Positions 1 to 64,000 of a DNA stretch of 64,000 nucleotides are shown here, one piece after another. Position 1 is the first letter of the stretch; each line of letters begins with the position of its first letter. The position numbers were made by a program, and so were the translations under genes. A model generated the notes under the pieces. It searched no databases and had not been told where the DNA came from. It saw nothing but the letters and a program-made list of their open reading frames with translations. The stretch comes from Akkermansiaceae bacterium (lineage in GTDB: Bacteria > Verrucomicrobiota > Verrucomicrobiia > Verrucomicrobiales > Akkermansiaceae), in NCBI GenBank assembly GCA_023301765.1, contig JALZUC010000013.1, positions 1 through 64,000 of the forward strand, read 5' to 3'.

Positions 1-4
1 AAAA

Positions 5-80
5 TGGAGCCGGTTAACGGATTCGAACCGTTGACCTACTGATTACAAATCAGTTGCTCTACCAACTGAGCTAAACCGGC
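5..80 (-). tRNA. tRNA-Thr (anticodon UGU)
   Basis: Read on the minus strand, a 76-nt cloverleaf is visible. The acceptor stem is GCCGGTT (80-74) pairing with AACCGGC (15-9), followed by discriminator U and an encoded CCA (7-5). The anticodon stem ACTGA/TCAGT encloses the loop TTTGTAA, giving anticodon UGU (Thr). The T arm contains GGTTCGAATCC. It decodes ACA and, by wobble, other Thr codons. It points away from the alanine dehydrogenase gene, so the two have separate promoters in the roughly 137-bp gap. Confidence 0.95.
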
Positions 81-217
81 ATTTTCTGATGTTTGCACTC
101 GGCGAAAAGTTAAAATCACCGAAGGCGGTGCGAGTATTTCCATCTTGGCACATTGTGCAAGGTTTTTTGTTATAAATTTCTGGTTTTATTAATGTCTAAC
201 ATTATCATTTTAAAATT

Positions 218-1327
218 ATGATAATCGGAGTACCCAAAGAGGTTAAAAATCAAGAGCATCGCGTCGCAATGATCCCCTCATCTGCAGGAGAGCTCGTTAG
301 TCGTGGCCATCAAGTGTTAGTGGAAAAAGGAGCCGGTATTGGAGCTAGTTATAATGACTCTCTCTATGAAACGGTGGGAGCCCGTATCATCGATTCCGCC
401 GAGAAAGTATTCTCAGAGTCGGAAATGATCGTAAAAGTAAAAGAGCCGCAGCCATCTGAAGTCGCCATGCTCAATGAACAGCACACTCTATTTACCTATC
501 TACACCTCGCAGCAGATAAGGCTTTAACAGAATCCTTAGCCGCCACAGGCGCCACGGCTATCGCCTATGAAACCATCGAGGTAAATGGTAGACTCCCTCT
601 GCTTGAGCCTATGAGTGAAATAGCAGGGCGGATGTCCGCCATCGTAGGTAGTTACCATTTAGCTAATCATCGTAAAGGACGTGGTATTTTATTAGGTGGC
701 GTTCCTGGTGTAGCGCCGGGAAGAGTCCTCGTTATTGGCGGAGGAACAGCAGGAGTAAACGCTGCTCGTGTGGCCGCAGGCATTGGTGCAGACGTCACTA
801 TTCTGGAAGTCGATTTTGATCGAATGAGATTCCTAGACATCACAATGGAAGGCGCTCATACAGTCTATTCTAATGAAGCGAACCTTGCCGAATTACTCCC
901 ACGTGTCGACCTCGTCATCGGTGCTGTCCTCGTCCCAGGAGCTAAGGCACCCAAGCTAATTACCAGAGAGATGTTACGCATGATGCAGCCAGGCAGCGTG
1001 CTCGTTGATATTGCCGTGGATCAAGGTGGTTGTGCAGAAACTACACGCCCTACCACACACGATAACCCAACGTATATAGAAGAAAACGTCCTTCACTATT
1101 GCGTAGCTAACATGCCCGGTGCCTATGCACGCACAGCTACCCAAGCACTTGACAATAATACTCAACGCTGGACGATGATGATTGCAGAGATGGGAGTAGA
1201 AGCCGCTGCTGCATCACGCCCAGAACTTATTAGTGGTATTAACTGCATGAGAGGGAACGTAACCTATGAAGCTGTCGCTAAAGCTCATGACATACCTTAC
1301 GTTAACCCCTTAGATCTTTTTGGTTAA
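218..1327 (+). CDS. ald: Alanine dehydrogenase
   Basis: This enzyme catalyses NAD-dependent oxidative deamination of L-alanine to pyruvate and ammonia, and the reverse reaction, in the cytosol. At 369 aa it has the usual family length. The start MIIGVPKEVKNQEHRVAM is the typical N-terminus with the Arg that contacts pyruvate. The catalytic His lies in YLHLAADKAL near residue 96. The NAD-binding Rossmann motif GGGTAGVNAA is near residue 172, and the Asp of the DIAVDQGG segment is near 267. No Shine-Dalgarno sequence precedes the ATG. It is monocistronic, converging on the heme A synthase gene with about 20 bp between stops. It could serve nitrogen assimilation or alanine use. The family assignment is secure. 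Confidence 0.96.
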   Translation: MIIGVPKEVKNQEHRVAMIPSSAGELVSRGHQVLVEKGAGIGASYNDSLYETVGARIIDSAEKVFSESEMIVKVKEPQPSEVAMLNEQHTLFTYLHLAADKALTESLAATGATAIAYETIEVNGRLPLLEPMSEIAGRMSAIVGSYHLANHRKGRGILLGGVPGVAPGRVLVIGGGTAGVNAARVAAGIGADVTILEVDFDRMRFLDITMEGAHTVYSNEANLAELLPRVDLVIGAVLVPGAKAPKLITREMLRMMQPGSVLVDIAVDQGGCAETTRPTTHDNPTYIEENVLHYCVANMPGAYARTATQALDNNTQRWTMMIAEMGVEAAAASRPELISGINCMRGNVTYEAVAKAHDIPYVNPLDLFG

Positions 1328-1348
1328 AAATTTCACCTAGAAATTGAT

Positions 1349-2338
1349 CTACCCTAAATTAGGTCTCTTGGCTGCTAATAACCATAGGAAAAGTGAACTC
1401 ACTAAAATAGCTGATAAGCCTACATGTAGCACTTGAGTAATGGGTAATATCCCCACTTGAGATAAAATCAGACCTAAAACCATCTGGGATAGCACAGCAG
1501 CCAGAATTATTCGTTCTAGTGGCTTTGCTCCCGTATTTGCTCTACTTGCTATAATAAAAAAATAGGTTGCCGCTAACAAAATAGCCCAAGAACCACTGCG
1601 GTGAATTAGATAGGTAACACTCTGCTCCAGCTCCCCCACCCACTCTGAGCGTGGCGCATCCGGATGTGTCTTTTTTAGCTCATCCGTTTTCTCTCGGATT
1701 TGTGAGCCCAAAACTCCTTCCGCTAAAACTAATATAAAGAGTAACACTGCTATCTTCTTCAGCCCGGTGTGGCAGTTAGACAAAGTCAATCTCCACGGAC
1801 TATCACAGCCGCGCCATGCTATAAAGATCAGAACGCAGAGCATAGCAATCGCCAGTGCCATATGGATAGTAATCACCCCTGGCTTTAATCCACTGTGAAC
1901 AATCTGAGCTCCCATCCAGGCATTTACACCTAATAAAAGTATAGCCACTACTGCTCCTGTAATTACACTGGGATATCTGTATTTCCTCCTAAATGACATA
2001 CCAAATACTGCGAGCGTAAGTAAACTCAGAGGTAATGAGGTAAGGCGGTTCACATACTCCGTCCATGTATGCACAGGGTTATAACTTGCGATGATAGACT
2101 CCCTAGTAATCGTCTCTGGATCTATACCGAACTGCAGTGCCTTACGGCGGTATTTCTCAATATCGAGTTTCTCTGGATCTATCTGATCAGAACTTGTAGG
2201 AGGAATCAAGCAGCCCCAGCACTTTGGCCAATCCGGACATCCCATCCCCGCACCAGATGCACGGACAATTGCACCTACAAAGATCAAAACAACCAGTGCC
2301 ACGCAGGCCGCAATAGCCACTTTTTGAAACCTATTCAC
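1349..2338 (-). CDS. ctaA: Heme A synthase (COX15/CtaA family)
   Basis: This is a polytopic inner-membrane protein that oxidises the heme O methyl group to make heme A for aa3-type terminal oxidases. The 329-aa sequence begins with a TM helix and GAIVRASGAGMGCPDWPKCWG, the family signature with its Cys pair. Conserved histidines lie in NPVHTWTEYVNRL, in IVHSGLKPG, in LIHRSGSWA and in LHVGLSA. The long periplasmic segment between the first two helices (about residues 35-90) is typical of the alpha-proteobacterial/COX15-like branch. The start codon is GTG. No ctaB or cytochrome oxidase subunits lie nearby, so they must be elsewhere. The gene implies an aerobic, heme A-using respiratory chain, which fits the complex I operon further along. 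Confidence 0.9.
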   Translation of the reverse strand: MNRFQKVAIAACVALVVLIFVGAIVRASGAGMGCPDWPKCWGCLIPPTSSDQIDPEKLDIEKYRRKALQFGIDPETITRESIIASYNPVHTWTEYVNRLTSLPLSLLTLAVFGMSFRRKYRYPSVITGAVVAILLLGVNAWMGAQIVHSGLKPGVITIHMALAIAMLCVLIFIAWRGCDSPWRLTLSNCHTGLKKIAVLLFILVLAEGVLGSQIREKTDELKKTHPDAPRSEWVGELEQSVTYLIHRSGSWAILLAATYFFIIASRANTGAKPLERIILAAVLSQMVLGLILSQVGILPITQVLHVGLSAILVSSLFLWLLAAKRPNLG

Positions 2339-2443
2339 ACAACTTACTTAAACCGTAAATACACCGCTAGCAAGTCTCACAATAATGAGAATTTTAAATT
2401 TAGTGCTTAGGATTTGAGAATTATCTCCTAGCTTCTGGCCGTC

Positions 2444-3694
2444 ATGCCATCTCAAGCTAGTAATGTCCGCCGTGCCGCAGTCTCATCACTCCGCGCATGG
2501 GCAAAAGGCCACGCCTATATGGACGGCCTTGTAGAAAAACACGCATCTAAAAACGGCCTCAGTAGACAAGACCGTGCGCTGCTCCAGTCCATTGTCTACG
2601 CCGTGCTACGTCATCGTAGGCTCCTAGACCATTGGATAGGTAAACTACGTAAAGGAAAGCTAGATCATGAAACACGCGATGTTTTACGAGTAGGACTCTG
2701 CCAGCTACTTATCCTACACATTGCAGACCATGCCGTAGTTAATGAAACAGTAAACTGTGCAAAAAAACCAGTTCAAGGCCTCATCAACGCCGTACTACGT
2801 CAGGCTATCACCAGACGCAAACGCCTCATGGAAGATGTGGAAGATCTCGCACCAGCACTACAGCTATCTCATCCTGACTGGCTTTATAACAGGTGGCGGA
2901 AGATTTTCGGGAAAGCAGATACCCTCAAACTGATGAACTGGAATAATCAACCAGCTGATGTGATTGCACGAGTGAATGAACTAAGAGAAGGGGCACTAGC
3001 AACCGTTAGTCAGTATGAAAAATCCGAACCTCTAGAAGGGCTGGAGGGCTATTATAAAATCTCAGGCCCACCTCCCGGCGAATGGATGAAACACGGACTC
3101 GTCTACATACAAGACCCCGCTACAAGACACTGTGTAGAACTATTAAACCCTGCTCCTGGCGAAACTATCCTAGACGCCTGCGCAGCGCCGGGAGGAAAAT
3201 CAACACTCATAGCCGCCAAAATGAATAACCGTGGTGCATTGCTCTGCACAGATAGCAATGAAAAGCGCTTACCGCGCCTAGACGAAAACCTCAAGAACCT
3301 TGGTATAGATATTACCAGCACACAACAACATGACTGGACCAAGGAAGCGCCTACCGAGTGGCATGGCAAATTTGATGCTATTTTACTCGATGTCCCCTGC
3401 TCAAATAGTGGTGTACTAAGACGCAGGATTGACGCTCGGTGGAGACTCCGTGTAGAGGACATAACTGCACTCGTAGCCATACAAGAACAAATTCTCAGCA
3501 ATGCACTACCATGCCTAAAAGATGGCGGTAGAATAGTCTACTCCACCTGCTCCATTGACCCGGAAGAAAACCGTAACCTCATCAATACCTTTCTGCTCAA
3601 AAATAAAGCATGGAAGCTAGATGCAGAACATATAGCCCAGCCCTTCAAAGATAACTCAGATGGAGCCTATGCTGCACGCCTTTCAAAAGTATAA
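2444..3694 (+). CDS. rsmB: 16S rRNA (cytosine-C5) methyltransferase RsmB
   Basis: This enzyme uses S-adenosylmethionine to methylate C5 of a 16S rRNA cytosine (C967 in E. coli numbering). The 416 aa divide into an N-terminal NusB-like RNA-binding domain (about 1-140) and a C-terminal NOL1/NOP2/Sun methyltransferase domain. The SAM motif LDACAAPGGKST is near residue 243. The two catalytic cysteines are visible in DVPCSNSGVLRRR (about 315) and YSTCSIDPEEN (about 365). Length and domain order match RsmB rather than the shorter RsmF/NOP2 types. It is followed 59 bp downstream by a tiny membrane protein gene and then nadD, probably as one transcript. Confidence 0.94.
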   Translation: MPSQASNVRRAAVSSLRAWAKGHAYMDGLVEKHASKNGLSRQDRALLQSIVYAVLRHRRLLDHWIGKLRKGKLDHETRDVLRVGLCQLLILHIADHAVVNETVNCAKKPVQGLINAVLRQAITRRKRLMEDVEDLAPALQLSHPDWLYNRWRKIFGKADTLKLMNWNNQPADVIARVNELREGALATVSQYEKSEPLEGLEGYYKISGPPPGEWMKHGLVYIQDPATRHCVELLNPAPGETILDACAAPGGKSTLIAAKMNNRGALLCTDSNEKRLPRLDENLKNLGIDITSTQQHDWTKEAPTEWHGKFDAILLDVPCSNSGVLRRRIDARWRLRVEDITALVAIQEQILSNALPCLKDGGRIVYSTCSIDPEENRNLINTFLLKNKAWKLDAEHIAQPFKDNSDGAYAARLSKV

Positions 3695-3753
3695 TTACTA
3701 GATAAAGGATATTCTGGACGTTTACCAGATATGACACTAAGCTATTTACCACG

Positions 3754-3888
3754 ATGAAGTCCTGTCTTAGCCTCATAATTGCATTCGTTATTTTTATCCT
3801 CTTTGCAGGAACTGCAGGAGTGCTCTGGTACGCCAGCTCAAGCACTGAATTCAGCGAAGCTCCAAATACCAAAGAAGCCGGGCGTTAA
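3754..3888 (+). CDS. Small single-pass membrane protein (44 aa), unknown
   Basis: I do not recognise this family. The 44-codon reading frame starts MKSCLSLIIAFVIFILFA and contains one strongly hydrophobic helix (about residues 5-26), then a short polar tail rich in Ser, Glu and Lys ending in AGR. A Cys at position 4 precedes the helix, but the lipobox spacing is wrong for a lipoprotein. It fits neatly between rsmB and nadD, ending 15 bp before the nadD start, which suggests a real co-transcribed gene. As a 44-codon frame it remains uncertain. Confidence 0.5.
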   Translation: MKSCLSLIIAFVIFILFAGTAGVLWYASSSTEFSEAPNTKEAGR

Positions 3889-3903
3889 ACACACACCTTT
3901 TCT

Positions 3904-4494
3904 ATGCAAAGAGCGCAAAAAAAAATCTGCCTCTTTGGTGGCACATTTGACCCCATCCACCTCGGCCACAGTAACATGGTCGAAGTTGCCCTCAATACAC
4001 TAGCAATTGATGAAATCATCATCCTCCCATGTAGGCAGTCCCCTCACAAAAAAGGAAAAAAACACGCTAGCGGGCAGCATAGGCTAGCAATGTGTAAGCT
4101 ATCTGTAGCTGATATACCCTCTACCCGAGTAGATGACATTGATCTACTAGCACCTGAACCTTGTTACTCATGGCGCACTGCTGAGCTCATGCAGCAGCGT
4201 TACCCAGACGCCCGCCTGTTCTGGTTGATGGGTTCAGATCAATGGCAGGCACTACCACTATGGAATAAGCCCGAGCATCTTGCCAGTCTCGTAGAATTTA
4301 TCGTTTTTAGCCGTGGGTCCACCCCTCAGCCCCGCCCAGGTTACCGCCTACACAGCATCAAAGGCTGCCACCCAGCATCTGCTACAGAAATTAGAGAGTC
4401 AATCGACACTTCACAACATTCAGTAGTAAAAAAATGGCTCCACCCAGAAGTATTTAAATACGTAAAGTATCACCAACTTTACCTACAAAAATAA
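3904..4494 (+). CDS. nadD: Nicotinate-nucleotide adenylyltransferase
   Basis: The enzyme transfers AMP from ATP to nicotinate mononucleotide, giving deamido-NAD in NAD biosynthesis. The 196-aa protein has the nucleotidyltransferase signature GGTFDPIHLGH (residues 11-21) with the HxGH motif. It also has the substrate-binding run CRQSPHKKG near residue 43, and MGSDQWQALPLW near 115. The C-terminal SATEIRESI corresponds to the ISSTxIR motif, with Ala replacing one Ser. It closes the likely rsmB-small ORF-nadD transcript. The next gene has its own promoter. Confidence 0.94.
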   Translation: MQRAQKKICLFGGTFDPIHLGHSNMVEVALNTLAIDEIIILPCRQSPHKKGKKHASGQHRLAMCKLSVADIPSTRVDDIDLLAPEPCYSWRTAELMQQRYPDARLFWLMGSDQWQALPLWNKPEHLASLVEFIVFSRGSTPQPRPGYRLHSIKGCHPASATEIRESIDTSQHSVVKKWLHPEVFKYVKYHQLYLQK

Positions 4495-4524
4495 AAATCC
4501 TGACACACTGAGAAGACCTCACAG

Positions 4525-4553
4525 TTGACCTATGGGCAAACCACGCCTATATT
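4525..4553 (+). promoter_or_regulatory. Sigma-70-type promoter for the TPR gene
   Basis: TTGACC at 4525-4530 and TATATT at 4548-4553 are separated by exactly 17 bp. The expected transcription start is near 4560, leaving a leader of about 40 nt before the ATG at 4599. This is one of the best hexamer pairs in the window. Confidence 0.6.
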
Positions 4554-4598
4554 GTTTAGGATTTCCTTTCAGACGTTCACCTCTGCATATCACTGGTT

Positions 4599-5396
4599 AT
4601 GAATCATATACTTTCAGCATCCCTTCTCAGCCTAGCCTTCAGCTCAATCTCATGGGCCCAAGGCACCACAGAACCTCAGTCAAACAATAATGAGCGCGCC
4701 CAAAAAAGCCAAATGGCTACGGATAAGGAATTATGGCAAAAATTCAGTAACCTTTCTCAACAGAAACGACAGGACTTTCAGCTGAAGTATAATAACAGTC
4801 AGAATATTTTTAATCAAAAGCGTATTTTTGATACCATAGAATCACTTGATGAACTCGACTCTATATTTAATGATCACCCAGCTACGCTTAACCTTCGTGG
4901 TGCATGCTACGTAGAGCTTCGAGCATTCAATAAAGCAAAAGATATTTTCAATAGACTCATACAAGTCTCACCTGACAACACTAACTTACTATTTAATATC
5001 GCCGAAATAGAGTTTGTTACCAAAAACTGGCAAGTTTCCCATGACCTCTTTTCCGACATCATACTTAAGGTGCCGGCTAGTAAATCACTACTTCGCCTCT
5101 GTGAATTTAAAGTGCTACTCTGCAAGCTAAAACTTGGACAAGAAAAGGAAGCTAAGGCCATAATGAATCAATATGACCGCTGGGATGACTCTCCTTTTTA
5201 TCATTATTCACGCTGTGCCATTCTTTACCACGAAGGGAAAGTAATAGAAGCATCCAAGACCCTCCGTGATGTCCGTATTATCTGGGCTAACAGTAATATT
5301 CTCGCGCCGTGGCAGGACACTCTTGTTGAGTTCGGCTACATACGTAGCTTCTACGGTGGTGATATAGAAGATGAAATCCCTCAAACTGAAGAATAA
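4599..5396 (+). CDS. Secreted TPR-repeat protein, unknown role
   Basis: The 265-aa product starts with a cleavable signal peptide (MNHILSASLLSLAFSSISWA, about 20 residues). A Gln/Asn/Ser-rich linker follows, then helical TPR-like repeats (about residues 75-215), for example the segment around HPATLNLRGACYVELRAFNK and the next around PDNTNLLFNIAEIEF. The tail is acidic. It is probably periplasmic or outer-membrane associated and acts as a protein-interaction scaffold. I cannot name a partner. It has its own promoter at 4525-4553 and converges on the deaminase gene, with only 9 bp between stops. Confidence 0.75.
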   Translation: MNHILSASLLSLAFSSISWAQGTTEPQSNNNERAQKSQMATDKELWQKFSNLSQQKRQDFQLKYNNSQNIFNQKRIFDTIESLDELDSIFNDHPATLNLRGACYVELRAFNKAKDIFNRLIQVSPDNTNLLFNIAEIEFVTKNWQVSHDLFSDIILKVPASKSLLRLCEFKVLLCKLKLGQEKEAKAIMNQYDRWDDSPFYHYSRCAILYHEGKVIEASKTLRDVRIIWANSNILAPWQDTLVEFGYIRSFYGGDIEDEIPQTEE

Positions 5397-5419
5397 CTCC
5401 ATCTTCTACATTGAGTTAT
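5393..5419. terminator. Inverted repeat between convergent stops
   Basis: ATAACTC (5393-5399) and GAGTTAT (5413-5419) form a 7-bp stem with a 13-nt loop across the junction of the convergent TPR and deaminase genes. There is no T-tract on either side, so it is a weak terminator candidate placed mainly by position. Confidence 0.25.
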
Positions 5420-5849
5420 CAGATATCTGCTCAAACTTAATACCATAGGTCGCCGCAATCTCCGGCGCAGCTGACTCCCGGTAAACATCGCGGTAATATA
5501 TCTCCTTAATACCATAAGCACACAGTGTCTGCATACATGAGGTACAAGGCATAGTAGTACATGCGATTATTTTCACCTCACCACGCTTAAAGAGGCTACA
5601 GAGATTCACCTCCGCATGGAGCATAAACTTCTGACGGTCATCACGGTTATCCCAAAACCCTTCAGGTGCATCAAACCCTGGTGCCAAGCCATTATACGCT
5701 GTGCCCACCACCCTGTTATCATAATCCAGTGCCGCGGCACCTACTTTACGAAAGGGATCTTCTGAACGCAGACTAGCCACCTGAGCTAATGCCATAGCAT
5801 AATGAGGGATACTTATCCGACTATTCGTACACGCACCATCGATCTTCAT
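5406..5849 (-). CDS. Zinc-dependent deoxycytidylate-deaminase-family protein
   Basis: This is a cytidine/deoxycytidylate deaminase-fold enzyme of 147 aa. Zinc and catalytic residues are visible: the HAE motif in FMLHAEVNLC and the PCxxC motif in TTMPCTSCMQTLC. The arrangement matches ComEB/dCMP-deaminase-like proteins, which make dUMP for thymidylate synthesis, though the exact nucleotide substrate cannot be read from sequence. I chose the ATG giving MKIDGACTNSR because a longer upstream start would overlap the divergent phosphoesterase gene and adds a Cys/Trp-rich stretch unlike the family. The two divergent starts are about 46 bp apart and must share a compact promoter region. Confidence 0.82.
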   Translation of the reverse strand: MKIDGACTNSRISIPHYAMALAQVASLRSEDPFRKVGAAALDYDNRVVGTAYNGLAPGFDAPEGFWDNRDDRQKFMLHAEVNLCSLFKRGEVKIIACTTMPCTSCMQTLCAYGIKEIYYRDVYRESAAPEIAATYGIKFEQISDNSM

Positions 5850-5895
5850 GGACAAACTCGAACATACACAGCAGTGTTTTGTCCAGTTATTTGCA

Positions 5896-6777
5896 ATGAA
5901 GGATAAAAAGAAGACACTTTTCACACGTCGTAACTTTATCGGCACTTCCATCATTGGTGGAGCCAGCGCCTTTTCCTATGCACGCTGGATAGAGCCCAAT
6001 CAAGTAACTGTCACAGAAAAGGAACTCACCCTCCCCCACCTACCACCAGCTCTTGACGGCTTGACTGTGGCACACCTCACGGACTTTCATTATAACCCTC
6101 AGACAGATGAGAAGTTAGTCAGCGAAGCCGTAGCTAAAACAAATGCAGCTAATCCGGATATCATCGCCCTAACAGGAGACTACGTCACGGACGACAACAC
6201 TGTACTAGCCCCTCTTATAATCCAACTAGCCAAACTTAAGGCAAAACACGGTATCTATGGCGTAATGGGAAATCATGACGGCTGGGCGGTAAAAGGTTGG
6301 TCAGAAAACACAGGCTTCTACCGAAAAGCCTTTGAAGCTGTGGGAATAGAATTTCTCGTTAATCAAGGCAGCACCATCCAGATACGTGGAGAAAAGGTCT
6401 TCATCGCTGGCACAGACTCTATCTGGTCAGGAATAGTAGATGCTCCCGCATGCTGGAAAGGCCACCGGGATGAAACGGTATTAGCGCTCGTGCATGAGCC
6501 AGATGTATTTGATCAGCTTATTAACGACTACCGAGTAGACCTACAGCTCTCTGGCCATACCCATGGTGGACAATGTCGCGTGCCATTCATAGGCTATGCC
6601 CCTGCCAAAGTGCGCTATGGAAAAAATTATATTTATGGAAATTATACCAAAGGCGATTCACAAATTTTTGTCAGCCGTGGCCTCGGCACAGTAGGCATCC
6701 GTGTCAGATTCGCCTGTGCGCCTGAGGTAGCCATCCTAAAATTACGGTCCGCCAATAGTACATTAACTAATAGCTGA
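5896..6777 (+). CDS. Tat-exported calcineurin-like metallophosphoesterase
   Basis: The 293-aa protein carries a twin-arginine-type leader (TRRNFIGTSIIGGASAF, about residues 9-25), then a metallophosphoesterase domain. The metal ligands are visible in order: LTDFHYNP (DxH), LTGDYVTD (GD), MGNHDGW (GNHD) and LSGHTHGGQ (GHTH). This is the YkuE/YaeI-like family, thought to act on phosphodiesters or lipid-linked phosphates at the membrane. An upstream in-frame ATG at 5848 would bury the twin-arginine motif behind extra residues, so 5896 is preferred. A long hairpin lies just after the gene. Confidence 0.88.
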   Translation: MKDKKKTLFTRRNFIGTSIIGGASAFSYARWIEPNQVTVTEKELTLPHLPPALDGLTVAHLTDFHYNPQTDEKLVSEAVAKTNAANPDIIALTGDYVTDDNTVLAPLIIQLAKLKAKHGIYGVMGNHDGWAVKGWSENTGFYRKAFEAVGIEFLVNQGSTIQIRGEKVFIAGTDSIWSGIVDAPACWKGHRDETVLALVHEPDVFDQLINDYRVDLQLSGHTHGGQCRVPFIGYAPAKVRYGKNYIYGNYTKGDSQIFVSRGLGTVGIRVRFACAPEVAILKLRSANSTLTNS

Positions 6778-6798
6778 GTTCTCTGAAGGAATAACACC

Positions 6799-6837
6799 TC
6801 GTAAAGCTCCCCCACCGAGCGCCCACAGCATTTACGA
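6799..6837. other. Bulged inverted repeat downstream of phosphoesterase
   Basis: TCGTAAAGCT (6799-6808) can pair with AGC-A-TTTACGA (6827-6837), a 10-bp stem with one bulge and an 18-nt loop. There is no U-tract after it, so it is not a classical intrinsic terminator. It could stabilise the 3' end or act as a protein site. Confidence 0.3.
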
Positions 6838-6963
6838 AGATAAAAAACCTCATTGAAATGACATTAAAAACAAATCCCCCCACTCTCCACGCTTAACCGT
6901 TACGTCTATAGCGCTGAACTCGCCACATGCATTATTCTATCCCTCACTAAACTCATACTCCCC

Positions 6964-7827
6964 ATGAAAACCACTATAACGAACCTAAGTTTCAGCATAG
7001 CTATATGCAGTTCGCTCTTTGCTACCACAGCAGAGGAAATAATCATAAAACATGCCGTAGCCACAGCTGCGGAACTCGAAGCATATATAAAAGATAATCC
7101 CAGTGCCCCTGACAAAAGCCGCGCCGTAAGAGGGCTGCTAACCTCCTACAACACAACCGGAGAACACCAAAAGCGCATCGATATATTCCAAGCAAAATTT
7201 GATGCTCTAGGTTCAGGTGCCCAAGCGCATTCCATGCACCTTTTCAGCTACACCAATAGCCTCTATACACTTATGACCAAAAATGGTCAGGAAGCCGAAG
7301 CCGCCATAATGCTCAAAAATGCCTTAAAAAAAGCTTCTGGAAATGAAAAGGAAGAATGGCTCACTGAAACAATTACAGGACTACAAGCACGTTTAAACAA
7401 ACCAAAAGTAGGTGATACTCTTGAAATGAAATTCACTAGCCTTCAAGGTGAAGAAATTGACCTAGCAGCCATGAAAGGTAAAGTTGTCCTCATTGACTTC
7501 TGGGCTACTTGGTGTGGACCATGCATTGCAGAGCTTCCACATGTAAAAAAGGCCTATGACACATATCATGCTCAGGGCTTCGAAGTTATTGGAGTAGCCA
7601 TTGATAAAAAAGAAGATAAAGAAAAACTAATATCATTCATTGAAAAGAGAAAGCTACCTTGGCCACAGCACTTTGAGGAGTCAGGAAAAGCTAATCGCTT
7701 TATGACTCAATATGGAGTCACTCAGATTCCTACTACCTACCTCGTCGGAAAAGATGGTAAAATTATCGCTACAAATCTTCGTGGCGACAATCTAGAAAAA
7801 ACAGTGGATAAACACATCGCCAAGTAA
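6964..7827 (+). CDS. TlpA-like secreted thioredoxin (copy 1)
   Basis: The 287 aa comprise a signal peptide (about 1-21, ending ATTAEE), an Ala/Glu-rich helical N-terminal domain (about 25-150) and a TlpA/AhpC-TSA thioredoxin domain (about 155-287). The redox motif WCGPC lies in FWATWCGPCIAELPHVKKAY near residue 182, with cis-Pro in GVTQIPTTYLVGKDG. It is predicted to be a periplasmic thiol-disulfide reductase, as in cytochrome c maturation or envelope repair. It is clearly paralogous to the gene at 9086, with the same length and layout. Partner genes such as DsbD/CcdA are not in the window. Confidence 0.88.
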   Translation: MKTTITNLSFSIAICSSLFATTAEEIIIKHAVATAAELEAYIKDNPSAPDKSRAVRGLLTSYNTTGEHQKRIDIFQAKFDALGSGAQAHSMHLFSYTNSLYTLMTKNGQEAEAAIMLKNALKKASGNEKEEWLTETITGLQARLNKPKVGDTLEMKFTSLQGEEIDLAAMKGKVVLIDFWATWCGPCIAELPHVKKAYDTYHAQGFEVIGVAIDKKEDKEKLISFIEKRKLPWPQHFEESGKANRFMTQYGVTQIPTTYLVGKDGKIIATNLRGDNLEKTVDKHIAK

Positions 7828-7848
7828 CCAAATCAAATAAACATCACT

Positions 7849-7889
7849 AAAATGGGCGCTTTCGTTTAACGAAACCGCCCATTTTTTTC
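7849..7889. terminator. Bidirectional intrinsic terminator
   Basis: A strong hairpin has outer arms AAATGGGCG and CGCCCATTT, and an inner pair TTTCG/CGAAA around a short loop. It is flanked by A residues on the left and a T run on the right. It lies between the convergent ends of the TlpA-like gene and holB and can terminate both. Confidence 0.9.
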
Positions 7890-7899
7890 ACAGACGGCC

Positions 7900-8916
7900 C
7901 TAAGCAAAGGCCTTAAGAAATGCCACCTCCAGAGCCAGTTGCTCCTGCACATTAGTACCTAAGTTTGCCTTAAGATTTTCTAATGCCTCCATCCTCTGGA
8001 GCAGATCTGTCAGCGCTTGAGTTTCAGCCACTTTTTTCAATGTTACCTTTTCAGAACATAGCTCAACGCCCTGCACATCACACTTAGTCCGGATTACATC
8101 CCCCATCCACACAATAAGAATTTCTAATAGTTTATCACGCTCCGCGAGATACTCAGACTCAGTATGCCCTTTGTAATATTCTTCGCGACGTTTGAGCCAG
8201 TCACCCTCGGTAGTATTTTTATACTTTAAAGTTTCCTCCTTCAACGCCAAGTCATTGATCTTAGAAATCTCAGCCCGCCTCTTAGCCAACAAAGCACTAA
8301 AAGCAGCACGTAGTGTTAGCGCATTTGCAATATCGCCTAACCCTTGCTTTACCGTGCTTGATAAAGCCGCCAAGAGCTCTTCCTGGGACTCTGAAAGCAC
8401 GCGAGTATCTGCCGCTGACATTAATGGCAGTCTTACACAGCGTGATAGAATAGTAGGCAGTAGTAGCTCTGGAGCATCTGAAAGAAGTAAAAGTAAACAG
8501 TCTGCAGGAGGCTCCTCTAACGTCTTGAGAAATGCGTTCTCCGCTCCCACGCCCATCCGGTCAGCATGCATAATCACACCTACCTTCCACCTCCCCTCAG
8601 AAGAAGCTACATAGAAAGATTTTTCCAATTCACGAATATCATCTACCACAATACGGCGCGACTTCGACGTAGGCCTTACAAGGCGTACTAGATCTCCCTC
8701 AAGCTCTTCTATAGTAGGTGCGCTAACCTCCTCGGCTTCTCCAAAAAGGTTTGACCCACCTCTTACTTCCGGAGGGTTAACCATCGAGATCACCTTTGCT
8801 GCTAATTCAGACTTACCGCTACCCGGCTCTCCTGTTATCAAAAATGCGTGAGCAAGTCTTCCGCGTAAGTGAGCTGCCTCTATTAAACTAAAGGCCTGTT
8901 CCGCTGTAAATGCCAT
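7900..8916 (-). CDS. holB: DNA polymerase III delta' subunit-like clamp loader ATPase
   Basis: This is predicted to be a clamp-loader subunit that helps open the beta clamp and place it on primed DNA. The 338-aa protein has a Walker A run TGEPGSGKSELAAK near residue 30, and the helix KTLEEPPADCLLLLLSD followed by PTILSRCVRLPL, the SRC motif typical of delta'/gamma proteins. The four-cysteine zinc module of gamma/DnaX is absent, supporting delta'. The C-terminal third is helical and charged. A GTG codon three codons upstream is possible, but the ATG (MAFTAEQAF) is favoured. It has no tmk neighbour, unlike in many bacteria, and is flanked by the two TlpA paralogues. Confidence 0.8.
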   Translation of the reverse strand: MAFTAEQAFSLIEAAHLRGRLAHAFLITGEPGSGKSELAAKVISMVNPPEVRGGSNLFGEAEEVSAPTIEELEGDLVRLVRPTSKSRRIVVDDIRELEKSFYVASSEGRWKVGVIMHADRMGVGAENAFLKTLEEPPADCLLLLLSDAPELLLPTILSRCVRLPLMSAADTRVLSESQEELLAALSSTVKQGLGDIANALTLRAAFSALLAKRRAEISKINDLALKEETLKYKNTTEGDWLKRREEYYKGHTESEYLAERDKLLEILIVWMGDVIRTKCDVQGVELCSEKVTLKKVAETQALTDLLQRMEALENLKANLGTNVQEQLALEVAFLKAFA

Positions 8917-9039
8917 GGTCAGCACATCTTGCTGCGCCCTAACGTCAACTCAACTCAAAAAATAAGGAATTATAAAATCATCCAGTCATTTACTCTATCA
9001 AGCTATCATTTTATATGGCCAACTTTATAAAAAACAAAG

Positions 9040-9068
9040 TTGCCCTTACACACCGCTACTTTTAAAAT
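9040..9068 (+). promoter_or_regulatory. Sigma-70-type promoter for TlpA-like copy 2
   Basis: TTGCCC (9040-9045) and TAAAAT (9063-9068) are spaced by 17 bp. The predicted start lies about 10 nt before the ATG at 9086, so the leader is very short and has no Shine-Dalgarno sequence. Confidence 0.5.
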
Positions 9069-9085
9069 CAGACACATCCTAACTT

Positions 9086-9949
9086 ATGATAAAAACAATA
9101 TTAACAACAACTCTTAGCTTTTCGGTTTGCAGCACACTACTTGCTGGACCAGCAGAAGACATCGCCAAAAAACATGCCTCTGCAAGAGCCTTAGAGCTTG
9201 AAACCTACATAAAAGCTAACCCTGAAGCTGATGATAAGGCTGAAGCTGTAGACTATCTGCTTGATGCATATAACCTCACTGAAAACTCAACACGCACCAT
9301 CGCCCTCCTTGAGGAGAAATTTAACAACCTAGGAGCTGGTGAAGACGTAAATGCCCAAGAACTTTACCGCACTGTTAGCACCATCTTTAACCTACACCTA
9401 AATTCTGGTAATAAAGAAGCTGCTAAAAAGCTTCTTGAGTCCGCCACCGCAAAAGGCACAGGTAATAGATCAGAAGATCAATTAGCACGCGGATTCGATC
9501 AGCTCGGCCAAAAACTCAGTCAACCGTCAAAAGGTGAATCTATGGACATCAAGTTCACCAGCCTCGATGGTAAAGAAGTAGATCTTGCTGCCATGAAAGG
9601 CAAAGTAGTCCTCGTAGACTTCTGGGCTACCTGGTGTGGCCCCTGCATTGCAGAACTTCCTCATGTGCAAGAAACATACGAACAATATAAGGAACAAGGT
9701 TTTGAAATTATCGGTATCTCACTGGATAAAGAAGCAGACAAAGAGAAACTTATTACATTTGTAAAAGATAAAAAAATGACCTGGCCTCAACACTTCGATG
9801 GTAAAGGCTGGGGTAACGAGCTTGCTAAGAAATTTGGCATCACCGGTATTCCTGCAACTTACCTTATCGGAAAAGACGGTAAAATTGTAGCAGCAAATTT
9901 ACGTGGTAACGCACTTAAAAAAACTGTCAGCGAGTATATCGCTAAGTAA
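9086..9949 (+). CDS. TlpA-like secreted thioredoxin (copy 2)
   Basis: A second 287-aa copy has a signal peptide (MIKTILTTTLSFSVCSTLLA), a helical N-terminal domain and a TlpA-type thioredoxin domain. The redox motif is in FWATWCGPCIAELPHVQETY near residue 185. Its thioredoxin domain is close to that of the gene at 6964, including GKDGKI.A.NLRG near the end. The N-terminal domains keep the same outline (AEEI/AEDI followed by KHA) but have drifted more. The pair therefore arose by duplication around, or was separated by, holB. It is likely periplasmic. The different N-domains may bind different clients. Confidence 0.88.
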   Translation: MIKTILTTTLSFSVCSTLLAGPAEDIAKKHASARALELETYIKANPEADDKAEAVDYLLDAYNLTENSTRTIALLEEKFNNLGAGEDVNAQELYRTVSTIFNLHLNSGNKEAAKKLLESATAKGTGNRSEDQLARGFDQLGQKLSQPSKGESMDIKFTSLDGKEVDLAAMKGKVVLVDFWATWCGPCIAELPHVQETYEQYKEQGFEIIGISLDKEADKEKLITFVKDKKMTWPQHFDGKGWGNELAKKFGITGIPATYLIGKDGKIVAANLRGNALKKTVSEYIAK

Positions 9950-10118
9950 ATTACAAAACACTCTAAATCACATTAAGTGATTCACTCCAGAGCCTGTTTA
10001 GTAAAATGTCCTTCTGGCTGAAAATTAAAAACCCCAACCAGAAATACATTAACTAGCAGGTCTCTGGAGCCCCCCACGCAGTCCTCCATCCATATTTCAT
10101 AAAAAAGCTAAGCATTCT

Positions 10119-11018
10119 TTAAGATCTAAAATGCTCCCAACCATCACCCAGTGATAGAGCCCCCGCCCCCTCACTAGTCAGCTCACCTATAGCTGTAAGC
10201 CGCAGTGTTGGAAACACCCCTCTCCATTCTTCCTGAAGTGATTCTAACACCTCAGCAGGCACGGTAAAGAGCAGCTCATAATCCTCGCCATCACCTAAGG
10301 CCGCGGAGATATCACACCCCATATTACAGGGAACTGCCTCTTTATTTATAAAGTAGCCACACCCACTCGAATTCGCCAGACGTGGGAGGTCTTTAGCTAC
10401 GCCATCGGAGAGATCCATCATCGAAGTTATCGGATAGTTCTCAACCAGCCATCTAGCCTCCTTCATTCTAGGCGTAAAGCTAAGGTGTTTCTCTAAAATC
10501 GAGCCCCCCAGCTTCCCTGTTACTAAAATCACCTCATTAGGGCGCCCTTCATCACGCCTAACAAGTTGATTTTTATTTACCCAGCCAGTGCCTGAAATAG
10601 AAATCACTGCCGATGAACCAGCAGGTAATGAACTAGTCTCTCCACCACTAATCGTAGCGCCAAATTCAGCAGCACATCGCTCCATACCACGGTAAAGTTG
10701 CTCCACATACTCCACTGCTTGATTCTCCGGCATAACCAAAGTTACTAGCAGCTGAGAAGGCTCACCTCCCATCGCAGCAAAATCACTAATAACCCTAGCG
10801 ATCGCCTTCCACCCTACTTTATGTGCGGAAGTCTCTGGCAAATAATGCACCCCCTCCACGACACAGTCTGTCTTCAGCAGTTGGTAGCGCAGTGCATCAC
10901 CAACATCGATCACCGCACAATCATCCCCTGGCCCGACAACAAGGTCTTCACCTTTTCCGAGCCCCTTAATAAGTTTCTTAATAAGAGCGTCCTCTCCAAT
11001 ATCCTTGAGATAATTCAC
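10119..11018 (-). CDS. thiL: Thiamine-monophosphate kinase
   Basis: The enzyme phosphorylates thiamine monophosphate with ATP to give the cofactor thiamine diphosphate. The 299-aa protein has the PurM/ThiL fold signatures: IGEDALIKKL at the start, VGPGDDCAVIDVG near residue 28, ISDFAAMGGEPSQLLVTL near 90, SGGETS, and MDLSDGVAKDLPRLA near 205. The start is GTG. On the minus strand a perfect TATAAT occurs at 11045-11040, about 22 bp upstream, and could be its -10 box. No other thi gene is present in the window and no TPP riboswitch was seen. Confidence 0.93.
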   Translation of the reverse strand: MNYLKDIGEDALIKKLIKGLGKGEDLVVGPGDDCAVIDVGDALRYQLLKTDCVVEGVHYLPETSAHKVGWKAIARVISDFAAMGGEPSQLLVTLVMPENQAVEYVEQLYRGMERCAAEFGATISGGETSSLPAGSSAVISISGTGWVNKNQLVRRDEGRPNEVILVTGKLGGSILEKHLSFTPRMKEARWLVENYPITSMMDLSDGVAKDLPRLANSSGCGYFINKEAVPCNMGCDISAALGDGEDYELLFTVPAEVLESLQEEWRGVFPTLRLTAIGELTSEGAGALSLGDGWEHFRS

Positions 11019-11099
11019 AGCTGCGCCATTTGACCTAAAATTATAGATAAACCCAAAACAATTCCTCAGAAATTTATCACGTAATTTCTGTGATTATGG

Positions 11100-13751
11100 G
11101 TGAAAATACCGCATACTACTGGTGTGCCCATTCGATTACTTATTCTCTTAACACTCCTTGCGCTACCTCTTGCAGCCGCACCCAGCCGCACCACGGCTAT
11201 GCAGGAGCTTGCGGAAAATACATTATATCAAGAAGGTGCCAAAGCAATGGATGGAAAACTACCTGATATTGCCATTGGTAAATTCCGTGAAACACTAGAA
11301 AGTAAAACACTCAGTACAGACGCTGAAGCATTCACAAAGCTAGCTCTAGCAGAAGCACTAATCCGCTCAAGTCTAAGTGATCAGGGAACCCCCCGTCAAG
11401 CAGCTGACGCGCTCGGCATCTTGGACAATAACGAACTTGCCGAGCTCCCCTCTACCCCAGTCTGGCAGTCAGAAGCCTACGCTGCACTTGGTCGCTATCA
11501 AGATGCTGAAGAAATCCTTGCTCAGATCAAAAACACACACCCACTCTACAGCCATACCCAGCTGGCTAGAGCCCGTATTCAGATCGCGCTCGAGAAAAAA
11601 GACGCCGCTGTCATTACACTTAACACTCTCTCCAGCTCGAAGGTAACCAAAGTGAAAAATACGGCAAACCTGCTCGCTGCTGAAATCTATATCGAACAAA
11701 AACGTTTTGATCTAGCCGCTAAGGCACTGGAAAATATTGATACCCAGAGCGCTACAGCAGCTAAGCTAAAAGAATATCTACAAGCACGCCTCTTACTCGG
11801 TGAAGGCAAATCAAAAGAAGCTATAACCCAGTTTCAGTCTCTGATCACTGCACCAGAGTTACTCAATGTTCGTATATATCGCGCATGTATCCTAGGTCAT
11901 GCTGACGCTCAGGCCGCTGATAATCAAATAGATGAAGCCATCAGCACTCTAGTAACATACCTCACCTCTAACCCTGACGCAGCCCTCATCCAGCCCTTCT
12001 TCATTCGTCTAGCACTTCTCCTTCCACAAGAACTCGCTCTAAGTCACCCCACACTAGTAAAACTCCGTGAATGGAGTAACGAGAAAATCATCAATGAGAA
12101 CATCCTCATCCCTGTAGGCGACTCTGCATCTACACCACTACTCAGCCCCCCCTCACCAAATACTCAAAATGATCGTGCCACACTAGCACTATACTACCGA
12201 GCTAAGCTACTAGCTAGATCCACCAATGAGGCACACCACCTACGAGCCCTCTCCCTCTTTTCCAGACTCCGAGCACTTCAGCCCGCCCCTTACTCCGCAC
12301 CTACTGAAATCTACCTCAAGCTCGCCTCCACATCACTACTAGACACAGCCTACCTCCACCTAAAACAGAAAAAAAACCAACGAGCTACCTACACACTCAG
12401 CGTTATAGAAAAGGTAGCATACTCACAGGAACTTAAAGACAGAGCAAGCTACCTCAGAGGCTTCCTCTTAGCTGATGAGCTACGCTATGATGAAGCCCTA
12501 TCAGCCTTTAACCTTGCACGCCTTTCCTCCTCATCAGACATGGCCTCTGCCGCCAGTATTAACGCTGGTATTATGTCACTTCTATCCAGTAACTTAACAG
12601 CATTTGAAAAAATAGCCGCCTCTCACGAAAAGCAAAAAGAGCTCCGTATCTCACTCCTTCTAGAACGGGCCCTTTGGAAATCAAGCGTCGGAGATAGCTC
12701 CTCCCGTAATGATCTGGAATCCTTCATCATTGCTTACCCTAATCATACACGTGAAAATGAAGCCCGCCTTGCCCTCGCCTCCGCCTGTGTTGATATTGCC
12801 CCAGTTGACCTTATTTTAGCCAGAGCTCAGCTAGAGCTTATTAGCCCTCGGCTGACTAATGAAGCAGATCAATTCATCATAACACGTATCGGGATCCGTG
12901 CCGAAGAGCTTTCACAAAACTGGACTGCAGCCATCTCATTTGCAGATATTTATATTAAAAAATTCCCTGAAAGTAAAAACACACCCTCCATTCTGCTCAA
13001 AAAAGGCGAGGCACTCTACCACAATGAAGACTTTAACGCCTCCCGCAGAGTATTTCAGGATATCACAGCAAAATACCCTGAAAGTGAACTGAAGGACTTT
13101 GCTGACTTCTACGCCGCCATGGCAGCACGACTTGGAGGAACTACACAATCACGAGAAGAGTGTATCCCCATGTTCCAGCAAATTATCGATAGTAAAAACA
13201 CTCTAGCCAATGAAGCACGTATCCAGCAATCACGTATCCTTATCGATCTACGCCGATACGAAGCAGCAGAAAAGACCCTGACACCTCTAAAAAAATCTGA
13301 ACAAGCATCTATTCGCCGTGACGCCGGCATCCTACTTGCCGACTGCTTACACCGTCAAGGAGCTCTTAACGGTAATAAATATGAAGGCTCCATAGAAATC
13401 TACAACAGCCTATTAGCTGAAAACAACTTACCCCATTCATGGAACCACCGTATTCACTACCTCCGGGGTCAAACCTATGAAAGCATGAAACTCCGCGGTA
13501 AAGCACTAGACTCTTATCTAGATATCATTCTCCGTGCCGATGCCAAACTATCCCAAACAGAGGAAAGTGAAGAATGGTTCTGGTTCTACCGCTGTGGCTT
13601 CAAAGCCCTCGCTATGCTAGAAGCAGATAAACGCTGGGAAGCTGCAGTAAAACTAGCTCGCCGCATCTCAGTATTTAAAGGCCCTCGCGCAGAAGAAGCA
13701 AAAAAAAGAGCGCTCAATCTTGCCAATACCCACATGATCTGGGAGGACTAA
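11100..13751 (+). CDS. Large secreted TPR-repeat protein (883 aa)
   Basis: A GTG start gives a clear signal peptide (hydrophobic run LLILLTLLALPLAAA, residues 13-27). An out-of-frame ATG four bases upstream is not the start. The rest is almost entirely helical TPR/Sel1-like repeats, with recurring patterns of Ala, Leu and Tyr such as AEEILAQIKNTHPLYSH, SAAEKL-type helices and the late repeat ILLKKGEALYHNEDFNAS. TamA/BamD-like tetratricopeptide scaffolds look similar, but no catalytic domain is visible. It is probably periplasmic or outer-membrane associated. It runs divergently from thiL and is followed 27 bp later by coaD. I cannot assign a function. Confidence 0.8.
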   Translation: MKIPHTTGVPIRLLILLTLLALPLAAAPSRTTAMQELAENTLYQEGAKAMDGKLPDIAIGKFRETLESKTLSTDAEAFTKLALAEALIRSSLSDQGTPRQAADALGILDNNELAELPSTPVWQSEAYAALGRYQDAEEILAQIKNTHPLYSHTQLARARIQIALEKKDAAVITLNTLSSSKVTKVKNTANLLAAEIYIEQKRFDLAAKALENIDTQSATAAKLKEYLQARLLLGEGKSKEAITQFQSLITAPELLNVRIYRACILGHADAQAADNQIDEAISTLVTYLTSNPDAALIQPFFIRLALLLPQELALSHPTLVKLREWSNEKIINENILIPVGDSASTPLLSPPSPNTQNDRATLALYYRAKLLARSTNEAHHLRALSLFSRLRALQPAPYSAPTEIYLKLASTSLLDTAYLHLKQKKNQRATYTLSVIEKVAYSQELKDRASYLRGFLLADELRYDEALSAFNLARLSSSSDMASAASINAGIMSLLSSNLTAFEKIAASHEKQKELRISLLLERALWKSSVGDSSSRNDLESFIIAYPNHTRENEARLALASACVDIAPVDLILARAQLELISPRLTNEADQFIITRIGIRAEELSQNWTAAISFADIYIKKFPESKNTPSILLKKGEALYHNEDFNASRRVFQDITAKYPESELKDFADFYAAMAARLGGTTQSREECIPMFQQIIDSKNTLANEARIQQSRILIDLRRYEAAEKTLTPLKKSEQASIRRDAGILLADCLHRQGALNGNKYEGSIEIYNSLLAENNLPHSWNHRIHYLRGQTYESMKLRGKALDSYLDIILRADAKLSQTEESEEWFWFYRCGFKALAMLEADKRWEAAVKLARRISVFKGPRAEEAKKRALNLANTHMIWED

Positions 13752-13778
13752 TTTTCACAATACACCACTACTACCCTC

Positions 13779-14270
13779 ATGCGCACAGCCGTCTACGCCG
13801 GATCCTTTGATCCCCCCACTAATGGTCATCTCTGGATGATTGAACGAGGCTTGGAAATGTTTGACCGTCTCTACGTTGCCATTGGTAACAACTCATCTAA
13901 AACCTACAGCTTCAGCGTTGAGGAAAGAATTAAGCTCCTATCTGAATCCACTCCATCATGTGAGCGGCTCACTATTTCTAAATTTAATAATCGCTACCTC
14001 GTGGACTACGCCCGTGATGTAAATGCACAATACATCCTAAGAGGTATACGATCATCTGGAGACTTTGAATATGAACGTGTTATGCGCCACATCAATGGTG
14101 ATATGGCACCAAAGATTACCACAACATTTCTCATGCCGCCACGCGATATTGCAGAACTATCATCCAGTATGGTCAAAAGCCTAATCGGCCCAGAAGGATG
14201 GCAAGACCCCGTCCGCCGTTACGTACCAAACCCTGTTTTCAAAGCACTAGAAAAAATGAATCGTAACTAA
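13779..14270 (+). CDS. coaD: Phosphopantetheine adenylyltransferase
   Basis: This enzyme catalyses the penultimate step of coenzyme A synthesis, transferring AMP from ATP to 4'-phosphopantetheine. At 163 aa it has the normal bacterial length. Signatures are AGSFDPPTNGHLWMIERG (residues 7-24, containing the TxGH motif), the RGIRSSGDFEYERVMRHIN segment near 88-106, and ELSSSMVKSLI (the ISSxxVR-like motif) near 128. It lies 27 bp after the large TPR gene and is probably transcribed with it. Confidence 0.95.
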   Translation: MRTAVYAGSFDPPTNGHLWMIERGLEMFDRLYVAIGNNSSKTYSFSVEERIKLLSESTPSCERLTISKFNNRYLVDYARDVNAQYILRGIRSSGDFEYERVMRHINGDMAPKITTTFLMPPRDIAELSSSMVKSLIGPEGWQDPVRRYVPNPVFKALEKMNRN

Positions 14271-14324
14271 AAAAACATTCTATCAGCAAGCTTACTCCAC
14301 TCTCCAACGTATCATGTAGGGCGC

Positions 14325-14353
14325 TTGCGAACCAGTGATCACAATGCTAAAAT
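14325..14353 (+). promoter_or_regulatory. Sigma-70-type promoter for mscS
   Basis: TTGCGA (14325-14330) and TAAAAT (14348-14353) are spaced by 17 bp, about 47 bp before the ATG at 14401. This suggests that the mscS-ribBA-secreted protein run is a transcription unit separate from coaD. Confidence 0.5.
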
Positions 14354-14400
14354 TAGACAGCTAACACAGAAAGCTCTACTACCTCGCACCTCCCTCAGCT

Positions 14401-15708
14401 ATGCCTGACATACAGACCATAAAGAACACACTCTACGCACTTGTTGATGATCAGCAGGACTATTGGCAGTGGGCATCTATTACTGTATGTATTCTAGCAG
14501 CTATTGGCGTATCAGTTATTCTTAAGCGTACACTCTTTGCCAGAGGCTCTACCTGTAATCAATTCTGCTGGCGGTTTTTTGATACAGGAAAAAGTATTAG
14601 TGTCATACCTGCCATCACCTGCTTTCTACTATGGCTTACATGGTCTGCTAGAGATAACTGGTCAGCTAACCTAGCGGCAGGAGGACATGCCCCTATTCCC
14701 AGTAACTTTATTGAGACCGCCGCACTGTTAATCACCGCATTTGTTATCTATCAGCTAGCTACTGCAATCTCTAAAGGTCGCGCAGCCCCCCGTTTTCTAG
14801 GTGGCTGTATGCTCTTTATATTTGCCTTACACCTTTTCGGCTGGTTAGAGCCTCTAAGTGCTGCTCTGCGCAATATTAGCATACCACTCGGAAGTATAGA
14901 AATTAACTTATGGTCCACCATTTCCGGCATAGGTGCAATGTTCCTCCTACTATGGCTAGTAGGGCTCTCCACACGTTTTATTGATGCTCTAGTGCAGCCA
15001 CGTAGTGAAATCCCACCATCCATCAAAGTCCTCATTGGTAAAGCCTCCAGAATCATACTTTACGTGGGAGCTATCGCTTGGGCTCTCAAAATAGGTGGTG
15101 TCCCACTTGGCGGACTAGCTGTATTCTCCGGAGCACTAGGTTTAGGTCTTGGATTTGGTCTTCAAAAAGTCATCTCTAACCTAGTTTCAGGTGTAATCAT
15201 CCTACTCGACAAATCAATAAAGCCTGGTGACGTGATTGAAATCGATGGCACCTTTGGTTGGATCAACTCCATCCGCACACGCTACATCTCAGTAATCACG
15301 CGTGACCGAAAAGAAATCCTCATACCTAACGAAGACTTTGTCACCAATAAGGTCGTCAACTGGTCATTCACAGACCGCATCGTAAGAATTAAAGCTGATG
15401 TTGGTATTTCCTACTGCTCAGATGTCCCTCACGCTATTGAAGTTTGTAAAACCGCCGTAAAAACTATTCCTCGCGTACTAGTCGACCCACCACCAAACTG
15501 TCACCTTATGAGCTTTGGTAATTCATCCATTGAATTACAAGTAAGGTTCTGGATCGATGACGCACCTCAAGGAGTAAGTAACATCCGTTCGGATGTTTTA
15601 CTTGCCATATGGAAAGCCTTTAAAGAGCACGACATTAAAATCCCCTTTCCTCAACGCGATATTTATATCAAATCCACACCACCTTCAGCACTACCATTAG
15701 ACAGCTGA
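14401..15708 (+). CDS. MscS-family mechanosensitive channel
   Basis: This is a predicted inner-membrane channel that opens under membrane tension to release solutes in hypo-osmotic shock. The 435-aa protein has several N-terminal helices (about residues 24-165), then the pore helix and hinge GALGLGLGFGLQKVISNLVSG (about 238-258), rich in Gly/Ala as in MscS TM3. The beta domain follows, including PGDVIEIDGTFGWINSIRTRY and LIPNEDFVTNKVVNWS, and then the C-terminal alpha/beta cage. It has more N-terminal helices than E. coli MscS, resembling the larger YbdG/KefA-like branch. It is followed 18 bp later by ribBA. Confidence 0.9.
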   Translation: MPDIQTIKNTLYALVDDQQDYWQWASITVCILAAIGVSVILKRTLFARGSTCNQFCWRFFDTGKSISVIPAITCFLLWLTWSARDNWSANLAAGGHAPIPSNFIETAALLITAFVIYQLATAISKGRAAPRFLGGCMLFIFALHLFGWLEPLSAALRNISIPLGSIEINLWSTISGIGAMFLLLWLVGLSTRFIDALVQPRSEIPPSIKVLIGKASRIILYVGAIAWALKIGGVPLGGLAVFSGALGLGLGFGLQKVISNLVSGVIILLDKSIKPGDVIEIDGTFGWINSIRTRYISVITRDRKEILIPNEDFVTNKVVNWSFTDRIVRIKADVGISYCSDVPHAIEVCKTAVKTIPRVLVDPPPNCHLMSFGNSSIELQVRFWIDDAPQGVSNIRSDVLLAIWKAFKEHDIKIPFPQRDIYIKSTPPSALPLDS

Positions 15709-15726
15709 TCCAGCACTCTACTCTCC

Positions 15727-16944
15727 ATGTCCGAACTTACACACCACCCCATCCATGAAATCATCGCAGAAATAGCGGCAGGTAACATGGTAATCGTCAC
15801 AGATGACCCTGGCCGAGAAAATGAAGCTGATCTAGTAGCAGCGGCATCTAAAATCACACCAGAAACCATTGCCTTCATGGCCAATCACGGTCGAGGCCTC
15901 ATCTGCGCTCCCATTTCAGCAGCTCGTGCCAGAGAGCTTAACCTGCCCCCCATGGCACCGCGTAATACAGAGTCTCAGAAAACAGCCTTTACAATCTCCA
16001 TTGATGCCTCGGAAGGTATTACCACTGGTATCTCTGCGGCAGATCGCGCACGTGCTATCCAGCTACTTACTGACCCTCATGCAAATGCAGACTCCTTCGT
16101 ACAGCCTGGTCATATCTTCCCCCTCCAAGGAGTTACTGGAGGAGTGCTACGTAGAGCTGGACACACAGAAGCAGCTATTGACCTAGCTCGCTTAGCAAAG
16201 CTCCCAGAAGCAGGAGTCATCTGCGAAATCATGAATGAAGACGGCACCATGGCACGTGCTGGAGAGCTTGGAGAATACCAAGAAAAACACGGACTAAAAG
16301 CCTGCACCATCGCTGACCTTATCGAATACCGCCGCAGGTCAGAGAAACTTGTTAACAAGGGCGAAACTATCGCCATGCCCACAGACTACGGCGATTTTAA
16401 CTGCCATCTCTACTACATAGAGAACTCCGCTGATGGAGCCGCTACCAGTAGCCACCACCTTGCATTCACACATGGTGATATAAACCCTGACGAGCCCACC
16501 CTCGTAAGAGTACACTCAGAGTGTCTCACCGGCGACGTCTTTCACTCACAGCGCTGTGATTGTGGTGGCCAGCTAGATACCGCTATGCGTCAGATTGCAG
16601 AAGAAGGAGGCGTATTACTCTACCTACGCCAAGAAGGCCGAGGAATAGGACTACCAGCTAAAATCCATGCCTACAAACTTCAAGAACAAGGGCTAGACAC
16701 CATCGAGGCTAATGAAAAATTAGGCTACGGCTCAGACCTACGTGACTATGGTATGGGAGCTCAGATACTCTATGACCTCGGAGTAAGAAAAATCAAACTA
16801 CTCACCAATAACCCTAAAAAAATGATCGGTCTAGAAGGTTACAATTTGGAAATTACGGAGCAAATCCCTCTAAGTTTACCATCAAACCCTCATAACGAAA
16901 ACTACCTCAATACTAAAAAGAACCGTATGGGACACACCCTGTAG
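15727..16944 (+). CDS. ribBA: Bifunctional DHBP synthase / GTP cyclohydrolase II
   Basis: The protein makes both early riboflavin precursors. The N-terminal half (about 1-205) converts ribulose 5-phosphate to 3,4-dihydroxy-2-butanone 4-phosphate and shows the acidic DDPGRENEADL motif and the GHIFPLQ and GHTEAAIDLARL segments. The C-terminal half opens the GTP ring. Its zinc ligands lie in SECLTGDVFHSQRCDCGGQL, followed by RQEGRGIGL and the YGMGAQIL region. The 405-aa length is standard and both halves look intact. No ribD, ribE or ribH is nearby, and no FMN riboswitch was seen upstream. It probably shares the mscS promoter. Confidence 0.96.
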   Translation: MSELTHHPIHEIIAEIAAGNMVIVTDDPGRENEADLVAAASKITPETIAFMANHGRGLICAPISAARARELNLPPMAPRNTESQKTAFTISIDASEGITTGISAADRARAIQLLTDPHANADSFVQPGHIFPLQGVTGGVLRRAGHTEAAIDLARLAKLPEAGVICEIMNEDGTMARAGELGEYQEKHGLKACTIADLIEYRRRSEKLVNKGETIAMPTDYGDFNCHLYYIENSADGAATSSHHLAFTHGDINPDEPTLVRVHSECLTGDVFHSQRCDCGGQLDTAMRQIAEEGGVLLYLRQEGRGIGLPAKIHAYKLQEQGLDTIEANEKLGYGSDLRDYGMGAQILYDLGVRKIKLLTNNPKKMIGLEGYNLEITEQIPLSLPSNPHNENYLNTKKNRMGHTL

Positions 16945-16957
16945 GATAATAAATGTG

Positions 16958-17536
16958 ATGAAAAAACTAATTCGGACATTATCCATCACATACCTAGCGC
17001 TAGTGGCACTCACAGCCGTAGCCTTCGCCCAGATTACCACTCTTAAGGACGCTCTTAATACAGCACTCAAACAAAAAGACATAGCCTCAGTCGGCGAGAG
17101 CATGAAGCTATACAGCGCTAGCGCATACCGAAAAGGTAAACGGGGCTCCTGGTCCTTCACCTTTTATGATGGTCGTGATCTCTACCATACCCTCAGAGTA
17201 GATACCAGAGCGAGGACCTACTACACAACTAAACCTAAAGGCCGCCAAAGTATCCTTCAAGACCTCGACTTCTCTAAACTCCCTGCACCCACTTCTGTAA
17301 TCGTAGTGGATGCCCTTAATAGATCCAAAGCCGCCCTAACTGCTCTGGGCTTTAAACCCACTAACAGTGGCAACTATCGAATCAACTACCACCTGCGTAG
17401 TGCCGTTCACCAGAAATCTACAGCCATACACACCTTCCACGTAAGCCTACCCACTAATGACGGCCAACAGGGAAAAACGGTAACATTTAAAAATGGCACA
17501 TTAGATACCGTCTCTAACTCTTCCATCCAAGACTAA
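16958..17536 (+). CDS. Secreted protein of unknown function (192 aa)
   Basis: A signal peptide (MKKLIRTLSITYLALVALTAVAFA, residues 1-24) is followed by a mixed alpha/beta domain with many Tyr, Thr and basic residues, for example SWSFTFYDGRDLYHTLRVDT. I do not recognise the family. The sequence hints at a small beta-rich periplasmic domain. A GTG codon directly precedes the ATG. It lies 13 bp after ribBA and is probably the last gene of that transcript. Its C-terminus is polar with no anchor. Confidence 0.65.
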   Translation: MKKLIRTLSITYLALVALTAVAFAQITTLKDALNTALKQKDIASVGESMKLYSASAYRKGKRGSWSFTFYDGRDLYHTLRVDTRARTYYTTKPKGRQSILQDLDFSKLPAPTSVIVVDALNRSKAALTALGFKPTNSGNYRINYHLRSAVHQKSTAIHTFHVSLPTNDGQQGKTVTFKNGTLDTVSNSSIQD

Positions 17537-17627
17537 CCTCCCCCCTTAATTACACAAAGCACTTGAGCTAAGAAAGGGGCGTGCTCTCGGTATCACATAT
17601 TTATAAAAGCTTATCTTTAGTAAAGTC

Positions 17628-17679
17628 TTTACGGTTTCTCTGTCTAAAGTTCAGTATACTAAAAACTATAGACCGTAAA
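17628..17679. promoter_or_regulatory. rpoN leader with paired inverted repeats
   Basis: TTTACGGT (17628-17635) and ACCGTAAA (17672-17679) are perfect inverted 8-mers flanking a -10-like TATACT (17655-17660). A second dyad, CTTTA-G-TAAAG, lies at 17615-17625. The 235-bp region before rpoN is AT-rich and otherwise empty. The arms bracket a likely promoter, so a regulator site or a DNA loop is plausible, but no -35 box with good spacing is visible. Confidence 0.35.
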
Positions 17680-17771
17680 AATGATATATTTGGCATAAAA
17701 ACTGCTAAAACGCGTGATTTATTACTTTTTTAACCTACCTTTCATAGACGCACTCCAAATCGCGTAACTCT

Positions 17772-19184
17772 ATGCAGCCACCCGGACCACAGCACGGGTT
17801 GAGTCAGTCTCAATCACAGCAGCAAAATCTATCGCCACAGATGCGACAGAGCTTGGAGGTCCTGCAGTCGAGCACTATGGAGCTCTCCCAACTCATTAAT
17901 CAAATAGCGGAGATGAACCCCACACTAGAAATCAGTGAGGACATCGAGCAGTTAGATAATACTCCAGAGCCTGATGCTGAGCATGACCTCGAGAACCTAT
18001 CCGAGTTTGATGATACCTGGCGCGAAGATCAGATCTTAGCACACGGTAGTAGCCAAGCCTCCACAGCAGGTGAAGCACTACGTGACTTCATCTATAACTC
18101 CATAGTAGAGCCTAAAACTCTACAGCAGCATCTCATAGATCAGTTAAACCGCTCAGCTGTAGATAATGACAGACATGCGGCAGCAGAACACCTCATCGGC
18201 TATATCAATAACCAAGGTTTTTTAGACGATAATATAGATACCCTCGTCACTGCATCACCATACACCATTAAGCAGCTACGTTCCGCCCAAACACTCATTC
18301 AAGGGTTTGACCCAGCAGGTGTCGCCGCAGAAAACCTCACAGAGTCCCTGCTGCTCCAGCTACAGCTCACTGGCCGGGGTAACTCACTGGAATCACGAAT
18401 AGTCGATCAACACCTAACAGATTTAGCTCGTCACAAATACTCTGACATAGCTCGTAATCTCGGTGTGACTCAAGCATCCGTTGTCGAAGCGGCTGATAAC
18501 ATAAGCAAGTTAAATCCCAATCCTGGTGTCTCCTTTGACTCTACATCAAATCCACATGTCCTACCCGATCTCGAAATCCGTAAAGATATAGAGGGCTCCT
18601 ACTACGCCCACCTCACCAACGAATATATCCCCACCCTGCGTATCAGTAATCACTACAAGGATTTACTAGCTAAAATCAATACAGACTCTAAGGCTAGAAA
18701 GTTTCTCCGTGAGAATATCCACGAAAGTCGTCAGATTATGAATGCTGTAAGCCAACGTCAAGAAACACTCCTTAAGATCGGTGTGGAAATCATCCTCCAT
18801 CAATCAGAGTTCCTAAAATATGGCCGAGGTAAACTGCGGCCAATGACAATGCACAGCATCGCGGACAAAGTCGGTGTCCACGCCGCCACCATCTCACGTG
18901 CCGTCTCAGGAAAGTATATCCTCACCCCGCACGGCCTAATGGAGCTGCGCACCTTTTTCTCATCTGGCTATACCACGAATCAAGGAACAGAGATTTCTAA
19001 CACAGGGGTACGTGATGCCATTCAGCACCTCGTCAATGATGAGGATACGGCAAAACCACTCTCAGACACAGCCATTGAAAAACAACTCAAAACTAAAGGC
19101 ATCAAAGTGGCCCGCAGAACCATTGCTAAATACAGAGATCAGTTAGGCATACTCCCCTCACACCTTCGTAAGCGCCACAGCTAG
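17772..19184 (+). CDS. rpoN: RNA polymerase sigma-54 factor
   Basis: This is the alternative sigma factor that recognises -24/-12 promoters and needs AAA+ enhancer-binding activators. The 470-aa protein shows region I, Gln/Leu-rich (LSQSQSQQQNLSPQMRQSL, then ELSQLINQIAEMNPTLE). An acidic region II follows (about 50-85). The core-binding region contains GFDPAGVAAENLTESLLLQL. The HTH region includes HSIADKVGVHAATISRAVSGKY. The C-terminal RpoN box is ARRTIAKYRDQL. Spacing and length are normal. No enhancer-binding activator is encoded in the window and I found no convincing sigma-54 promoter here. A 6-bp stem (19176-19194) spans its stop. Confidence 0.96.
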   Translation: MQPPGPQHGLSQSQSQQQNLSPQMRQSLEVLQSSTMELSQLINQIAEMNPTLEISEDIEQLDNTPEPDAEHDLENLSEFDDTWREDQILAHGSSQASTAGEALRDFIYNSIVEPKTLQQHLIDQLNRSAVDNDRHAAAEHLIGYINNQGFLDDNIDTLVTASPYTIKQLRSAQTLIQGFDPAGVAAENLTESLLLQLQLTGRGNSLESRIVDQHLTDLARHKYSDIARNLGVTQASVVEAADNISKLNPNPGVSFDSTSNPHVLPDLEIRKDIEGSYYAHLTNEYIPTLRISNHYKDLLAKINTDSKARKFLRENIHESRQIMNAVSQRQETLLKIGVEIILHQSEFLKYGRGKLRPMTMHSIADKVGVHAATISRAVSGKYILTPHGLMELRTFFSSGYTTNQGTEISNTGVRDAIQHLVNDEDTAKPLSDTAIEKQLKTKGIKVARRTIAKYRDQLGILPSHLRKRHS

Positions 19185-19194
19185 CTCCGCTGTG

Positions 19195-20835
19195 TCAGCT
19201 CTTAAACACCTCGGGGATAAATGACACATCAGACGCCTCAGCGACAGCGAGCTCTATCTGAGACTCTATTACAGCCAAGGAAACAGGTGGCAAGTATCCT
19301 GTTAGGCACTGCTCCAGTGCCTCTAATGGGCTACACTCCTCAGTGATCATTTTACGCCTCGCCTTCACTGCAATCGCTTCAGCAGACCCCGGAGTTAATA
19401 GTTCCGGTATTTGAGACATCAGTCGCTCTTTCTGGCCATCCTCTAACACAACTCCACTCCTTTTACACAAAGCTCGCAGTAATTCCCAGCCTTCCTCCGC
19501 AGTAGCACACGGAAAAAGTGGCACTTTAACATCTATTCTACCAGGCCTCTTTAGATCCACCTCGATAAGATCAGGGCGGCTAGAGGCTAGCACCCAGAGA
19601 ATCTTACCACGGTTCCGGGTATCAGACATCTCCTTAGCCATCATCGAGTATACACGGCTAGACACCCCAGAGTCTCCCGAACCAGAAGCTCTGCGCCCCA
19701 ACGCCTGATCAGCCTCATCTATAAATACGATGCAGCGCCCCAAAGCGTGTAGTAACGAAAATATTTTTTCTAAATTCTCCTCCGTACTCCCCACCCAGCG
19801 ATCACGGAAATTCTTTAATGTCACCACTGGCACCCCGGCTTCACCAGCGAGGCACTCTACGAGATAAGTCTTACCCGTACCCACAGGGCCACAGAAAAGA
19901 TATCCCATCGGCATAGACTCCAGATCATTTTTATTCCAAAGGATGATATCCTGCCTCAGCCAATTTTTCACACCGTCCAAGCCTATCACACCGTCAAAAT
20001 CCCTATCAGGCTCTACAAAGTCTATCAGCCCACCACAGTCTCTCTCCACCAATGCCCGCTTAAGATCAGATAGATCATATTCTTCCAATGGTAACTTAGC
20101 ATGATCACGACGTAGCAGTAAAATTTCTACCGAACTCAGTGTAGAGCCTGTCAGGCGCTCCGCAGGTAGGGAGAAATCATCTTTAAAATTGACCAACGCC
20201 GTAGAACACTTGTCATGTAAAATACCCAAGACCTGCTGCATCTCACCTTTCGTAGGGAGAGGTACCTCCACAGCACTGACTCGTGGACTACCTGCTACAA
20301 GTGGGTGTAGACCATTTAGGTTTTCAGAAATCAGAAATGCCGCCTGTCCATGCTCTTGTAACCTCATATCTGCAGCCCACCCTCTAAGAATAGAGGCCAT
20401 AGCATTTAGTTCAAAGTTATGGGAGTTTGGTAGTGCTGGACAAATCAAATGAGCTTGTTGGATAAGCACTGCCACCTTAGGGCTCTTCGCTCCCACCGCC
20501 TGAAGATTTTTACAATACTTTAAATAATGAGTTAACGTCCTGACTGCCGGTAGTGGAGTATCAGGAAAAACAGCACCGTCTTTAGCCGTAGGCCACTGAG
20601 AGAATATCTCACCACCACGCTCCACGCGCAACCCCTGACCGGGATCATAGCTGAGCACCACATCAAACCGTGGAATGAGCGCCTCCATTATAAACTCCTC
20701 CAGTGAGCCTAATCGTGCCGCTTTTTCATGTGGCACTAAAAGCCTATCATTCACGTTACCATGGAGTACAAAGCAGCCCGCTGCTCCACTCTCATAGCTT
20801 TCCACAATCTCTGACGCCCAATGAGGAATTTTCAT
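19195..20835 (-). CDS. Ycf46-like AAA ATPase with degenerate N-terminal half
   Basis: The 546 aa comprise an N-terminal ATPase-like domain that lacks a P-loop (about 1-250, e.g. FVLHGNVNDRLLVP and VAVLIQQAHLICPALP) and an active C-terminal AAA domain. The latter has Walker A GPVGTGKT near residue 320, Walker B CIVFIDEADQALGRR near 375, and the Arg-finger run RPDLIEVDLKRPGRIDVKVP near 430. This two-part build resembles Ycf46-type proteins, linked in cyanobacteria to regulation of inorganic carbon use. The role here is unknown. The ATG giving MKIPHWASEI is preferred over a GTG four codons earlier. It converges on rpoN and diverges from the carotenoid cluster. Confidence 0.75.
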   Translation of the reverse strand: MKIPHWASEIVESYESGAAGCFVLHGNVNDRLLVPHEKAARLGSLEEFIMEALIPRFDVVLSYDPGQGLRVERGGEIFSQWPTAKDGAVFPDTPLPAVRTLTHYLKYCKNLQAVGAKSPKVAVLIQQAHLICPALPNSHNFELNAMASILRGWAADMRLQEHGQAAFLISENLNGLHPLVAGSPRVSAVEVPLPTKGEMQQVLGILHDKCSTALVNFKDDFSLPAERLTGSTLSSVEILLLRRDHAKLPLEEYDLSDLKRALVERDCGGLIDFVEPDRDFDGVIGLDGVKNWLRQDIILWNKNDLESMPMGYLFCGPVGTGKTYLVECLAGEAGVPVVTLKNFRDRWVGSTEENLEKIFSLLHALGRCIVFIDEADQALGRRASGSGDSGVSSRVYSMMAKEMSDTRNRGKILWVLASSRPDLIEVDLKRPGRIDVKVPLFPCATAEEGWELLRALCKRSGVVLEDGQKERLMSQIPELLTPGSAEAIAVKARRKMITEECSPLEALEQCLTGYLPPVSLAVIESQIELAVAEASDVSFIPEVFKS

Positions 20836-20974
20836 ATACACAGACACCCAATACCAGAGCCACCCCTTTGTCAGGCATAAAGCTTATACATGGTAGATTA
20901 ATTATTTTTTCGTATCAGGTATCACATGACTATGCCACTATATCACTGCGTTATTGACAGACGTAAATCCTCTC

Positions 20975-22501
20975 ATGAGTAAAAAAATCTTAATCATTGG
21001 TGCCGGCCCAGGAGGTCTGACCAGCGGAATGATCCTAGCACACCGTGGCTATGACGTAACTATTGTAGAAAAAGCATCAGTCGTAGGTGGTAGAAACGCC
21101 CCCATCCAAGCTGGTGATTACACCTTTGATACAGGCCCCACATTTCTACACCAAAAGTTTACACTCGATGAGATGTTTGCTGAAGCGGGAGGTAGGAAAC
21201 CTGAGGACTACATGGACTTTGTAAAGCTAGACCCCATGACCACGCTAAGCTGGAGTGACACATCACTAGACACTAGCTTTGATCAAGACAAGATGAAGCA
21301 TAATATCGAGAAGGCATTCCCTGGTGAATCTGCAAACTATGATCGCTTCATGCGCGATCACGCTAAAAAACTACGCAAGATCTTCCCCTGCCTGCTCAAT
21401 CCATACAATAAGCTATCAAGCTACATGCAGAAACACATACTCAAAGCCCTCCCTTACGTGGCCACCACCAAGTCAGTAATGGATGTGTTGGATGAGTATT
21501 TTACCAATGATGATCTAAAGATTGCCTTCACCTTCCAGGCAAAATACCTCGGTATGTCACCGTGGACCTGCCCAGCACTCTTCAGTATTCTTGCCTATAT
21601 CGAATACGCGCACGGCATCTACCACATACAGGGAGGACTCTCTAATATCTCCGCTGGCATGGCTAAGGTCTTCCAAGAAGAAGGAGGAAATCTCATGCTA
21701 AATACCGAGGTCAGGGAAATTTCCTACCAAAATGACCGTGCAGTAGCTGTGGAGCTAGCCAATGGTGATAAGATGAACTTCGATGACCTAATCATTAATG
21801 CAGACTACGCCCAAGCACGCCATATGATCTTCGGTGAGCGCAATGAACCAGAAGAGAAGCTAAGAAAGAAAAAATTCTCTTGCTCAACTTACATGCTCTA
21901 TCTTGGACTAGATACCATTTATGAAAGTGAGCCGCATCATCACGTTATCTTTGCAGATAACTACCAACAAAACCTCAGAGATATTCAAGACGGAGTCAAA
22001 GTCTCTGATGACATGTCCATCTATGTGAGGAACTCCAGCATTACAGATCCCACCGTGGCTCCTGCAGGACACTCACAACTTTATATCCTTGTTCCCACCA
22101 TCAATAACCGAAGCGGCTATACATGGGAGGAAACACAGGCAGAATACCGAGAGAAAGTCTTGGATAAAATCATCGAGCGCACTGGCATGAAGGATCTCAG
22201 AGATCACATTGTAGAAGAGCGCTCTATCACACCGCAGGACTGGCAAGAGGCTGACATCTTCCTCGGTGCTACTTTTAATCTAGCACACACCATGGATCAA
22301 ATGCTCTACTTTAGGCCGCAGAACCGCATGAAGGGTTTTGAAAATATCTACCTCGTAGGTGGCGGCACTCACCCAGGTAGCGGACTTCCCACCATCTATG
22401 AAAGTGCACGTATTTCATCAAATATGATCTGTGAGTCTCATGGAGAAACTCCAGGCCGTGTCGACTTTGCAACAGCAATCCTCGACCAAGATATTTGCTA
22501 A
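20975..22501 (+). CDS. crtN: CrtN-like C30 carotenoid desaturase
   Basis: This FAD-dependent phytoene-desaturase-family enzyme is predicted to desaturate squalene or dehydrosqualene towards diapolycopene. The 508-aa protein starts with the dinucleotide-binding motif IIGAGPGGLTSGMIL. It has YTFDTGPTFLHQKF, the family's FDxGP motif, and ends with LVGGGTHPGSGLPTIYESAR, the FAD-binding carotenoid signature. The middle part CSTYMLYLGLD and HHVIFADNYQQNL parallels CrtN of Staphylococcus. A TTG seven codons upstream is possible, but the ATG is favoured. It is the first gene of the cluster, followed 13 bp later by the SRPBCC gene. CrtI proper is the alternative, but the C30 neighbours argue for CrtN. 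Confidence 0.82.
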   Translation: MSKKILIIGAGPGGLTSGMILAHRGYDVTIVEKASVVGGRNAPIQAGDYTFDTGPTFLHQKFTLDEMFAEAGGRKPEDYMDFVKLDPMTTLSWSDTSLDTSFDQDKMKHNIEKAFPGESANYDRFMRDHAKKLRKIFPCLLNPYNKLSSYMQKHILKALPYVATTKSVMDVLDEYFTNDDLKIAFTFQAKYLGMSPWTCPALFSILAYIEYAHGIYHIQGGLSNISAGMAKVFQEEGGNLMLNTEVREISYQNDRAVAVELANGDKMNFDDLIINADYAQARHMIFGERNEPEEKLRKKKFSCSTYMLYLGLDTIYESEPHHHVIFADNYQQNLRDIQDGVKVSDDMSIYVRNSSITDPTVAPAGHSQLYILVPTINNRSGYTWEETQAEYREKVLDKIIERTGMKDLRDHIVEERSITPQDWQEADIFLGATFNLAHTMDQMLYFRPQNRMKGFENIYLVGGGTHPGSGLPTIYESARISSNMICESHGETPGRVDFATAILDQDIC

Positions 22502-22514
22502 CACAACTTCTAAT

Positions 22515-22991
22515 ATGTCCATATACCACCTACATAGAGAGCAGCAGTTAAAGTGTACCATAGATGAAGCATGGGAGTTCTTCTCAACACCCAGAAACTT
22601 AGATAAACTCACACCCAAATCCGTAGGTTTTAAAATCACCCACTGTGCCTCTGAGCTCATGCATAAGGGGCAGATCATATCCTATAAAGTTAAAGTAGCT
22701 CCACTCATCTGGCTGAGCTGGCTTACTGAAATTAGCCATGTGGAGCACCAGAGGAAATTTGTCGATAACCAGCTATCTGGCCCCTACAAGGTATGGCACC
22801 ACACACACAGCTTCACAGAGAATGCAGATGGTGTCATGATGTCTGATGACGTAGTTTACGTTATGCCCTTTGGTATCATTGGTAATTTTGTGAACTCACT
22901 ACTTGTTAGGCGGCAGCTCAATCATATTTTCGATGAGCGTGCGCGATTAGTAGGAGATATCTTCACTTCAAAAAGCGCTTCATCCACTTGA
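22515..22991 (+). CDS. SRPBCC-fold protein of the carotenoid cluster
   Basis: The 158-aa soluble protein resembles the START/Bet v1-like SRPBCC superfamily, often called cyclase/dehydrase-like. It opens with HREQQLKCTIDEAWEFFSTP and NLDKLTPKSVGFK, the usual strand-helix start with Leu-Thr-Pro. The mid-section ISYKVKVAPLIWLSWLTEI and the end (YVMPFGIIGNFVNSLLVRRQLNHIFDERA) form the long C-terminal helix over a hydrophobic cavity. It could bind a carotenoid or lipid intermediate. That role is inferred from position only, 13 bp after the desaturase gene. An upstream in-frame ATG overlapping the desaturase is rejected. Its last 29 bp overlap the convergent aldehyde dehydrogenase gene. Confidence 0.75.
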   Translation: MSIYHLHREQQLKCTIDEAWEFFSTPRNLDKLTPKSVGFKITHCASELMHKGQIISYKVKVAPLIWLSWLTEISHVEHQRKFVDNQLSGPYKVWHHTHSFTENADGVMMSDDVVYVMPFGIIGNFVNSLLVRRQLNHIFDERARLVGDIFTSKSASST

Positions 22992-24342
22992 TCTTATCAC
23001 CATATGGTGGACGTGGATCAAATATATCAGGACTCCATAACGGCCTCCTAACAACCGCGCGCTCATAGCTGAAGGCATTTACTCCAGCCTCACCACGGTA
23101 GCGTCCATAGCCACTCTCGCCCACCCCTCCAAACGGTAATTTTAGATGTGCTCCCTGCTTCATGGTATCATTAATACACACACCACCAGAGCGAATAGCG
23201 GACAGCATCTTCTCGATAAACACCTCATCCTTGGAAAAAAGATACAGCGCAAGTGGTGACCCGTAGCCCTGCAGCCTTGTTACTAGTTCAGCGTCAGATC
23301 TATACGTCACCACAGGTAATATAGGACCAAAGATTTCCTCCATCATAATCTCATCATTCCAGCTAACACCTGTGACTACGCGGGGTGCTAGAACTAAAGA
23401 TTCAGCATCATCCTCACCCTGTTGGATGACAGGCTGACCTTTCTGCAGGAGCTTTTCTAATCTGTTAAAGTGCTGTATATTAATTACGTGTGCCATTTCA
23501 CCATACCACATAACATCATCCATTACTTGTTGGATTTCTGTGAGTAGATCATCGTATACAGACTCATGCACCGCGATGAAATCTGGAGCAAAACAAGTCT
23601 GACCACCGTTAAAAAATTTACCTGTTAGGATCCGTATAGCGGCCACCTTTAAATCAGCAGTTTTATCCACCAGCGCGGGGCACTTACCTCCTAACTCCAA
23701 CACACAAGGAGCTAGATTTACCGCCGCCTTCTGCGCTACAATTTTACCAATTACCGTGCTCCCAGTGAAAAATATAAAATCAAACTTATAGTCTAATAAA
23801 GCATCAGCAACCTCCTTACCACCTGTCATGACCACTACTTGCTCAGGTGGGAAAACATCCACGACAATCTCTGTAATCAATGCCTCAGAAACTGGGCTCA
23901 TTTCAGACGGCTTTAACACTACGGTATTTCCAGCAGACACCGCAGCTATCAGCGGACTTAACGCTAGCTGAATAGGGTAGTTCCATGGTGCCATAATTAG
24001 CGTGACTCCATAAGGTTCTCTCCTCAGTTCAGAGCTACATGGCTGCATATAAAACGGGCTGGAAACCTTCCTTGGTTTCATCCACTGCTTAAGTGATTTT
24101 TTCATTAAGCGGATTTCCTCTAGCAAAAAATGATATTCTGCCACATAAGCCTCTACATTAGGTTTTGCTAGATCAGCAGTCAGAGCATCTAGGATATCAT
24201 CCCGATGTTTCACTATGCTATTTTCTAATCGCTGTAATGCCGCTACCCGAAAGCTTAACTCCCTCGTGTGACCAGCTAAAAAAAACTTTCGCTGTTTCTT
24301 ACAGACATCACTAACACGCTGCTGGATTTTATGACTAACCAC
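22963..24342 (-). CDS. aldH: Aldehyde dehydrogenase, probably carotenoid-aldehyde type
   Basis: This NAD(P)-dependent aldehyde dehydrogenase of the class-3/fatty-aldehyde type has 459 aa. Catalytic features are the Cys in FNGGQTCFAPDFIAVHES near residue 250 and the general-base Glu in LELGGKCPALVDK near 215. The Asn/Pro motif is in MAPWNYPIQLALSPLIAA, and the coenzyme motif in FFTGSTVIGKIVAQKA. In Staphylococcus an AldH oxidises the C30 aldehyde made by CrtP to the acid. Its place between the desaturase and crtP suggests the same step here. It is divergent from crtP, so the cluster has at least two control points. A general fatty-aldehyde role is possible. Confidence 0.8.
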   Translation of the reverse strand: MVSHKIQQRVSDVCKKQRKFFLAGHTRELSFRVAALQRLENSIVKHRDDILDALTADLAKPNVEAYVAEYHFLLEEIRLMKKSLKQWMKPRKVSSPFYMQPCSSELRREPYGVTLIMAPWNYPIQLALSPLIAAVSAGNTVVLKPSEMSPVSEALITEIVVDVFPPEQVVVMTGGKEVADALLDYKFDFIFFTGSTVIGKIVAQKAAVNLAPCVLELGGKCPALVDKTADLKVAAIRILTGKFFNGGQTCFAPDFIAVHESVYDDLLTEIQQVMDDVMWYGEMAHVINIQHFNRLEKLLQKGQPVIQQGEDDAESLVLAPRVVTGVSWNDEIMMEEIFGPILPVVTYRSDAELVTRLQGYGSPLALYLFSKDEVFIEKMLSAIRSGGVCINDTMKQGAHLKLPFGGVGESGYGRYRGEAGVNAFSYERAVVRRPLWSPDIFDPRPPYGDKIKWMKRFLK

Positions 24343-24381
24343 GATATCTTAGTATAACTGGAAATCAGACTACTGCAATCG

Positions 24382-24411
24382 TTGACAAAGAAATTCCCGC
24401 TGAAATAATAT
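24382..24411 (+). promoter_or_regulatory. Strong promoter abutting crtP start (leaderless)
   Basis: A perfect TTGACA (24382-24387) and TAATAT (24406-24411) are spaced by 18 bp. The crtP ATG begins at 24417, only five bases after the -10 box. With usual start-site spacing, transcription should begin at or within a few bases of the A of ATG, giving a leaderless mRNA. No Shine-Dalgarno sequence exists to contradict this. Confidence 0.65.
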
Positions 24412-24416
24412 AAATC

Positions 24417-25916
24417 ATGAAGAATCCCAGTGTTTCAATCATTGGAGCAGGTCTAGGTGGCCTCTCTGCAGCTATCTCATTAAGAGCCAAGGGTTACGAG
24501 GTCCAGATTTTTGAAAAAAACGAGCGTATTGGAGGTAAACTTAATATCATGGAAATGGATGGCTTCACCTTTGATCTTGGCCCGTCTATTTTCACTCTCC
24601 CGCAGTTTTTTGAAGCTCTATTTAAACGTGCAGGTAAGAAGATGGATAACTACGTGCAGTTAGACCCCGTTATACCACATTGGCGAAACCTATTTGAAAA
24701 TCATGACTCCATTGACCTCTATGAGGAATCAGACCTCATGCGTAAGGAGCTGGATAAATTAGCAGGAGATAAAGAAAAACATTGGCAAGAGCTTCAGTCA
24801 TTTCTCGAATACGGACGTAAACAATATGATATTGTCAACAGTGGCTACTTCTCCGAAGGGCTAGACAACCTTTGGGAATTCATCAGTCACTATAAGTTTA
24901 AACTATTAGGTGGTGAAATAGACTACCGGAATAGCATGGCAGAGTCCATAGAAGAGAGATTTACGGACCCTAAGATGCGGCAGATTTTTGAATACTTTAT
25001 CAAATACGTCGGTTCCTCAGCTCTAGATGCACCAGGCTACATGAACCTCATGCCTATGATTCAGTTTGACTATGGTCTCTGGTATGTACGTGGCGGAATG
25101 TACCAGCTAGCAGAAGGCCTAGGAAAACTCATTGATGAAATGGGCATCACCGTGCACCTGAATGCTGATGTATCAGCTATAGAAAAAAGAGGTAAACAGG
25201 TCACGGGCATCAAGCTCGCGGACGGCACCGTACACGCTTCTGATATTATTATCAGTAATATGGAAGTTATTCCATGCTATGAAAAACTGCTTAATGAACC
25301 ACCAAAATTCACCAAAAAGTTAGAAAAATTTGCCCCTGCTTGCTCAGGTATCGTCCTACACCTGGGAACCAACAAAGTCTTCCCCCAGCTCGCACATCAT
25401 AACTTTTTCTACTCAGAGGATCAGCATAAACACTTTGACACAGTCTTCAAAAAGAACCAACTGCCTGATGACCCTACCATCTATGTGGTAGCTCCTACAC
25501 GCACAGATCCTACTAAAGCTCCAGAGGGCTGCGATAACATTAAAATTCTTCCCCACATACCACCACTGGAAGAAGGCTCAGGTATTACACATGACGACTA
25601 TGTCGCACTGAAGGACAGATGCATCGATAAAATGGAGCGCTGCGGCCTCACGGGACTACGTGAAAGCATCATCACCGAGGACCTACTCACCCCAGTCGAT
25701 ATAGAAAGAATGTATCGTTCTAACAAAGGTTCTATCTACGGAGTCGTAACAGACTGGAAAATGAACTATGGCTTCAAAGCACCTAAGACGAGTAGCAAAT
25801 ACAAAAACCTCTATTTCACTGGTGGTAGCACCAACCCTGGTGGGGGTATGCCAATGGTCATTCTATCAGGTCAGAACTGCGCAGACCGTGTGATGAAGCG
25901 TCACCCGATACGCTAG
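24417..25916 (+). CDS. crtP: CrtP-like C30 carotenoid oxygenase (desaturase family)
   Basis: This CrtI-family FAD enzyme is predicted to oxidise a terminal methyl of a C30 carotenoid to the aldehyde (as staphylococcal CrtP acts on 4,4'-diaponeurosporene). The 499-aa protein has GAGLGGLSAAISLRAKGY, FTFDLGPSIFTLPQFFEALF and YFIKYVGSSALDAPGYMNLM. It also has QLAHHNFFYSE, LPDDPTIYVVAPTRTDPTKA, IYGVVTDWKMNYGFK and FTGGSTNPGGGMPMVILSGQ. These line up closely with remembered S. aureus CrtP and not with CrtN. It is followed 18 bp later by crtQ and then crtO. The start is fixed by the motif at residue 9 and by the promoter just before it. Confidence 0.88.
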   Translation: MKNPSVSIIGAGLGGLSAAISLRAKGYEVQIFEKNERIGGKLNIMEMDGFTFDLGPSIFTLPQFFEALFKRAGKKMDNYVQLDPVIPHWRNLFENHDSIDLYEESDLMRKELDKLAGDKEKHWQELQSFLEYGRKQYDIVNSGYFSEGLDNLWEFISHYKFKLLGGEIDYRNSMAESIEERFTDPKMRQIFEYFIKYVGSSALDAPGYMNLMPMIQFDYGLWYVRGGMYQLAEGLGKLIDEMGITVHLNADVSAIEKRGKQVTGIKLADGTVHASDIIISNMEVIPCYEKLLNEPPKFTKKLEKFAPACSGIVLHLGTNKVFPQLAHHNFFYSEDQHKHFDTVFKKNQLPDDPTIYVVAPTRTDPTKAPEGCDNIKILPHIPPLEEGSGITHDDYVALKDRCIDKMERCGLTGLRESIITEDLLTPVDIERMYRSNKGSIYGVVTDWKMNYGFKAPKTSSKYKNLYFTGGSTNPGGGMPMVILSGQNCADRVMKRHPIR

Positions 25917-25934
25917 CTCAAAAATCACACAGAT

Positions 25935-27032
25935 ATGCTGATCCTACCTATATTGGCCCTACTGTGCGCACCCGCGCTATGGGTCATTTTTGGCAAACCT
26001 AGATTTTTACCAACTACGGGTGCCATAGAGCATAAAAAGATCACCATAATTATCCCAGCACGTGATGAGGAAGAGAACATCCAAGTTCTGTTAGAATCAA
26101 TCAATCTGCAAAAACATGCACCTCATGAAATCATAGTTGTGAATGATGGCTCCACGGATAGCACAGCTAAGGTAGCACAAAAGCTTGGCGCCACTGTCCT
26201 AAATGCCAAACCTCTACCTCAAGGCTGGAAAGGTAAACCATGGGCGTGCCAACAAGGTGCAACTACAGCCACAGGTGAATGGCTTCTCTTTCTAGATGCG
26301 GATACATTCATGGCTTCAGAAGACTTCCTTTCTCGTCTTGGTTACCTAACAGTATCTGAAAACCATGTATTCTCCATCTGCCCGTGGCACTATATAAAGC
26401 GCCCATACGAGCAACTTTCTGCTTTTTTTAATGTTCTCATGCTCATAGGTATGGATGCCTTTGGTGCTGACCAAACATCTCAAAAAGACACACGTCTCGT
26501 AGGCCAATGTATGCTCATTTCAACTCCCGTTTATGAACAGTGCGACGGACATGAAACTGTTAAAAATGAAGTGTTAGAAAACTACAAACTCTCGACCACA
26601 CTCAAAGATCTCGGTATAAAAAGATCATGTATAATGGGGAAAGGCCACCTCAGTATGCGCATGTTCTCAGGTGGTTTTTTAGAACTATGGAATAGTTGGA
26701 AGAAAGGATTTATCTCTGGAGCAGCAGATGTCTCTCCTAAGATCCTAGTATATTCATCAGTGTGGATAACAAGTATGTTCATAGCAATAGGGTCATTAAT
26801 TACTGCCTCAGTGAGGCAAGAATCAGTCATGTTTGTAATTATCACATGTGCCGCATACATCACTCACGCGACTCTTTGTTTATTCGCTTTTCGCCAAGTA
26901 GGTAGATTCTCATTTCTAAACGCTTTCCTATTTCCTATCAGCCTCACGTTCTATCACTTATTATTTATCTCGGCATTAATAAGTGTTAAGCAAGGTAAGA
27001 AAGTCACATGGAAAGGACGTGATGTTAGCTGA
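25935..27032 (+). CDS. crtQ: CrtQ-like family 2 glycosyltransferase
   Basis: It is predicted to glycosylate the carboxyl group of the C30 carotenoic acid, giving a sugar ester. The 365-aa membrane-associated GT2 protein has an N-terminal TM helix (residues 1-20) and the nucleotide-sugar fold ITIIIPARDEEENIQVL with VVNDGSTDST. The DxD-like LFLDADTF follows, and then LVGQCMLISTPVYEQCDG. Two or three C-terminal helices end in VTWKGRDVS, echoing the S. aureus CrtQ ending. The sugar is not readable from sequence. Rubritalea makes xylosyl esters. It overlaps crtO by 11 bp, so the two are translationally coupled. Confidence 0.85.
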   Translation: MLILPILALLCAPALWVIFGKPRFLPTTGAIEHKKITIIIPARDEEENIQVLLESINLQKHAPHEIIVVNDGSTDSTAKVAQKLGATVLNAKPLPQGWKGKPWACQQGATTATGEWLLFLDADTFMASEDFLSRLGYLTVSENHVFSICPWHYIKRPYEQLSAFFNVLMLIGMDAFGADQTSQKDTRLVGQCMLISTPVYEQCDGHETVKNEVLENYKLSTTLKDLGIKRSCIMGKGHLSMRMFSGGFLELWNSWKKGFISGAADVSPKILVYSSVWITSMFIAIGSLITASVRQESVMFVIITCAAYITHATLCLFAFRQVGRFSFLNAFLFPISLTFYHLLFISALISVKQGKKVTWKGRDVS

Positions 27033-27492
27033 TATACCATTAATCTGGATTGCCTTGATTAATACTCTTGGTATTCCACTAACACACCTCGCTATCGCGT
27101 GGGTGAGCACTCAGCTACCACGGACATGGTTCGCTAAAAAACAAACCTACGCAGGAGCTAACAATACAGAAATCTACGAAAAACTCTTTTTTGTTCGATC
27201 GTGGAAACATCTTTTACCTGATGGGGCACCATGGTTTAAAGGGTTTGCAAAAAGCTCGCTGGAGTCCACAGATCCAGACTATCTGAGAACGTTCATAACA
27301 GAAACTAGACGTGGCGAGTTTTCCCACTGGATGCAAATTGTCGCCATCTGCTGTTTGACTATTATCAACCCGTGGCCTGCTAAACTCATCATAACAGTCT
27401 ACGCACTGTTATCTAATATGCCGTGTATTATTAACCTTAGATATACTCGTATTCGCATGCTGAGAGTATTAACTAAGGAAAAAATAACTTAG
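27022..27492 (+). CDS. crtO: CrtO-like glycosyl-carotenoid acyltransferase
   Basis: It is predicted to acylate the sugar of the carotenoid glycosyl ester, the last step in staphyloxanthin-type pigments. The 156-aa membrane protein has an N-terminal helix (about 6-28), FFVRSWKHLLPDGAPWFKGF, FITETRRGEFSHWMQ (the His-containing motif shared with S. aureus CrtO) and the hydrophobic end YALLSNMPCIINLRYTRIRM. This motif order matches S. aureus CrtO (FYVRKWKH, ETKRAELIHW, ANVPIIIVQRYNR as I remember it). I chose the ATG at 27022, inside crtQ and preceded by AAAGGA, one of the few Shine-Dalgarno-like runs here. Its stop lies inside an AT-rich dyad shared with the convergent photolyase gene. Confidence 0.82.
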   Translation: MLADIPLIWIALINTLGIPLTHLAIAWVSTQLPRTWFAKKQTYAGANNTEIYEKLFFVRSWKHLLPDGAPWFKGFAKSSLESTDPDYLRTFITETRRGEFSHWMQIVAICCLTIINPWPAKLIITVYALLSNMPCIINLRYTRIRMLRVLTKEKIT

Positions 27493-27498
27493 TTATTT
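27482..27498. terminator. AT-rich dyad between crtO and photolyase genes
   Basis: AAATAAC (27482-27488), loop TTA, GTTATTT (27492-27498) form a 7-bp stem spanning the crtO stop and the photolyase stop. A-rich sequence lies on the left and T-rich on the right. The stem is weak because it is AT-rich, but its position suits a bidirectional terminator. Confidence 0.35.
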
Positions 27499-28918
27499 AT
27501 TTAACCCGTTCTTTGAACTCTCTGTAGGCATTAAGAGCCCCGTCTCTACCTTCAGAGAGATTAATCATCCGTTCGGGGTAAGTATCACCAAGTTTGACAC
27601 CATAAGCAGCAAGTTCAATTTCTGTAAGCTCCCACGGCTCATGGATCAACTTACCAGGAATCTTGGCTAGCTCAGGTAGATATCTCCTGACATACTCTCC
27701 ATCTTTATCGAACTTCTTCGCCTGTAGAAGTGGGTTGAAAACTCTGAAATATGGCGCTGCGTCAGCACCGCACCCGCCTACCCACTGCCAACCCATAGTA
27801 TTATTTGGTAAATCCGCATCCACTAAAGTATCCCAAAACCAATCCGCTCCAGACTGCCACTCTTGTAGCAGATGTTTTACAAGAAATGACCCCACTACCA
27901 TACGCGCACGATTATGCATCCAGCCAGTTTCCCAGAGCTGACGCATAGCAGCATCAATCACAGGGTAGCCAGTCTGTGCTTTTCGCCAGCGTGCTACCAT
28001 CTCTTCTGAGTTTTTCCATGGAAACTGCTCATACTCGGGACGCAGCGACTTCTCTACAGAGTGTGGAAAGTGATAGATGAGGTGATGGGAAAAATCTCTC
28101 CAGTAAAGCTGGCGAACGTAGCCATGCATCACTGTTTCTCCGGAATCTTTAAGATAGTGGTAAATCTCCCTTACACCTATTTGCCCGAAGTGTAGATAAG
28201 GAGCCATTCTCGATGTACCGTCATCGGACATCATATCACGAGCTATGTTATATTCTCTAACAGGTTTTTTCGAGAACAGTTTTAATCTCTCCTTAGCTGC
28301 CTTACGCGTAGGTTGCCAAGTTTTATAAAACGTCTTATCCCAAGGTATCTGAGGTAAGAGACTGAGCATATCAAGATCTCTACCCGTGGCGTTCACCCAT
28401 CTGGCTGCATCGAGATTTACATCTGTAAGTATAGGCACCTCAATATCACGACAGCGTTTCCAGTATGGGGTAAAGACCTGATAAGGCCTACCTGATAAAT
28501 TACTGATAGCGTGAGGTTCATTTAAAACACTTGAGTTAAAACTCTCCACCTCAACACCGTCAGCGACAAGTTGCTTTTTAACATCAGTATCCAGCTTAAT
28601 AGCATCAGGTTGATAACGTCGGTTCCAGAACACCGCGTCAATATTATACTCCCTAACTAGTGAGCAAAGAGCTTCACACACATCATCAGACTGCTCCAAA
28701 TATAAGTCTGCACCTACATCCTTAAGTTGCGCGTCTAAGTCCGCCAGCGCATGATGTAACCACCACTGAGACGCACCACCTTCGCTCAGTTGCTTCGGTT
28801 GATTAACCCCATGGATATAAACTGGAAGAATTTCCGCTCCAGATGCAATAGCAGATAGTAATGCACTATTATCCTGAAGACGTAAATCCCTTCGAAACCA
28901 AACGAGACAGCGTTTCAT
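27497..28918 (-). CDS. phrB: Deoxyribodipyrimidine photolyase
   Basis: This flavoenzyme uses blue light to reverse UV-induced pyrimidine dimers. The 473-aa protein has the N-terminal antenna domain (LVWFRRDLRLQDNSAL) and the C-terminal FAD domain. The latter includes GRPYQVFTPYWK, DGTSRMAPYLHFGQIGVREI, GYPVIDAAMRQLWETGWMHN and RARMVVGSFLVKHLL. DADLPNNTMGWQWVGGCGAD and PYFRVFNP follow. The class I CPD photolyase pattern is clear, though a cryptochrome-like function cannot be excluded. Standing beside the carotenoid genes, it suggests a light-protection neighbourhood. The 213-bp gap upstream of its start shows no gene. Confidence 0.92.
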   Translation of the reverse strand: MKRCLVWFRRDLRLQDNSALLSAIASGAEILPVYIHGVNQPKQLSEGGASQWWLHHALADLDAQLKDVGADLYLEQSDDVCEALCSLVREYNIDAVFWNRRYQPDAIKLDTDVKKQLVADGVEVESFNSSVLNEPHAISNLSGRPYQVFTPYWKRCRDIEVPILTDVNLDAARWVNATGRDLDMLSLLPQIPWDKTFYKTWQPTRKAAKERLKLFSKKPVREYNIARDMMSDDGTSRMAPYLHFGQIGVREIYHYLKDSGETVMHGYVRQLYWRDFSHHLIYHFPHSVEKSLRPEYEQFPWKNSEEMVARWRKAQTGYPVIDAAMRQLWETGWMHNRARMVVGSFLVKHLLQEWQSGADWFWDTLVDADLPNNTMGWQWVGGCGADAAPYFRVFNPLLQAKKFDKDGEYVRRYLPELAKIPGKLIHEPWELTEIELAAYGVKLGDTYPERMINLSEGRDGALNAYREFKERVK

Positions 28919-29131
28919 AGATCAGTCTCTTAAACTAAACTGTGTAAAAAGTAAACCCCCACTCCACCAAGAGCCTATCCAGCCAGGAAGAGTGAGTTAT
29001 TTCTATAAACTTTGTGAGACATTGCACTAATTTTTCTCATTAGCAGTAAATTCTTAATACCCCTGTGGGTTTGAAATAAATAATGAACTATTTACCCTAA
29101 CTGAGTATTACCTCGGTTCGAACCGTATTTT

Positions 29132-29596
29132 TTAAGGAAACAATGGCACTATCATTTCCAAATACGCTCCCTGCTGGGGTGGCTTCAAATTTGAAAAATA
29201 GATAACCGAGGCATTACTCACATGGATTCCACCGGCCTGACTACCTAGTAGCCACTGCGTAAGTTCTGCAAAGTCTGGATTATGCCCACAGAGCGCTACT
29301 GTATTAAAGTCCTGATAGGCTACTAGCTCCTTGATCGCCACGGATGGCCTCATACCACATGCCAGCCATGTCTCAGATACTGGAGAGCCTAGACCAGCAG
29401 CTTCGCAAAATAACTCTGCCGTCTGGCTCGCCCTTACAAAAGGGCTTGTGATTGTGATGTCTGGAATCAGCCGCTTCTCTTTAAGAAATCCCCCCACCCT
29501 ACGAGCCTGTTCCCTGCCCGACTCAGTAAGTGAGCGAGCAGAGTCATCCATCGCAAAGCCTTCAGCCTCTGCGTGACGGATAATAAGGAGGTTCAT
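29132..29596 (-). CDS. sixA: SixA-type phosphohistidine phosphatase
   Basis: This histidine-phosphatase-superfamily protein of 154 aa has the catalytic motif LLIIRHAEAEG at residues 3-13 and the second His in VALCGHNPDFAELTQWLLG near residue 105. Family members remove phosphate from phosphohistidine of phosphotransfer proteins. The actual substrate here is unknown. It starts 10 bp downstream of fabG in the same direction and is probably co-transcribed. This pairing gives no clear functional clue. Confidence 0.85.
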   Translation of the reverse strand: MNLLIIRHAEAEGFAMDDSARSLTESGREQARRVGGFLKEKRLIPDITITSPFVRASQTAELFCEAAGLGSPVSETWLACGMRPSVAIKELVAYQDFNTVALCGHNPDFAELTQWLLGSQAGGIHVSNASVIYFSNLKPPQQGAYLEMIVPLFP

Positions 29597-29606
29597 GAGG
29601 CTAAAA

Positions 29607-30353
29607 CTACATCGTCATACCACCATCAGAGGCTATCACCTGCCCGGTGATATAGCGTGCCTCAGCGCTGGCAAGAAATAGAGTAATAGCTGCAATATCC
29701 TCAGTAGACCCCATTTCCTTAAGAGGAATATTTTCTACAATACCTTCTTTTTGCGCATCGCTAAGCTCATCTGTCATATCAGTGACGATAAAGCCTGGAG
29801 CAATGGCGTTACAAGTCACCTTGCGCCCTGCTAGCTCACGGGCTACCGATTTGGTAAAGCCTATGAGTCCAGCCTTACTCGCGGCATAGTTTACCTGCCC
29901 AGCATTACCAATGAGACCGATCACTGAGCTGATATTGATAATCCGCGGATCAGCAGCCTTCATCATCGTGCGCTGGAATGCCTTTACGGTGTTAAATGCA
30001 CCCTTAAGATTAGTATCCAGAACGGTGTCCCAGTCCTCATCCTTCATACGCATCATCAGTCCATCACGGGTAACACCTGCATTATTAACGAGGATATTTA
30101 CTGTGCCGAAGTCAGCGATAATCTCTTTCCCAAGTGCCTGCACAGCATCATGGTCTGCTACATCCACCGCATAGGCTTTAGCGGCACCTGGATACTCCGC
30201 ATTAATCGCCTCTGCAGCTGCACCACAGCTACCTTCACTACGGCTTACCACCGCTACCTTTCCGCCCTCAGCAGCAAATGCCTTAGCGATTTCTGATCCG
30301 ATGCCACGGCCTGCGCCTGTGACTACTGCTACCTTGTCTGTAAAACGTGCCAT
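29607..30353 (-). CDS. fabG: 3-oxoacyl-ACP reductase
   Basis: This short-chain dehydrogenase is predicted to reduce 3-oxoacyl-ACP in fatty-acid elongation with NADPH. The 248-aa protein has TGAGRGIGSEIAKAF (cofactor motif, residues 12-26), NNAGVTRDGLMMRMK (about 88-102), the catalytic Ser in NISSVIG, YAASKAGLIGF (YxxxK), and CNAIAPGFIVTDMT. All match FabG closely. It is isolated from other fab genes and acpP. GAGGA lies at a standard Shine-Dalgarno distance before its ATG, which is unusual in this window. Confidence 0.93.
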   Translation of the reverse strand: MARFTDKVAVVTGAGRGIGSEIAKAFAAEGGKVAVVSRSEGSCGAAAEAINAEYPGAAKAYAVDVADHDAVQALGKEIIADFGTVNILVNNAGVTRDGLMMRMKDEDWDTVLDTNLKGAFNTVKAFQRTMMKAADPRIINISSVIGLIGNAGQVNYAASKAGLIGFTKSVARELAGRKVTCNAIAPGFIVTDMTDELSDAQKEGIVENIPLKEMGSTEDIAAITLFLASAEARYITGQVIASDGGMTM

Positions 30354-30577
30354 GCGTATTTCCTCACATGTTTTCCCCAGAATGCCAACTCTGAAAAACG
30401 AGAACTCTTATTTTAAGCCCCCCCTCTCAATAAAATAAAGCTAGGAGCCTGCCCCTGAAATCGAGATTGAAGTCATACTTCTCAATGAAGACCCTTGACC
30501 ATACTCTGAAAAAAGCGCACCCATGCCCTGCCTCCGGTAACTTTACCTCCCCATCATCAACGCTACCTTTTATCTAT

Positions 30578-30970
30578 ATGAACTACGAAACTTATCGCAT
30601 CATTCACTTCATCGGCCTATTCACTCTCATGTTTGCCTTTGGATCCCTATTCACAGGAGAAAAAACTACCAAAGCTCAAGCAATAGGTCACGGCATAGGT
30701 CTTATCCTCATCTTGCTAGGTGGTTTTGGAATGCAGGCAAAGTTGAAAGATGCTTACACAGCAGTCTACGGCTCAAGCTTTCCTACATGGCTGATTCTTA
30801 AGTTTGTCATCTGGGTAATCTTTGGAGGTTGTATGGTATTGGCAAAGCGCCGCGTCATCAAAGGTGCTGCCGCATGGGTTCTCATCATTGCTATAGGTTC
30901 TGCTAGTGCATACCTTGCACTTAAAAAGCCAGCATTTGGTAATAAACCTGCCGCCGCACAGGCTGAGTAA
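30578..30970 (+). CDS. Four-helix integral membrane protein, unknown
   Basis: The 130-aa protein has four hydrophobic helices (about residues 5-22, 35-52, 70-87, 93-112) and a polar, Ala/Pro-rich tail ending AAAQAE. The N-terminus MNYETYRIIHFIGLFTLMFAF has a His in the first helix, and SSFPTWLILKFVIW is the third. It resembles small heme-binding or SirB2-like membrane proteins, but I cannot name it. I picked the ATG before NYETYR because an upstream in-frame ATG adds a poorly hydrophobic, Pro/Ser-rich stretch. It lies about 32 bp before the tRNA selenouridine synthase gene. Confidence 0.7.
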   Translation: MNYETYRIIHFIGLFTLMFAFGSLFTGEKTTKAQAIGHGIGLILILLGGFGMQAKLKDAYTAVYGSSFPTWLILKFVIWVIFGGCMVLAKRRVIKGAAAWVLIIAIGSASAYLALKKPAFGNKPAAAQAE

Positions 30971-31001
30971 TCTCGCCCCCCTTGGGCATACCCGTTTCGT
31001 C

Positions 31002-32060
31002 ATGAAACATGTCGAGACTATTACCCTACCTCACGATCTTGGTGACTTTACCGAGATCATCGATGTGCGTGCTCCTAGCGAGTATGTAGAAGATCACCTG
31101 CCTGGGGCGATTAATCTCCCCGTGCTCAATGATGCTGAGCGCGAGCAGGTAGGGACTCTTTATAATGGCGATCCCTTTAGCGCGCGTAAGATGGGTGCTG
31201 CGATGATTTCTAACAATGCCGCTAAACATCTAGCAGAACACTTTGCTGAAAAGGATAAAAGCTACGCCCCCCTAGTCTACTGCTGGCGCGGTGGTATGCG
31301 CTCCGGCTCCTTTGCTCACATCCTCCGATCCATCGGCTGGCGCGCACGTATCATTGATGGCGGCTATAAGGCTTTTCGCAAATTTGTATCTGATGATCTC
31401 ACTAGCCTATTTGCCAATCCTGACTTCCACCTCACCGTGCTAGGTGGCCCTACTGGCGTGGCAAAAACTCGGATGCTCCACACTCTCCGCGCTCAAGGAG
31501 CACAGATTCTAGACCTAGAAGGACTGGCGAACCATCGGGGCTCCGTGCTCGGCCTCACTCCTGATACCACTCAGTGTAGTCAAAAGCATTTTGAAACAAA
31601 GCTCTGGCACGCGGTCTCTCAGCTAGACCCTAACAAAAGAATATTCACAGAGGCGGAGAGTAACCGTATAGGAAAGCTCCACTGCCCACCGGCACTGTGG
31701 AAAAAACTCGGTGAAGGCACTGTGATAGAGCTGAAGATGTCCACTGCTCAGCGCGCTAAGTTTTTACTCGATGACTACCCCCATTTCACCGAGCAGCCTG
31801 AGCATTTAAAATCATTATTAGAGAGACTCACTAAACTCCGTGGACATGAGCAGGTGCAGCAGTGGCATGAGCAGATAGATACTGGAAAATGGCAGGAGTT
31901 TGTCACTTCAGTTCTAGATGATCATTATGATCTCGTCTACCGCCGCGCTGGTGATGAAAAGTCAAACTACGCCATCCCCACCACCACTGTGGAGTTATCC
32001 AGCTTCACCACTGAGGAGCTCACAGAAGTAGCCCAGAAACTCATCCAGCTCAAGCTGTGA
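31002..32060 (+). CDS. mnmH: tRNA 2-selenouridine synthase
   Basis: It replaces sulfur of 2-thiouridine at tRNA wobble position 34 with selenium, via a geranylated intermediate. The 352-aa protein has an N-terminal rhodanese domain (IIDVRAPSEYVEDHLPGAIN; active Cys in VYCWRGGMRSGS near residue 93) and a P-loop domain (GGPTGVAKTRML near 150, LDLEGLANHRGSVLG near 172). Both are typical of MnmH/SelU. Selenophosphate synthetase (selD) is not in the window, so selenium supply depends on a gene elsewhere. The upstream in-frame ATG at 30906 lies inside the preceding gene and is rejected. Its stop overlaps the tatD start. Confidence 0.88.
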   Translation: MKHVETITLPHDLGDFTEIIDVRAPSEYVEDHLPGAINLPVLNDAEREQVGTLYNGDPFSARKMGAAMISNNAAKHLAEHFAEKDKSYAPLVYCWRGGMRSGSFAHILRSIGWRARIIDGGYKAFRKFVSDDLTSLFANPDFHLTVLGGPTGVAKTRMLHTLRAQGAQILDLEGLANHRGSVLGLTPDTTQCSQKHFETKLWHAVSQLDPNKRIFTEAESNRIGKLHCPPALWKKLGEGTVIELKMSTAQRAKFLLDDYPHFTEQPEHLKSLLERLTKLRGHEQVQQWHEQIDTGKWQEFVTSVLDDHYDLVYRRAGDEKSNYAIPTTTVELSSFTTEELTEVAQKLIQLKL

Positions 32061-32815
32061 GGGATGCTCATAATCACCTGCAAGACGCGCGCTTTGATGG
32101 CATACGCAGCAGAGTGATAGCGGAGATGTTAGAAGCTGGCATCACACACTGCGTGGTGAATGGTACATCACCTAGCGATTGGCCACATGTCGCTCATCTT
32201 GCTCAGAAATATCCAGATTTCATCATTCCATCCTTCGGCCTGCATCCATGGCAGAAGCCTACTGAGCACTGGTTAGATGATCTACTCCATTACCTAGATA
32301 CCACTCCCCACGCATGCCTGGGAGAGTGTGGACTGGATCGCTGGATCAAAGACTATGATCTGGATCAGCAAAAAGAAATTTTTACAACTCAGTTAGAAAT
32401 AGCCACTGAGCGTAACCTCCCACTCAGCATTCACTGTCTAAAAGCCTGGGGGACACTGATCGATATTCTAGCATCCCACACTCTCCCCGAGCGTGGCTTT
32501 CTCCTTCACTCCTATGGCGGCTCCGTAGAGCTTGTTCCGCGTCTTGCTGAGCTGGGTGCCTATTTTTCTTTTTCAGGCTATTTCCTACACTCACGGAAAT
32601 CCAAAGTAATCGAAGCATTCCAAGCTGTACCTGCTGAGCGACTCCTCCTAGAGACGGATGCTCCCGATATGCTACCACCGGATCACGCCAGCTCACACCC
32701 ATTAGCTGAGGGAGTGAACCATCCGGCTAATCTTAGTTTAATCGCAGAAACGATTTCCAAAGAAATAGATACTTCACTCATAGAGAGTAACTTCCATCAA
32801 TTTTTCATACATTAG
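32057..32815 (+). CDS. TatD-family metal-dependent hydrolase
   Basis: This predicted metal-dependent DNase/hydrolase of the amidohydrolase superfamily has 252 aa. Metal ligands are visible in DAHNHLQDAR (HxH), LGECGLDRW (Glu), LSIHCLKAWG (His), LLHSYGGS (His) and LLETDAPDM (Asp). The family is linked to 3'-5' exonuclease activity and DNA repair. The start is a GTG overlapping the mnmH stop (GTGA), giving translational coupling. The end lies about 37 bp before vapB. It appears shorter at the N-terminus than many TatD proteins but keeps all ligands. Confidence 0.86.
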   Translation: MRDAHNHLQDARFDGIRSRVIAEMLEAGITHCVVNGTSPSDWPHVAHLAQKYPDFIIPSFGLHPWQKPTEHWLDDLLHYLDTTPHACLGECGLDRWIKDYDLDQQKEIFTTQLEIATERNLPLSIHCLKAWGTLIDILASHTLPERGFLLHSYGGSVELVPRLAELGAYFSFSGYFLHSRKSKVIEAFQAVPAERLLLETDAPDMLPPDHASSHPLAEGVNHPANLSLIAETISKEIDTSLIESNFHQFFIH

Positions 32816-32852
32816 ATGTTGCGGTAATCATCAATGATGTTAATTTAGATTC

Positions 32853-33083
32853 ATGAGAACTACAATCACCATTGATGATACCCTCTTTGGGAAAGCCGCC
32901 GCCATTACTGGCGATGATAATGCCTCTAGCTTGCTCACTAAAGCACTGGAGATGCTAGTAGCCACTGAGTCTAAAAAGAGAATATTACGTCTCTCCGGCG
33001 GCGCCTCAGACTTTACCATCCCCGGTAGAGACTCCCGCACACTGAGCCACGTGGCAGAAGATCCAGCAGAATACAATAAGTAG
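32853..33083 (+). CDS. vapB: VapB-type antitoxin
   Basis: The 76-aa protein begins MRTTITIDDTLFGKAAAIT, a ribbon-helix-helix DNA-binding start typical of VapB antitoxins, followed by a helix (ASSLLTKALEML). The C-terminal tail (LRLSGGASDFTIPGRDSR) is the sort that wraps the toxin. It ends 2 bp before the toxin gene, in the same direction. The pair should be autoregulated by the antitoxin-toxin complex at the promoter just upstream, where a short CATC-AAT-GATG dyad is seen at 32829-32839. Confidence 0.85.
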   Translation: MRTTITIDDTLFGKAAAITGDDNASSLLTKALEMLVATESKKRILRLSGGASDFTIPGRDSRTLSHVAEDPAEYNK

Positions 33084-33085
33084 GC

Positions 33086-33460
33086 ATGAACGTACTCGCA
33101 GATACTAACATCTGGTGCCTCTTTTTCAGGTCTGGTCAGTCCACACTCAGCTCTCTCATCGAGTATGACTTTCTATCCACACACCCCCTCGTCATCGGTG
33201 AACTATCCGTAGGGAATTTACCTAAACGAAGGCAGACACTGTTAGACTTTAAGGCTTTCCCCTCTGTGCGCCCTGCTAGCTTTACAGAAACGCATCATTT
33301 TATAGAAAATAACCAGCTCTACGGAAAAGGACTCCAGTGGAATGACCTTAACATCCTTGCCAGTGTAGTGGCTAGTAGTGATACCCTATTATGGACTGAG
33401 GATAAGCGCCTAGCCGCTGTGGCAGAGCAATTTGATATCGCCTACACACCAGACTATTAA
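33086..33460 (+). CDS. vapC: VapC-type PIN-domain toxin
   Basis: This 124-aa PIN-domain ribonuclease is predicted to cleave RNA (often initiator tRNA or rRNA) when freed from VapB. The conserved acidic residues are present: LADTNIWCLFF (Asp6), VIGELSVGNLP (Glu), LQWNDLNILASVV (Asp) and LWTEDKRLAAVA (Asp). The active site therefore looks intact. It starts 3 bp after the vapB stop. Its 3' end faces the end of an epimerase gene just 2 bp away. Confidence 0.88.
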   Translation: MNVLADTNIWCLFFRSGQSTLSSLIEYDFLSTHPLVIGELSVGNLPKRRQTLLDFKAFPSVRPASFTETHHFIENNQLYGKGLQWNDLNILASVVASSDTLLWTEDKRLAAVAEQFDIAYTPDY

Positions 33461-33462
33461 AC

Positions 33463-34365
33463 CTACCACTCTGCGGGGCGCATTTTTTCATGGAGGAAAA
33501 CAAAGCCACTCTCGAGCAGTTTCTCCGGAGCCGCAGCGCAGCTGTCTAAGATAAGCTCAGGTGCCGTGCCAATAATAAATGTGCCAAGCCGCACAGCTAA
33601 CTCAGGTGCAGGAAGCCCTATAGGCATACCTACATATTTTCTAAAACGGCTCATCATCTCAGCATTACTAACAGTCTCAGGTGCAGCCATATTTACTGGG
33701 CCTATTAAAGTTTCATTCTTTATAATATGATCAATCACTCTTGGGACATCAGTGATGTGAACCCAGCTTACCATTTGTTTACCACTAGCCACTTTTCCAC
33801 CGAGGCCGATCTTTGCTAACATCGAAAGCACACGGTAAGGGTTCCCCTTTTCATCCGCCACTACCATGGCAGTTCGAAGAGCTACTCTGCGCACGCTTTC
33901 TGGAATATCAGCATCAAAGAGCGCCGCCTCCCACTTCTGCGCCACATCAGCTATAAAACCCTCACCATGTGCCCCAGATTCGTTCTGCGGTTCGGTAGAT
34001 ACTGTATCATAGATTCCTGAGCCACTGCCATTGATCCATAGGCTCGGTGGGTTTTCACTCGCAGCAATTGCACGGCCTAACAGTTCCGTGCTTTGTACTC
34101 TGGACTCAAGGATTTGCTTTTTATTTTCATCGTTATGCCGGCAGTTAATAGAACGTCCCACCATATTGATAATTACATCACTATCATCTAGCACAGAGAC
34201 CCACTCACCTAGCGATTGCCCATCCCAGTGGATGTAGCGGCACGCATCATGTAGCCCTTCCTCTCGCCTAGCCAGACCAGATACAGCCCACCCCTGCTCA
34301 GAGAAATACTCAGTAATATGCCGTGCCAAAAATCCATTAGCACCGGCGATTAGCAATTTTTTCAT
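33463..34365 (-). CDS. TIGR01777-family NAD-dependent epimerase-like protein (copy 1)
   Basis: This 300-aa Rossmann-fold protein is of the SDR epimerase/YfcH type (TIGR01777, including SulA-like proteins). The cofactor motif is LLIAGANGFLARHITEYF. CRYIHWDGQSLGEW and VIINMVGRSINCR, then SGKQMVSWVHITDVPRVIDH, are family hallmarks. The substrate is unknown. It is a close tandem paralogue of the next gene upstream. The ATG giving MKKLLIAGANG matches the neighbour's start. A longer upstream start is rejected. It is the last gene of the DCC-membrane-SDR-SDR operon. Confidence 0.87.
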   Translation of the reverse strand: MKKLLIAGANGFLARHITEYFSEQGWAVSGLARREEGLHDACRYIHWDGQSLGEWVSVLDDSDVIINMVGRSINCRHNDENKKQILESRVQSTELLGRAIAASENPPSLWINGSGSGIYDTVSTEPQNESGAHGEGFIADVAQKWEAALFDADIPESVRRVALRTAMVVADEKGNPYRVLSMLAKIGLGGKVASGKQMVSWVHITDVPRVIDHIIKNETLIGPVNMAAPETVSNAEMMSRFRKYVGMPIGLPAPELAVRLGTFIIGTAPELILDSCAAAPEKLLESGFVFLHEKMRPAEW

Positions 34366-34402
34366 AGTCAAAATGATATCTAGATTCTGGTGGAATGATA
34401 GT

Positions 34403-35311
34403 TCATTTACTCCAGTTCCACGGTTCCATTTCAGGATGCTTAAAAACAAACCCGTGCTCTTGTAATCTGGTAGGCACCACCCATCGGCTTTTTAGAATTA
34501 ATTCTGTCTCAGTGCGTAGTAGAAAGGCACCTATTTCAGCCATCCACTTAGTAGCAGGTAATCCCACTGGCATACCCACGTGTTTGCGGAACCTTCTCAT
34601 AATCTCACTATTACATAGAGGTTCAGGTGCCGTTACATTGATCGGGCCTGATATCTCATCGTGCTCCATTAACCACTGCACAGATCTACAAAAATCATCC
34701 ACATGAATCCAGCTCACCATCTGCTTCCCGCTACCCACTTTCCCACCTAACCCAAAGCGTGCTAGGTTAGAGAGATAGCTAAAAACAGTACCCGGCTCAT
34801 CTACCAGCACCATCGCTGTGCGGATAGCTACCTTACGCACAACGCCCGGAACATTAGCGCTATAGAAAGCCTCCTCCCATGCTGTGCCTACTCCCACAGA
34901 GAAACCTTCCCCAATTTCCCCAGTATCACTCTGAGGCTTATCTTCAGCATGACGGTATATAGTGGCTGTGCTTGAGTTTATCCACAGCTCTGGCGGATGC
35001 GCACACTGAGCAATGGCCTCACCAAGCACCCGCGTGCTGTTAATACGAGAGTCCATAATCATGCGCTTATTCTCTGCATTGTATCTGCAGTTTACCGTTC
35101 TTCCTGCGAGATTAATCAGAGCATCACAGCCCTCTATTTCCTCAGCCCATGTTCCCAGAGTCTCGCCATCCCAGTGCACATAACGGCACTGTGAGTCCAT
35201 TCCCTTTTGATGCCGAGCAAGACCAACAATAGTCCAGCCCTGTTCCGCAAAATACCGAGTAAGATAACGTGCTAAAAACCCATTAGCACCAGCAATTATT
35301 AGTTTTTTCAT
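34403..35311 (-). CDS. TIGR01777-family NAD-dependent epimerase-like protein (copy 2)
   Basis: At 302 aa it has the same family and layout as the downstream gene: LIIAGANGFLARYLTRYF at the N-terminus, CRYVHWDGETLGTW near residue 46, ALINLAGRTVNCRYNAENKR near 68, and SGKQMVSWIHVDDFCRSV near 205. The two copies share whole motifs in the same order, which points to tandem duplication. A gap of 37 bp separates them. Function is unknown. Homologues in other bacteria are often beside photolyase or SRPBCC genes, which also occur in this window. Confidence 0.87.
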   Translation of the reverse strand: MKKLIIAGANGFLARYLTRYFAEQGWTIVGLARHQKGMDSQCRYVHWDGETLGTWAEEIEGCDALINLAGRTVNCRYNAENKRMIMDSRINSTRVLGEAIAQCAHPPELWINSSTATIYRHAEDKPQSDTGEIGEGFSVGVGTAWEEAFYSANVPGVVRKVAIRTAMVLVDEPGTVFSYLSNLARFGLGGKVGSGKQMVSWIHVDDFCRSVQWLMEHDEISGPINVTAPEPLCNSEIMRRFRKHVGMPVGLPATKWMAEIGAFLLRTETELILKSRWVVPTRLQEHGFVFKHPEMEPWNWSK

Positions 35312-35336
35312 AAGTTTATTAGGGTTCTATGAATTA

Positions 35337-35747
35337 TTAATCAGGGTTACCTTCAGCCGCTTTATTCCAGCCAGCGTAGGCAGGTGGAGTAGGAGGCTGA
35401 GCTCTATCATGCTTTTTCCCAATGCGGGCAAAGATGTAGATGTTGAAGAAGTGCATGGCACCCAGAACGAGCATCACAACACCTAGCTTGGCACTGAGTG
35501 CCTCAAAGACACCATTAATGTCAGGCACGAGACTATTGAGCTTTAGATACAGTAACACAAAACCGATGTTTACGAGGTAGAAGCCCACCACTAACAGGTG
35601 GTTCACACTATCTGCCACGGTTTCATCGTTTTTCATGCTTTTGATTAGGAATACCCTACCGTTCTTGTGCAGTGTTCTGGCCACCCATATGGTGAGCGGA
35701 ACGGCGATTAAGAGATAGGCTATATAGGTAATAACGGTATTATTCAT
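35337..35747 (-). CDS. Integral membrane protein of the DCC operon
   Basis: The 136-aa protein has about three TM helices (residues 5-22, 47-67, 88-112) separated by a polar loop with SMKNDETVADSVN, and a Pro-rich cytosolic tail. It sits between the DCC gene (33 bp upstream) and the epimerase genes (25 bp downstream), all on the minus strand, and so is part of one operon. I do not recognise the family with certainty. Confidence 0.7.
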   Translation of the reverse strand: MNNTVITYIAYLLIAVPLTIWVARTLHKNGRVFLIKSMKNDETVADSVNHLLVVGFYLVNIGFVLLYLKLNSLVPDINGVFEALSAKLGVVMLVLGAMHFFNIYIFARIGKKHDRAQPPTPPAYAGWNKAAEGNPD

Positions 35748-35780
35748 GGTCCTGTTTGGTTTGGTTTTTGGAGCGAGTAG

Positions 35781-36248
35781 TTAGATAAATCCATCAGGGA
35801 TATGGCCGCAGGTGCCTAGACATTCCTCCCCTGGCATACGGTGAAGTTCAGCCGCTACTTCACGGTCTTTTTTACGGAAGAATACCTTGCTGAACTTGTG
35901 CCTACGGGCAGCAAGGGCGTGGCATGTCTTTTCCGCAAACGGCAGCAGGGCTGGGCTGGCGATGCGGCGCGCTATCCCCTGATATTTCGTGCAGCTAAGC
36001 AGACAGAGCACCCAGCCCTCTGCACCCCTGTAAAGCTCCTGATTATCTGTGCGGATAATCATTTCACGCTCTGGCTCCAGAGCATTTATACCGGGGAACC
36101 ACTCTTCGGCCTCAGGGTCTTGATAGGCTATAAAACGCACTGGAAATGCACGCTCCTGCTCATTAACCCACTCATGGAAGGTGCAGCACATACCACAGCG
36201 GCCATCATAGTAGACTTCGATGTATTGGATATTATTTGGTATTTTCAT
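35781..36248 (-). CDS. DCC-family thiol-disulfide oxidoreductase (DUF393)
   Basis: The 155-aa thioredoxin-like protein begins with the diagnostic motif YYDGRCGMCCTFHEWV near residue 13, with the CxxC-type pair right after the Asp-Gly. Mid-protein FIAYQDPEAEEWFPG also fits the DCC family. It is probably a redox protein, though no substrate is known. It is the first gene of the operon, with an operator palindrome 21-38 bp upstream of its start. The C-terminus has extra Cys residues (EECLGTCGHIPDG). Confidence 0.86.
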   Translation of the reverse strand: MKIPNNIQYIEVYYDGRCGMCCTFHEWVNEQERAFPVRFIAYQDPEAEEWFPGINALEPEREMIIRTDNQELYRGAEGWVLCLLSCTKYQGIARRIASPALLPFAEKTCHALAARRHKFSKVFFRKKDREVAAELHRMPGEECLGTCGHIPDGFI

Positions 36249-36268
36249 AGTATTAGTTTAGTTAGTAT

Positions 36269-36286
36269 TTTCAGGAATTATTGAAA
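36269..36286. promoter_or_regulatory. Operator upstream of DCC operon
   Basis: TTTCAGGAATTATTGAAA is an 18-bp near-palindrome differing by two bases from the perfect palindrome at 36881-36898. It lies 21-38 bp before the DCC start, so a bound repressor would block transcription. It is most simply the second binding site of the adjacent GbsR/MarR-type regulator. Confidence 0.6.
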
Positions 36287-36331
36287 GTTTGATTTGCGAG
36301 TTATTAGATGCTTACTATTGATTGCGGCGTT

Positions 36332-36877
36332 TTAACCTAAAACCTTAGCGGCAATCTTCATGGCAGGGCCATACGAGAGCTGGCCTACTTTACCGCCTAT
36401 ATTACGCGCAAAGCTGACAAACTGTTCCAGCTCTTTGATCTGGTCGCGAAACGCCTCGGCCTCAGTGCCCTTGAGATCTTTTGTCTCCGCCTGACAGTCA
36501 CGGAGTATCTCTAACGCAGGGTCTATCTCACGGCGCTGGCGTTCACGTAGGATGATGGTGAAGATCTTCCACACGTCCTTTTCAGCCTCAAAGAACTCCT
36601 TGCGCTCCCCTTTTTTTACAATAATACGAACGAGCCCCCAGCTAACGAGTTCCTTAAGGTTCGTGTGTGCATTTCCTCGACTGATATCAAGAGTCTCCAT
36701 CACCTCATCCGTACTAAGTGCGGTGGTTCCAGTCATAAGAAGGGCATGGATCTGTGCCATAGTACGGTTAATCCCCCATTGGCTGCCAAAGGCTCCCCAC
36801 TGCGCTATGAATCCATCACGGACTTCATTCAGTCTCGCTATCTGTCCTTCATTCGGCTTTGCAGTCTCGCTCTTCAT
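36332..36877 (-). CDS. GbsR/MarR-type transcriptional regulator
   Basis: The 181-aa winged-helix protein starts MKSETAKPNEGQIARLNEVRDGF. The DNA-binding region includes GINRTMAQIHALLMTG, STDEVMETLDISRGNAHTNLKELVSWGLV and RIIVKKGERKEFFEAEKDVW, typical of GbsR-like MarR-family regulators. The C-terminal half is a helical dimerisation or ligand domain. Between it and the operon it precedes lie 83 bp holding an operator. A second, perfect operator overlaps its own start, implying autoregulation. GbsR proteins often sense choline or related osmolytes, but no choline genes are near, so the ligand here is unknown. Confidence 0.85.
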   Translation of the reverse strand: MKSETAKPNEGQIARLNEVRDGFIAQWGAFGSQWGINRTMAQIHALLMTGTTALSTDEVMETLDISRGNAHTNLKELVSWGLVRIIVKKGERKEFFEAEKDVWKIFTIILRERQRREIDPALEILRDCQAETKDLKGTEAEAFRDQIKELEQFVSFARNIGGKVGQLSYGPAMKIAAKVLG

Positions 36878-36880
36878 ATT

Positions 36881-36903
36881 TTTCAGTAATTACTGAAAGT
36901 ATA
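36881..36903 (-). promoter_or_regulatory. Autoregulatory operator and -10 box of the GbsR-type gene
   Basis: The perfect 18-bp palindrome TTTCAGTAATTACTGAAA (36881-36898) lies 4 bp upstream of the regulator's start. On the minus strand a -10 box TATACT (36903-36898) touches it, so the expected transcription start falls inside the palindrome. Regulator binding would block its own transcription. Confidence 0.7.
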
Positions 36904-36995
36904 GATTATTTGCAAGACTATTTTGAAATATTCTTTCGAACTATGAATCTATGAGCACATGAGTATACTCAGAGGCTAAGATTTTATAACCTTCT

Positions 36996-38402
36996 ATGAC
37001 ACCCCTTACCCTTATCTGTTTCTACCTCAGTGTATGCCTGCTCACCCACGCAGGTGAGCTAAAACACCAGACGATAGCTAATGATAATCCAGAAATCACT
37101 CTGACTAAGTTTGCCTATGGTTCCTGTTGGAAGTCCACGCACTCACAGAAGCATTGGCCGGTAATATTGGAAAACAAACCTCAGCTCTGGATTTGGTTAG
37201 GCGATAATATATATGGCGATACGTCAGATATGGATCTATTAAAGAAAAAATATAACCTGTTAGGCGCTACTGAGGGATATCAAAATCTAGCGGAATCCTG
37301 CCCGATTCTCGCCACCTGGGACGATCACGACTACGGAGCAAATGATGCTGGGGCAGACTTCTCCATGAAAAAGGAATCTCAGAAGATTTTTCTCGAGTTT
37401 TTTAACGAACGCCCTGACAGCGCTCGGAATAAACGCGAAGGAGTCTATTCGAGTTACTATTTCGGCCCAGCTGAAAAACGTGTGCAGGTGATCCTTTTAG
37501 ATACGCGCTACTTCAGATCACATCTCAAGAAAGGTGAAGGTAAACCGCCCTATAAGCGGATGGGGAAATGGATAGCTGATAGCTCCCCCACTACTACCCT
37601 CCTGGGTGATGCTCAGTGGCGGTGGTTAGAGAGAGAGCTACATCAGCCAGCCAAAGTTCGCTTCATCGCCACTAGCATTCAGTTTTCAGTCCCTCATCAC
37701 GGTCATGAAACGTGGGCTAACATGCCACTGGAAAAACAACGTATGATTGATCTCATTAAAAAAACCAAAGCTGAAGGTGTAGTCTTTCTCTCCGGAGATA
37801 TTCACTCCTCCGAACTATGTATCACAGAACCTCAGGGCTGCTACCCACTCGTGGACTTCACCAGCAGCTCCCTAAACGTACCTCTCGGCACGTCCAACAC
37901 CCACCAACGCACAGGCCCAGCCTACGGCGGTGCTAATTTTGGCCTCGTCCAGATTGATTGGGCTGCGGTAGACCCTGTCGTCAGTATCTCTACTAAGGAT
38001 AACCAAAACCAAACACGCCTCCACCACTCTCTACATCTCTCTGACCTTACCTTCTCTGAGAAAAACCTCATCCCTCAGACATCCATAGAGAATTTTGCCC
38101 GTAAATGGCAGACATTCTATGGTGCGATGACCATTAAAAAAGATGCCGACGGTAAATGGCATGCCAGCTGTGCTGAGCGTAATTTAAAACTAAGACCAAG
38201 TGCCACAGGGCTCAGCGGCACATGGCAGGGAGTAAACAGCAGCGGTAAGGTATCCTTTCAACTATCACGCAATGGTCGGTTTCTGAGAGGTAAGCACTCG
38301 GAAGGTGCCCTCCCCCTGCAGCTTGATTGGGCGGCATGGCAACCTGATTGGGAAACTCACTTCAAGCGCGATGACTACCACCTGAGGAAAAAGAAAAAAT
38401 AG
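36996..38402 (+). CDS. Secreted PhoD-like alkaline phosphatase
   Basis: The 468-aa protein has a signal peptide (MTPLTLICFYLSVCLLTHAG) and a PhoD-type metallophosphatase domain. Visible motifs are FAYGSCWKS, WIWLGDNIYGDTSDMD, ATWDDHDYGANDAG (metal-binding Asp/His), QVILLDTRYFRS and FLSGDIHSSEL near the C-terminal part of the domain. It is predicted to release phosphate from phosphoesters outside the cytoplasm, possibly for phosphate scavenging. The last 100 residues (YGAMTIKKDADGKWH onward) form an added domain. It is divergent from the regulator gene, with the regulator's operator in the shared region. No pho box was recognised. Confidence 0.85.
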   Translation: MTPLTLICFYLSVCLLTHAGELKHQTIANDNPEITLTKFAYGSCWKSTHSQKHWPVILENKPQLWIWLGDNIYGDTSDMDLLKKKYNLLGATEGYQNLAESCPILATWDDHDYGANDAGADFSMKKESQKIFLEFFNERPDSARNKREGVYSSYYFGPAEKRVQVILLDTRYFRSHLKKGEGKPPYKRMGKWIADSSPTTTLLGDAQWRWLERELHQPAKVRFIATSIQFSVPHHGHETWANMPLEKQRMIDLIKKTKAEGVVFLSGDIHSSELCITEPQGCYPLVDFTSSSLNVPLGTSNTHQRTGPAYGGANFGLVQIDWAAVDPVVSISTKDNQNQTRLHHSLHLSDLTFSEKNLIPQTSIENFARKWQTFYGAMTIKKDADGKWHASCAERNLKLRPSATGLSGTWQGVNSSGKVSFQLSRNGRFLRGKHSEGALPLQLDWAAWQPDWETHFKRDDYHLRKKKK

Positions 38403-38532
38403 CGCTAAAGATTACGAAATCCTCCTACCACTAGGAATAATACCAGAAGACATAGATTCCATACGCTCAGCCACATTTATATAGTGAATGCCCCCTAATC
38501 TCTAGCAGCTAAAACAACCTTATTCTTAGTGC

Positions 38533-38550
38533 TTGTGAAATTTTTCACAA
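38533..38550. promoter_or_regulatory. CRP/FNR-type palindrome upstream of nuo operon
   Basis: TTGTGAAATTTTTCACAA is a perfect 8-2-8 inverted repeat that contains TGTGA-N6-TCACA, the core of E. coli CRP sites. It lies 53 bp before the nuoD start in a 200-bp otherwise empty region. A CRP/FNR-family regulator would be the natural candidate. The strand of action and exact promoter are not resolved. Confidence 0.5.
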
Positions 38551-38602
38551 AGTCCTTGCTCATTAGATCTGATTGCGGCAGGTATAGCCACGTCAAACAC
38601 TC

Positions 38603-39883
38603 ATGAATCCTACGGAATATCAGGCACCAGACACCGCGGCCAAGGCACAGGCTGGGATCGACTCAAATCAAGCCGCACTCGCCGGTGATGATTACCAAGC
38701 AGAGGCTCAGGATATGCTGGGCGAAAAGATGATACTCAACATGGGTCCATCTCACCCCGCTACCCATGGTGTTCTGAGACTAGTCCTAGAGCTAGATGGT
38801 GAGATTGTCACCAAGTGTGACCCCGATATAGGCTACCTCCACCGTGGTGACGAAAAGATTGCTGAGAGTATGCATTATAATCAGTTTGTGCCCTACACAG
38901 ACCGTCTAGACTACCTTGCCCCACTGGCCAATAACGTTGCCTACGCATGTGCGGTAGAAAAACTCATGGGCTGGGAGCTACCACCACGAGGCCAAGCCGT
39001 GCGCGTAATCTGCTGTGAGCTAGCACGCATAGCATCTCATATGCTAGGAGTGGGCGTATGTGCCATGGACGTAGGCGCCATGACAGTTTTTCTCTACACA
39101 TTTGAAGAGCGTGAAAAGACCTATAACCTCTGCGAGCAACTTACGGGTGCTCGTTTCACCACATCCTACACCCGCGTAGGTGGTCAGATCCGCGATATGC
39201 CAGAAGGCTTTATCGGACAGCTAGAAAAGTTCCTCGATGAATGCACCAATAGCATCCATGAAATCTCTAAACTGCTCGATAGAAACAAAATCTACATGAC
39301 GCGTATGTGTGATGTAGGTGTCATCTCCGCAGACGACGCTATTAACTGGGGACTAACTGGGCCTAACCTACGTGGGTCTGGTATCACACGTGACCTCAGG
39401 AAAGATAATCCATACCTTGGCTACGAGAAATATGATTTTGATATCCCAATTGGCGAAAATGGCGACTCCTATGATCGCTACCTCGTCCGCATGGAAGAAA
39501 TGCGCCAATCTATCCGCATCATACGCCAAGTCCTCGCAGACCTCCCAGAGGGTGGTGTAAACATTGCAGACTCAAAGAATCTACTCCCAGCCAAAGAAAA
39601 GGTCATGACCAGCATGGAGGAACTCATCCACCACTTCATCGTATCCACTCAGGGCATCGATGCCCCAGCTGGTGAAGTCTACTTTGGCGCGGAGAACCCT
39701 AAAGGCGAACTTGGATTTTATATTAACTCCAAGGGCGGCGGAGTGCCGCACCGCATGAAGATCCGCTCCCCATCCTTTGTAAACCTATCCATCCTCTCAC
39801 ACATGATGCCCGGCCACATGATTTCTGACGTACCAGCCATCCTCGGTTCGCTCGATTTCGTCATGGGTGAATGTGACCGATAG
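38603..39883 (+). CDS. nuoD: NADH-quinone oxidoreductase subunit D
   Basis: This is a peripheral-arm subunit of complex I near the quinone site. The 426-aa protein contains MGPSHPATHGVLRLVLELDG, PDIGYLHRGDEKIAE and YTDRLDYLAPLANNVAYACA, and ends with the LGSLDFVMGECDR tail that is the standard NuoD C-terminus. It is not fused to NuoC, whose gene is absent upstream. First gene of a run of eleven nuo genes, preceded by a 200-bp control region. Confidence 0.96.
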   Translation: MNPTEYQAPDTAAKAQAGIDSNQAALAGDDYQAEAQDMLGEKMILNMGPSHPATHGVLRLVLELDGEIVTKCDPDIGYLHRGDEKIAESMHYNQFVPYTDRLDYLAPLANNVAYACAVEKLMGWELPPRGQAVRVICCELARIASHMLGVGVCAMDVGAMTVFLYTFEEREKTYNLCEQLTGARFTTSYTRVGGQIRDMPEGFIGQLEKFLDECTNSIHEISKLLDRNKIYMTRMCDVGVISADDAINWGLTGPNLRGSGITRDLRKDNPYLGYEKYDFDIPIGENGDSYDRYLVRMEEMRQSIRIIRQVLADLPEGGVNIADSKNLLPAKEKVMTSMEELIHHFIVSTQGIDAPAGEVYFGAENPKGELGFYINSKGGGVPHRMKIRSPSFVNLSILSHMMPGHMISDVPAILGSLDFVMGECDR

Positions 39884-39919
39884 ACACCTACTACAACTCT
39901 GAAAACTTCCGTTTAAAAA

Positions 39920-40450
39920 ATGGACACTCCCACTACTTTCCCACCCTTTGCGGTAACGCCCGAGATCGAAGCAGAGGCAGACGCACGCATCCGCCAGTAC
40001 CCGGATGATCAGAAGCGCTCTGCCGTACTTCCCCTACTTCACATCATTCAGCACAAATATGGCTTTATCAATCCTGAAGCTACAGAATGGGTAGCTCAGA
40101 AGCTAGAGCTTCAGCCCATGCAGGTGCACGAAGTAGTATCATTCTACCCAGGACTGCGAGAGCACTCACCTGGTAAATTCCACTTCCGAGTCTGCCGCAC
40201 ACTCTCCTGCGCTATGGCTGGCTCTGCAGAACTCATGGAGCGTATCTGTGAACTCACTGGCATCGACCGCACTCAAAGCGACTCACACCATAACCCTATC
40301 GCCGTTTCGCCCTGTGGTCAGTGGTCGGTAGAATTTGCAGAATGTCTCGCCTCCTGTGGCACCGGCCCAGTCTGCCTAGTAAACGATGATTTTCATGAAG
40401 CTGTAGCCCCGGAAAAAGCCGAAGAACTCCTTGGCAAATATAACGCCTAA
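39920..40450 (+). CDS. nuoE: NADH-quinone oxidoreductase subunit E
   Basis: The 24-kDa-type peripheral subunit holds a 2Fe-2S cluster and is a partner of NuoF in the NADH-oxidising module. The 176-aa protein shows the thioredoxin-like domain with cluster ligands in CRTLSCAMAGSAEL and CLASCGTGPVC. It lacks the C-terminal helix-hairpin-helix extension found on NuoE of many alphaproteobacteria. That type of domain is instead on NuoJ here. Its stop lies 11 bp before nuoF. Confidence 0.95.
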   Translation: MDTPTTFPPFAVTPEIEAEADARIRQYPDDQKRSAVLPLLHIIQHKYGFINPEATEWVAQKLELQPMQVHEVVSFYPGLREHSPGKFHFRVCRTLSCAMAGSAELMERICELTGIDRTQSDSHHNPIAVSPCGQWSVEFAECLASCGTGPVCLVNDDFHEAVAPEKAEELLGKYNA

Positions 40451-40461
40451 CCACCTCTCCC

Positions 40462-41856
40462 ATGTCCTCTATCCAATATCTGCCCGGTAAAGAGCCCGAT
40501 CCGCGCGAGCACCGATTGATTTTTAAAAATATCGATCGCTCAGGCTGGGACGCTTCCATTGACTGTTACCTCAAAGACGGCGGCTACGAACAGCTCAAAA
40601 AAGCTATTAAACTAGAGCCCTCCGCCATTACCAATGAGGTAAAAGCCTCAGGTCTCCGTGGTCGTGGAGGTGCAGGATTCCCAACTGGAGTAAAGTGGGG
40701 CTTCATCCCACCGAACAATACCAAGCCAGTCTACCTTATCTGTAACTGTGATGAGTCTGAGCCAGGGACATTTAAAGACCGCTACATCGTCCACCAAGAC
40801 CCCCACCAGCTCATTGAGGGCATGGTGATTTCAGCCTACGCCGTAGGTGCTCACGTAGCTTACATCTACATGAGAGAAGAGTTTCCAGAGGCAGCTCAAA
40901 TCATTGAAAAATCCATTGCCGATGCACGCGCGAAGAACTTTATAGGCAAAGACGTTTTAGGCTCTGGCTTTGATCTAGAAATCTATGTGCACCGTGGTGC
41001 AGGAGCCTACATCTGTGGTGAAGAGACTGGACTCATCGAATCGCTCGAAGGTAAACGTCCATATCCACGCATTAAGCCCCCCTATTTCCCAGCAGCGCTT
41101 GGCCTCTACATGGCGCCCACCATCGTAAATAACGTAGAATCCCTCTGCCACGTCAAACACATCATGGAGATGGGTAGTGAGGAATACGCTAAACTCGGCA
41201 GCCCCAGAAACACAGGCACCCGTATCCTCTGCGTATCAGGTGATGTCAAAAAACCTGGCTACTATGAAGTACAGGTCGGAAAAATTACCATGGGCGAACT
41301 ACTCAACGATGTTTGTGGTGGTCCACTCGATGGCAGAAAGTTTAAAGCCTGTATCCCAGGAGGTTCATCCTCCAAGATCCTGCGCTGTGATGAAACCTTC
41401 AAAATAGGGAGAGGTGATGACGAAAAGGAACTCTCCTTCTTTGATATCCCTATGGACTTTGACACCATGGCCGCCTGTGGCACCATGGCTGGCTCCGGTG
41501 GAGTCATCGTCCTCGATGATTCCCGTAAAATGTCATGGGTTCTCAATAACATCAACCACTTCTACGCCCACGAATCCTGCGGACAATGCACACCATGTCG
41601 TGAAGGCTCCATGTGGATGCGTAAGATCTCAGACCGCATCGTAGAAGGAAAAGCCACCCCTGAAGATATCAAAACTCTTGAGGAAGTAGCCTACCAGATC
41701 GATGGCCGCACCGTCTGCGCCTTTGGAGAAGCCTCCTCATGGCCAGTAGAAGCCATGATCGACAAATTCCGTGATGAACTCACCTCTGAGACATCTGAGG
41801 ATAATGAATACCTCTCTGAAGAAGCCCAAAAGCAACTGAAATACATTAGCCAGTAA
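40462..41856 (+). CDS. nuoF: NADH-quinone oxidoreductase subunit F (NADH-binding)
   Basis: This is the NADH- and FMN-binding subunit that starts electron flow. The 464-aa protein has the Gly-rich nucleotide sites GLRGRGGAGFPTGVKWG and NCDESEPGTFKDR, GAGAYICGEETGLIESLEG, and the 4Fe-4S ligands in ESCGQCTPCREG with a further Cys in GRTVCAFG. Together with NuoE it shows that the complex accepts electrons from NADH directly. The next start, nuoG, is 34 bp away across a TCCTATAGGA repeat. Confidence 0.97.
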   Translation: MSSIQYLPGKEPDPREHRLIFKNIDRSGWDASIDCYLKDGGYEQLKKAIKLEPSAITNEVKASGLRGRGGAGFPTGVKWGFIPPNNTKPVYLICNCDESEPGTFKDRYIVHQDPHQLIEGMVISAYAVGAHVAYIYMREEFPEAAQIIEKSIADARAKNFIGKDVLGSGFDLEIYVHRGAGAYICGEETGLIESLEGKRPYPRIKPPYFPAALGLYMAPTIVNNVESLCHVKHIMEMGSEEYAKLGSPRNTGTRILCVSGDVKKPGYYEVQVGKITMGELLNDVCGGPLDGRKFKACIPGGSSSKILRCDETFKIGRGDDEKELSFFDIPMDFDTMAACGTMAGSGGVIVLDDSRKMSWVLNNINHFYAHESCGQCTPCREGSMWMRKISDRIVEGKATPEDIKTLEEVAYQIDGRTVCAFGEASSWPVEAMIDKFRDELTSETSEDNEYLSEEAQKQLKYISQ

Positions 41857-41860
41857 TGAG

Positions 41861-41870
41861 TCCTATAGGA
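41861..41870. repeat. TCCTATAGGA palindrome, nuoF-nuoG spacer
   Basis: A 10-bp palindrome lies four bases after the nuoF stop, in the context TAATGAG then TCCTATAGGA. The same palindrome, with a near-identical TAATAAG prefix, follows nuoL at 48691-48700, and a partial copy (TAATAAGTCCAATA) precedes nuoL at 46839. Confidence 0.45.
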
Positions 41871-41890
41871 CCTATAAGACCCATATTATC

Positions 41891-43642
41891 ATGAGTGATT
41901 CTGATACCAAACAACTTCCTAAAGACCTCGCCGCAGAAAATGGCATGGTCAACGTGCAGATTGATGGCCACTGGATACAGGTGCCCAAAGGCACGCGGAT
42001 GATCGAGGCCTGTAAGATGGCTGAGCAAGAAGTCCCCCACTACTGCTACCACCCTAAGCTATCATCACCGGGTAACTGCAGAATGTGCCTAGTCCAAATG
42101 GGTATGCCACCACGCCCAGCCCCCGGAGCTGAACCTAGCTATGGTGAAAATGGCTATCAGGAAATCGGCTGGATGCCACGCCCAGTGATCGCATGTGCCA
42201 ATACAGTCACTGAGAATATGGGTATCCGCACCACTGGCGAACTCGTAGAAAAATGCCGCGAAGGTGTGATGGAATTCCTCCTCATTAACCACCCACTTGA
42301 CTGCCCTATCTGTGACCAAGCTGGAGAATGTAGACTACAAGAATTTTCCGTAGAACACGGCAAAGGTGAATCACGCTTTAAAGAAGACAAAATCAAGAAG
42401 CCTAAAAATGTAAAAATAGGGCCACGCATTCGCCTAGATGATGAACGCTGCATTATGTGTTCACGCTGTATCCGCTTCATGGACGAAGTCGCAGATGAGC
42501 CAGTATTAGGCTTTGCTGAACGTGGCACACACACATCAGTAGGTATCTTCCCCGGTAAGGAGCTCGATAATAACTATGGCCTAAACACTGTAGATTTATG
42601 CCCTGTAGGTGCGCTAACATCTAATGACTTCCGCTTCCAGATGCGCACATGGTTCCTTAAGGAAACAAATAGCATTGATACTAACTGCGGCACGGGATCT
42701 AACATTACCGTCTGGACACGTGGAAATAAGATCTTCCGCATCACCCCACGCCAGAATGATGATGTAAACTCCTGCTGGATGCCAGACTCACATCGCCTGA
42801 ACTACATCTGCCCTACTGATGAAGACAGACTCACAGCCTGCCTAATCAAAGCCGATGGAGTGCATGAAGAAACATGCTGGGAGAATGCACTAGAAGCAGC
42901 CTCTGATGCTCTAAAGCAATTTGAATCCTCAGAAATCGCCATCATCGCCTCTGGTAAACAGACCAACGAAGAGCTCTTTATGATGCGCACACTAGCTGCC
43001 GAACTCGGTTGTGAAAACCTCAGCATCGTCGCACGCGAGCAGAAGTCTGATGACATGCTCATCTCCTCAGATGGTAATGCCAATACCACTGGTGCTAGAC
43101 TCATCTTTACAACTGCCTCACCTGCTAGCCAGCTAACAAATATCCTAGAAGGTGTCCGTAGTGGTACCATCAAGGCTATTATAGCCGCATCTGAAGACCT
43201 CCAAGATGCCGCTGGATTCTCAGCCGATGACCTCGAAGCCCTGGAACTCCTCATCTCTATTAACTGCCGTGCAAATGCCACAGCACAAGCAAGTGACATC
43301 GTATTCCCAGGTGCTGGCCCAGCTGAGAAGCGCGGTAGTATGATAAATATCACAGGCCGCCTTCAGAAGCTCAATGCTGCATGTATCCCACCCGGCGATG
43401 CCCGCTGTGATTGGGAAATCATCCGTGACCTAGCCCTCTCCATTTCTGAAGAAGTAGCACAAGAGGCTCCACAAAGCATCGATGCTCTCTCAAAAAACCT
43501 CACCGCCAGTATCTCAGAACTTGAAGGTAAGCATCTCGCCGCCATCTCTGAACTCGGTGATATCGTTACCGAAACCGGAAATACCATCCCTCTAGTCAAA
43601 CGTGAAGCAGAGCGCAAAGCCAACGGCGAAATCGTAGGATAA
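41891..43642 (+). CDS. nuoG: NADH-quinone oxidoreductase subunit G (short form)
   Basis: This Fe-S subunit carries electrons from NuoEF toward the quinone arm. The 583-aa protein has an N-terminal 2Fe-2S domain (CYHPKLSSPGNCRMCLVQMG), the His/Cys-ligated cluster (HPLDCPICDQAGECRLQE), the 4Fe-4S domain (CIMCSRCIRFMDEV with CPVGALT) and a truncated molybdopterin-oxidoreductase-like domain. E. coli NuoG has about 908 aa, so the C-terminal part is much shortened, as in some other bacteria. The additional N7-type cluster is not evident. Confidence 0.95.
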   Translation: MSDSDTKQLPKDLAAENGMVNVQIDGHWIQVPKGTRMIEACKMAEQEVPHYCYHPKLSSPGNCRMCLVQMGMPPRPAPGAEPSYGENGYQEIGWMPRPVIACANTVTENMGIRTTGELVEKCREGVMEFLLINHPLDCPICDQAGECRLQEFSVEHGKGESRFKEDKIKKPKNVKIGPRIRLDDERCIMCSRCIRFMDEVADEPVLGFAERGTHTSVGIFPGKELDNNYGLNTVDLCPVGALTSNDFRFQMRTWFLKETNSIDTNCGTGSNITVWTRGNKIFRITPRQNDDVNSCWMPDSHRLNYICPTDEDRLTACLIKADGVHEETCWENALEAASDALKQFESSEIAIIASGKQTNEELFMMRTLAAELGCENLSIVAREQKSDDMLISSDGNANTTGARLIFTTASPASQLTNILEGVRSGTIKAIIAASEDLQDAAGFSADDLEALELLISINCRANATAQASDIVFPGAGPAEKRGSMINITGRLQKLNAACIPPGDARCDWEIIRDLALSISEEVAQEAPQSIDALSKNLTASISELEGKHLAAISELGDIVTETGNTIPLVKREAERKANGEIVG

Positions 43643-43662
43643 ACTGACCATATTCTCCATCC

Positions 43663-44787
43663 ATGGATCCCTTTCTCATACTCATAATTAGCACGCTGAT
43701 CAAGATCATCGGCTTCACCTTCATGCTCACCTTACCCATGGTGGCATACTCGGTGTATGCTGAGCGGCGTGTCTCTGCCATTATTCAAGACCGTGTAGGG
43801 CCTAACCGAACAGGTATCCCCCTCACCCTCTTTGGATTTAAAAAAGACCTCCACTTTGCGGGCTTACTCCAGCCACTCGCAGATGGTTTAAAGTTCTTCC
43901 TCAAGGAAGAGCACACCCCAGCTCATGTAAGAAAGTTCTTCTTCTGGATCGCGCCAGTGCTGACTATCGTACCAGCACTCCTTACACTTGCCGTCATACC
44001 GTTTGGTAGCTCGGTCACCGTATTCGGTGAGTCCATTAAACTCGTAATCGCAGATATTGACGCTGGCCCCCTCTTCATCTTTGCCATCGCTTCCCTCTCC
44101 GTCTACGGCATTACCTTTGCCGGCTGGGCATCTAATAATAAATATTCATTCTTTGGTGGTGTGCGCTCATGTGCACAGATGATTTCTTACGAGATCGCCC
44201 TCGGACTCTCCATTATCCCCGTTCTGATGGTCTTTGGTCAGCTAAACCTATCTGACATTGTGCAGTATCAGGCTGATCACGGCTGGCTTTTACTGCCACT
44301 CTGGGGTGAAGGCCTAAGTACCGAGCGCATGGTACTACTCATCCCCCTAATCATCTCATTTATCGTCTTCACCATCTCCATCTTTGCAGAAACGAACCGT
44401 ATGCCCTTTGACCTGCCTGAGTGTGAGACAGAACTTGTAGGTGGATATCATACTGAATACTCCGCCATGAAGTTTGCCCTCTTCTTCATGGGCGAATATG
44501 CAGCCATGATAGTAGGCTCAGCACTCATTGTCACCCTCTTCTTCGGAGGCTGGTCCATTGGCTTTGGCGCAGATGCCTACGTAGCAGAGCTAGCCTTTGG
44601 AGGTCTCATTCACCTTGGCGTCTTCCTCGCTAAAGTTATCGCCTTTATCATCTTCTTCATCTGGGTGCGCTGGACACTACCACGCTTCCGTTATGACCAG
44701 CTCATGAGACTTGGCTGGATCGTTTTCTTTGAACTCGCGCTGGTTAACGTTTTCATCACTGCCGGCATCATGATGCTGATTAACTAA
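43663..44787 (+). CDS. nuoH: NADH-quinone oxidoreductase subunit H
   Basis: This membrane subunit (ND1-like) lies beside the quinone chamber. The 374-aa protein shows the classic signatures YAERRVSAIIQDRVGPNRTG and ADGLKFFLKEEHTP at the N-terminus and FAETNRMPFDLPECETELVGGYHTEY near residue 245. Eight or so TM helices are apparent. It follows nuoG by 20 bp. Confidence 0.97.
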   Translation: MDPFLILIISTLIKIIGFTFMLTLPMVAYSVYAERRVSAIIQDRVGPNRTGIPLTLFGFKKDLHFAGLLQPLADGLKFFLKEEHTPAHVRKFFFWIAPVLTIVPALLTLAVIPFGSSVTVFGESIKLVIADIDAGPLFIFAIASLSVYGITFAGWASNNKYSFFGGVRSCAQMISYEIALGLSIIPVLMVFGQLNLSDIVQYQADHGWLLLPLWGEGLSTERMVLLIPLIISFIVFTISIFAETNRMPFDLPECETELVGGYHTEYSAMKFALFFMGEYAAMIVGSALIVTLFFGGWSIGFGADAYVAELAFGGLIHLGVFLAKVIAFIIFFIWVRWTLPRFRYDQLMRLGWIVFFELALVNVFITAGIMMLIN

Positions 44788-44824
44788 ACACTCATCATCA
44801 GCCTCCTCTAATCAACCATTTCCC

Positions 44825-45391
44825 ATGGCCACTATTAAAGTAACACGCCCTAAGCTTACGCTTTTAGAGAAACTCTACTTCCCATCCATTATGAATGGCA
44901 TGTTTATCACCTTTAAACATGCTGTCAGATCGCTGCGCGGTAAAAGTATCGGTGGAGACTCCATGAATACCTCTGGCCTAGGTATTACCATGCAGTACCC
45001 AGAACAGAAGTGGGATGACCATCTACCTGAGTATTACCGAGGTGTTCCCACACTCGTTACTGACGAGCAAGACCGTGAGCGCTGTGTATCATGTCAGCTC
45101 TGTGAGTTTATCTGCCCACCTAAAGCCATCGCCATCATGCCAGGTGAAATCGAGTCTGATGACCCATGGGCCAAAGTGGAAAAACGTCCTAAAGAATTTG
45201 ATATCGATATGACCCGCTGCATTTACTGCGGTATGTGTGAGGAAGTCTGCCCAGAGCAGGCTATTTTCCTCCGTAAAGATTATGCCATGACCGGGCTTAG
45301 CCGTGCTGATATGGTCAATGATAAAGAACGCCTCTACGAGATCGGCGGTGTGCGCACTGGCCTAGTCAATAAGTGGAACGATATCAAATAA
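44825..45391 (+). CDS. nuoI: NADH-quinone oxidoreductase subunit I
   Basis: This ferredoxin-like peripheral subunit of 188 aa has two 4Fe-4S clusters (N6a/N6b): CVSCQLCEFICPP and CIYCGMCEEVCPE are the two visible ligand sets. Short flanking segments dock it to NuoH. It sits in the usual H-I-J order. Confidence 0.97.
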   Translation: MATIKVTRPKLTLLEKLYFPSIMNGMFITFKHAVRSLRGKSIGGDSMNTSGLGITMQYPEQKWDDHLPEYYRGVPTLVTDEQDRERCVSCQLCEFICPPKAIAIMPGEIESDDPWAKVEKRPKEFDIDMTRCIYCGMCEEVCPEQAIFLRKDYAMTGLSRADMVNDKERLYEIGGVRTGLVNKWNDIK

Positions 45392-45417
45392 CTCAGTAAC
45401 TTTTTTTAAAAAATACG

Positions 45418-46461
45418 ATGCCTTCAATCCTATTCTATCTCTTTGCCGCCCTTATGGTAGCCGGCGGCATGATGGTGGTGCTCATGCGCAACCCTGTCTC
45501 CAGCGCCCTGTCAATGGTGTTGAGTTTTATCGGCCTAGCAGGTCTATTTATCGGCCTAAATGCCTACTTCGTAGGTATCCTACAAATCCTCGTCTACGCA
45601 GGAGCCATCATGGTACTCTTCATCTTTATCATCATGCTAATGGATGTGAAAATAGAGGAGAAAGGTAGCCTCAAACCGGCCGCCGTAGCTGCTGGTGTAG
45701 CCATCCCACTGATTCTTCTTATGCAGTTAATGGGGGTGCTATCCTCTATCGAGAATTCACCTTCAGCACCTGAAATTAACCACGTAGCAGCACTAGCCCA
45801 GACCAATGATGATGGCTCATTAACCTACAAAGAAGGCACGATGATCAATAAGCGTCTTAAGGCTGAAAGGCTTCCTGATACGCACCTGATAGGCTATAAA
45901 CTCTTCACCGACTACAACTTCCCGCTACAAGTTATCGCCGTGCTACTCCTAGTAGCTACCGTCGGCTGTGTAACTCTATCTAAGAAATCCACTCCCAAGG
46001 CAGTAAATAAAAAGCAAATTACACAGCAAAAGCGGATTCCTAAAGTAGCTATTGCCCCTCCAGAAAAAACTAAGGAAGAGCATAAAAAAGAAGCTCCTTC
46101 CGAACAATCCAAAATAGCTAAAACTAAGGAAGCAAATCTCCCAGAATCACAAAAACCCACTGAAGAGGCAAAAGCCCCCCAGACAAAGCCTAGTGACACT
46201 ACTAACGAAGCTAATGGTAATCGTGGTATGATCTACGCGGAACGCCCAGATGACGCAGACGATCTTAAAATCATCTCCGGCATAGGTCCAGTAATTGAAA
46301 AGAAGCTAAATGGCTTTGGCATCTATACCTACAAACAAGTGGCTGACTGGTCAGAGGAAAACATCACAGAATTTGATGGTCTACTCTCCTTTAAAGGCCG
46401 TATCAACCGTGATGACTGGCTCACCCAAGCAGCAGAGTTATACGCGCAAAAAAGCGCCTAA
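45418..46461 (+). CDS. nuoJ: NADH-quinone oxidoreductase subunit J with C-terminal HhH domain
   Basis: Residues 1-190 are the NuoJ membrane subunit (ND6-like): LFAALMVAGGMMVVLMRNPV, then GILQILVYAGAIMVLFIFIIML, and further helices. NuoJ is usually about 165-200 aa, but this one has 347. After the last helix comes a Lys/Glu/Pro-rich linker (about 195-280). A compact C-terminal domain then starts DDLKIISGIGPVIEKKLNGF, followed by GIYTYKQVADW and SFKGRINRDDWLTQA. This is the helix-hairpin-helix domain seen at the C-terminus of NuoE in alphaproteobacteria. Its fusion to NuoJ is unusual. The frame is continuous and nuoK follows normally. Confidence 0.92.
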   Translation: MPSILFYLFAALMVAGGMMVVLMRNPVSSALSMVLSFIGLAGLFIGLNAYFVGILQILVYAGAIMVLFIFIIMLMDVKIEEKGSLKPAAVAAGVAIPLILLMQLMGVLSSIENSPSAPEINHVAALAQTNDDGSLTYKEGTMINKRLKAERLPDTHLIGYKLFTDYNFPLQVIAVLLLVATVGCVTLSKKSTPKAVNKKQITQQKRIPKVAIAPPEKTKEEHKKEAPSEQSKIAKTKEANLPESQKPTEEAKAPQTKPSDTTNEANGNRGMIYAERPDDADDLKIISGIGPVIEKKLNGFGIYTYKQVADWSEENITEFDGLLSFKGRINRDDWLTQAAELYAQKSA

Positions 46462-46501
46462 CACCCTGAAAATCAAATAACTTTCTAACCCAACCTCTTC
46501 C

Positions 46502-46831
46502 GTGTTTGAAATCTTACCTTCATTAAACGAATACTTATTCGCTTCTGGACTACTCTTTGCCATTGGCCTGGCGGGTGTCATCATCCGGCGCAATATCATC
46601 GTTATCTTCATGTGCCTTGAGATGATGCTCGCTGCAGCCTCACTAACTCTCGTGGCATTCTCCAGATTTAATATGGTGGGTGGCCTGCCTGATTATGATG
46701 GCCAGATGCTGGTCTTCTTCATCATCACTGTGGCTGCGGCTGAAGTGGCAGTAGGCTTAGCCATTATTGTTTCCCTTTACCGTGCAAGGCAGACTGTCAA
46801 CACAGATGACCTCACCTCACTCAGAGGTTAA
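46502..46831 (+). CDS. nuoK: NADH-quinone oxidoreductase subunit K
   Basis: This three-helix membrane subunit (ND4L-like) of 109 aa has the conserved [19 protein letters not shown] with its membrane Glu, and [18 protein letters not shown] with the second Glu. The start codon is GTG. It lies 41 bp after nuoJ and 46 bp before nuoL. Confidence 0.96.
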
Positions 46832-46877
46832 TTTTTTTTAATAAGTCCAATACAAGCTATACGAGCTATTTCCTACC

Positions 46878-48686
46878 ATGAATCCTTGGTTACTATTTAT
46901 TATTCCCTTCGCATCCGCTGCTATCATTCAGCTGGGACTTAAGCGAAGCGCAATGGCGTCCTCCCTATTATCTACCCTCAGTGTGGTAGCTACATTTGTT
47001 ATTGCCTGCACTTTATTAGGCTCTGATCAGTCTGACTCCTGGACATGGGTAAAGGCTGGCAGCTTTGAGCTAAATATCGGCTACAATCTTGACCAGCTAG
47101 CCACGGGTATGATGATAGTAGTCACAGGTATTGGTATGCTCGTTCATATCTTCTCACTAGGCTACATGAAGACAGATTCAGCTAAGGCTCGCTACTTCGG
47201 CTGCCTTTCCATGTTTATGTTTTCCATGACGGGTATCGTACTCGCCTCGAACTTCGCCATGATGTTCATTTTCTGGGAGCTAGTGGGTCTTTCCTCTTAC
47301 CTACTCATCGGTCACTGGTATCATAAGGATACTGCTGCTGACGCTGCTAAGAAGGCATTTCTCAGTAACCGTATTGGTGACTTTGGCTTTATGATAGGTA
47401 TCCTCATGCTGTGGCGTATCACCGGCACGGTGGTCTTTGCTGATATGGATGGAAGTGCCCTAGGAAATGTCTGCAGCTGCCTCGCAGGTGCGGCTATTCT
47501 CCTCACCTTCTGTGGTGCTGTGGGTAAGTCTGCTCAGCTACCACTACACATCTGGCTACCAGATGCGATGGAGGGCCCTACTCCTGTCTCTGCACTTATT
47601 CACGCCGCCACCATGGTAGCGGCTGGTGTATACATGATGGCGCGTCTCTTCCTCTCACTAGGAGTGACTCCAGAGAATGTTGAGATCCTCAGCTACGCAC
47701 CACAGGTCATCGCATGGACGGGTGGTATCACCTCCCTTGTCGCTGCACTGATGGCGACACAGCAGAATGACATTAAGAAAATTTTGGCCTACTCAACTCT
47801 TTCTCAGCTCGGTTACATGGTGATGGCGGTGGGCTTGATCGCTCCAGAGGCAGGTATGTTCCATCTCTATACTCACGCATGGTTTAAGGCTCTTCTATTC
47901 CTCGGCTCTGGTGCAGTGATCTACGCATGCCATCACGAACAAGACATCTGGAAAATGGGTGGCCTACTCAAGAAAATGCCTGTTACGGCGATCACCTTTC
48001 TGGTGGGAACGCTAGCTCTAACAGCAGTGCCATTTACCGCAGGTTTCTACTCCAAGGAAGAAATCCTCTACGCAGCTAAGGGCACTCCACTCTTTTATCT
48101 CGCTGCATTTGTAGCTCTGCTCACCACTTTCTACATGCTCCGCCTTTTCATCGTGGCCTTTCTAGGAAAACCACGCGAGCACGGTGCTAAGGAAGCTAAA
48201 GAAGTAGCGCCTATCATGTCGCTGCCTCTCATCCTACTCGCCATCATGGCCTTTGCTGCGCCACACATCAGTCAGATTTTCCCAGTGCCTACTGAGTGGG
48301 GTTTTCACTTCAAGATTCTCCCTGATCTTAACAGCTCAGTCTTCTGGACATCCATTGGCGTATTTGTAACCGGTGCTGTAGCTGCCTTTGTCGTCTACTC
48401 TGGGAAGGACAAAGACCCGATCAACATCCCCCTCTTCCGTAATAAGTTCTACTTAGACGAAATCTATCAAAAGCTCATCACTATCTGCCAAGATGCAGTT
48501 GCCGCTATTATTCACCTGTTAGACGAATTTCTCATCGGAGTTTTACTTGTGGGAGGTGCTACACGCTCCGCGCAGGGAGTTGGTAATATATTCCGCCGCT
48601 TTGCTCAAAATGGCAGCCTCAGTAACTACGCCTACCTCATGGCCTTAGGCTCTGTTCTTGTTATCTACTTTACAGTTTTTGCCTAA
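46878..48686 (+). CDS. nuoL: NADH-quinone oxidoreductase subunit L
   Basis: This is the antiporter-like distal membrane subunit (ND5-like). The 602-aa protein shows the MFIFWELVGLSSYLLIGHWY segment, then AVGKSAQLPLHIWLPDAMEG, PVSALIHAATMVAAGVYM, and ILAYSTLSQLGYMVMAVGL. The C-terminal part after about residue 500 includes the start of the lateral helix. A TCCTATAGGA palindrome follows its stop. Confidence 0.97.
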   Translation: MNPWLLFIIPFASAAIIQLGLKRSAMASSLLSTLSVVATFVIACTLLGSDQSDSWTWVKAGSFELNIGYNLDQLATGMMIVVTGIGMLVHIFSLGYMKTDSAKARYFGCLSMFMFSMTGIVLASNFAMMFIFWELVGLSSYLLIGHWYHKDTAADAAKKAFLSNRIGDFGFMIGILMLWRITGTVVFADMDGSALGNVCSCLAGAAILLTFCGAVGKSAQLPLHIWLPDAMEGPTPVSALIHAATMVAAGVYMMARLFLSLGVTPENVEILSYAPQVIAWTGGITSLVAALMATQQNDIKKILAYSTLSQLGYMVMAVGLIAPEAGMFHLYTHAWFKALLFLGSGAVIYACHHEQDIWKMGGLLKKMPVTAITFLVGTLALTAVPFTAGFYSKEEILYAAKGTPLFYLAAFVALLTTFYMLRLFIVAFLGKPREHGAKEAKEVAPIMSLPLILLAIMAFAAPHISQIFPVPTEWGFHFKILPDLNSSVFWTSIGVFVTGAVAAFVVYSGKDKDPINIPLFRNKFYLDEIYQKLITICQDAVAAIIHLLDEFLIGVLLVGGATRSAQGVGNIFRRFAQNGSLSNYAYLMALGSVLVIYFTVFA

Positions 48687-48690
48687 TAAG

Positions 48691-48700
48691 TCCTATAGGA
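48691..48700. repeat. TCCTATAGGA palindrome, nuoL-nuoM spacer
   Basis: The second copy of the 10-bp palindrome lies four bases after the nuoL stop, in the context TAATAAG then TCCTATAGGA. Spacing from the stop codon matches the copy after nuoF. Confidence 0.45.
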
Positions 48701-48723
48701 TCAATACTATCTAATTTTTCACC

Positions 48724-50133
48724 ATGTTATTTGCTCTTCTACTTATTCCCATAGTGGCCGCTATCGCGATCTTTTTGGGGTCGCCTTCTCGCATCACAGC
48801 GCTGGCCGCGGCTCTGGCTAATATAATCGTAGCTGCATTCGCCATTACTCAAGGTTCTTGCAGTGTTAGTTTCCAAGTATTGGAAAACCCTAATATCAAT
48901 CTATCACTGGGTCTCTACGATGGTATGAGCGTGATTATGCTTATCCTCTCCGTGCTAGTAACCTTGGCCGCTGTCTATAGTGGTAAGTGCCCAGAAGGTA
49001 GGGAGAAACTATGGTTCTCTAGTACGTTACTAATCGCAGCTGGCGCTATAGGTGCCTTTCTTGCCACAGATGTCTTTTTCTTCTACGCCTTCCACGAGCT
49101 CGCTCTTATCCCTACCTTTCTCATGATCGGTATGTTAGGTAGAGGTGATCGTAAGGCTGCCGCATGGAAGATCACCATCTATCTAGCCACTGGCTCTATC
49201 ATCCTCTTAGCTGGATTACTCCTAGCCATGGGTCATCTCGATAGCTTTGCATTCTCTGATCTCAAGGCTATCCCTGCTGAGCACCAGAACACAGTAGCAC
49301 TTCTCCTCATCATCGGATTTGGCACATTGGTCTCCCTTTTTCCGCTGCACTCCTGGGCTGCCCCAGCCTATGCATGTGCCCCCGCCCCTGTCTCCATGTT
49401 ACATGCTGGGGTTTTGAAAAAGTTTGGCCTATACGGGATTCTCCGCATAGGTATGGAGGTAGCTCCAGAGGGTATGGCTCACTGGTTACCGTGGATCTGC
49501 GTTCTTCTCCTAGGAAACATTATCTGGGTGGGTCTAGTGACTCTGAATCAAAAGCGCCTAGATCTTATGCTCGGAAACTCCTCCGTCATGCACATGGGCT
49601 ACATCTTTCTCGCCATCGCAGCGCTAGCCGCTAATGGTGATAATGAAATAGCCAAGCCAGCCGCTGTCTTACTCATGTTCGCACACGGTATTTCCATCGC
49701 CCTCCTCTTCTCTCTGAGCGCTATGCTGGAGGAAAAGACAGGCACTCTAGAAATAGCTCAGCTAGGCGGACTGGCGAAGAAGGCTCCTGCCTTTGCCTTT
49801 CTCTTTGGCCTCGCTGGCATGGCCTCTATCGGTCTGCCAGGCTTGGCTAACTTCGCTGGTGAAGTGATGGTCTTCTTTGCTGGATTTGCTGACTGGTCAC
49901 CTAAGGATGGCCTAGGCTGGGTGCAAATTACCACCATTATAGCCCTCTGGGGCGTAGTTCTCAGTGCTGTCTACATGCTCCGGGCTTTCCGTAATATTTT
50001 CCAAGGACCACTGGTGAAAAAAACCAGCGATGCGTGTGACATCTGCTCATGTGATGTCATCCCAGCCTATTTACTCTCAGCGGTTCTGCTGATAGTGGGT
50101 ATTTATCCTCAGCTCATTCTCCAGTTTCTCTAA
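48724..50133 (+). CDS. nuoM: NADH-quinone oxidoreductase subunit M
   Basis: This is an antiporter-like membrane subunit (ND4-like) of 469 aa. FFYAFHELALIPTFLMIGM, with the conserved Glu, is near residue 120. LVSLFPLHSWAAPAYACAPA and VSMLHAGVLKKFGLYGILR lie near 200-240, and GNSSVMHMGYIFLAIAA near 285. The usual LPDAH-type motif is replaced by SWAAPAY, a mild divergence. It is followed 47 bp later by nuoN. Confidence 0.95.
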   Translation: MLFALLLIPIVAAIAIFLGSPSRITALAAALANIIVAAFAITQGSCSVSFQVLENPNINLSLGLYDGMSVIMLILSVLVTLAAVYSGKCPEGREKLWFSSTLLIAAGAIGAFLATDVFFFYAFHELALIPTFLMIGMLGRGDRKAAAWKITIYLATGSIILLAGLLLAMGHLDSFAFSDLKAIPAEHQNTVALLLIIGFGTLVSLFPLHSWAAPAYACAPAPVSMLHAGVLKKFGLYGILRIGMEVAPEGMAHWLPWICVLLLGNIIWVGLVTLNQKRLDLMLGNSSVMHMGYIFLAIAALAANGDNEIAKPAAVLLMFAHGISIALLFSLSAMLEEKTGTLEIAQLGGLAKKAPAFAFLFGLAGMASIGLPGLANFAGEVMVFFAGFADWSPKDGLGWVQITTIIALWGVVLSAVYMLRAFRNIFQGPLVKKTSDACDICSCDVIPAYLLSAVLLIVGIYPQLILQFL

Positions 50134-50180
50134 GCCGACTTTTCTCTATTCTCTCTAACCGATAACCGATCACTTTTCCA

Positions 50181-51626
50181 ATGCAGGCGCATTACATCGA
50201 ATTCATCACCGTTGGCTTTGGCCTACTCCTGCTAATGCTAGAAGCATTTAGTAAAGGCAATAAATCACGCCTCGGCCTACTTGCCGCAGCTGGACTAACT
50301 ATTATCCTCATCCTCCAGTTCATGGTCTGTCCGTGTGCTGCTATTCCAGAGTGGATGTCACGATTCTATAAGTATGATTCAGTGGCACTGTTCTACAAGG
50401 TGATCGCTCTGGTAAGTACTATCCTAGTGCTCCTAATGGCAGTGGATTTCCGCAAAGTGCTCTCTCGCTATACATCTGGCGATGAGACGAACTCTGGGCT
50501 TGGTGAATTCTACTGTCTGCCAGTCTTTGCCTGTGCTGGACTTATGTGGATGGCATCTGCAAATGATCTCGTAAGTATCTTTGTAGCTCTTGAGCTAGTG
50601 ACCATTACCTTCTATGTCATGGTAGCATACATGCGCCGTAATGTAGGCTCTCTTGAGGCTGGTGTAAAATACCTCATCCTCGGCGCACTTTCCACCGGCT
50701 TCCTTGTCTACGGTATTGCCTGGATCTATGGCGCTATGGGCACAACTGACCTCGCGACCATCACCAGTATCATTAAAAATGGTGAATTTGCAGAAGCTAA
50801 ACTTACCTACCTACTATTCGGTATTGCTCTTATGTTGATTGCTCTTGGATTTAAGATTGGTGCTGCCCCTATGCAGCTCTGGATTCCTGATGTCTATCAA
50901 GGTGCACCTACACCTATCACAGCCTATCTGTCAGTAGCATCTAAGGCCTCTGGATTCCTTGTACTAATGCTCGTGATCGGTCCATTTATTACATGGTCAG
51001 CCACCAGCACCCAAGTAACACTCATTCTTTCCATTATGGCTGGCGCCACCCTCCTCTACGGAAACTTGACTGCTATTAATCAGGAAAATTTCAAACGCCT
51101 ACTTGCTTACTCATCCATTGCCCACGCAGGGTTTCTTCTTATGGGTGTGGCATCTGGTGACTTCACCTCCGTTTCCTTCTATCTAGGCACCTACTTACTA
51201 ATGACCTTCTCAGCATTCTTTATCCTTGCTCTTGTGCGTGATCAGGAAAACAGCGATACCATTGACGCCTTTGATGGCTTAGCTAAGAGAAACCCTATAT
51301 TGGCAGCTACTCTAACTATTACTATGGCGGCAATGGCTGGTATTCCGCTCACCGCTGGTTTCTTGGGTAAGTTCTTAATATTTTCCGCAGCGATTCAGTC
51401 AGAAGCTTCATGGTGGTTAATTGCTATTGGATTTATCAGTGTAGCTGCTGGATTCTACTACTACTTAAAGGTGGTAAAGGCCATGTATTGGAATGCTCCA
51501 CGCAGTGAAAAAAGTATCCAAGTGCCTATTATTACTAAGGTAGTCTTGGTATTACTTACTATAGGAATCTTAGTCTTTGGTATCTGGCCTCAGCCAATCT
51601 TTGATTTGCTCAGACTCTTAAATTAG
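50181..51626 (+). CDS. nuoN: NADH-quinone oxidoreductase subunit N
   Basis: This is an antiporter-like membrane subunit (ND2-like) of 481 aa. LVSIFVALELVTITFYVMVAYM holds the conserved Glu, and KIGAAPMQLWIPDVYQGAPTP and RLLAYSSIAHAGFLLMG hold the Lys and hinge residues. The remaining helices, including FFILALVRDQENSDTIDAF, follow NuoN. It is the last gene of the nuo run. A 7-bp hairpin follows before xapX. Confidence 0.96.
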   Translation: MQAHYIEFITVGFGLLLLMLEAFSKGNKSRLGLLAAAGLTIILILQFMVCPCAAIPEWMSRFYKYDSVALFYKVIALVSTILVLLMAVDFRKVLSRYTSGDETNSGLGEFYCLPVFACAGLMWMASANDLVSIFVALELVTITFYVMVAYMRRNVGSLEAGVKYLILGALSTGFLVYGIAWIYGAMGTTDLATITSIIKNGEFAEAKLTYLLFGIALMLIALGFKIGAAPMQLWIPDVYQGAPTPITAYLSVASKASGFLVLMLVIGPFITWSATSTQVTLILSIMAGATLLYGNLTAINQENFKRLLAYSSIAHAGFLLMGVASGDFTSVSFYLGTYLLMTFSAFFILALVRDQENSDTIDAFDGLAKRNPILAATLTITMAAMAGIPLTAGFLGKFLIFSAAIQSEASWWLIAIGFISVAAGFYYYLKVVKAMYWNAPRSEKSIQVPIITKVVLVLLTIGILVFGIWPQPIFDLLRLLN

Positions 51627-51659
51627 CAGCTTGTTTTTTGCACTCTTGCGCTAACTAGG

Positions 51660-51678
51660 CCTATGTATTAGACATAGG
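51660..51678. other. Hairpin between nuoN and xapX
   Basis: CCTATGT (51660-51666), loop ATTAG, ACATAGG (51672-51678) form a perfect 7-bp stem ending 2 bp before the xapX ATG. There is no U-tract, so termination is uncertain. It may mask the xapX start region. Confidence 0.45.
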
Positions 51679-51680
51679 TT

Positions 51681-51860
51681 ATGCCGCAAGTTCTCTACAT
51701 CATTCTACTATCTCTGCTCACGGGCTTTATCGTGGGCGTGGTCTTCACAGCACTTAAACTCCCCCTTCCTGCACCTAATGCCATTGCCGGGATCATGGGG
51801 ATTTTAGGGATTTACCTAGGCCATCTTGCCTGGCCATATATTAGCAAACTCTTTGCCTAA
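51681..51860 (+). CDS. xapX: XapX-domain small membrane protein
   Basis: The 59-aa protein starts MPQVLYIILLSLLTGFIVGV and ends with the second helix AIAGIMGILGIYLGHLAWP, joined by a short LKLPLPAPN loop. This Gly-rich two-helix pattern with a Pro-rich turn is that of the XapX domain, known as a small hydrophobic protein found near the xanthosine-utilisation genes of E. coli. It lies between nuoN and a nucleoside-salvage run (deoB, deoD, cdd), which fits a role linked to nucleoside handling. The actual activity is unknown. Confidence 0.8.
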   Translation: MPQVLYIILLSLLTGFIVGVVFTALKLPLPAPNAIAGIMGILGIYLGHLAWPYISKLFA

Positions 51861-51946
51861 AAAACTGCTGTAAATGCTGGCAGTCATAACCATTTCTGAG
51901 GCATTTTCTGAGAGTTCCCTGGTCGTCACAGGATGATCTAAGAATC

Positions 51947-53164
51947 ATGAAAACTCAGCGTATCATTATCCTCGTTCTAGATTCGTTTGGCATTGGCTCT
52001 GCGAAGGATGCGCAAGACTTTGGCGATGAAGGTGCAGATACACTTGGACATATCGCTGAGTATTTTCACAGTAAAGGCCACTCACTTCAGCTACCTAATA
52101 TGTCTGATCTGGGGCTCATGCATGCCTACCAGACCAGCACTGGAAACTACCCAAAGGGGATGACACTCCCCACTGCCCTTAATGGTGCTTACGCCTCTGC
52201 TGGTGAGATATCCTCTGGCAAAGACACGCCTAGCGGCCACTGGGAAATGATGGGGGTCCCTGCTCTATGGGACTGGGGGTATTTCCCTGATCTCCCGGAC
52301 TGCTTTCCACGCGATTTACTCGACCTCATCGCAGAGCGGTCCGGTATCTCAGGCTCACTGGGGAACTGCCACTCATCAGGCACTGAGATTATTAAACGCT
52401 TTGGTGATGAGCACATCCGCACGGGGAAACCAATCTTCTACACCTCTGCGGATAGTGTGTTCCAGATCGCTTGCCACGAAGAGAGCTTCGGCCTCGAGCG
52501 GCTATATGAACTCTGCGAAATTAGTCGTGAGCTGTTAGACGAGTTAGAAATAGGCCGAGTGATTGCCCGCCCCTTCACCGGCGACTGTGCAAACAACTTC
52601 ACACGGACAGGAAATCGTCACGATTACGTAGTGTCACCACCTAAACCCACTGTTTTACAAAAACTCACTAACTCAGGAGGTAAGGTCATAGGTATAGGTA
52701 AAATTGGTGATATCTTTGCCCGCACTGGTATCAGTGAGGAAGTGTGCGCCACTGGTCATCCAGCCCTCTGGACTGAGACACTAGCTGCGATGGACCGGGC
52801 ACCCGAGAGATCCATTGTGATGACTAACTTTGTAGACTTTGACGCCCTCTACGGTCACCGCAGAGATCCACTCGGCTATGGTTCAGCTCTGGAAGATTTC
52901 GATAAAAAGCTCCCTGACATCATAGCCAACATGCAAGATAACGATATGCTCATCCTCACCGCAGATCATGGTAATGACCCTACCTGGAAAGGCACAGACC
53001 ATACCCGTGAGAACGTGCCAGTGCTGATCTATCAAAAAGGTCTAAAACCTAATAATCTAGGACAACGAGAGACCTTTGCCGATATGGCTCAGACGATAGC
53101 CAAGATCTTTGACCTCTCAGCCTTCGAGCATGGATCTCCTTTCACACTTCAATCTTCTAACTAA
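51947..53164 (+). CDS. deoB: Phosphopentomutase
   Basis: It interconverts (deoxy)ribose 1-phosphate and 5-phosphate, linking nucleoside breakdown to central metabolism. The 405-aa alkaline-phosphatase-superfamily protein has metal-binding [19 protein letters not shown] and GADTLGHI, the phosphorylated Thr region [15 protein letters not shown] near residue 90, and [18 protein letters not shown] near residue 343. The length is normal. It starts 86 bp after xapX and ends 18 bp before deoD. Confidence 0.95.
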
Positions 53165-53182
53165 CTACTTCAAACTGATATC

Positions 53183-53911
53183 ATGACCCCGCACATCGAA
53201 GCCAAAGCAGGTGAATTTGCATCCACCTGCCTCCTCCCTGGCGACCCCCTACGCGCCCAGTACATTGCAGAAACATTTCTTACGGACGTCAAAACCGTTA
53301 ACACCGTCCGGAATATGCTAGCATTCACTGGTCAGTATAAAGGCACGCCAGTTTCTGTTATGGGCAGCGGTATGGGGATACCCTCTATCTCTATCTATGC
53401 CAAGGAACTCATCACAGAATACGGCGTGCAGAACTTAATTCGTGTAGGCAGCTGTGGAGCTGTCAGCCCTGAGGTAAAAGTGCGAGACATCTTGATAGGT
53501 CTCGGCGCCTGCACGGACTCCGCTGTAAATCGGCAGCGTTTCCAAGGGCATGACTACGCAGCCGTTGCTAGCTGGCCGCTATTGAAGGCACTTAATGATG
53601 CCGCTACTACATTAGATATCCCTGTCACCAACGGTAACATGTTTTCCGCTGACCTCTTCTACACTCCTAATTCTTCAATGTTCGATACCATGGAGAAGAT
53701 GAACATTCTTGGCGTAGAGATGGAAGCCGCTGGTCTCTACGGCATCGCCACTGAGTATGGAGCTAATGCTGCGGCTATCTGCACAGTCTCTGACCACATC
53801 CGCACTGGTGAGGCCACCACTTCTGCGGAACGGCAATCTAGCTTTGGGGAAATGATGAAAATTGCTCTCGAAGCTGTAAAGCTCCTGCCTGCACCTGTAA
53901 ATATCACCTAA
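53183..53911 (+). CDS. deoD: Purine-nucleoside phosphorylase (DeoD type)
   Basis: It phosphorolyses purine (deoxy)nucleosides to the free base and pentose 1-phosphate, the substrate of DeoB. The 242-aa protein has the hexameric DeoD-type hallmarks [34 protein letters not shown] and [29 protein letters not shown] and [11 protein letters not shown] are near the end. One base separates its stop from the cdd start, so the two are translationally coupled. Confidence 0.96.
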
Positions 53912-53912
53912 T

Positions 53913-54302
53913 ATGAACGCACAGGAACTACTCCAGCTAGCCTCAGAGGCGAGAAATTACGCCTACGCCCCATACTCTAACTTTCAGGTAGGGGCTGCTC
54001 TATTAGGAGCAGGCGGCGAGGTCTTTACCGGGTGTAATGTAGAAAACGCCTCCTACGGCCTAGCGGTCTGTGCTGAGCGCACAGCCGTATTTAAGGCTGT
54101 TTCTGAAGGAGTTAGAACCTTCTCAGCGATAGCCATCTCTTTACCCGGCGGAGGTTCCCCCTGTGGAGCATGCCGTCAAGTTCTCTATGAATTTAACCCT
54201 GACTTAAAAATTTACCTCGGAGATGAACACGGAGTTCTCATGCGGGAGGTTTCGCTAAATAAACTACTCCCAGATGCCTTTGGCCCCGATAGCCTCGGTT
54301 AG
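53913..54302 (+). CDS. cdd: Cytidine deaminase
   Basis: It deaminates cytidine and deoxycytidine to uridine forms. The 129-aa tetrameric-type enzyme has substrate residues in YAYAPYSNFQVGAALLG and NVENASYGLAVCAERTAV with the catalytic Glu and first zinc Cys. The second zinc motif is SPCGACRQVLYEF (PCxxC). It ends the xapX-deoB-deoD-cdd run, which forms a compact nucleoside-salvage unit. Confidence 0.96.
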   Translation: MNAQELLQLASEARNYAYAPYSNFQVGAALLGAGGEVFTGCNVENASYGLAVCAERTAVFKAVSEGVRTFSAIAISLPGGGSPCGACRQVLYEFNPDLKIYLGDEHGVLMREVSLNKLLPDAFGPDSLG

Positions 54303-54488
54303 AAATAATTCTCTTTTTTACAAAAATCTATCAATCCACTAAAATACATTTCCAAACAAAGAAATCACCCCGAATTTTCATTTACTTCCTTAAGAACTCA
54401 TTGAGCTATCATTAGTAAAACTTAGTGCTGAATTCCCTTTCACATAGAGCCAATTTCGCCTATCTCCGTGCAGCGATTTATTTGATTT

Positions 54489-55241
54489 ATGCGCGTATTT
54501 TCCATACTTTTCCGAAAGGAATTCAAAAACTACTTCCTCACCCCCTTTGGCTGGGTGATTTTAGCACTTGTCGTGCTAATGCAGGGACTCTCAACCTCAG
54601 GTGCTATGGAGCAGATGAAGGACGGACCGATGATTGATAATTTCCTTCTAGTTTCCCTCAGAGCTCCTCATTTCTGGTTTTACTTCCTCTTTATTTTCCC
54701 ACTACTCACCATGCGCCTCTTTGCAGAAGAGTCTAAGACGGGAACTCTGGAAACACTCCTCACCGCACCTGTAACAACTGCTCAGGTAGTATTCTCAAAG
54801 TACTTTGCCGCCTTCACCTTCTACGCATTACTTTGGTTACCTATCCTAATCCAACTGAAGATTTTCTCTTGGGTCACAGGCACACCCGCCCCTGTGGAAA
54901 TAGGTCATATGCTAGGAGCTTACGCCATTTTGCTACTCATGGGCTCCTTCTTCATCGCCATCGGATGTCTCGCCTCCACTCTTACTAATAGCCAGATCGT
55001 AGCTGGTATCGTTACTATTGCAGCCTTAGTCATCCTCGTGTTCCTAGGCTTTGTCCCCTACTATGTAGGTGAAGGCTTCCGCGCCGCACCTGTATTTCAG
55101 TATGTATCAGTGCAGGATCACTTAACAAACTTTGCTAAGGGACTCATCGATACTCGACCTATCGCTTACTACCTCAGTATGGCGGCTCTATTTCTCTTTT
55201 TGACCCACATCACTTTAGACTTCCGTCGCTGGAAATCTTAA
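54489..55241 (+). CDS. GldF-like ABC-2 permease
   Basis: The 250-aa membrane permease starts RVFSILFRKEFKNYFLTPFG, the GldF/ABC-2 type N-terminus. About six helices follow, with AEESKTGTLETLLTAPVT, the conserved cytosolic loop, near residue 80. It lies 51 bp before a GldG-like gene. In other bacteria these accompany an ATP-binding partner, which is absent on both sides here. GldF/GldG are known in Bacteroidetes gliding, but the same arrangement occurs widely without gliding, so motility is not implied. Confidence 0.87.
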   Translation: MRVFSILFRKEFKNYFLTPFGWVILALVVLMQGLSTSGAMEQMKDGPMIDNFLLVSLRAPHFWFYFLFIFPLLTMRLFAEESKTGTLETLLTAPVTTAQVVFSKYFAAFTFYALLWLPILIQLKIFSWVTGTPAPVEIGHMLGAYAILLLMGSFFIAIGCLASTLTNSQIVAGIVTIAALVILVFLGFVPYYVGEGFRAAPVFQYVSVQDHLTNFAKGLIDTRPIAYYLSMAALFLFLTHITLDFRRWKS

Positions 55242-55292
55242 ATGCGTAGCCCAGACAATTTATTTTTTTCAATCTTCCTTCTCCCTTAAAGT

Positions 55293-56885
55293 ATGCCGGA
55301 CACACCATCCACAGATAGTAGCACTCCTTCGCAGCGCCCTGTTCGCCGCCTAGGGCGCTCGATATTAGTGACGCTGCAAGTAGTTTCTTTTTTCATAGCA
55401 ATCATTGCTCTAAACTACCTTAGCTGCGCCAAGCATACGCGTCTGGACCTCACCGAGCGTCATGATTTCACACTCTCTGATCTTACTACCAAAATCCTAT
55501 TAGGAGAATCTGTGCAGCAGCGTAAGGCCCCCATTCGCATCATTGCCGTAATCCGTAGAGGATCACCTCATTACTCGCGCATGAGAAATCTATTAGATGA
55601 ATACAGTCGTTTAGGAAATGATGCCGTAGAACTAGAGTTTGTAGACCCTGCGCGCCAGACAGACCGCACTCTTGAAATAGCCAACATTTACAATAAACCA
55701 TACGTGGAGGATATGATCATCGTAGATGCTCGCATCCCAAAAGATGAAAACACTAAAGCAGATGGCAGCCCAGTAACGACCGCAGTTCCAGAATCATCAG
55801 CAAAGCTTGAAGCTCAGAAACAACAACTCTCGACACACGTCCGCTCAGTTATAGTAAAACAACTCTATCTCGAAGACGTGGATCAATTTGATACCCGCTT
55901 TATCGCTGCATGGCAGGATGAAGACGTGATTACATCATCTCTTATTGGATCTATTGAAGGACAACCTAGAAAGATCTACTTTGCTGCTGATAAAGGTAAC
56001 CTCGATGCTGTCGACGGTAGGCCTGCCTGGCACGTCCTCTTTAATATGCTCTCGCAGCATAATATAAACCTCGTTCCCATACGCCTCTCTGATATTCAGA
56101 GTATCCCTGATGACGCTGAAGGCTTTGCCCTCATCGCACCACAGTATGACCTAGAAGACCGCGAGATTCAGATACTTAGTGAGTATTGGGATAGACCCAA
56201 ATCATCAGTGCTCCTTACCCTAGACCCCACGGTAAAACTCAATAAACTCCGTATTTTCCTCCGCAACTTCGGTATCAACCCCCGAAACGACCGTATTATC
56301 AGCAAAAAAGGCGGTACCATACAGTCCTCAGTCAGCACTCTCTTCGTCCGTGGTTCTGAGATCAATAAAGACCTGGGAGGTAAGTCAACTATCTTTGATG
56401 GCTCATCCAGTAGCCTGGAAGTCAGAGAAAATGATGATCAGCTAATGAACAAGCGAATCATACCCATAGCACTCATCCGTGCATCTGATGGCAGCTGGGG
56501 GGAAACTCGGCAGAATCTAGAAAACCCTGCCTTTAACCCAGAGGAAGACAATGCCGCACCACTCTATATTGCCGCAGCTGTTCTCAGAGGTAGAGCTACA
56601 TCTGATGAAACTGCAGCACTGGTCTCAAAAATGGTAGTCATTGGAAATACAGACTTTTTATCGCAAAAGAACCTGCGCCCTGAACAAGCCGACTTTGTAA
56701 AATCCAGTGTGAACTGGATGATTGGCAGAGAAGAGCTCATAGGAATCGGCCCGCGTAAATTACACCGTCACAAGATGACCTTACTTGACTCTCATCACTC
56801 ATTTATCAACAAAATCATCCTTATTTTTCTACCTGCCTCACTTATTCTAACATCTTTAATTGTTTGGAATGTAAGGCGAGCTTAA
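55293..56885 (+). CDS. GldG-like ABC-transporter auxiliary protein
   Basis: The 530-aa protein has one N-terminal TM helix (VTLQVVSFFIAIIALNYLS, about 29-47), a large periplasmic domain and a C-terminal TM helix (about 505-525, IILIFLPASLILTSLIVW). The domain includes TRLDLTERHDFTLSDLT and GNDAVELEFVDPARQ, the ABC-transporter-auxiliary (GldG-type) hallmarks, then QPRKIYFAADKG. It sits between the permease and the DUF4340 gene (9 bp downstream), matching the usual permease-GldG-DUF4340 order. Confidence 0.85.
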   Translation: MPDTPSTDSSTPSQRPVRRLGRSILVTLQVVSFFIAIIALNYLSCAKHTRLDLTERHDFTLSDLTTKILLGESVQQRKAPIRIIAVIRRGSPHYSRMRNLLDEYSRLGNDAVELEFVDPARQTDRTLEIANIYNKPYVEDMIIVDARIPKDENTKADGSPVTTAVPESSAKLEAQKQQLSTHVRSVIVKQLYLEDVDQFDTRFIAAWQDEDVITSSLIGSIEGQPRKIYFAADKGNLDAVDGRPAWHVLFNMLSQHNINLVPIRLSDIQSIPDDAEGFALIAPQYDLEDREIQILSEYWDRPKSSVLLTLDPTVKLNKLRIFLRNFGINPRNDRIISKKGGTIQSSVSTLFVRGSEINKDLGGKSTIFDGSSSSLEVRENDDQLMNKRIIPIALIRASDGSWGETRQNLENPAFNPEEDNAAPLYIAAAVLRGRATSDETAALVSKMVVIGNTDFLSQKNLRPEQADFVKSSVNWMIGREELIGIGPRKLHRHKMTLLDSHHSFINKIILIFLPASLILTSLIVWNVRRA

Positions 56886-56894
56886 GCCCTGACG

Positions 56895-58814
56895 ATGCGT
56901 TATCTCCCTACTATACTACTGGTTCTACTAGCCACCATCCTTGGTGCTCTAGCGCTGATCCATACCAGCGGAAAATACCATACCTCTATCTTTGGCGTCC
57001 CTGCCACTGAACCAGGGGAGCTACTCTTCCAGGCCGAAGAGCTAGATAAAGTAAAAGTTATTACCATTACAAATAGTGCTGGTGATAAAGTCACCTTTAA
57101 ACAACAAGGCCACATCTGGGTGAGCACTACCCCATGGCAAGACCGTGCAGACCCTCTCTACATCCGTGCTCTATTTCAGTTTACCACCAACCTAAGGGTA
57201 CAGGAAGTAATACCACGTGCCGGGCTTGACCTCAAAGAATTCGGCCTACGTGCTGGGCATACCCGGATCACCATGGAAGATGCTAAGGGCGAAACCCTCA
57301 GTGACTACCTGATAGGCCGCCCTGCAGCATGGCAAATACCTGTAAAAGACTCCAAAGACACTCACCCAACCAACTACATCCGCCTAGCTTCCCGTGACCT
57401 TAAGCACAATGTCTACCTCTGCTCCGTTAATTCAGGCACACTAATCCAACCACTATTTGCCCAGAAATTTGCCCGCTTCCGTGATCATCACCCTTTCCAC
57501 TTTAGCCCCGCTTACCTGGATAAAGTTAGTATCCAAAGCCCAGAAGGAGAAGTTGTCCTCTCACGCCCAAATCTTAATTCCGGATGGAAAATCACCAAGC
57601 CGCTGGAACTCAAAATTGATCCTGAAGCACTTAGTGAGCTATTTGTAAATATTGCGCGCCTCACCGCTATCAAGGCAGAAGACCGTGCCAGTGTAACCCT
57701 CCCCACGGCTGGGGATACATCAAATCAAGCTAGAGAAATCAAGATGCACTTCGCAGGTGCAGAAGATGATATTACTCTGACAGTCTACCCCCCAACTACA
57801 GAAGAAGATAAAACTGTGCTCGCTACAGTCAGTGACAGGCAAGACACAGTCTTTCACCTTCCCCTAGCACAAGCTATCCCCGGCACTGCATCGCTCGCTC
57901 AGCTAGAGACTGGAGTAAACGATCTGCGTTCCAAGACTATGACCTACCTCAATGGTCCGCAGCTAAAAACTATCGTTATCAGGCCATTAGGCAGACCAGA
58001 CATTCTACTCACGAGAACTAATAAAACTTTATGGCAAGTACTACGAAAGTCAGGCTATGAAGCAGCAAATGATGATACCATCATTGACCTCATGACAGCG
58101 GTTACACGTGATAAAGTAGCCAAATTTGTCACAGACGCGGCTACAGACCTTAGCCCCTACGGACTCGATAGACCATTACTCCAAATTGGCTTTATCAGCT
58201 TTAACGGTGAAGCCATGCGCATAGCTATCAGCCGCACCACACAAAATGAAAATATCTACGCACACATCGTAGGTAAGCCAAACATCTGGCAGCTTAATAA
58301 CGAAACTATTGGTAAAATTGCCACCAATCCATGGCAGTGGCGTACCGAGCACGTATGGCATATCCCCAAGGTAGATGTTGCTAAAATTGACATAGAACGA
58401 CAGGATAAAAAAAACATACAGCTTACGTGTAATTATTTCACCGATCAATGGACTGCACATAAAGGTGAAGTAGAAGCCACAGCTCAGCTTAATCCTAACC
58501 GAGCCAAGAATCTTTTAAATAACCTCGAAGCACTACAAACTAGCAAGTGGCTAGGGCCAATCAACGAACAAGCACAACGGGCACTCAAAACACCAAATAC
58601 AACCGTTCGTATTCACCTCAAGCAAGTCGCAGATGACGGCACCGACCTTCCCCCCGTTATCAAAACTCTCAAGATCGCGCATACACCGCGTAATCTAATC
58701 TATTTTGCAAAAATCGATACCTACCCAGTAAGCCCTGAAAACGCAGATGAAAATAGCTTTTTCCTCCTGCGCCCCGCTGATGTCCAGAAACTCTACGTGC
58801 AATTATTTGAGTAG
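56895..58814 (+). CDS. DUF4340-domain protein of the Gld-like system
   Basis: The 639-aa protein has an N-terminal TM helix (about 4-24) and repeated beta-rich DUF4340-like units, seen from segments such as DKVKVITITNSAGDKVTFKQ (about 53-72) and later VDVAKIDIERQDKKNIQL. The Trp-rich WVSTTPWQDRADPLYIRALF is characteristic. DUF4340 proteins regularly accompany GldF/GldG-like genes, possibly as a periplasmic or membrane accessory. It ends 18 bp before sufS. Confidence 0.85.
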   Translation: MRYLPTILLVLLATILGALALIHTSGKYHTSIFGVPATEPGELLFQAEELDKVKVITITNSAGDKVTFKQQGHIWVSTTPWQDRADPLYIRALFQFTTNLRVQEVIPRAGLDLKEFGLRAGHTRITMEDAKGETLSDYLIGRPAAWQIPVKDSKDTHPTNYIRLASRDLKHNVYLCSVNSGTLIQPLFAQKFARFRDHHPFHFSPAYLDKVSIQSPEGEVVLSRPNLNSGWKITKPLELKIDPEALSELFVNIARLTAIKAEDRASVTLPTAGDTSNQAREIKMHFAGAEDDITLTVYPPTTEEDKTVLATVSDRQDTVFHLPLAQAIPGTASLAQLETGVNDLRSKTMTYLNGPQLKTIVIRPLGRPDILLTRTNKTLWQVLRKSGYEAANDDTIIDLMTAVTRDKVAKFVTDAATDLSPYGLDRPLLQIGFISFNGEAMRIAISRTTQNENIYAHIVGKPNIWQLNNETIGKIATNPWQWRTEHVWHIPKVDVAKIDIERQDKKNIQLTCNYFTDQWTAHKGEVEATAQLNPNRAKNLLNNLEALQTSKWLGPINEQAQRALKTPNTTVRIHLKQVADDGTDLPPVIKTLKIAHTPRNLIYFAKIDTYPVSPENADENSFFLLRPADVQKLYVQLFE

Positions 58815-58832
58815 CCACTACATTATTACACC

Positions 58833-60059
58833 ATGTCCACCTTTGACCCTCAGAGTATCCGCGTAGACTTTCCCATTCTTGCTCAAAAGATCAATGGTAA
58901 ACCACTCGTCTATCTAGATAATGCCGCTACCAGTCAGACACCACAGCAAGTCGTCGATGCCAGTGTAAGCTACTATTCTAACATCAACTCTAACATCCAC
59001 CGCGGAGCCCATAAGCTGGCGCGGGAAGCCACCCTCGCTCACGAACGCGCGCGTGGCACTATTGCACAGCATCTTAATGCTAAACATGAGCATGAGATAA
59101 TCTTCACCTCAGGCACCACGGACGGTATTAACCTTGTTGCTAACACCCTAAGCCTCTCTGGTAAAATATCTACTGGAGACTCAATCATCATTTCCGGTCT
59201 AGAGCACCACTCTAATATCGTGCCCTGGCAAATGCTCTGCGAGCGCACTGGAGCAGCACTCAAAGTGATCCCTGTGTTAGATAATGGCACACTAGACATC
59301 GAGGCGTTTCACAACTTACTCGATGACCAAGTTAAAGTAGTGGCTGTAAGTCACATCTCTAATGCCCTAGGCACCATCAACCCTGTGGATACTATTATCA
59401 CAGCCGCTAAAAAACACGGTGCACTAGTCCTACTAGATGGAGCACAAGCCACCCCTCACCTGAAAGTCGATGTCCAAGCACTAGACTGCGATTTTTACGT
59501 CTTCTCTGGTCACAAGGTCTACGGCCCCACAGGCATAGGTATCCTCTATGGAAAAGAAGATATCCTCACAGAACTTCCACCATGGCGTGGTGGTGGTGAG
59601 ATGATTAAAGAAGTCTCTTTTGAGCACACCACCTACAATGACCTCCCCTTTAAATACGAAGCTGGCACACCAGACATCGAAGGTGGTATCGCACTGGCTG
59701 CGGCTATCGACTACATGAACGCCATTGGCCTTGATAACATCGCCAATCACGAACGAGCCCTACAAGAACGAGCTACCAGAGCACTCCTAGAAATCGATGG
59801 TATCCGCCTCTTTGGCACAGCCCCTCAGAAAGCCGCTGTTGTCTCCTTCCTCATCGGAGACATTCATCACTATGATCTCGGCACGCTGATGGACCAGATG
59901 GGCGTAGCGCTCCGTACAGGCCATCACTGCTGCCAGCCACTTATGGCTCGTTTTAATATCACCGGCACTGTACGTGCCTCCTTTGCCGCATACAATACAG
60001 AGGAAGAAGTGGACACATTTATTACAGCTTTAAAAAAAGCCGTTATGATGTTAAGCTAA
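58833..60059 (+). CDS. sufS: Cysteine desulfurase (SufS type)
   Basis: This PLP enzyme moves sulfur from cysteine to a persulfide for Fe-S cluster assembly. The 408-aa protein has NIHRGAHKLAREAT, the PLP-lysine motif FSGHKVYGPTGIGILYG (near residue 226) and the active-site Cys in ALRTGHHCCQPLM (near residue 366). Group II/SufS features are clear. No sufBCDE genes lie nearby. The Fe-S rich complex I makes this enzyme needed, but no link is shown. Confidence 0.93.
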   Translation: MSTFDPQSIRVDFPILAQKINGKPLVYLDNAATSQTPQQVVDASVSYYSNINSNIHRGAHKLAREATLAHERARGTIAQHLNAKHEHEIIFTSGTTDGINLVANTLSLSGKISTGDSIIISGLEHHSNIVPWQMLCERTGAALKVIPVLDNGTLDIEAFHNLLDDQVKVVAVSHISNALGTINPVDTIITAAKKHGALVLLDGAQATPHLKVDVQALDCDFYVFSGHKVYGPTGIGILYGKEDILTELPPWRGGGEMIKEVSFEHTTYNDLPFKYEAGTPDIEGGIALAAAIDYMNAIGLDNIANHERALQERATRALLEIDGIRLFGTAPQKAAVVSFLIGDIHHYDLGTLMDQMGVALRTGHHCCQPLMARFNITGTVRASFAAYNTEEEVDTFITALKKAVMMLS

Positions 60060-60089
60060 CTTTCACTTATCTCACATAACATTCTAGCT

Positions 60090-60479
60090 ATGAAACACCT
60101 CCCTAATATTGCAGGAATCCTCCTCGGACTTGCCTTTCTTGCCTTTGGTATAAACCATTTCTATCCTTTTTTACCAAAACCCTCAGGAGGTGATGTAGGC
60201 CCACACACGGCCAACTTCTTCATAGCTATGAAAAAAAGTGGCTATCTCGACTTTATCAAAATTTGTGAAATTATAGGAGGTCTACTTATCCTGATTCCAA
60301 AAACTAGAAACTTTGGCCTACTATTACTAGGCCCTATTGTCATCAATATCATTGCCATCAATATCATTATCAAAGGGCACGGAGCAGTCTTTGCCCCTCC
60401 AGTGATCATTATATCAGTAATCTCCGCATACCTCTTGTGGGCAGCGCGTAAAAAATTCCTAAACCTCGCTGAATGCTGA
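60090..60479 (+). CDS. DoxX-like membrane protein
   Basis: The 129-aa protein has four hydrophobic helices: GILLGLAFLAFGINHFYPFL at the start, then FIKICEIIGGLLILIP, then LLLLGPIVINIIAINIIIKG, and then VIIISVISAYLLWAAR. This pattern with a conserved early Asn-His and a short lysine-rich tail suits the DoxX/DoxD-like superfamily. Its role is unknown. A 7-bp hairpin overlaps its stop codon at 60475-60495. Confidence 0.75.
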   Translation: MKHLPNIAGILLGLAFLAFGINHFYPFLPKPSGGDVGPHTANFFIAMKKSGYLDFIKICEIIGGLLILIPKTRNFGLLLLGPIVINIIAINIIIKGHGAVFAPPVIIISVISAYLLWAARKKFLNLAEC

Positions 60480-60495
60480 GGTTAATCGCCTCAGC
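60475..60495. terminator. Hairpin at end of DoxX-like gene
   Basis: GCTGAGG (60475-60481), a 7-nt loop and CCTCAGC (60489-60495) form a perfect 7-bp stem overlapping the gene's TGA. There is no T-tract. A separate CTGTGA-GT-TCACAG dyad follows at 60505-60518. Confidence 0.35.
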
Positions 60496-61401
60496 GACCA
60501 AATCCTGTGAGTTCACAGTGATGCGGCTTTTCATGGTAAATATATTCACAAATTACCTATGCTATAGTTTAAGGATTAACACCATACCTATGGTCTCCTC
60601 TCTGAATAACCCCATTAAGCCCCCGCTTAATTAACACAGGGAGGTATAGATGGTTAGAATCTAAAGAGCTGATCCAGTGCTAAATCACAGGACTATTTAC
60701 TATTCGGCTAGCAATTCAAAACCTTCTGTATCTTGCTCAGTAGGAGCGGCAGGAGCATTAGCTACGGGCGTAGAGCTTCAGTAGTTTAAAGAAGCTTCCA
60801 TATAGATTGGGCTCACCTGCATAAGAGATTCTATTGCCGATATTTCCTGACCATAATACCCCCATGGCAGTACGACGTCTAACCATGTCATTGTTATATT
60901 TCACATATTTCATATTCCTAATTTGTCCTCCCCCAGTGCTGAAATATATAACCGGTGATATTAGAATTTAAAAACCTCCTCTATAGCATCAAGTGTAGCT
61001 ATGACACCCTGCTAAAAGACCACCTACACCCGCTCTTATTATTACAATATAACTCTATAGATCACCCGTAAAACTCCCCACTACACCTCTACTTTTAATA
61101 AATCAGAGAAGGCTTTCTGCACTTATCACCCCTGCTTACCAGGCATAATATATATCCCAATACGTTAAATTATGACCCGTTGTCATTATAGCTAATGAAA
61201 GGTAACACATAAAGCGTTGCGATATATCGGAGTCTTTTGAACATAAGCTCCAATGGCTAAGGTATGGGGGGGTACGATTCAACAAACCACATAGGCACAT
61301 TTCTCTCTAGCTATATGCTACTTTACTAAAAAATTATATTTTGTGTATTTTATCCAGTATTATCATAAATCTACCCTTCTGAATAAGTATACTCCCCCCT
61401 C
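60480..61401. other. 922-bp gene-poor gap
   Basis: No intact gene longer than about 70 codons was found on either strand. On the minus strand one piece (60700-61014) looks like remnants of a coding sequence and is listed separately. The rest is AT-rich with scattered short inverted repeats. Signatures of tRNA, rnpB, tmRNA or 6S RNA were looked for by eye and not seen. Confidence 0.6.
60700..61014 (-). pseudogene. Decayed coding remnant on the minus strand
   Basis: Minus-strand frames in this stretch look coding but are broken. One open frame (60967-60758) reads ISPVIYFSTGGGQIRNM, then GVLWSGNIGNRISYAGE and later GSFFKLLKLYARS before a stop. A second frame continues directly with STPVANAPAAPTEQDTEGF ending at a stop near 60700, as if a one-base indel split one gene. 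Upstream, GVIATLDAIEEVFKF is a further frame with protein-like residues. The amino-acid mix looks like real protein, but I cannot name the family. Coincidental frames remain possible. Confidence 0.3.
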
Positions 61402-61968
61402 ATGGAAGATAAAATTAAATTACGGAAGCAAATACGCCACGTAATCGCTGAAACATCTGACTCTGAGTTAGCCGCTAATTCAGAGCAGATCTGCCAGCAC
61501 CTAGCAAGAAATGCTAACCTACTAGATCGTATGAAGACGATCGCTGTCTACGCAGCTCACAAAAATGAAGTATCACTATCTAAATTACACCAGCTCCTCC
61601 CCCAACATCAGCTGCTTTACCCACTCTGCCATGACGCTGGTAGACTCAGCTATCATCATATAATAAATCCCAATACCCTAATACCGGGTATGATGGGCAT
61701 ATTAGAACCACATCAAGATAACCATCCAGAGTTCGCAGTAAATAGTATAGACCTCTTTCTCTGCCCGGGCCTAGCATTTACACTGGGAGGTCATAGACTC
61801 GGTCAAGGTGGTGGTTATTACGACCGTATCTTGAGCCAGAAAAATGCTGCTTCGCGAGTTATTGGCGTCTGTACACAGCAGCAAGTGTTGGATGAAATAC
61901 CTTATGAGCTACACGATATCAAAATGGGCTATTTACTTACCGAAAGAGGATTACAAAAAGTAATCTAA
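61402..61968 (+). CDS. 5-formyltetrahydrofolate cyclo-ligase
   Basis: It converts 5-formyl-THF to 5,10-methenyl-THF using ATP. The 188-aa protein has KLRKQIRHVIAE, VYAAHKNEVSL near residue 51, FLCPGLAFTLGGHRLGQGGG near 115-135, and the C-terminal motif YYDRIL directly after. These match the YgfA family. The start ATG follows the gene-poor gap. It converges with ybeY, whose stop lies 2 bp away. Confidence 0.93.
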   Translation: MEDKIKLRKQIRHVIAETSDSELAANSEQICQHLARNANLLDRMKTIAVYAAHKNEVSLSKLHQLLPQHQLLYPLCHDAGRLSYHHIINPNTLIPGMMGILEPHQDNHPEFAVNSIDLFLCPGLAFTLGGHRLGQGGGYYDRILSQKNAASRVIGVCTQQQVLDEIPYELHDIKMGYLLTERGLQKVI

Positions 61969-61970
61969 TG

Positions 61971-62420
61971 CTAGCCTCCCCATACCTGCCCCAAGATACT
62001 TTGCTGGAGATCATTCATCTGCGCAAGACCTTCAGGTGTAGCATCCTCATGACCAGCTAGATGCAAAAGCCCATGGATGATATAGAGCATCAGCTCACGC
62101 TCAAAATTATTATCAAATTCCTCCGCCTGCTCACGCGCAGTCTCCACACTGATATGAATCTCTCCATGATCAAAAGTGATGACATCTGTAGCACCTGCAA
62201 TATCCATGAAGCGCACGTGTACATCTGCAATGGTGGCATCATCCACAAGACTAACCTCCACCTCCTGAAGATTTGTTAGCACACTACCTACCGTGCGTGC
62301 GGCCTTTAACACATAAGGCAAAGCCCTTACAGCAGAGGATTCAAGAAGATCTATTAATTCATCAGAAATCACAATGACTTCTTGATGATTGAAGACCATA
62401 ATTTTTTGAGGTAACTGCAT
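61971..62420 (-). CDS. ybeY: Endoribonuclease YbeY
   Basis: This zinc-dependent RNase is needed for 16S rRNA 3' maturation and 70S quality control. The 149-aa protein has VRFMDIAGATDVITFDHGEI near residue 70 and the metal motif LYIIHGLLHLAGHED (HGxLHLxGHD) near 112-126. The standard 3 His ligands are present. It lies downstream of the 7TM-HD gene, the common phoH-pgpH-ybeY order in many bacteria. Confidence 0.93.
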   Translation of the reverse strand: MQLPQKIMVFNHQEVIVISDELIDLLESSAVRALPYVLKAARTVGSVLTNLQEVEVSLVDDATIADVHVRFMDIAGATDVITFDHGEIHISVETAREQAEEFDNNFERELMLYIIHGLLHLAGHEDATPEGLAQMNDLQQSILGQVWGG

Positions 62421-62460
62421 AATGACAAAGGTGGATAATTAGCTTGAGGGTAATACCTAA

Positions 62461-64000
62461 TTACTTAGCCGCTGTTTTCTTCTTCGCCTCGTCAGAGCGT
62501 TTTTTATCTGAGCGCCCTCGCTGCATTGCATCGTGCACCGGCACTGATTTATCCACCTTAGATTCTTTCCCCTTACTACCAGTTTCATCATCCTTAGGGT
62601 AAACAATGCGAGTATGCATCATACTCCGTAAAGTGGCGGAGAAGCTATTACACGCTCCTTTAATTTCCCCCATAGTCAGGCCGCTGTGATCTAGCTGCCC
62701 ACTTGTTAAGCGCGCCATCACTAGCTCGTTAACCATATTTTTAATCTTCTGCGGTGTTGGTTTTTTAAGGCTCCGTGAGGCGCTCTCTACGCAGTCCGCC
62801 AGACTGATGATACCGCTCTCCTTAGAGCTCGGACCAGGACCAGGATAACGAAAACTCTTTGCATCCACCTCAGGAATATCTTCCTTATTTTCTAAACCTT
62901 CCTCAACTTTTTTCTCAACATCATGACGCTGATCTCGTGCTTTATGATAGAAATAACTGACCAGAGAGTCACCATGGTGTTCACGAATTACCTCAATGAT
63001 TTTTGGGTTTAGCTTATTCTTAATCGCCATATCCACACCATCTTTAACATGAGCAATAATAATAATTGCGCTCATAGTAGGAGTCAGTCCGTCATGGGGA
63101 TTACTATCCCCTTGATTCTCGATGAAGTACTCAGGCTTCTTAAGTTTTCCAATATCATGGAAATAGGAACACACCCTACACATCGCTGCATTCGCACCTA
63201 TTTCTTCTGCCGCAGACTCTGCCAATGATGCTACTACCATACTATGATGATAGGTTCCTGGGGCCTCTAGCTGTAAACGCCGTAGTAATTTATGATTAAG
63301 ATCGCTCAGCTCCAGCCAGCTAATATCTGTAGTGATTAAAAAGAGCGTTTCCAGAGCCGGTAATAATCCACTTACCAGCATACCTGTTAGCATCCCTCCA
63401 GCCAGAGCGATACCTATTTTAGTAATCTCACCTGCAAAACCATCACCAGTCTGCAGGGCTGCAAAATCAATTTTCCCAAACGCTAAAGCCAGTAACATAG
63501 TAGCTGCACCAACATAAAATCCGGCCCGTAATAAACTTCCCCTGCGGCGCACGTTACGTGTCAACGCGACAGCTATACAGCCAGCTATCAAGTTAATCGA
63601 AATAAAGAAAAAAATCTCTACCTGAGGTACCAGCATACTACCAAATAAAGCAACACTGAGAGATGTAAAGAAACCCGTCTGTCTACCCAGAAGAACCGAG
63701 TGTATCATCGGAGCAAACGCTAACGGCGGCAGAAGAAATAAATACTCAGTATCCCAGTTATTGGAGTTCACTAGAGAGCACACCACACGCAGAAGAATCA
63801 AATGCACGAGAATCCCACCAAACACCAGAGTTACACGACCATTTCTCACTCTCACAGTATGACGTAGGTGGTAAAATAAAATCACACTCGCAGCGAGGAT
63901 GAGACATACAAAAGTCCGTTGCACAGCATCCCCATCAAAAAGTACACCTGTGTATGAGTAATAAGCCAGTATCAAGCACGTTAACGCGGCGAAGATAGGA
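62461..64000 (-). CDS. 7TM-HD (PgpH-type) phosphohydrolase, 5' end outside window
   Basis: The frame stays open to the right end of the window, so the N-terminal part is missing. What is seen has seven or so TM helices (in the first 230 residues), then an HD domain with HHSMVVASLAES, CSYFHDIGKLKKPEYFIEN (the HD dyad) and REHHGDSLVSYFY, then a basic, Lys-rich C-terminal tail (SKGKESKVDKS and DKKRSDEAKKK). This is the 7TM-HD family, which includes the PgpH c-di-AMP phosphodiesterases. Its position before ybeY supports this. Any TTG start near 63975 is not the true start. Confidence 0.85.
   Translation of the reverse strand, partial: PIFAALTCLILAYYSYTGVLFDGDAVQRTFVCLILAASVILFYHLRHTVRVRNGRVTLVFGGILVHLILLRVVCSLVNSNNWDTEYLFLLPPLAFAPMIHSVLLGRQTGFFTSLSVALFGSMLVPQVEIFFFISINLIAGCIAVALTRNVRRRGSLLRAGFYVGAATMLLALAFGKIDFAALQTGDGFAGEITKIGIALAGGMLTGMLVSGLLPALETLFLITTDISWLELSDLNHKLLRRLQLEAPGTYHHSMVVASLAESAAEEIGANAAMCRVCSYFHDIGKLKKPEYFIENQGDSNPHDGLTPTMSAIIIIAHVKDGVDMAIKNKLNPKIIEVIREHHGDSLVSYFYHKARDQRHDVEKKVEEGLENKEDIPEVDAKSFRYPGPGPSSKESGIISLADCVESASRSLKKPTPQKIKNMVNELVMARLTSGQLDHSGLTMGEIKGACNSFSATLRSMMHTRIVYPKDDETGSKGKESKVDKSVPVHDAMQRGRSDKKRSDEAKKKTAAK

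Follow-up and report, generated by a model that had tools for sequence, protein, structure and literature searches.

GbsR and OpcR of Bacillus subtilis belong to a MarR subfamily that also includes the regulator described here. GbsR and OpcR control choline and osmoprotectant genes from A/T-rich operators whose spacers differ from those found in this study, and GbsR functions as a roadblock positioned downstream of the transcription start site (PMC7396694). For the osmostress group of GbsR proteins, an aromatic cage accommodating a methylated ligand has been described in a survey which distinguishes four neighbourhood classes and lists 73 proteins without assigned function (PMC6207618). CydE of Alishewanella sp. 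WH16-1 is a GbsR-type repressor of cydAB (cytochrome bd); it is derepressed by sulfate, and its site footprinted with DNase I reads TATTTCAGAAATTTCTGAAAGTTCA (PMC6096048). CioR of Chromobacterium violaceum likewise controls cytochrome bd (cioAB), and its binding to DNA is disrupted by iron and zinc and reportedly not restored by DTT (PMC11837568). In the open-licence literature, we found no description of a GbsR system that is linked to DCC/TIGR01777 genes or that stems from Verrucomicrobiota.

The locus analysed here lies on a stretch of 64,000 nt at the start of contig JALZUC010000013.1 of an Akkermansiaceae bacterium (referred to as the window) and comprises the following features:

36332..36877, minus strand: GbsR/MarR-type regulator of 181 aa with a single cysteine (Cys128)
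35781..36248, minus strand: protein of the DCC1-like thiol-disulfide oxidoreductase family, 155 aa (PF04134, 43.8 bits, above the cut-off of 27.8)
35337..35747, minus strand: small protein, 136 aa, probably membrane, three predicted long helices
34403..35311, minus strand: TIGR01777 family oxidoreductase, first copy (242.5 bits, above the cut-off of 207.35)
33463..34365, minus strand: TIGR01777 family oxidoreductase, second copy (222 bits, above the cut-off of 207.35)
36881..36898, no strand assigned: predicted operator 1, TTTCAGTAATTACTGAAA, a perfect palindrome of 18 bp located 3 nt upstream of the start codon of the regulator gene
36269..36286, no strand assigned: predicted operator 2, TTTCAGGAATTATTGAAA, two mismatches to operator 1, located 20 nt upstream of the start codon of the DCC gene
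36910..36915, minus strand: TTGCAA, candidate -35 element for transcription of the regulator gene, at a distance of 17 nt upstream of operator 1

On the minus strand, the genes follow in the order regulator, DCC, small membrane protein, TIGR01777, TIGR01777. The distances between the genes of the DCC operon are 33, 25, and 37 nt; the recomputed ORF coordinates agreed with those of the first-pass annotation. The small protein gave no family match above cut-off in profile searches, and its structure model was poor (mean pLDDT 61) and unsuited to fold search. An MBOAT gene present in the operon of a close relative (L004) is missing from that of the window; no MBOAT homologue was found when the own genome was searched with the L004 query, a search run without a positive control. 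The two TIGR01777 copies (33463-35311, minus strand) are about 52% identical by tblastn, and the tandem also occurs in L004, L005, and L010, indicating an old duplication within the group. Divergent from the regulator, a PhoD-like phosphatase gene (36996-38402, plus strand) starts 98 nt from operator 1; such a gene also adjoins the regulator in L010 and L086. At 32853-33460 (plus strand), a VapB-type antitoxin gene (PF09957) is followed by an ORF of 124 aa which by eye has the look of a PIN-domain toxin and has no Pfam match. The own genome encodes a second DCC-family protein (L256; contig C36, 40288-40632; 55.1 bits), and the own-genome motif scans list no operator match on that contig.

The regulator scored 26.4 bits against Pfam MarR_2, slightly below the cut-off of 27, and 53.3 bits against NCBIfam CudC, far below the cut-off of 218, which leaves it outside the choline/glycine-betaine type. 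Its best solved relative was 1ku9 (Mj223), both by sequence (E 9e-11) and as fold match of a structure model with a mean pLDDT of 91 (E 4.2e-9); the same structure served as modelling template for GbsR (PMC6207618). It is predicted to combine a winged-helix MarR fold like that of Mj223 with a C-terminal helical part, as expected of the GbsR subfamily. None of the four neighbourhood classes of the GbsR survey matches a DCC/TIGR01777 neighbourhood (PMC6207618).

The first-pass annotation had reported a perfect palindrome at the start of the regulator gene, a second copy with two mismatches ahead of the DCC operon, and no further copy in the window. All three observations were reproduced: operators 1 and 2 lie exactly where described and are the sole matches in the window at up to three mismatches, compared with a mean of 0.02 in 100 dinucleotide-preserving shuffles. 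A search of the own genome (2.457 Mb) had been proposed, as the same motif at many unrelated sites would argue against a dedicated operator pair. At up to two mismatches, operators 1 and 2 were again the only matches in this genome, so that no such scatter was seen. Allowing three mismatches yielded one additional site (C63), while a backwards control pattern gave four, and a looser pattern yielded one more, on contig C44 inside the start of an ORF. On a matrix built from the sites of relatives, operators 1 and 2 scored 32.5 and 25.1 bits, respectively. The C44 and C63 sites scored 13.5 and 11.5 bits and were taken as chance matches.

For comparison, we assembled 90 non-redundant loci of verrucomicrobial relatives, including that of the window. 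Cultured relatives in which the locus was detected include Rubritalea marina and Haloferula luteola. A site with at most five mismatches directly precedes the regulator in 88 of these, and the available sequence of the remaining two ends 55 and 2 nt upstream of the regulator. This comparison favours the autorepression that had been suggested from the window. Second operators were identified with a symmetric matrix derived from the 88 sites (score of 12 bits or more, no further than 700 nt past the regulator) and occurred in 58 of the 90 loci, compared with 8 of 1800 first-order resampled stretches; with a threshold of 8 bits, the count was 60, and the 12-bit value was used throughout. The presence of the second operator depended on the position of the first target gene, defined as DCC, membrane protein, or TIGR01777 and located by tblastn. 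Where this gene starts at least 50 nt after the regulator, a second operator was found in 53 of 57 loci, leaving four such loci without one. Where the gap is shorter than 50 nt, the frequency dropped to 2 of 22, one of which (L102) depends on a doubtful assignment of the target, and 3 of the 11 loci with no target seen within 700 nt had a second operator. Hence, the target either has an operator of its own or seems to share the promoter of the regulator. We regard this dependence on the gap as the strongest sign that the operator pair is functional, and it lends weight to the proposed control of the DCC operon.

The association also held at the level of genomes. Among 260 genomes of the family, the motif occurred at up to one mismatch in 112 and the regulator (E 1e-40 or better) in 153; 108 genomes had both, 45 the regulator only, 4 the motif only, and 103 neither (Fisher p 1.5e-30, from counts that ignore common ancestry). 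The 45 regulator-bearing genomes without motif were scored at this strict one-mismatch setting, and among the genomes listed, the backwards control motif was non-zero in one. In ten further loci of the order whose regulators are 52-57% identical (L172-L181), the upstream site is kept at 18.6-25.8 bits. In ten others with 34-40% identity (L182-L191), sites are altered or absent according to the matrix, several reading TTTCTGTCTTAACCGAAA; TIGR01777 is still located downstream in L184, L185, and L187-L189 of this divergent set.

With respect to the promoter of the regulator, the first-pass annotation had placed a -10 box in contact with operator 1. A sequence of this kind exists, as TTCAAA-18-TATACT ends on the first base of operator 1, but it does not exceed chance level (one site found, 1.5 expected in shuffles) and is absent from most relatives, and was therefore rejected as the promoter. 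A TTG located 14-17 nt upstream of the operator is preferred instead, which is kept in 86 of 88 loci and lies at 17 nt in the window. In 74 of the 88 loci, an in-frame start codon follows 0-5 nt after the operator. The conserved TTG together with a spacer of about 17 nt suggests that the -10 element would lie inside operator 1 and that transcription would start near the start codon, making the regulator transcript probably leaderless or nearly so. No TTG is conserved upstream of operator 2, and the promoter at this operator could not be placed. A GAA at positions -4 to -2 before the operator is also conserved among relatives (70, 67, and 71 of 88, respectively), for example in L006 and L060; together with the first half-site, it might make up part of a third, inverted half-site, which is weaker in the window.

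Homologues outside the phylum, in Proteobacteria, were studied on plasmids and megaplasmids, where 14 hand-picked records out of 163 matching ones were opened, the encoded regulators being roughly 34-43% identical. Five of these (L194, L195, L263, L264, and L265) adjoin cydAB or cydDC, and all five have TTTCAG-N6-CTGAAA just upstream (26.7-32.5 bits); in L265, from a Phyllobacterium plasmid, the 18-mer is identical to operator 1. This motif of the CydE/CioR class is likewise present and conserved as a predicted site in the lineage of the window. The first footprinted site of CydE contains TTTCAGAAATTTCTGAAA, which is of the same palindrome class as the window operators, while the second site is unlike the palindrome (PMC6096048). 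The 18-mer in the footprinted site scores 27.5 bits on the matrix of the relatives. The CydE footprint is the experimental anchor for the palindrome, the comparison of CydE with the window regulator being based on operator sites and published description. The neighbourhoods differ, since regulators of the CydE/CioR class adjoin cytochrome bd or cydDC genes whereas the window regulator adjoins DCC, small membrane protein, and TIGR01777 genes; a search of the own genome for cytochrome bd subunit I (PF01654) gave no match.

In five Burkholderiales loci (L192 and L258-L261), the regulator is followed by an NAD-dependent epimerase and a protein of the DUF2269 type, and a DCC relative was seen in three of them (L192, L258, and L259). 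These megaplasmid loci, for which we found no description in the literature searched, resemble the window in having the regulator, an epimerase, a small membrane protein, Cys128, and related palindromes near the regulator. They differ in gene order, in their degenerate palindromes (best 10.7 to 18.7 bits), in the nature of the membrane protein, which is DUF2269, and in L192 by a DoxX_3 domain in the epimerase. DUF4166/SDR genes are the neighbours in L262; the neighbourhoods of L193, L266, and L267 are of other kinds, and these three loci showed no good palindrome site. Judged by sequence, the regulator of the window is most likely a GbsR/MarR-type protein of the CydE-like kind, and the closest characterised relatives having a matching operator are CydE-type repressors and not choline-sensing GbsR.

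Cys128, the only cysteine of the regulator, is positioned in the helix following the DNA-binding domain. It is kept in 88 of the 90 relatives, with 69 of the 90 having it as their sole cysteine, and in 19 of the 20 further loci of the order. Of the plasmid homologues, the five epimerase-linked proteins and L262 have it, whereas the five cyd-linked ones, L193, L266, and L267 do not; the difference between epimerase-linked (5/5) and cyd-linked (0/5) homologues corresponds to a Fisher value of 0.008, from counts ignoring ancestry. OhrR-like one-cysteine MarR regulators release DNA when a conserved reactive cysteine is oxidised. The distribution of Cys128, together with the thiol-disulfide oxidoreductase-like partner, suggests that the signal may be thiol-based and perceived through this residue. 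The designation as a redox operon, made in the first-pass annotation, is tentative and is based on the DCC family name and on Cys128. Cys128 could equally mark one branch of the regulator family. Indeed, the same repressor and operators might respond to a small ion or a metal, with Cys128 being structural or a branch marker, a reading to which we assign slightly less than even odds. It agrees with the derepression of CydE by sulfate (PMC6096048) and with the effects of iron and zinc on CioR, which DTT reportedly did not reverse although the protein has a cysteine, C52, as against Cys128 in the window regulator (PMC11837568). It also agrees with two verrucomicrobial loci (L013 and L034) that lack Cys128 yet retain operator and targets, and with the cyd-linked and other homologues devoid of the residue. 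The strong conservation of Cys128 among the relatives and its confinement to the epimerase-linked side of the comparison with cyd-linked homologues speak against an ion or metal signal.

In some relatives, operator copies also occur by themselves ahead of other genes. Operator copies in relatives were examined in a sample of 88 sites, hand-picked among the matches listed with preference for distal sites, so that the proportions are not unbiased. Gene families were assigned to 74 of these sites: regulator (19), DCC-type (16), polyprenyl synthase (12), a family of membrane proteins containing an SRPBCC-like part (8), the small membrane family of the window (7), SRPBCC (5), TIGR01777, SDR, and DUF2071 (2 each), and a small protein encoded in the operon of the relatives (1). 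The sites were taken in two batches, with 24 of 27 and 50 of 61 assigned; the second is the fairer test because the queries for the target families had been taken from the operon of the window and from the first batch. Most of the extra sites examined in the relatives precede a few recurring gene families. Among the 14 unassigned sites, L146 and L242 show regulator-like starts at contig ends, L222 is a second operator, L249 precedes an SRPBCC-like membrane protein, L145 is linked to a desaturase and L245 to a COQ7-like gene, and L202, L224, L227, and L239 are unclear or chance-like. The remaining four unassigned sites are operator copies between TetR-like and sigma-factor-like genes (L199 and L215, in genomes G059 and G269) and before a sigma-70-type gene (L162 and L250, in G058 and G277); with each type occurring in two genomes, these represent possible further regulatory targets.

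LitR/CarH-type regulators are light-response regulators in other bacteria, and a regulon for light or photo-oxidative stress with such a role is an unlikely explanation of the operator pattern, although some target genes would fit. In genome G034, operators were located ahead of three gene groups, one each: DCC, two small proteins, MBOAT, and TIGR01777; SDR, DUF2867, and the photolyase-related DPRP; and DUF2071, CIA30, and fasciclin. In G266, an operator precedes SDR and then a DPRP-like protein. Photolyase and short-chain dehydrogenase are among the LitR-linked genes of Pseudomonas (PMC9758184). Photolyase-like genes, however, follow an operator in only these two of the genomes examined and are absent from the window operon, and the polyprenyl synthase, DCC, and MBOAT targets fit a membrane-lipid or quinone function equally well. 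That the palindromes belong to another regulator and the neighbouring GbsR-type protein is not the binder is very improbable: the motif occurs in four genomes (G016, G219, G257, and G289) in which no regulator was matched at E 1e-40, but in G219 the site is situated at the end of a contig next to what resembles the start of a regulator, G016 is 69% complete, 88 of the 90 loci have the motif at the start of the regulator, and the related footprinted repressor CydE recognises the same palindrome (PMC6096048).

Taken together, the comparative data point, with a probability of roughly 85%, to a CydE-like GbsR/MarR autorepressor that would control the DCC/membrane protein/TIGR01777 operon through two operators. 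A dimer of the regulator would bind to operator 1, over the predicted promoter of the regulator gene, and to operator 2 in front of the DCC gene. The regulator would thereby repress, rather than activate, its own gene and, separately, the unit of DCC, small membrane protein, and the two TIGR01777 genes. A signal, perhaps a thiol signal acting via Cys128, would release the regulator from the DNA, and both transcripts would be switched on together.

The GbsR type of repressor and the palindrome are known; new is the predicted connection of a CydE-like GbsR protein to a DCC/TIGR01777 operon, with a putative cysteine signature of interest. On a wider and more doubtful reading, which we offer as a tentative possibility, these regulators might form a further GbsR-type class that is marked by one conserved cysteine, controls DCC, epimerase, and membrane-lipid genes in Verrucomicrobiota and Betaproteobacteria, and has its operator in common with the cytochrome-bd class. 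Thiol-reactive or photo-oxidative sensing would occur via Cys128, and some lineages would have extended the control of a single operon to a regulon comprising genes for DCC, SRPBCC, polyprenyl synthase, and DUF2071 as well as photolyase-related ones. The locus provides a testable regulon for poorly understood families, namely DCC, TIGR01777, DUF2071, and a small undescribed membrane family, and the predicted operator can be used for searches across the order. The identical 18-mer in Verrucomicrobiota and on a Phyllobacterium plasmid suggests that one type of repressor has kept its operator while its targets shifted from cytochrome bd to a different set of genes, and Cys128 is one residue that may accompany a change of signal.

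Follow-up and report, generated by a model that had tools for sequence, protein, structure and literature searches.

The window, by which we mean the whole 64,000-nucleotide stretch of Akkermansiaceae DNA analysed here, carries the complex I genes from nuoD to nuoN on one strand (Table 1). NuoH, K, L, M and N were assigned by sequence and gene order. The nuo genes of this genome are split, with nuoD-nuoN in the window (38603-51626) and the only nuoA found on another contig (G000 C54, 20061-20363). NuoJ is part of the proton-pumping membrane arm of complex I and normally has little beyond its helices. The nuoJ of the window is a single reading frame of 347 aa (ORF list and translation), in which a membrane core is followed by a long linker and a helix-hairpin-helix (HhH) domain.

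Table 1. Position of NuoJ-HhH and associated features in the window
Feature	Position	Strand	Basis
nuoD-E-F-G-H-I-J-K-L-M-N gene run	38603..51626	+	ORFs; Pfam for NuoD, E, F, G, I, J
NuoE, 176 aa, without HhH domain	39920..40450	+	only 2Fe-2S_thioredx, residues 22-174
NuoJ-HhH, 347 aa	45418..46461	+	ORF list, translation
NuoJ core, residues 1-190	45418..45987	+	Oxidored_q3, hydropathy and charge, predicted helices
NuoJ transmembrane helices (n = 5)	residues about 4-22, 27-45, 57-75, 90-108, 170-188		hydropathy and charge
NuoJ linker, residues 191-267, K/E/P/A-rich	45988..46218	+	composition, disorder, drift against G008
Appended HhH domain, residues 268-347 (conserved unit 268-345), contains GMIYAERPDDADDLKIISGIGP	46219..46458	+	
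HhH motif start DDLKIISGIGP, residues 281-291	46258..46290	+	alignment A1

The fused NuoJ and its conservation

The membrane part is a regular NuoJ: residues 17-187 match Oxidored_q3/NuoJ (E = 5.8e-37; 127.1 bits, Pfam cut-off 33.2), there are five transmembrane helices, and the gene is flanked by nuoI and nuoK. Helices were also predicted at residues 4-22, 26-46, 51-78, 87-113 and 167-190 in a structure prediction of the full-length protein, whose confidence is low (pLDDT 60) and which is used for helix positions and disorder only. The linker is predicted to be without secondary structure, with pLDDT down to about 31. By the positive-inside rule it should face the cytoplasm, because a cluster of lysines follows immediately after the fifth helix. 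Predicted alone, the appended domain folds into a compact, helical unit (mean pLDDT 92.1). It matches model A1 with E = 2.1e-37 and shows the family pattern DDL...G...L...G...Q...W...R..R..W..Q of invariant A1 columns (D14, D15, L16 and G21 are among those invariant in the alignment), including a GhG hairpin, GIGP, at residues 288-291. The first-pass annotation had recognised this domain correctly and begun it about 13 residues too late; its start is at about residue 268, with the lead-in GxIYxxRPDDADDL. The same annotation had NuoE without the domain, and indeed a thioredoxin-like ferredoxin domain is all that was matched in the NuoE of the window.

It is evident that the fusion is genuine. 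The window genome is a draft of 68 contigs, and an assembly error or a false joining of nuoJ to another gene would be suspected if close relatives were all free of the domain. However, NuoJ-HhH was found in seven genomes of two genera. The sister genome G008 encodes a NuoJ-HhH of 329 aa that is 71% identical from end to end, and fused proteins of 342-387 aa occur in another genus, in genomes G458, G463, G515, G516 and G517. Linkers differ among the six further genomes, which reduces the chance of such an error to practically nil. The claim that a folded domain is joined to NuoJ in one frame is thus confirmed. In genus g3 of the same family, several NuoJ proteins (L064-L071) are enlarged to as much as about 308 aa by a long insertion; they were rejected as further fusions since the extra length precedes the last helix and the HhH domain is absent. 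A profile search of genome contigs with the whole NuoJ-HhH protein gave no usable match.

Between the window genome and G008, identity is 82% in the core, 81% in the domain and 27% in the linker, and pN/pS, at saturated synonymous sites, is 0.14 in the domain and 0.67 in the linker. Given these differences in identity and pN/pS, the HhH domain appears to be kept by selection and the linker only as a freely changing spacer. It might be argued that the domain is a functionless passenger, mobile in origin, that became joined to the end of nuoJ and was tolerated there, which would agree with its patchy presence and repeated loss (see below); the contrast between the domain and its adjoining linker makes this very improbable.

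Relatives and hosts of the domain

The NuoJ tail (residues 199-344) matches the C-terminal part of the NuoE model PRK12373 (E = 5.5e-29) and also the C-terminal parts of the L21 (PRK12278), S2 (PRK12311) and phasin PhaH models. These matches range from E = 5.5e-29 to 3.2e-14 and cover the domain parts only; against the whole NuoE-HhH model PRK12373, NuoJ-HhH scores 102 bits, below the cut-off of 514. Among solved structures, two chains match as well: one is protein-O from the RC-LH1 complex of Dinoroseobacter shibae, and the other, in 9wqv, is named as a complex I 41 kDa subunit. In nearly all host proteins examined, the domain is C-terminal and follows a long low-complexity or coiled-coil stretch.

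In a draw across the phylum, the domain is carried by 8 of 289 genomes, all within the window's own order; among closer relatives it was found in 62 of 143. Within the window's genus it is present only in G000, G004 and G008. In the order, the domain is carried by the ribosomal protein L22, the most frequent host among those read, by L15 in a single genus, by coiled-coil proteins with a membrane anchor, by NuoJ and by a few giant proteins with tandem copies. The window genome has three copies, on NuoJ, on L22 (C32; L031 3832-4560, 242 aa, domain at residues 159-242) and on a membrane coiled-coil protein (C31; L032 4203-6484). The gene of the last adjoins an OmpA-family gene on the same strand, and the two could possibly form an operon linking the domain to the cell envelope. 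L15 with a C-terminal HhH domain is encoded at L101 1495-2271 and L117 8039-8833. In G468, L22-HhH and L15-HhH, two proteins of one ribosomal subunit, are on the same contig about 6 kb apart. Neither is modelled as such in NCBIfam, where the L22 fusion model PRK12279 matches L22 and linker only, and no L22-HhH family model was found in Pfam either. Giant membrane-anchored proteins of related genomes carry HhH copies in tandem (L110 2235-10652, 2805 aa, 24 copies; L111 1750-10353, 2867 aa, 23 copies; L112 832-4389, 1185 aa, 8 copies) and are candidate scaffolds. In G516, which is 94% complete, NuoJ-HhH is the only copy of the domain found, and L22 is short.

When the domain from PDB 9wqv was used in a profile search, 80 loci of Alphaproteobacteria were recovered, most of them in Rhodobacteraceae, which bears out the earlier statement that a related domain is appended to NuoE in Alphaproteobacteria. 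We sampled 12 of these alphaproteobacterial genomes, in which the domain is mostly borne by NuoE, by an adjacent protein-O-type membrane protein and by L21. The Salipiger thiooxidans genome also encodes a caspase-like-looking protein with one HhH domain of the same family in its middle (L252 604-2640). NuoE-HhH was not found in any genome of the window's order. NuoJ is a new host for a known mobile domain: our literature search found no earlier description, nor any paper on a fusion of L21, L22 or NuoJ with an HhH domain.

Origin of the NuoJ domain

In the domain tree, whose resolution is limited by its roughly 70-80 columns, all domains of the window's order are on one side of a branch (97/91), which places the origin of the NuoJ domain within this order. 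NuoJ and L22/L15 domains share one side, weakly (72/66). With the GxIYxxRPDDADDL lead-in retained, the NuoJ domains of all seven genomes group as a single clade (96/93) among those of L22; with this motif removed, their monophyly is neither supported nor rejected (p = 0.30). NuoJ received a local copy, most likely one of the L22 type, in a single event or a few related ones within this family. The first-pass annotation had instead supposed that the domain moved between complex I subunits. A passage from NuoE to NuoJ could explain why the NuoJ tail strongly matches the NuoE model PRK12373, but that model fits the L22- and L15-type domains of this order about equally well. A clade of NuoJ and alphaproteobacterial NuoE domains was rejected (p-AU = 6.2e-5), the domains of the order share one side of the tree, and none is found on a NuoE of the order. 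We consider this transfer hardly credible.

The NuoJ cores follow genera in their own tree, and the fused cores are not one clade. The unfused NuoJ proteins of G034 and G469 nest among fused ones and end in stubs of the same linker (IPKV), and a comparable tail (IPTI) closes the unfused NuoJ of G009, a genome of the window's genus. Likewise, L22 without the domain keeps a long linker in G005, G006, G009, G012 and G013 of that genus. We read these patterns as pointing to one old fusion or very few, followed by repeated loss, with some lineages keeping a linker stub; the 3′ end of nuoJ may also have spread between genera. Since it was lost repeatedly, the NuoJ fusion seems to be dispensable.

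The trio of hosts in Alphaproteobacteria is L21, NuoE and a membrane protein, against L22/L15, NuoJ and a membrane protein here. Because the same trio is seen there on other subunits, we conclude that each of the two lineages separately attached one mobile domain to its ribosome, its complex I and a membrane anchor. The domain was thus recruited to complex I twice, by NuoE in Alphaproteobacteria and by NuoJ here, which accounts for the resemblance between the NuoJ tail and the NuoE extension.

A possible flexible tether and known systems

Our best explanation, in which we have about even confidence, is that the NuoJ C-terminus serves as a flexible tether between complex I and a partner in the cytoplasm. 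This reading is drawn from architecture, because a folded module on a long flexible string is appended to the ribosome, complex I and membrane anchors in two lineages. The roughly 75-residue disordered linker would carry, on the cytoplasmic side, a small folded HhH module from a promiscuous family appended by flexible linkers to large assemblies. The module would bind one cytoplasmic partner common to its hosts, and complex I would thereby be kept near ribosomes, a membrane scaffold or the nucleoid. It is in favor of a tether that L22 and a membrane coiled-coil protein of the window genome bear this domain too, and that the domain is as constrained as the core and the linker is free. These results suggest that the module could be a general tether for large cell machines. 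Since G516 has the NuoJ copy only, the module is unlikely to depend on pairing with further copies of itself. The repeated loss of the fusion also counts against the tether.

The partner might be DNA. If the HhH domain bound DNA without sequence preference, it would keep complex I and L22-bearing ribosomes near the chromosome. The PhaH model recognises the C-terminal part of NuoJ (E = 3e-15) as well as L22-HhH, L15-HhH and L21-HhH, and a review (PMC13052382) reports nonspecific DNA binding by Caulobacter PhaH through its HhH domain, together with disorganised granules when PhaH is absent. The domain has the GIGP hairpin, and a fold search with it gave weak HhH neighbors, none with E below 0.001, that include DNA-binding proteins (the N-terminal domains of Rad51/RadA, DNA polymerase IV) and also NusA AR2, which is bound to the protein SuhB in 6ib8 (TM 0.57/0.68). 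However, the match of residues 282-321 to HHH_5 (PF14520; 18.3 bits) is under the Pfam gathering cut-off of 27. Furthermore, NuoJ, L22 and L15 domains have a net charge of about -5 over their 62-residue core, which is unusual for a nonspecific DNA binder; the membrane type averages +1.7. All seven NuoJ domains lie between -3 and -8, in contrast to the basic charge expected for such binding. We therefore regard a tether to the nucleoid as a serious candidate that is nonetheless unlikely to be right; the clear acidity of the NuoJ and L22 domains tips the balance slightly from DNA towards a protein partner.

Alternatively, the domain could act solely inside complex I, guiding assembly or shielding a surface, with no outside partner. 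NuoE and NuoJ occupy different arms of the complex. Conservation of the domain in cis, as strong as that of the NuoJ core, its presence on alphaproteobacterial NuoE and the failure to find a second copy in G516 agree with such a role; the location of its two complex I hosts on different arms, its occurrence on such varied proteins as L22, L15, L21, PhaH and the coiled-coil membrane proteins, and the long, unconserved linker do not, and we think it rather improbable.

A more specific form of the tether would be a co-localisation system, in which the acidic copies on L22, L15 and NuoJ dock on membrane-anchored scaffolds whose own copies are neutral to basic or are present many times in tandem (up to 24 per protein). 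If so, translation and respiration would take place at common membrane sites, and the L21/NuoE/protein-O-type arrangement would have arisen separately in Alphaproteobacteria. This is a long shot, and NuoJ-HhH as the sole copy found in G516 is against its obligatory version.

NuoJ bears a portable module of the kind also found on the ribosomal and membrane proteins of its own genome, and on NuoE and L21 in another lineage. The shared hosts point to a shared task of ribosome and complex I, and what has been the orphan domain of several NCBI 'fusion' models becomes a testable question: which partner is bound?

Among known systems, NuoE-HhH of Rhodobacteraceae (NF009040, PRK12373) is similar to NuoJ-HhH in that a complex I subunit carries the C-terminal domain behind a long linker of low complexity. 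It differs in its host, a ferredoxin subunit of the peripheral arm rather than a membrane subunit, and its domains are separate in the tree and without the GxIYxxRPD lead-in of the NuoJ type. The ribosomal fusions L21 (NF008915/NF008916), S2 (NF008966), L22 and L15 share both domain and architecture with NuoJ-HhH, on the ribosome instead of complex I, and the NuoJ domain is most likely closest to the L22-type domain, which is present in the same genome. The phasin PhaH (NF045508), the work on which is reportedly that of Salinas et al. 2023, has a matching C-terminal HhH domain and likewise sits on a large body, but its host is a storage-granule protein. The result on its DNA binding cannot simply be carried over because the NuoJ domain is acidic. 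In protein-O of D. shibae RC-LH1, a membrane anchor and a long flexible loop precede a C-terminal domain without resolved structure; its gene lies between nuoE and nuoF, and its role is stated as not known (PMC12079452). Protein-O (PDB 8yy9 chain O) thus has an anchor, a flexible stretch and the same C-terminal domain (E = 2.9e-13) in common with NuoJ-HhH, whereas it is a separate small protein of a photosynthetic core complex.
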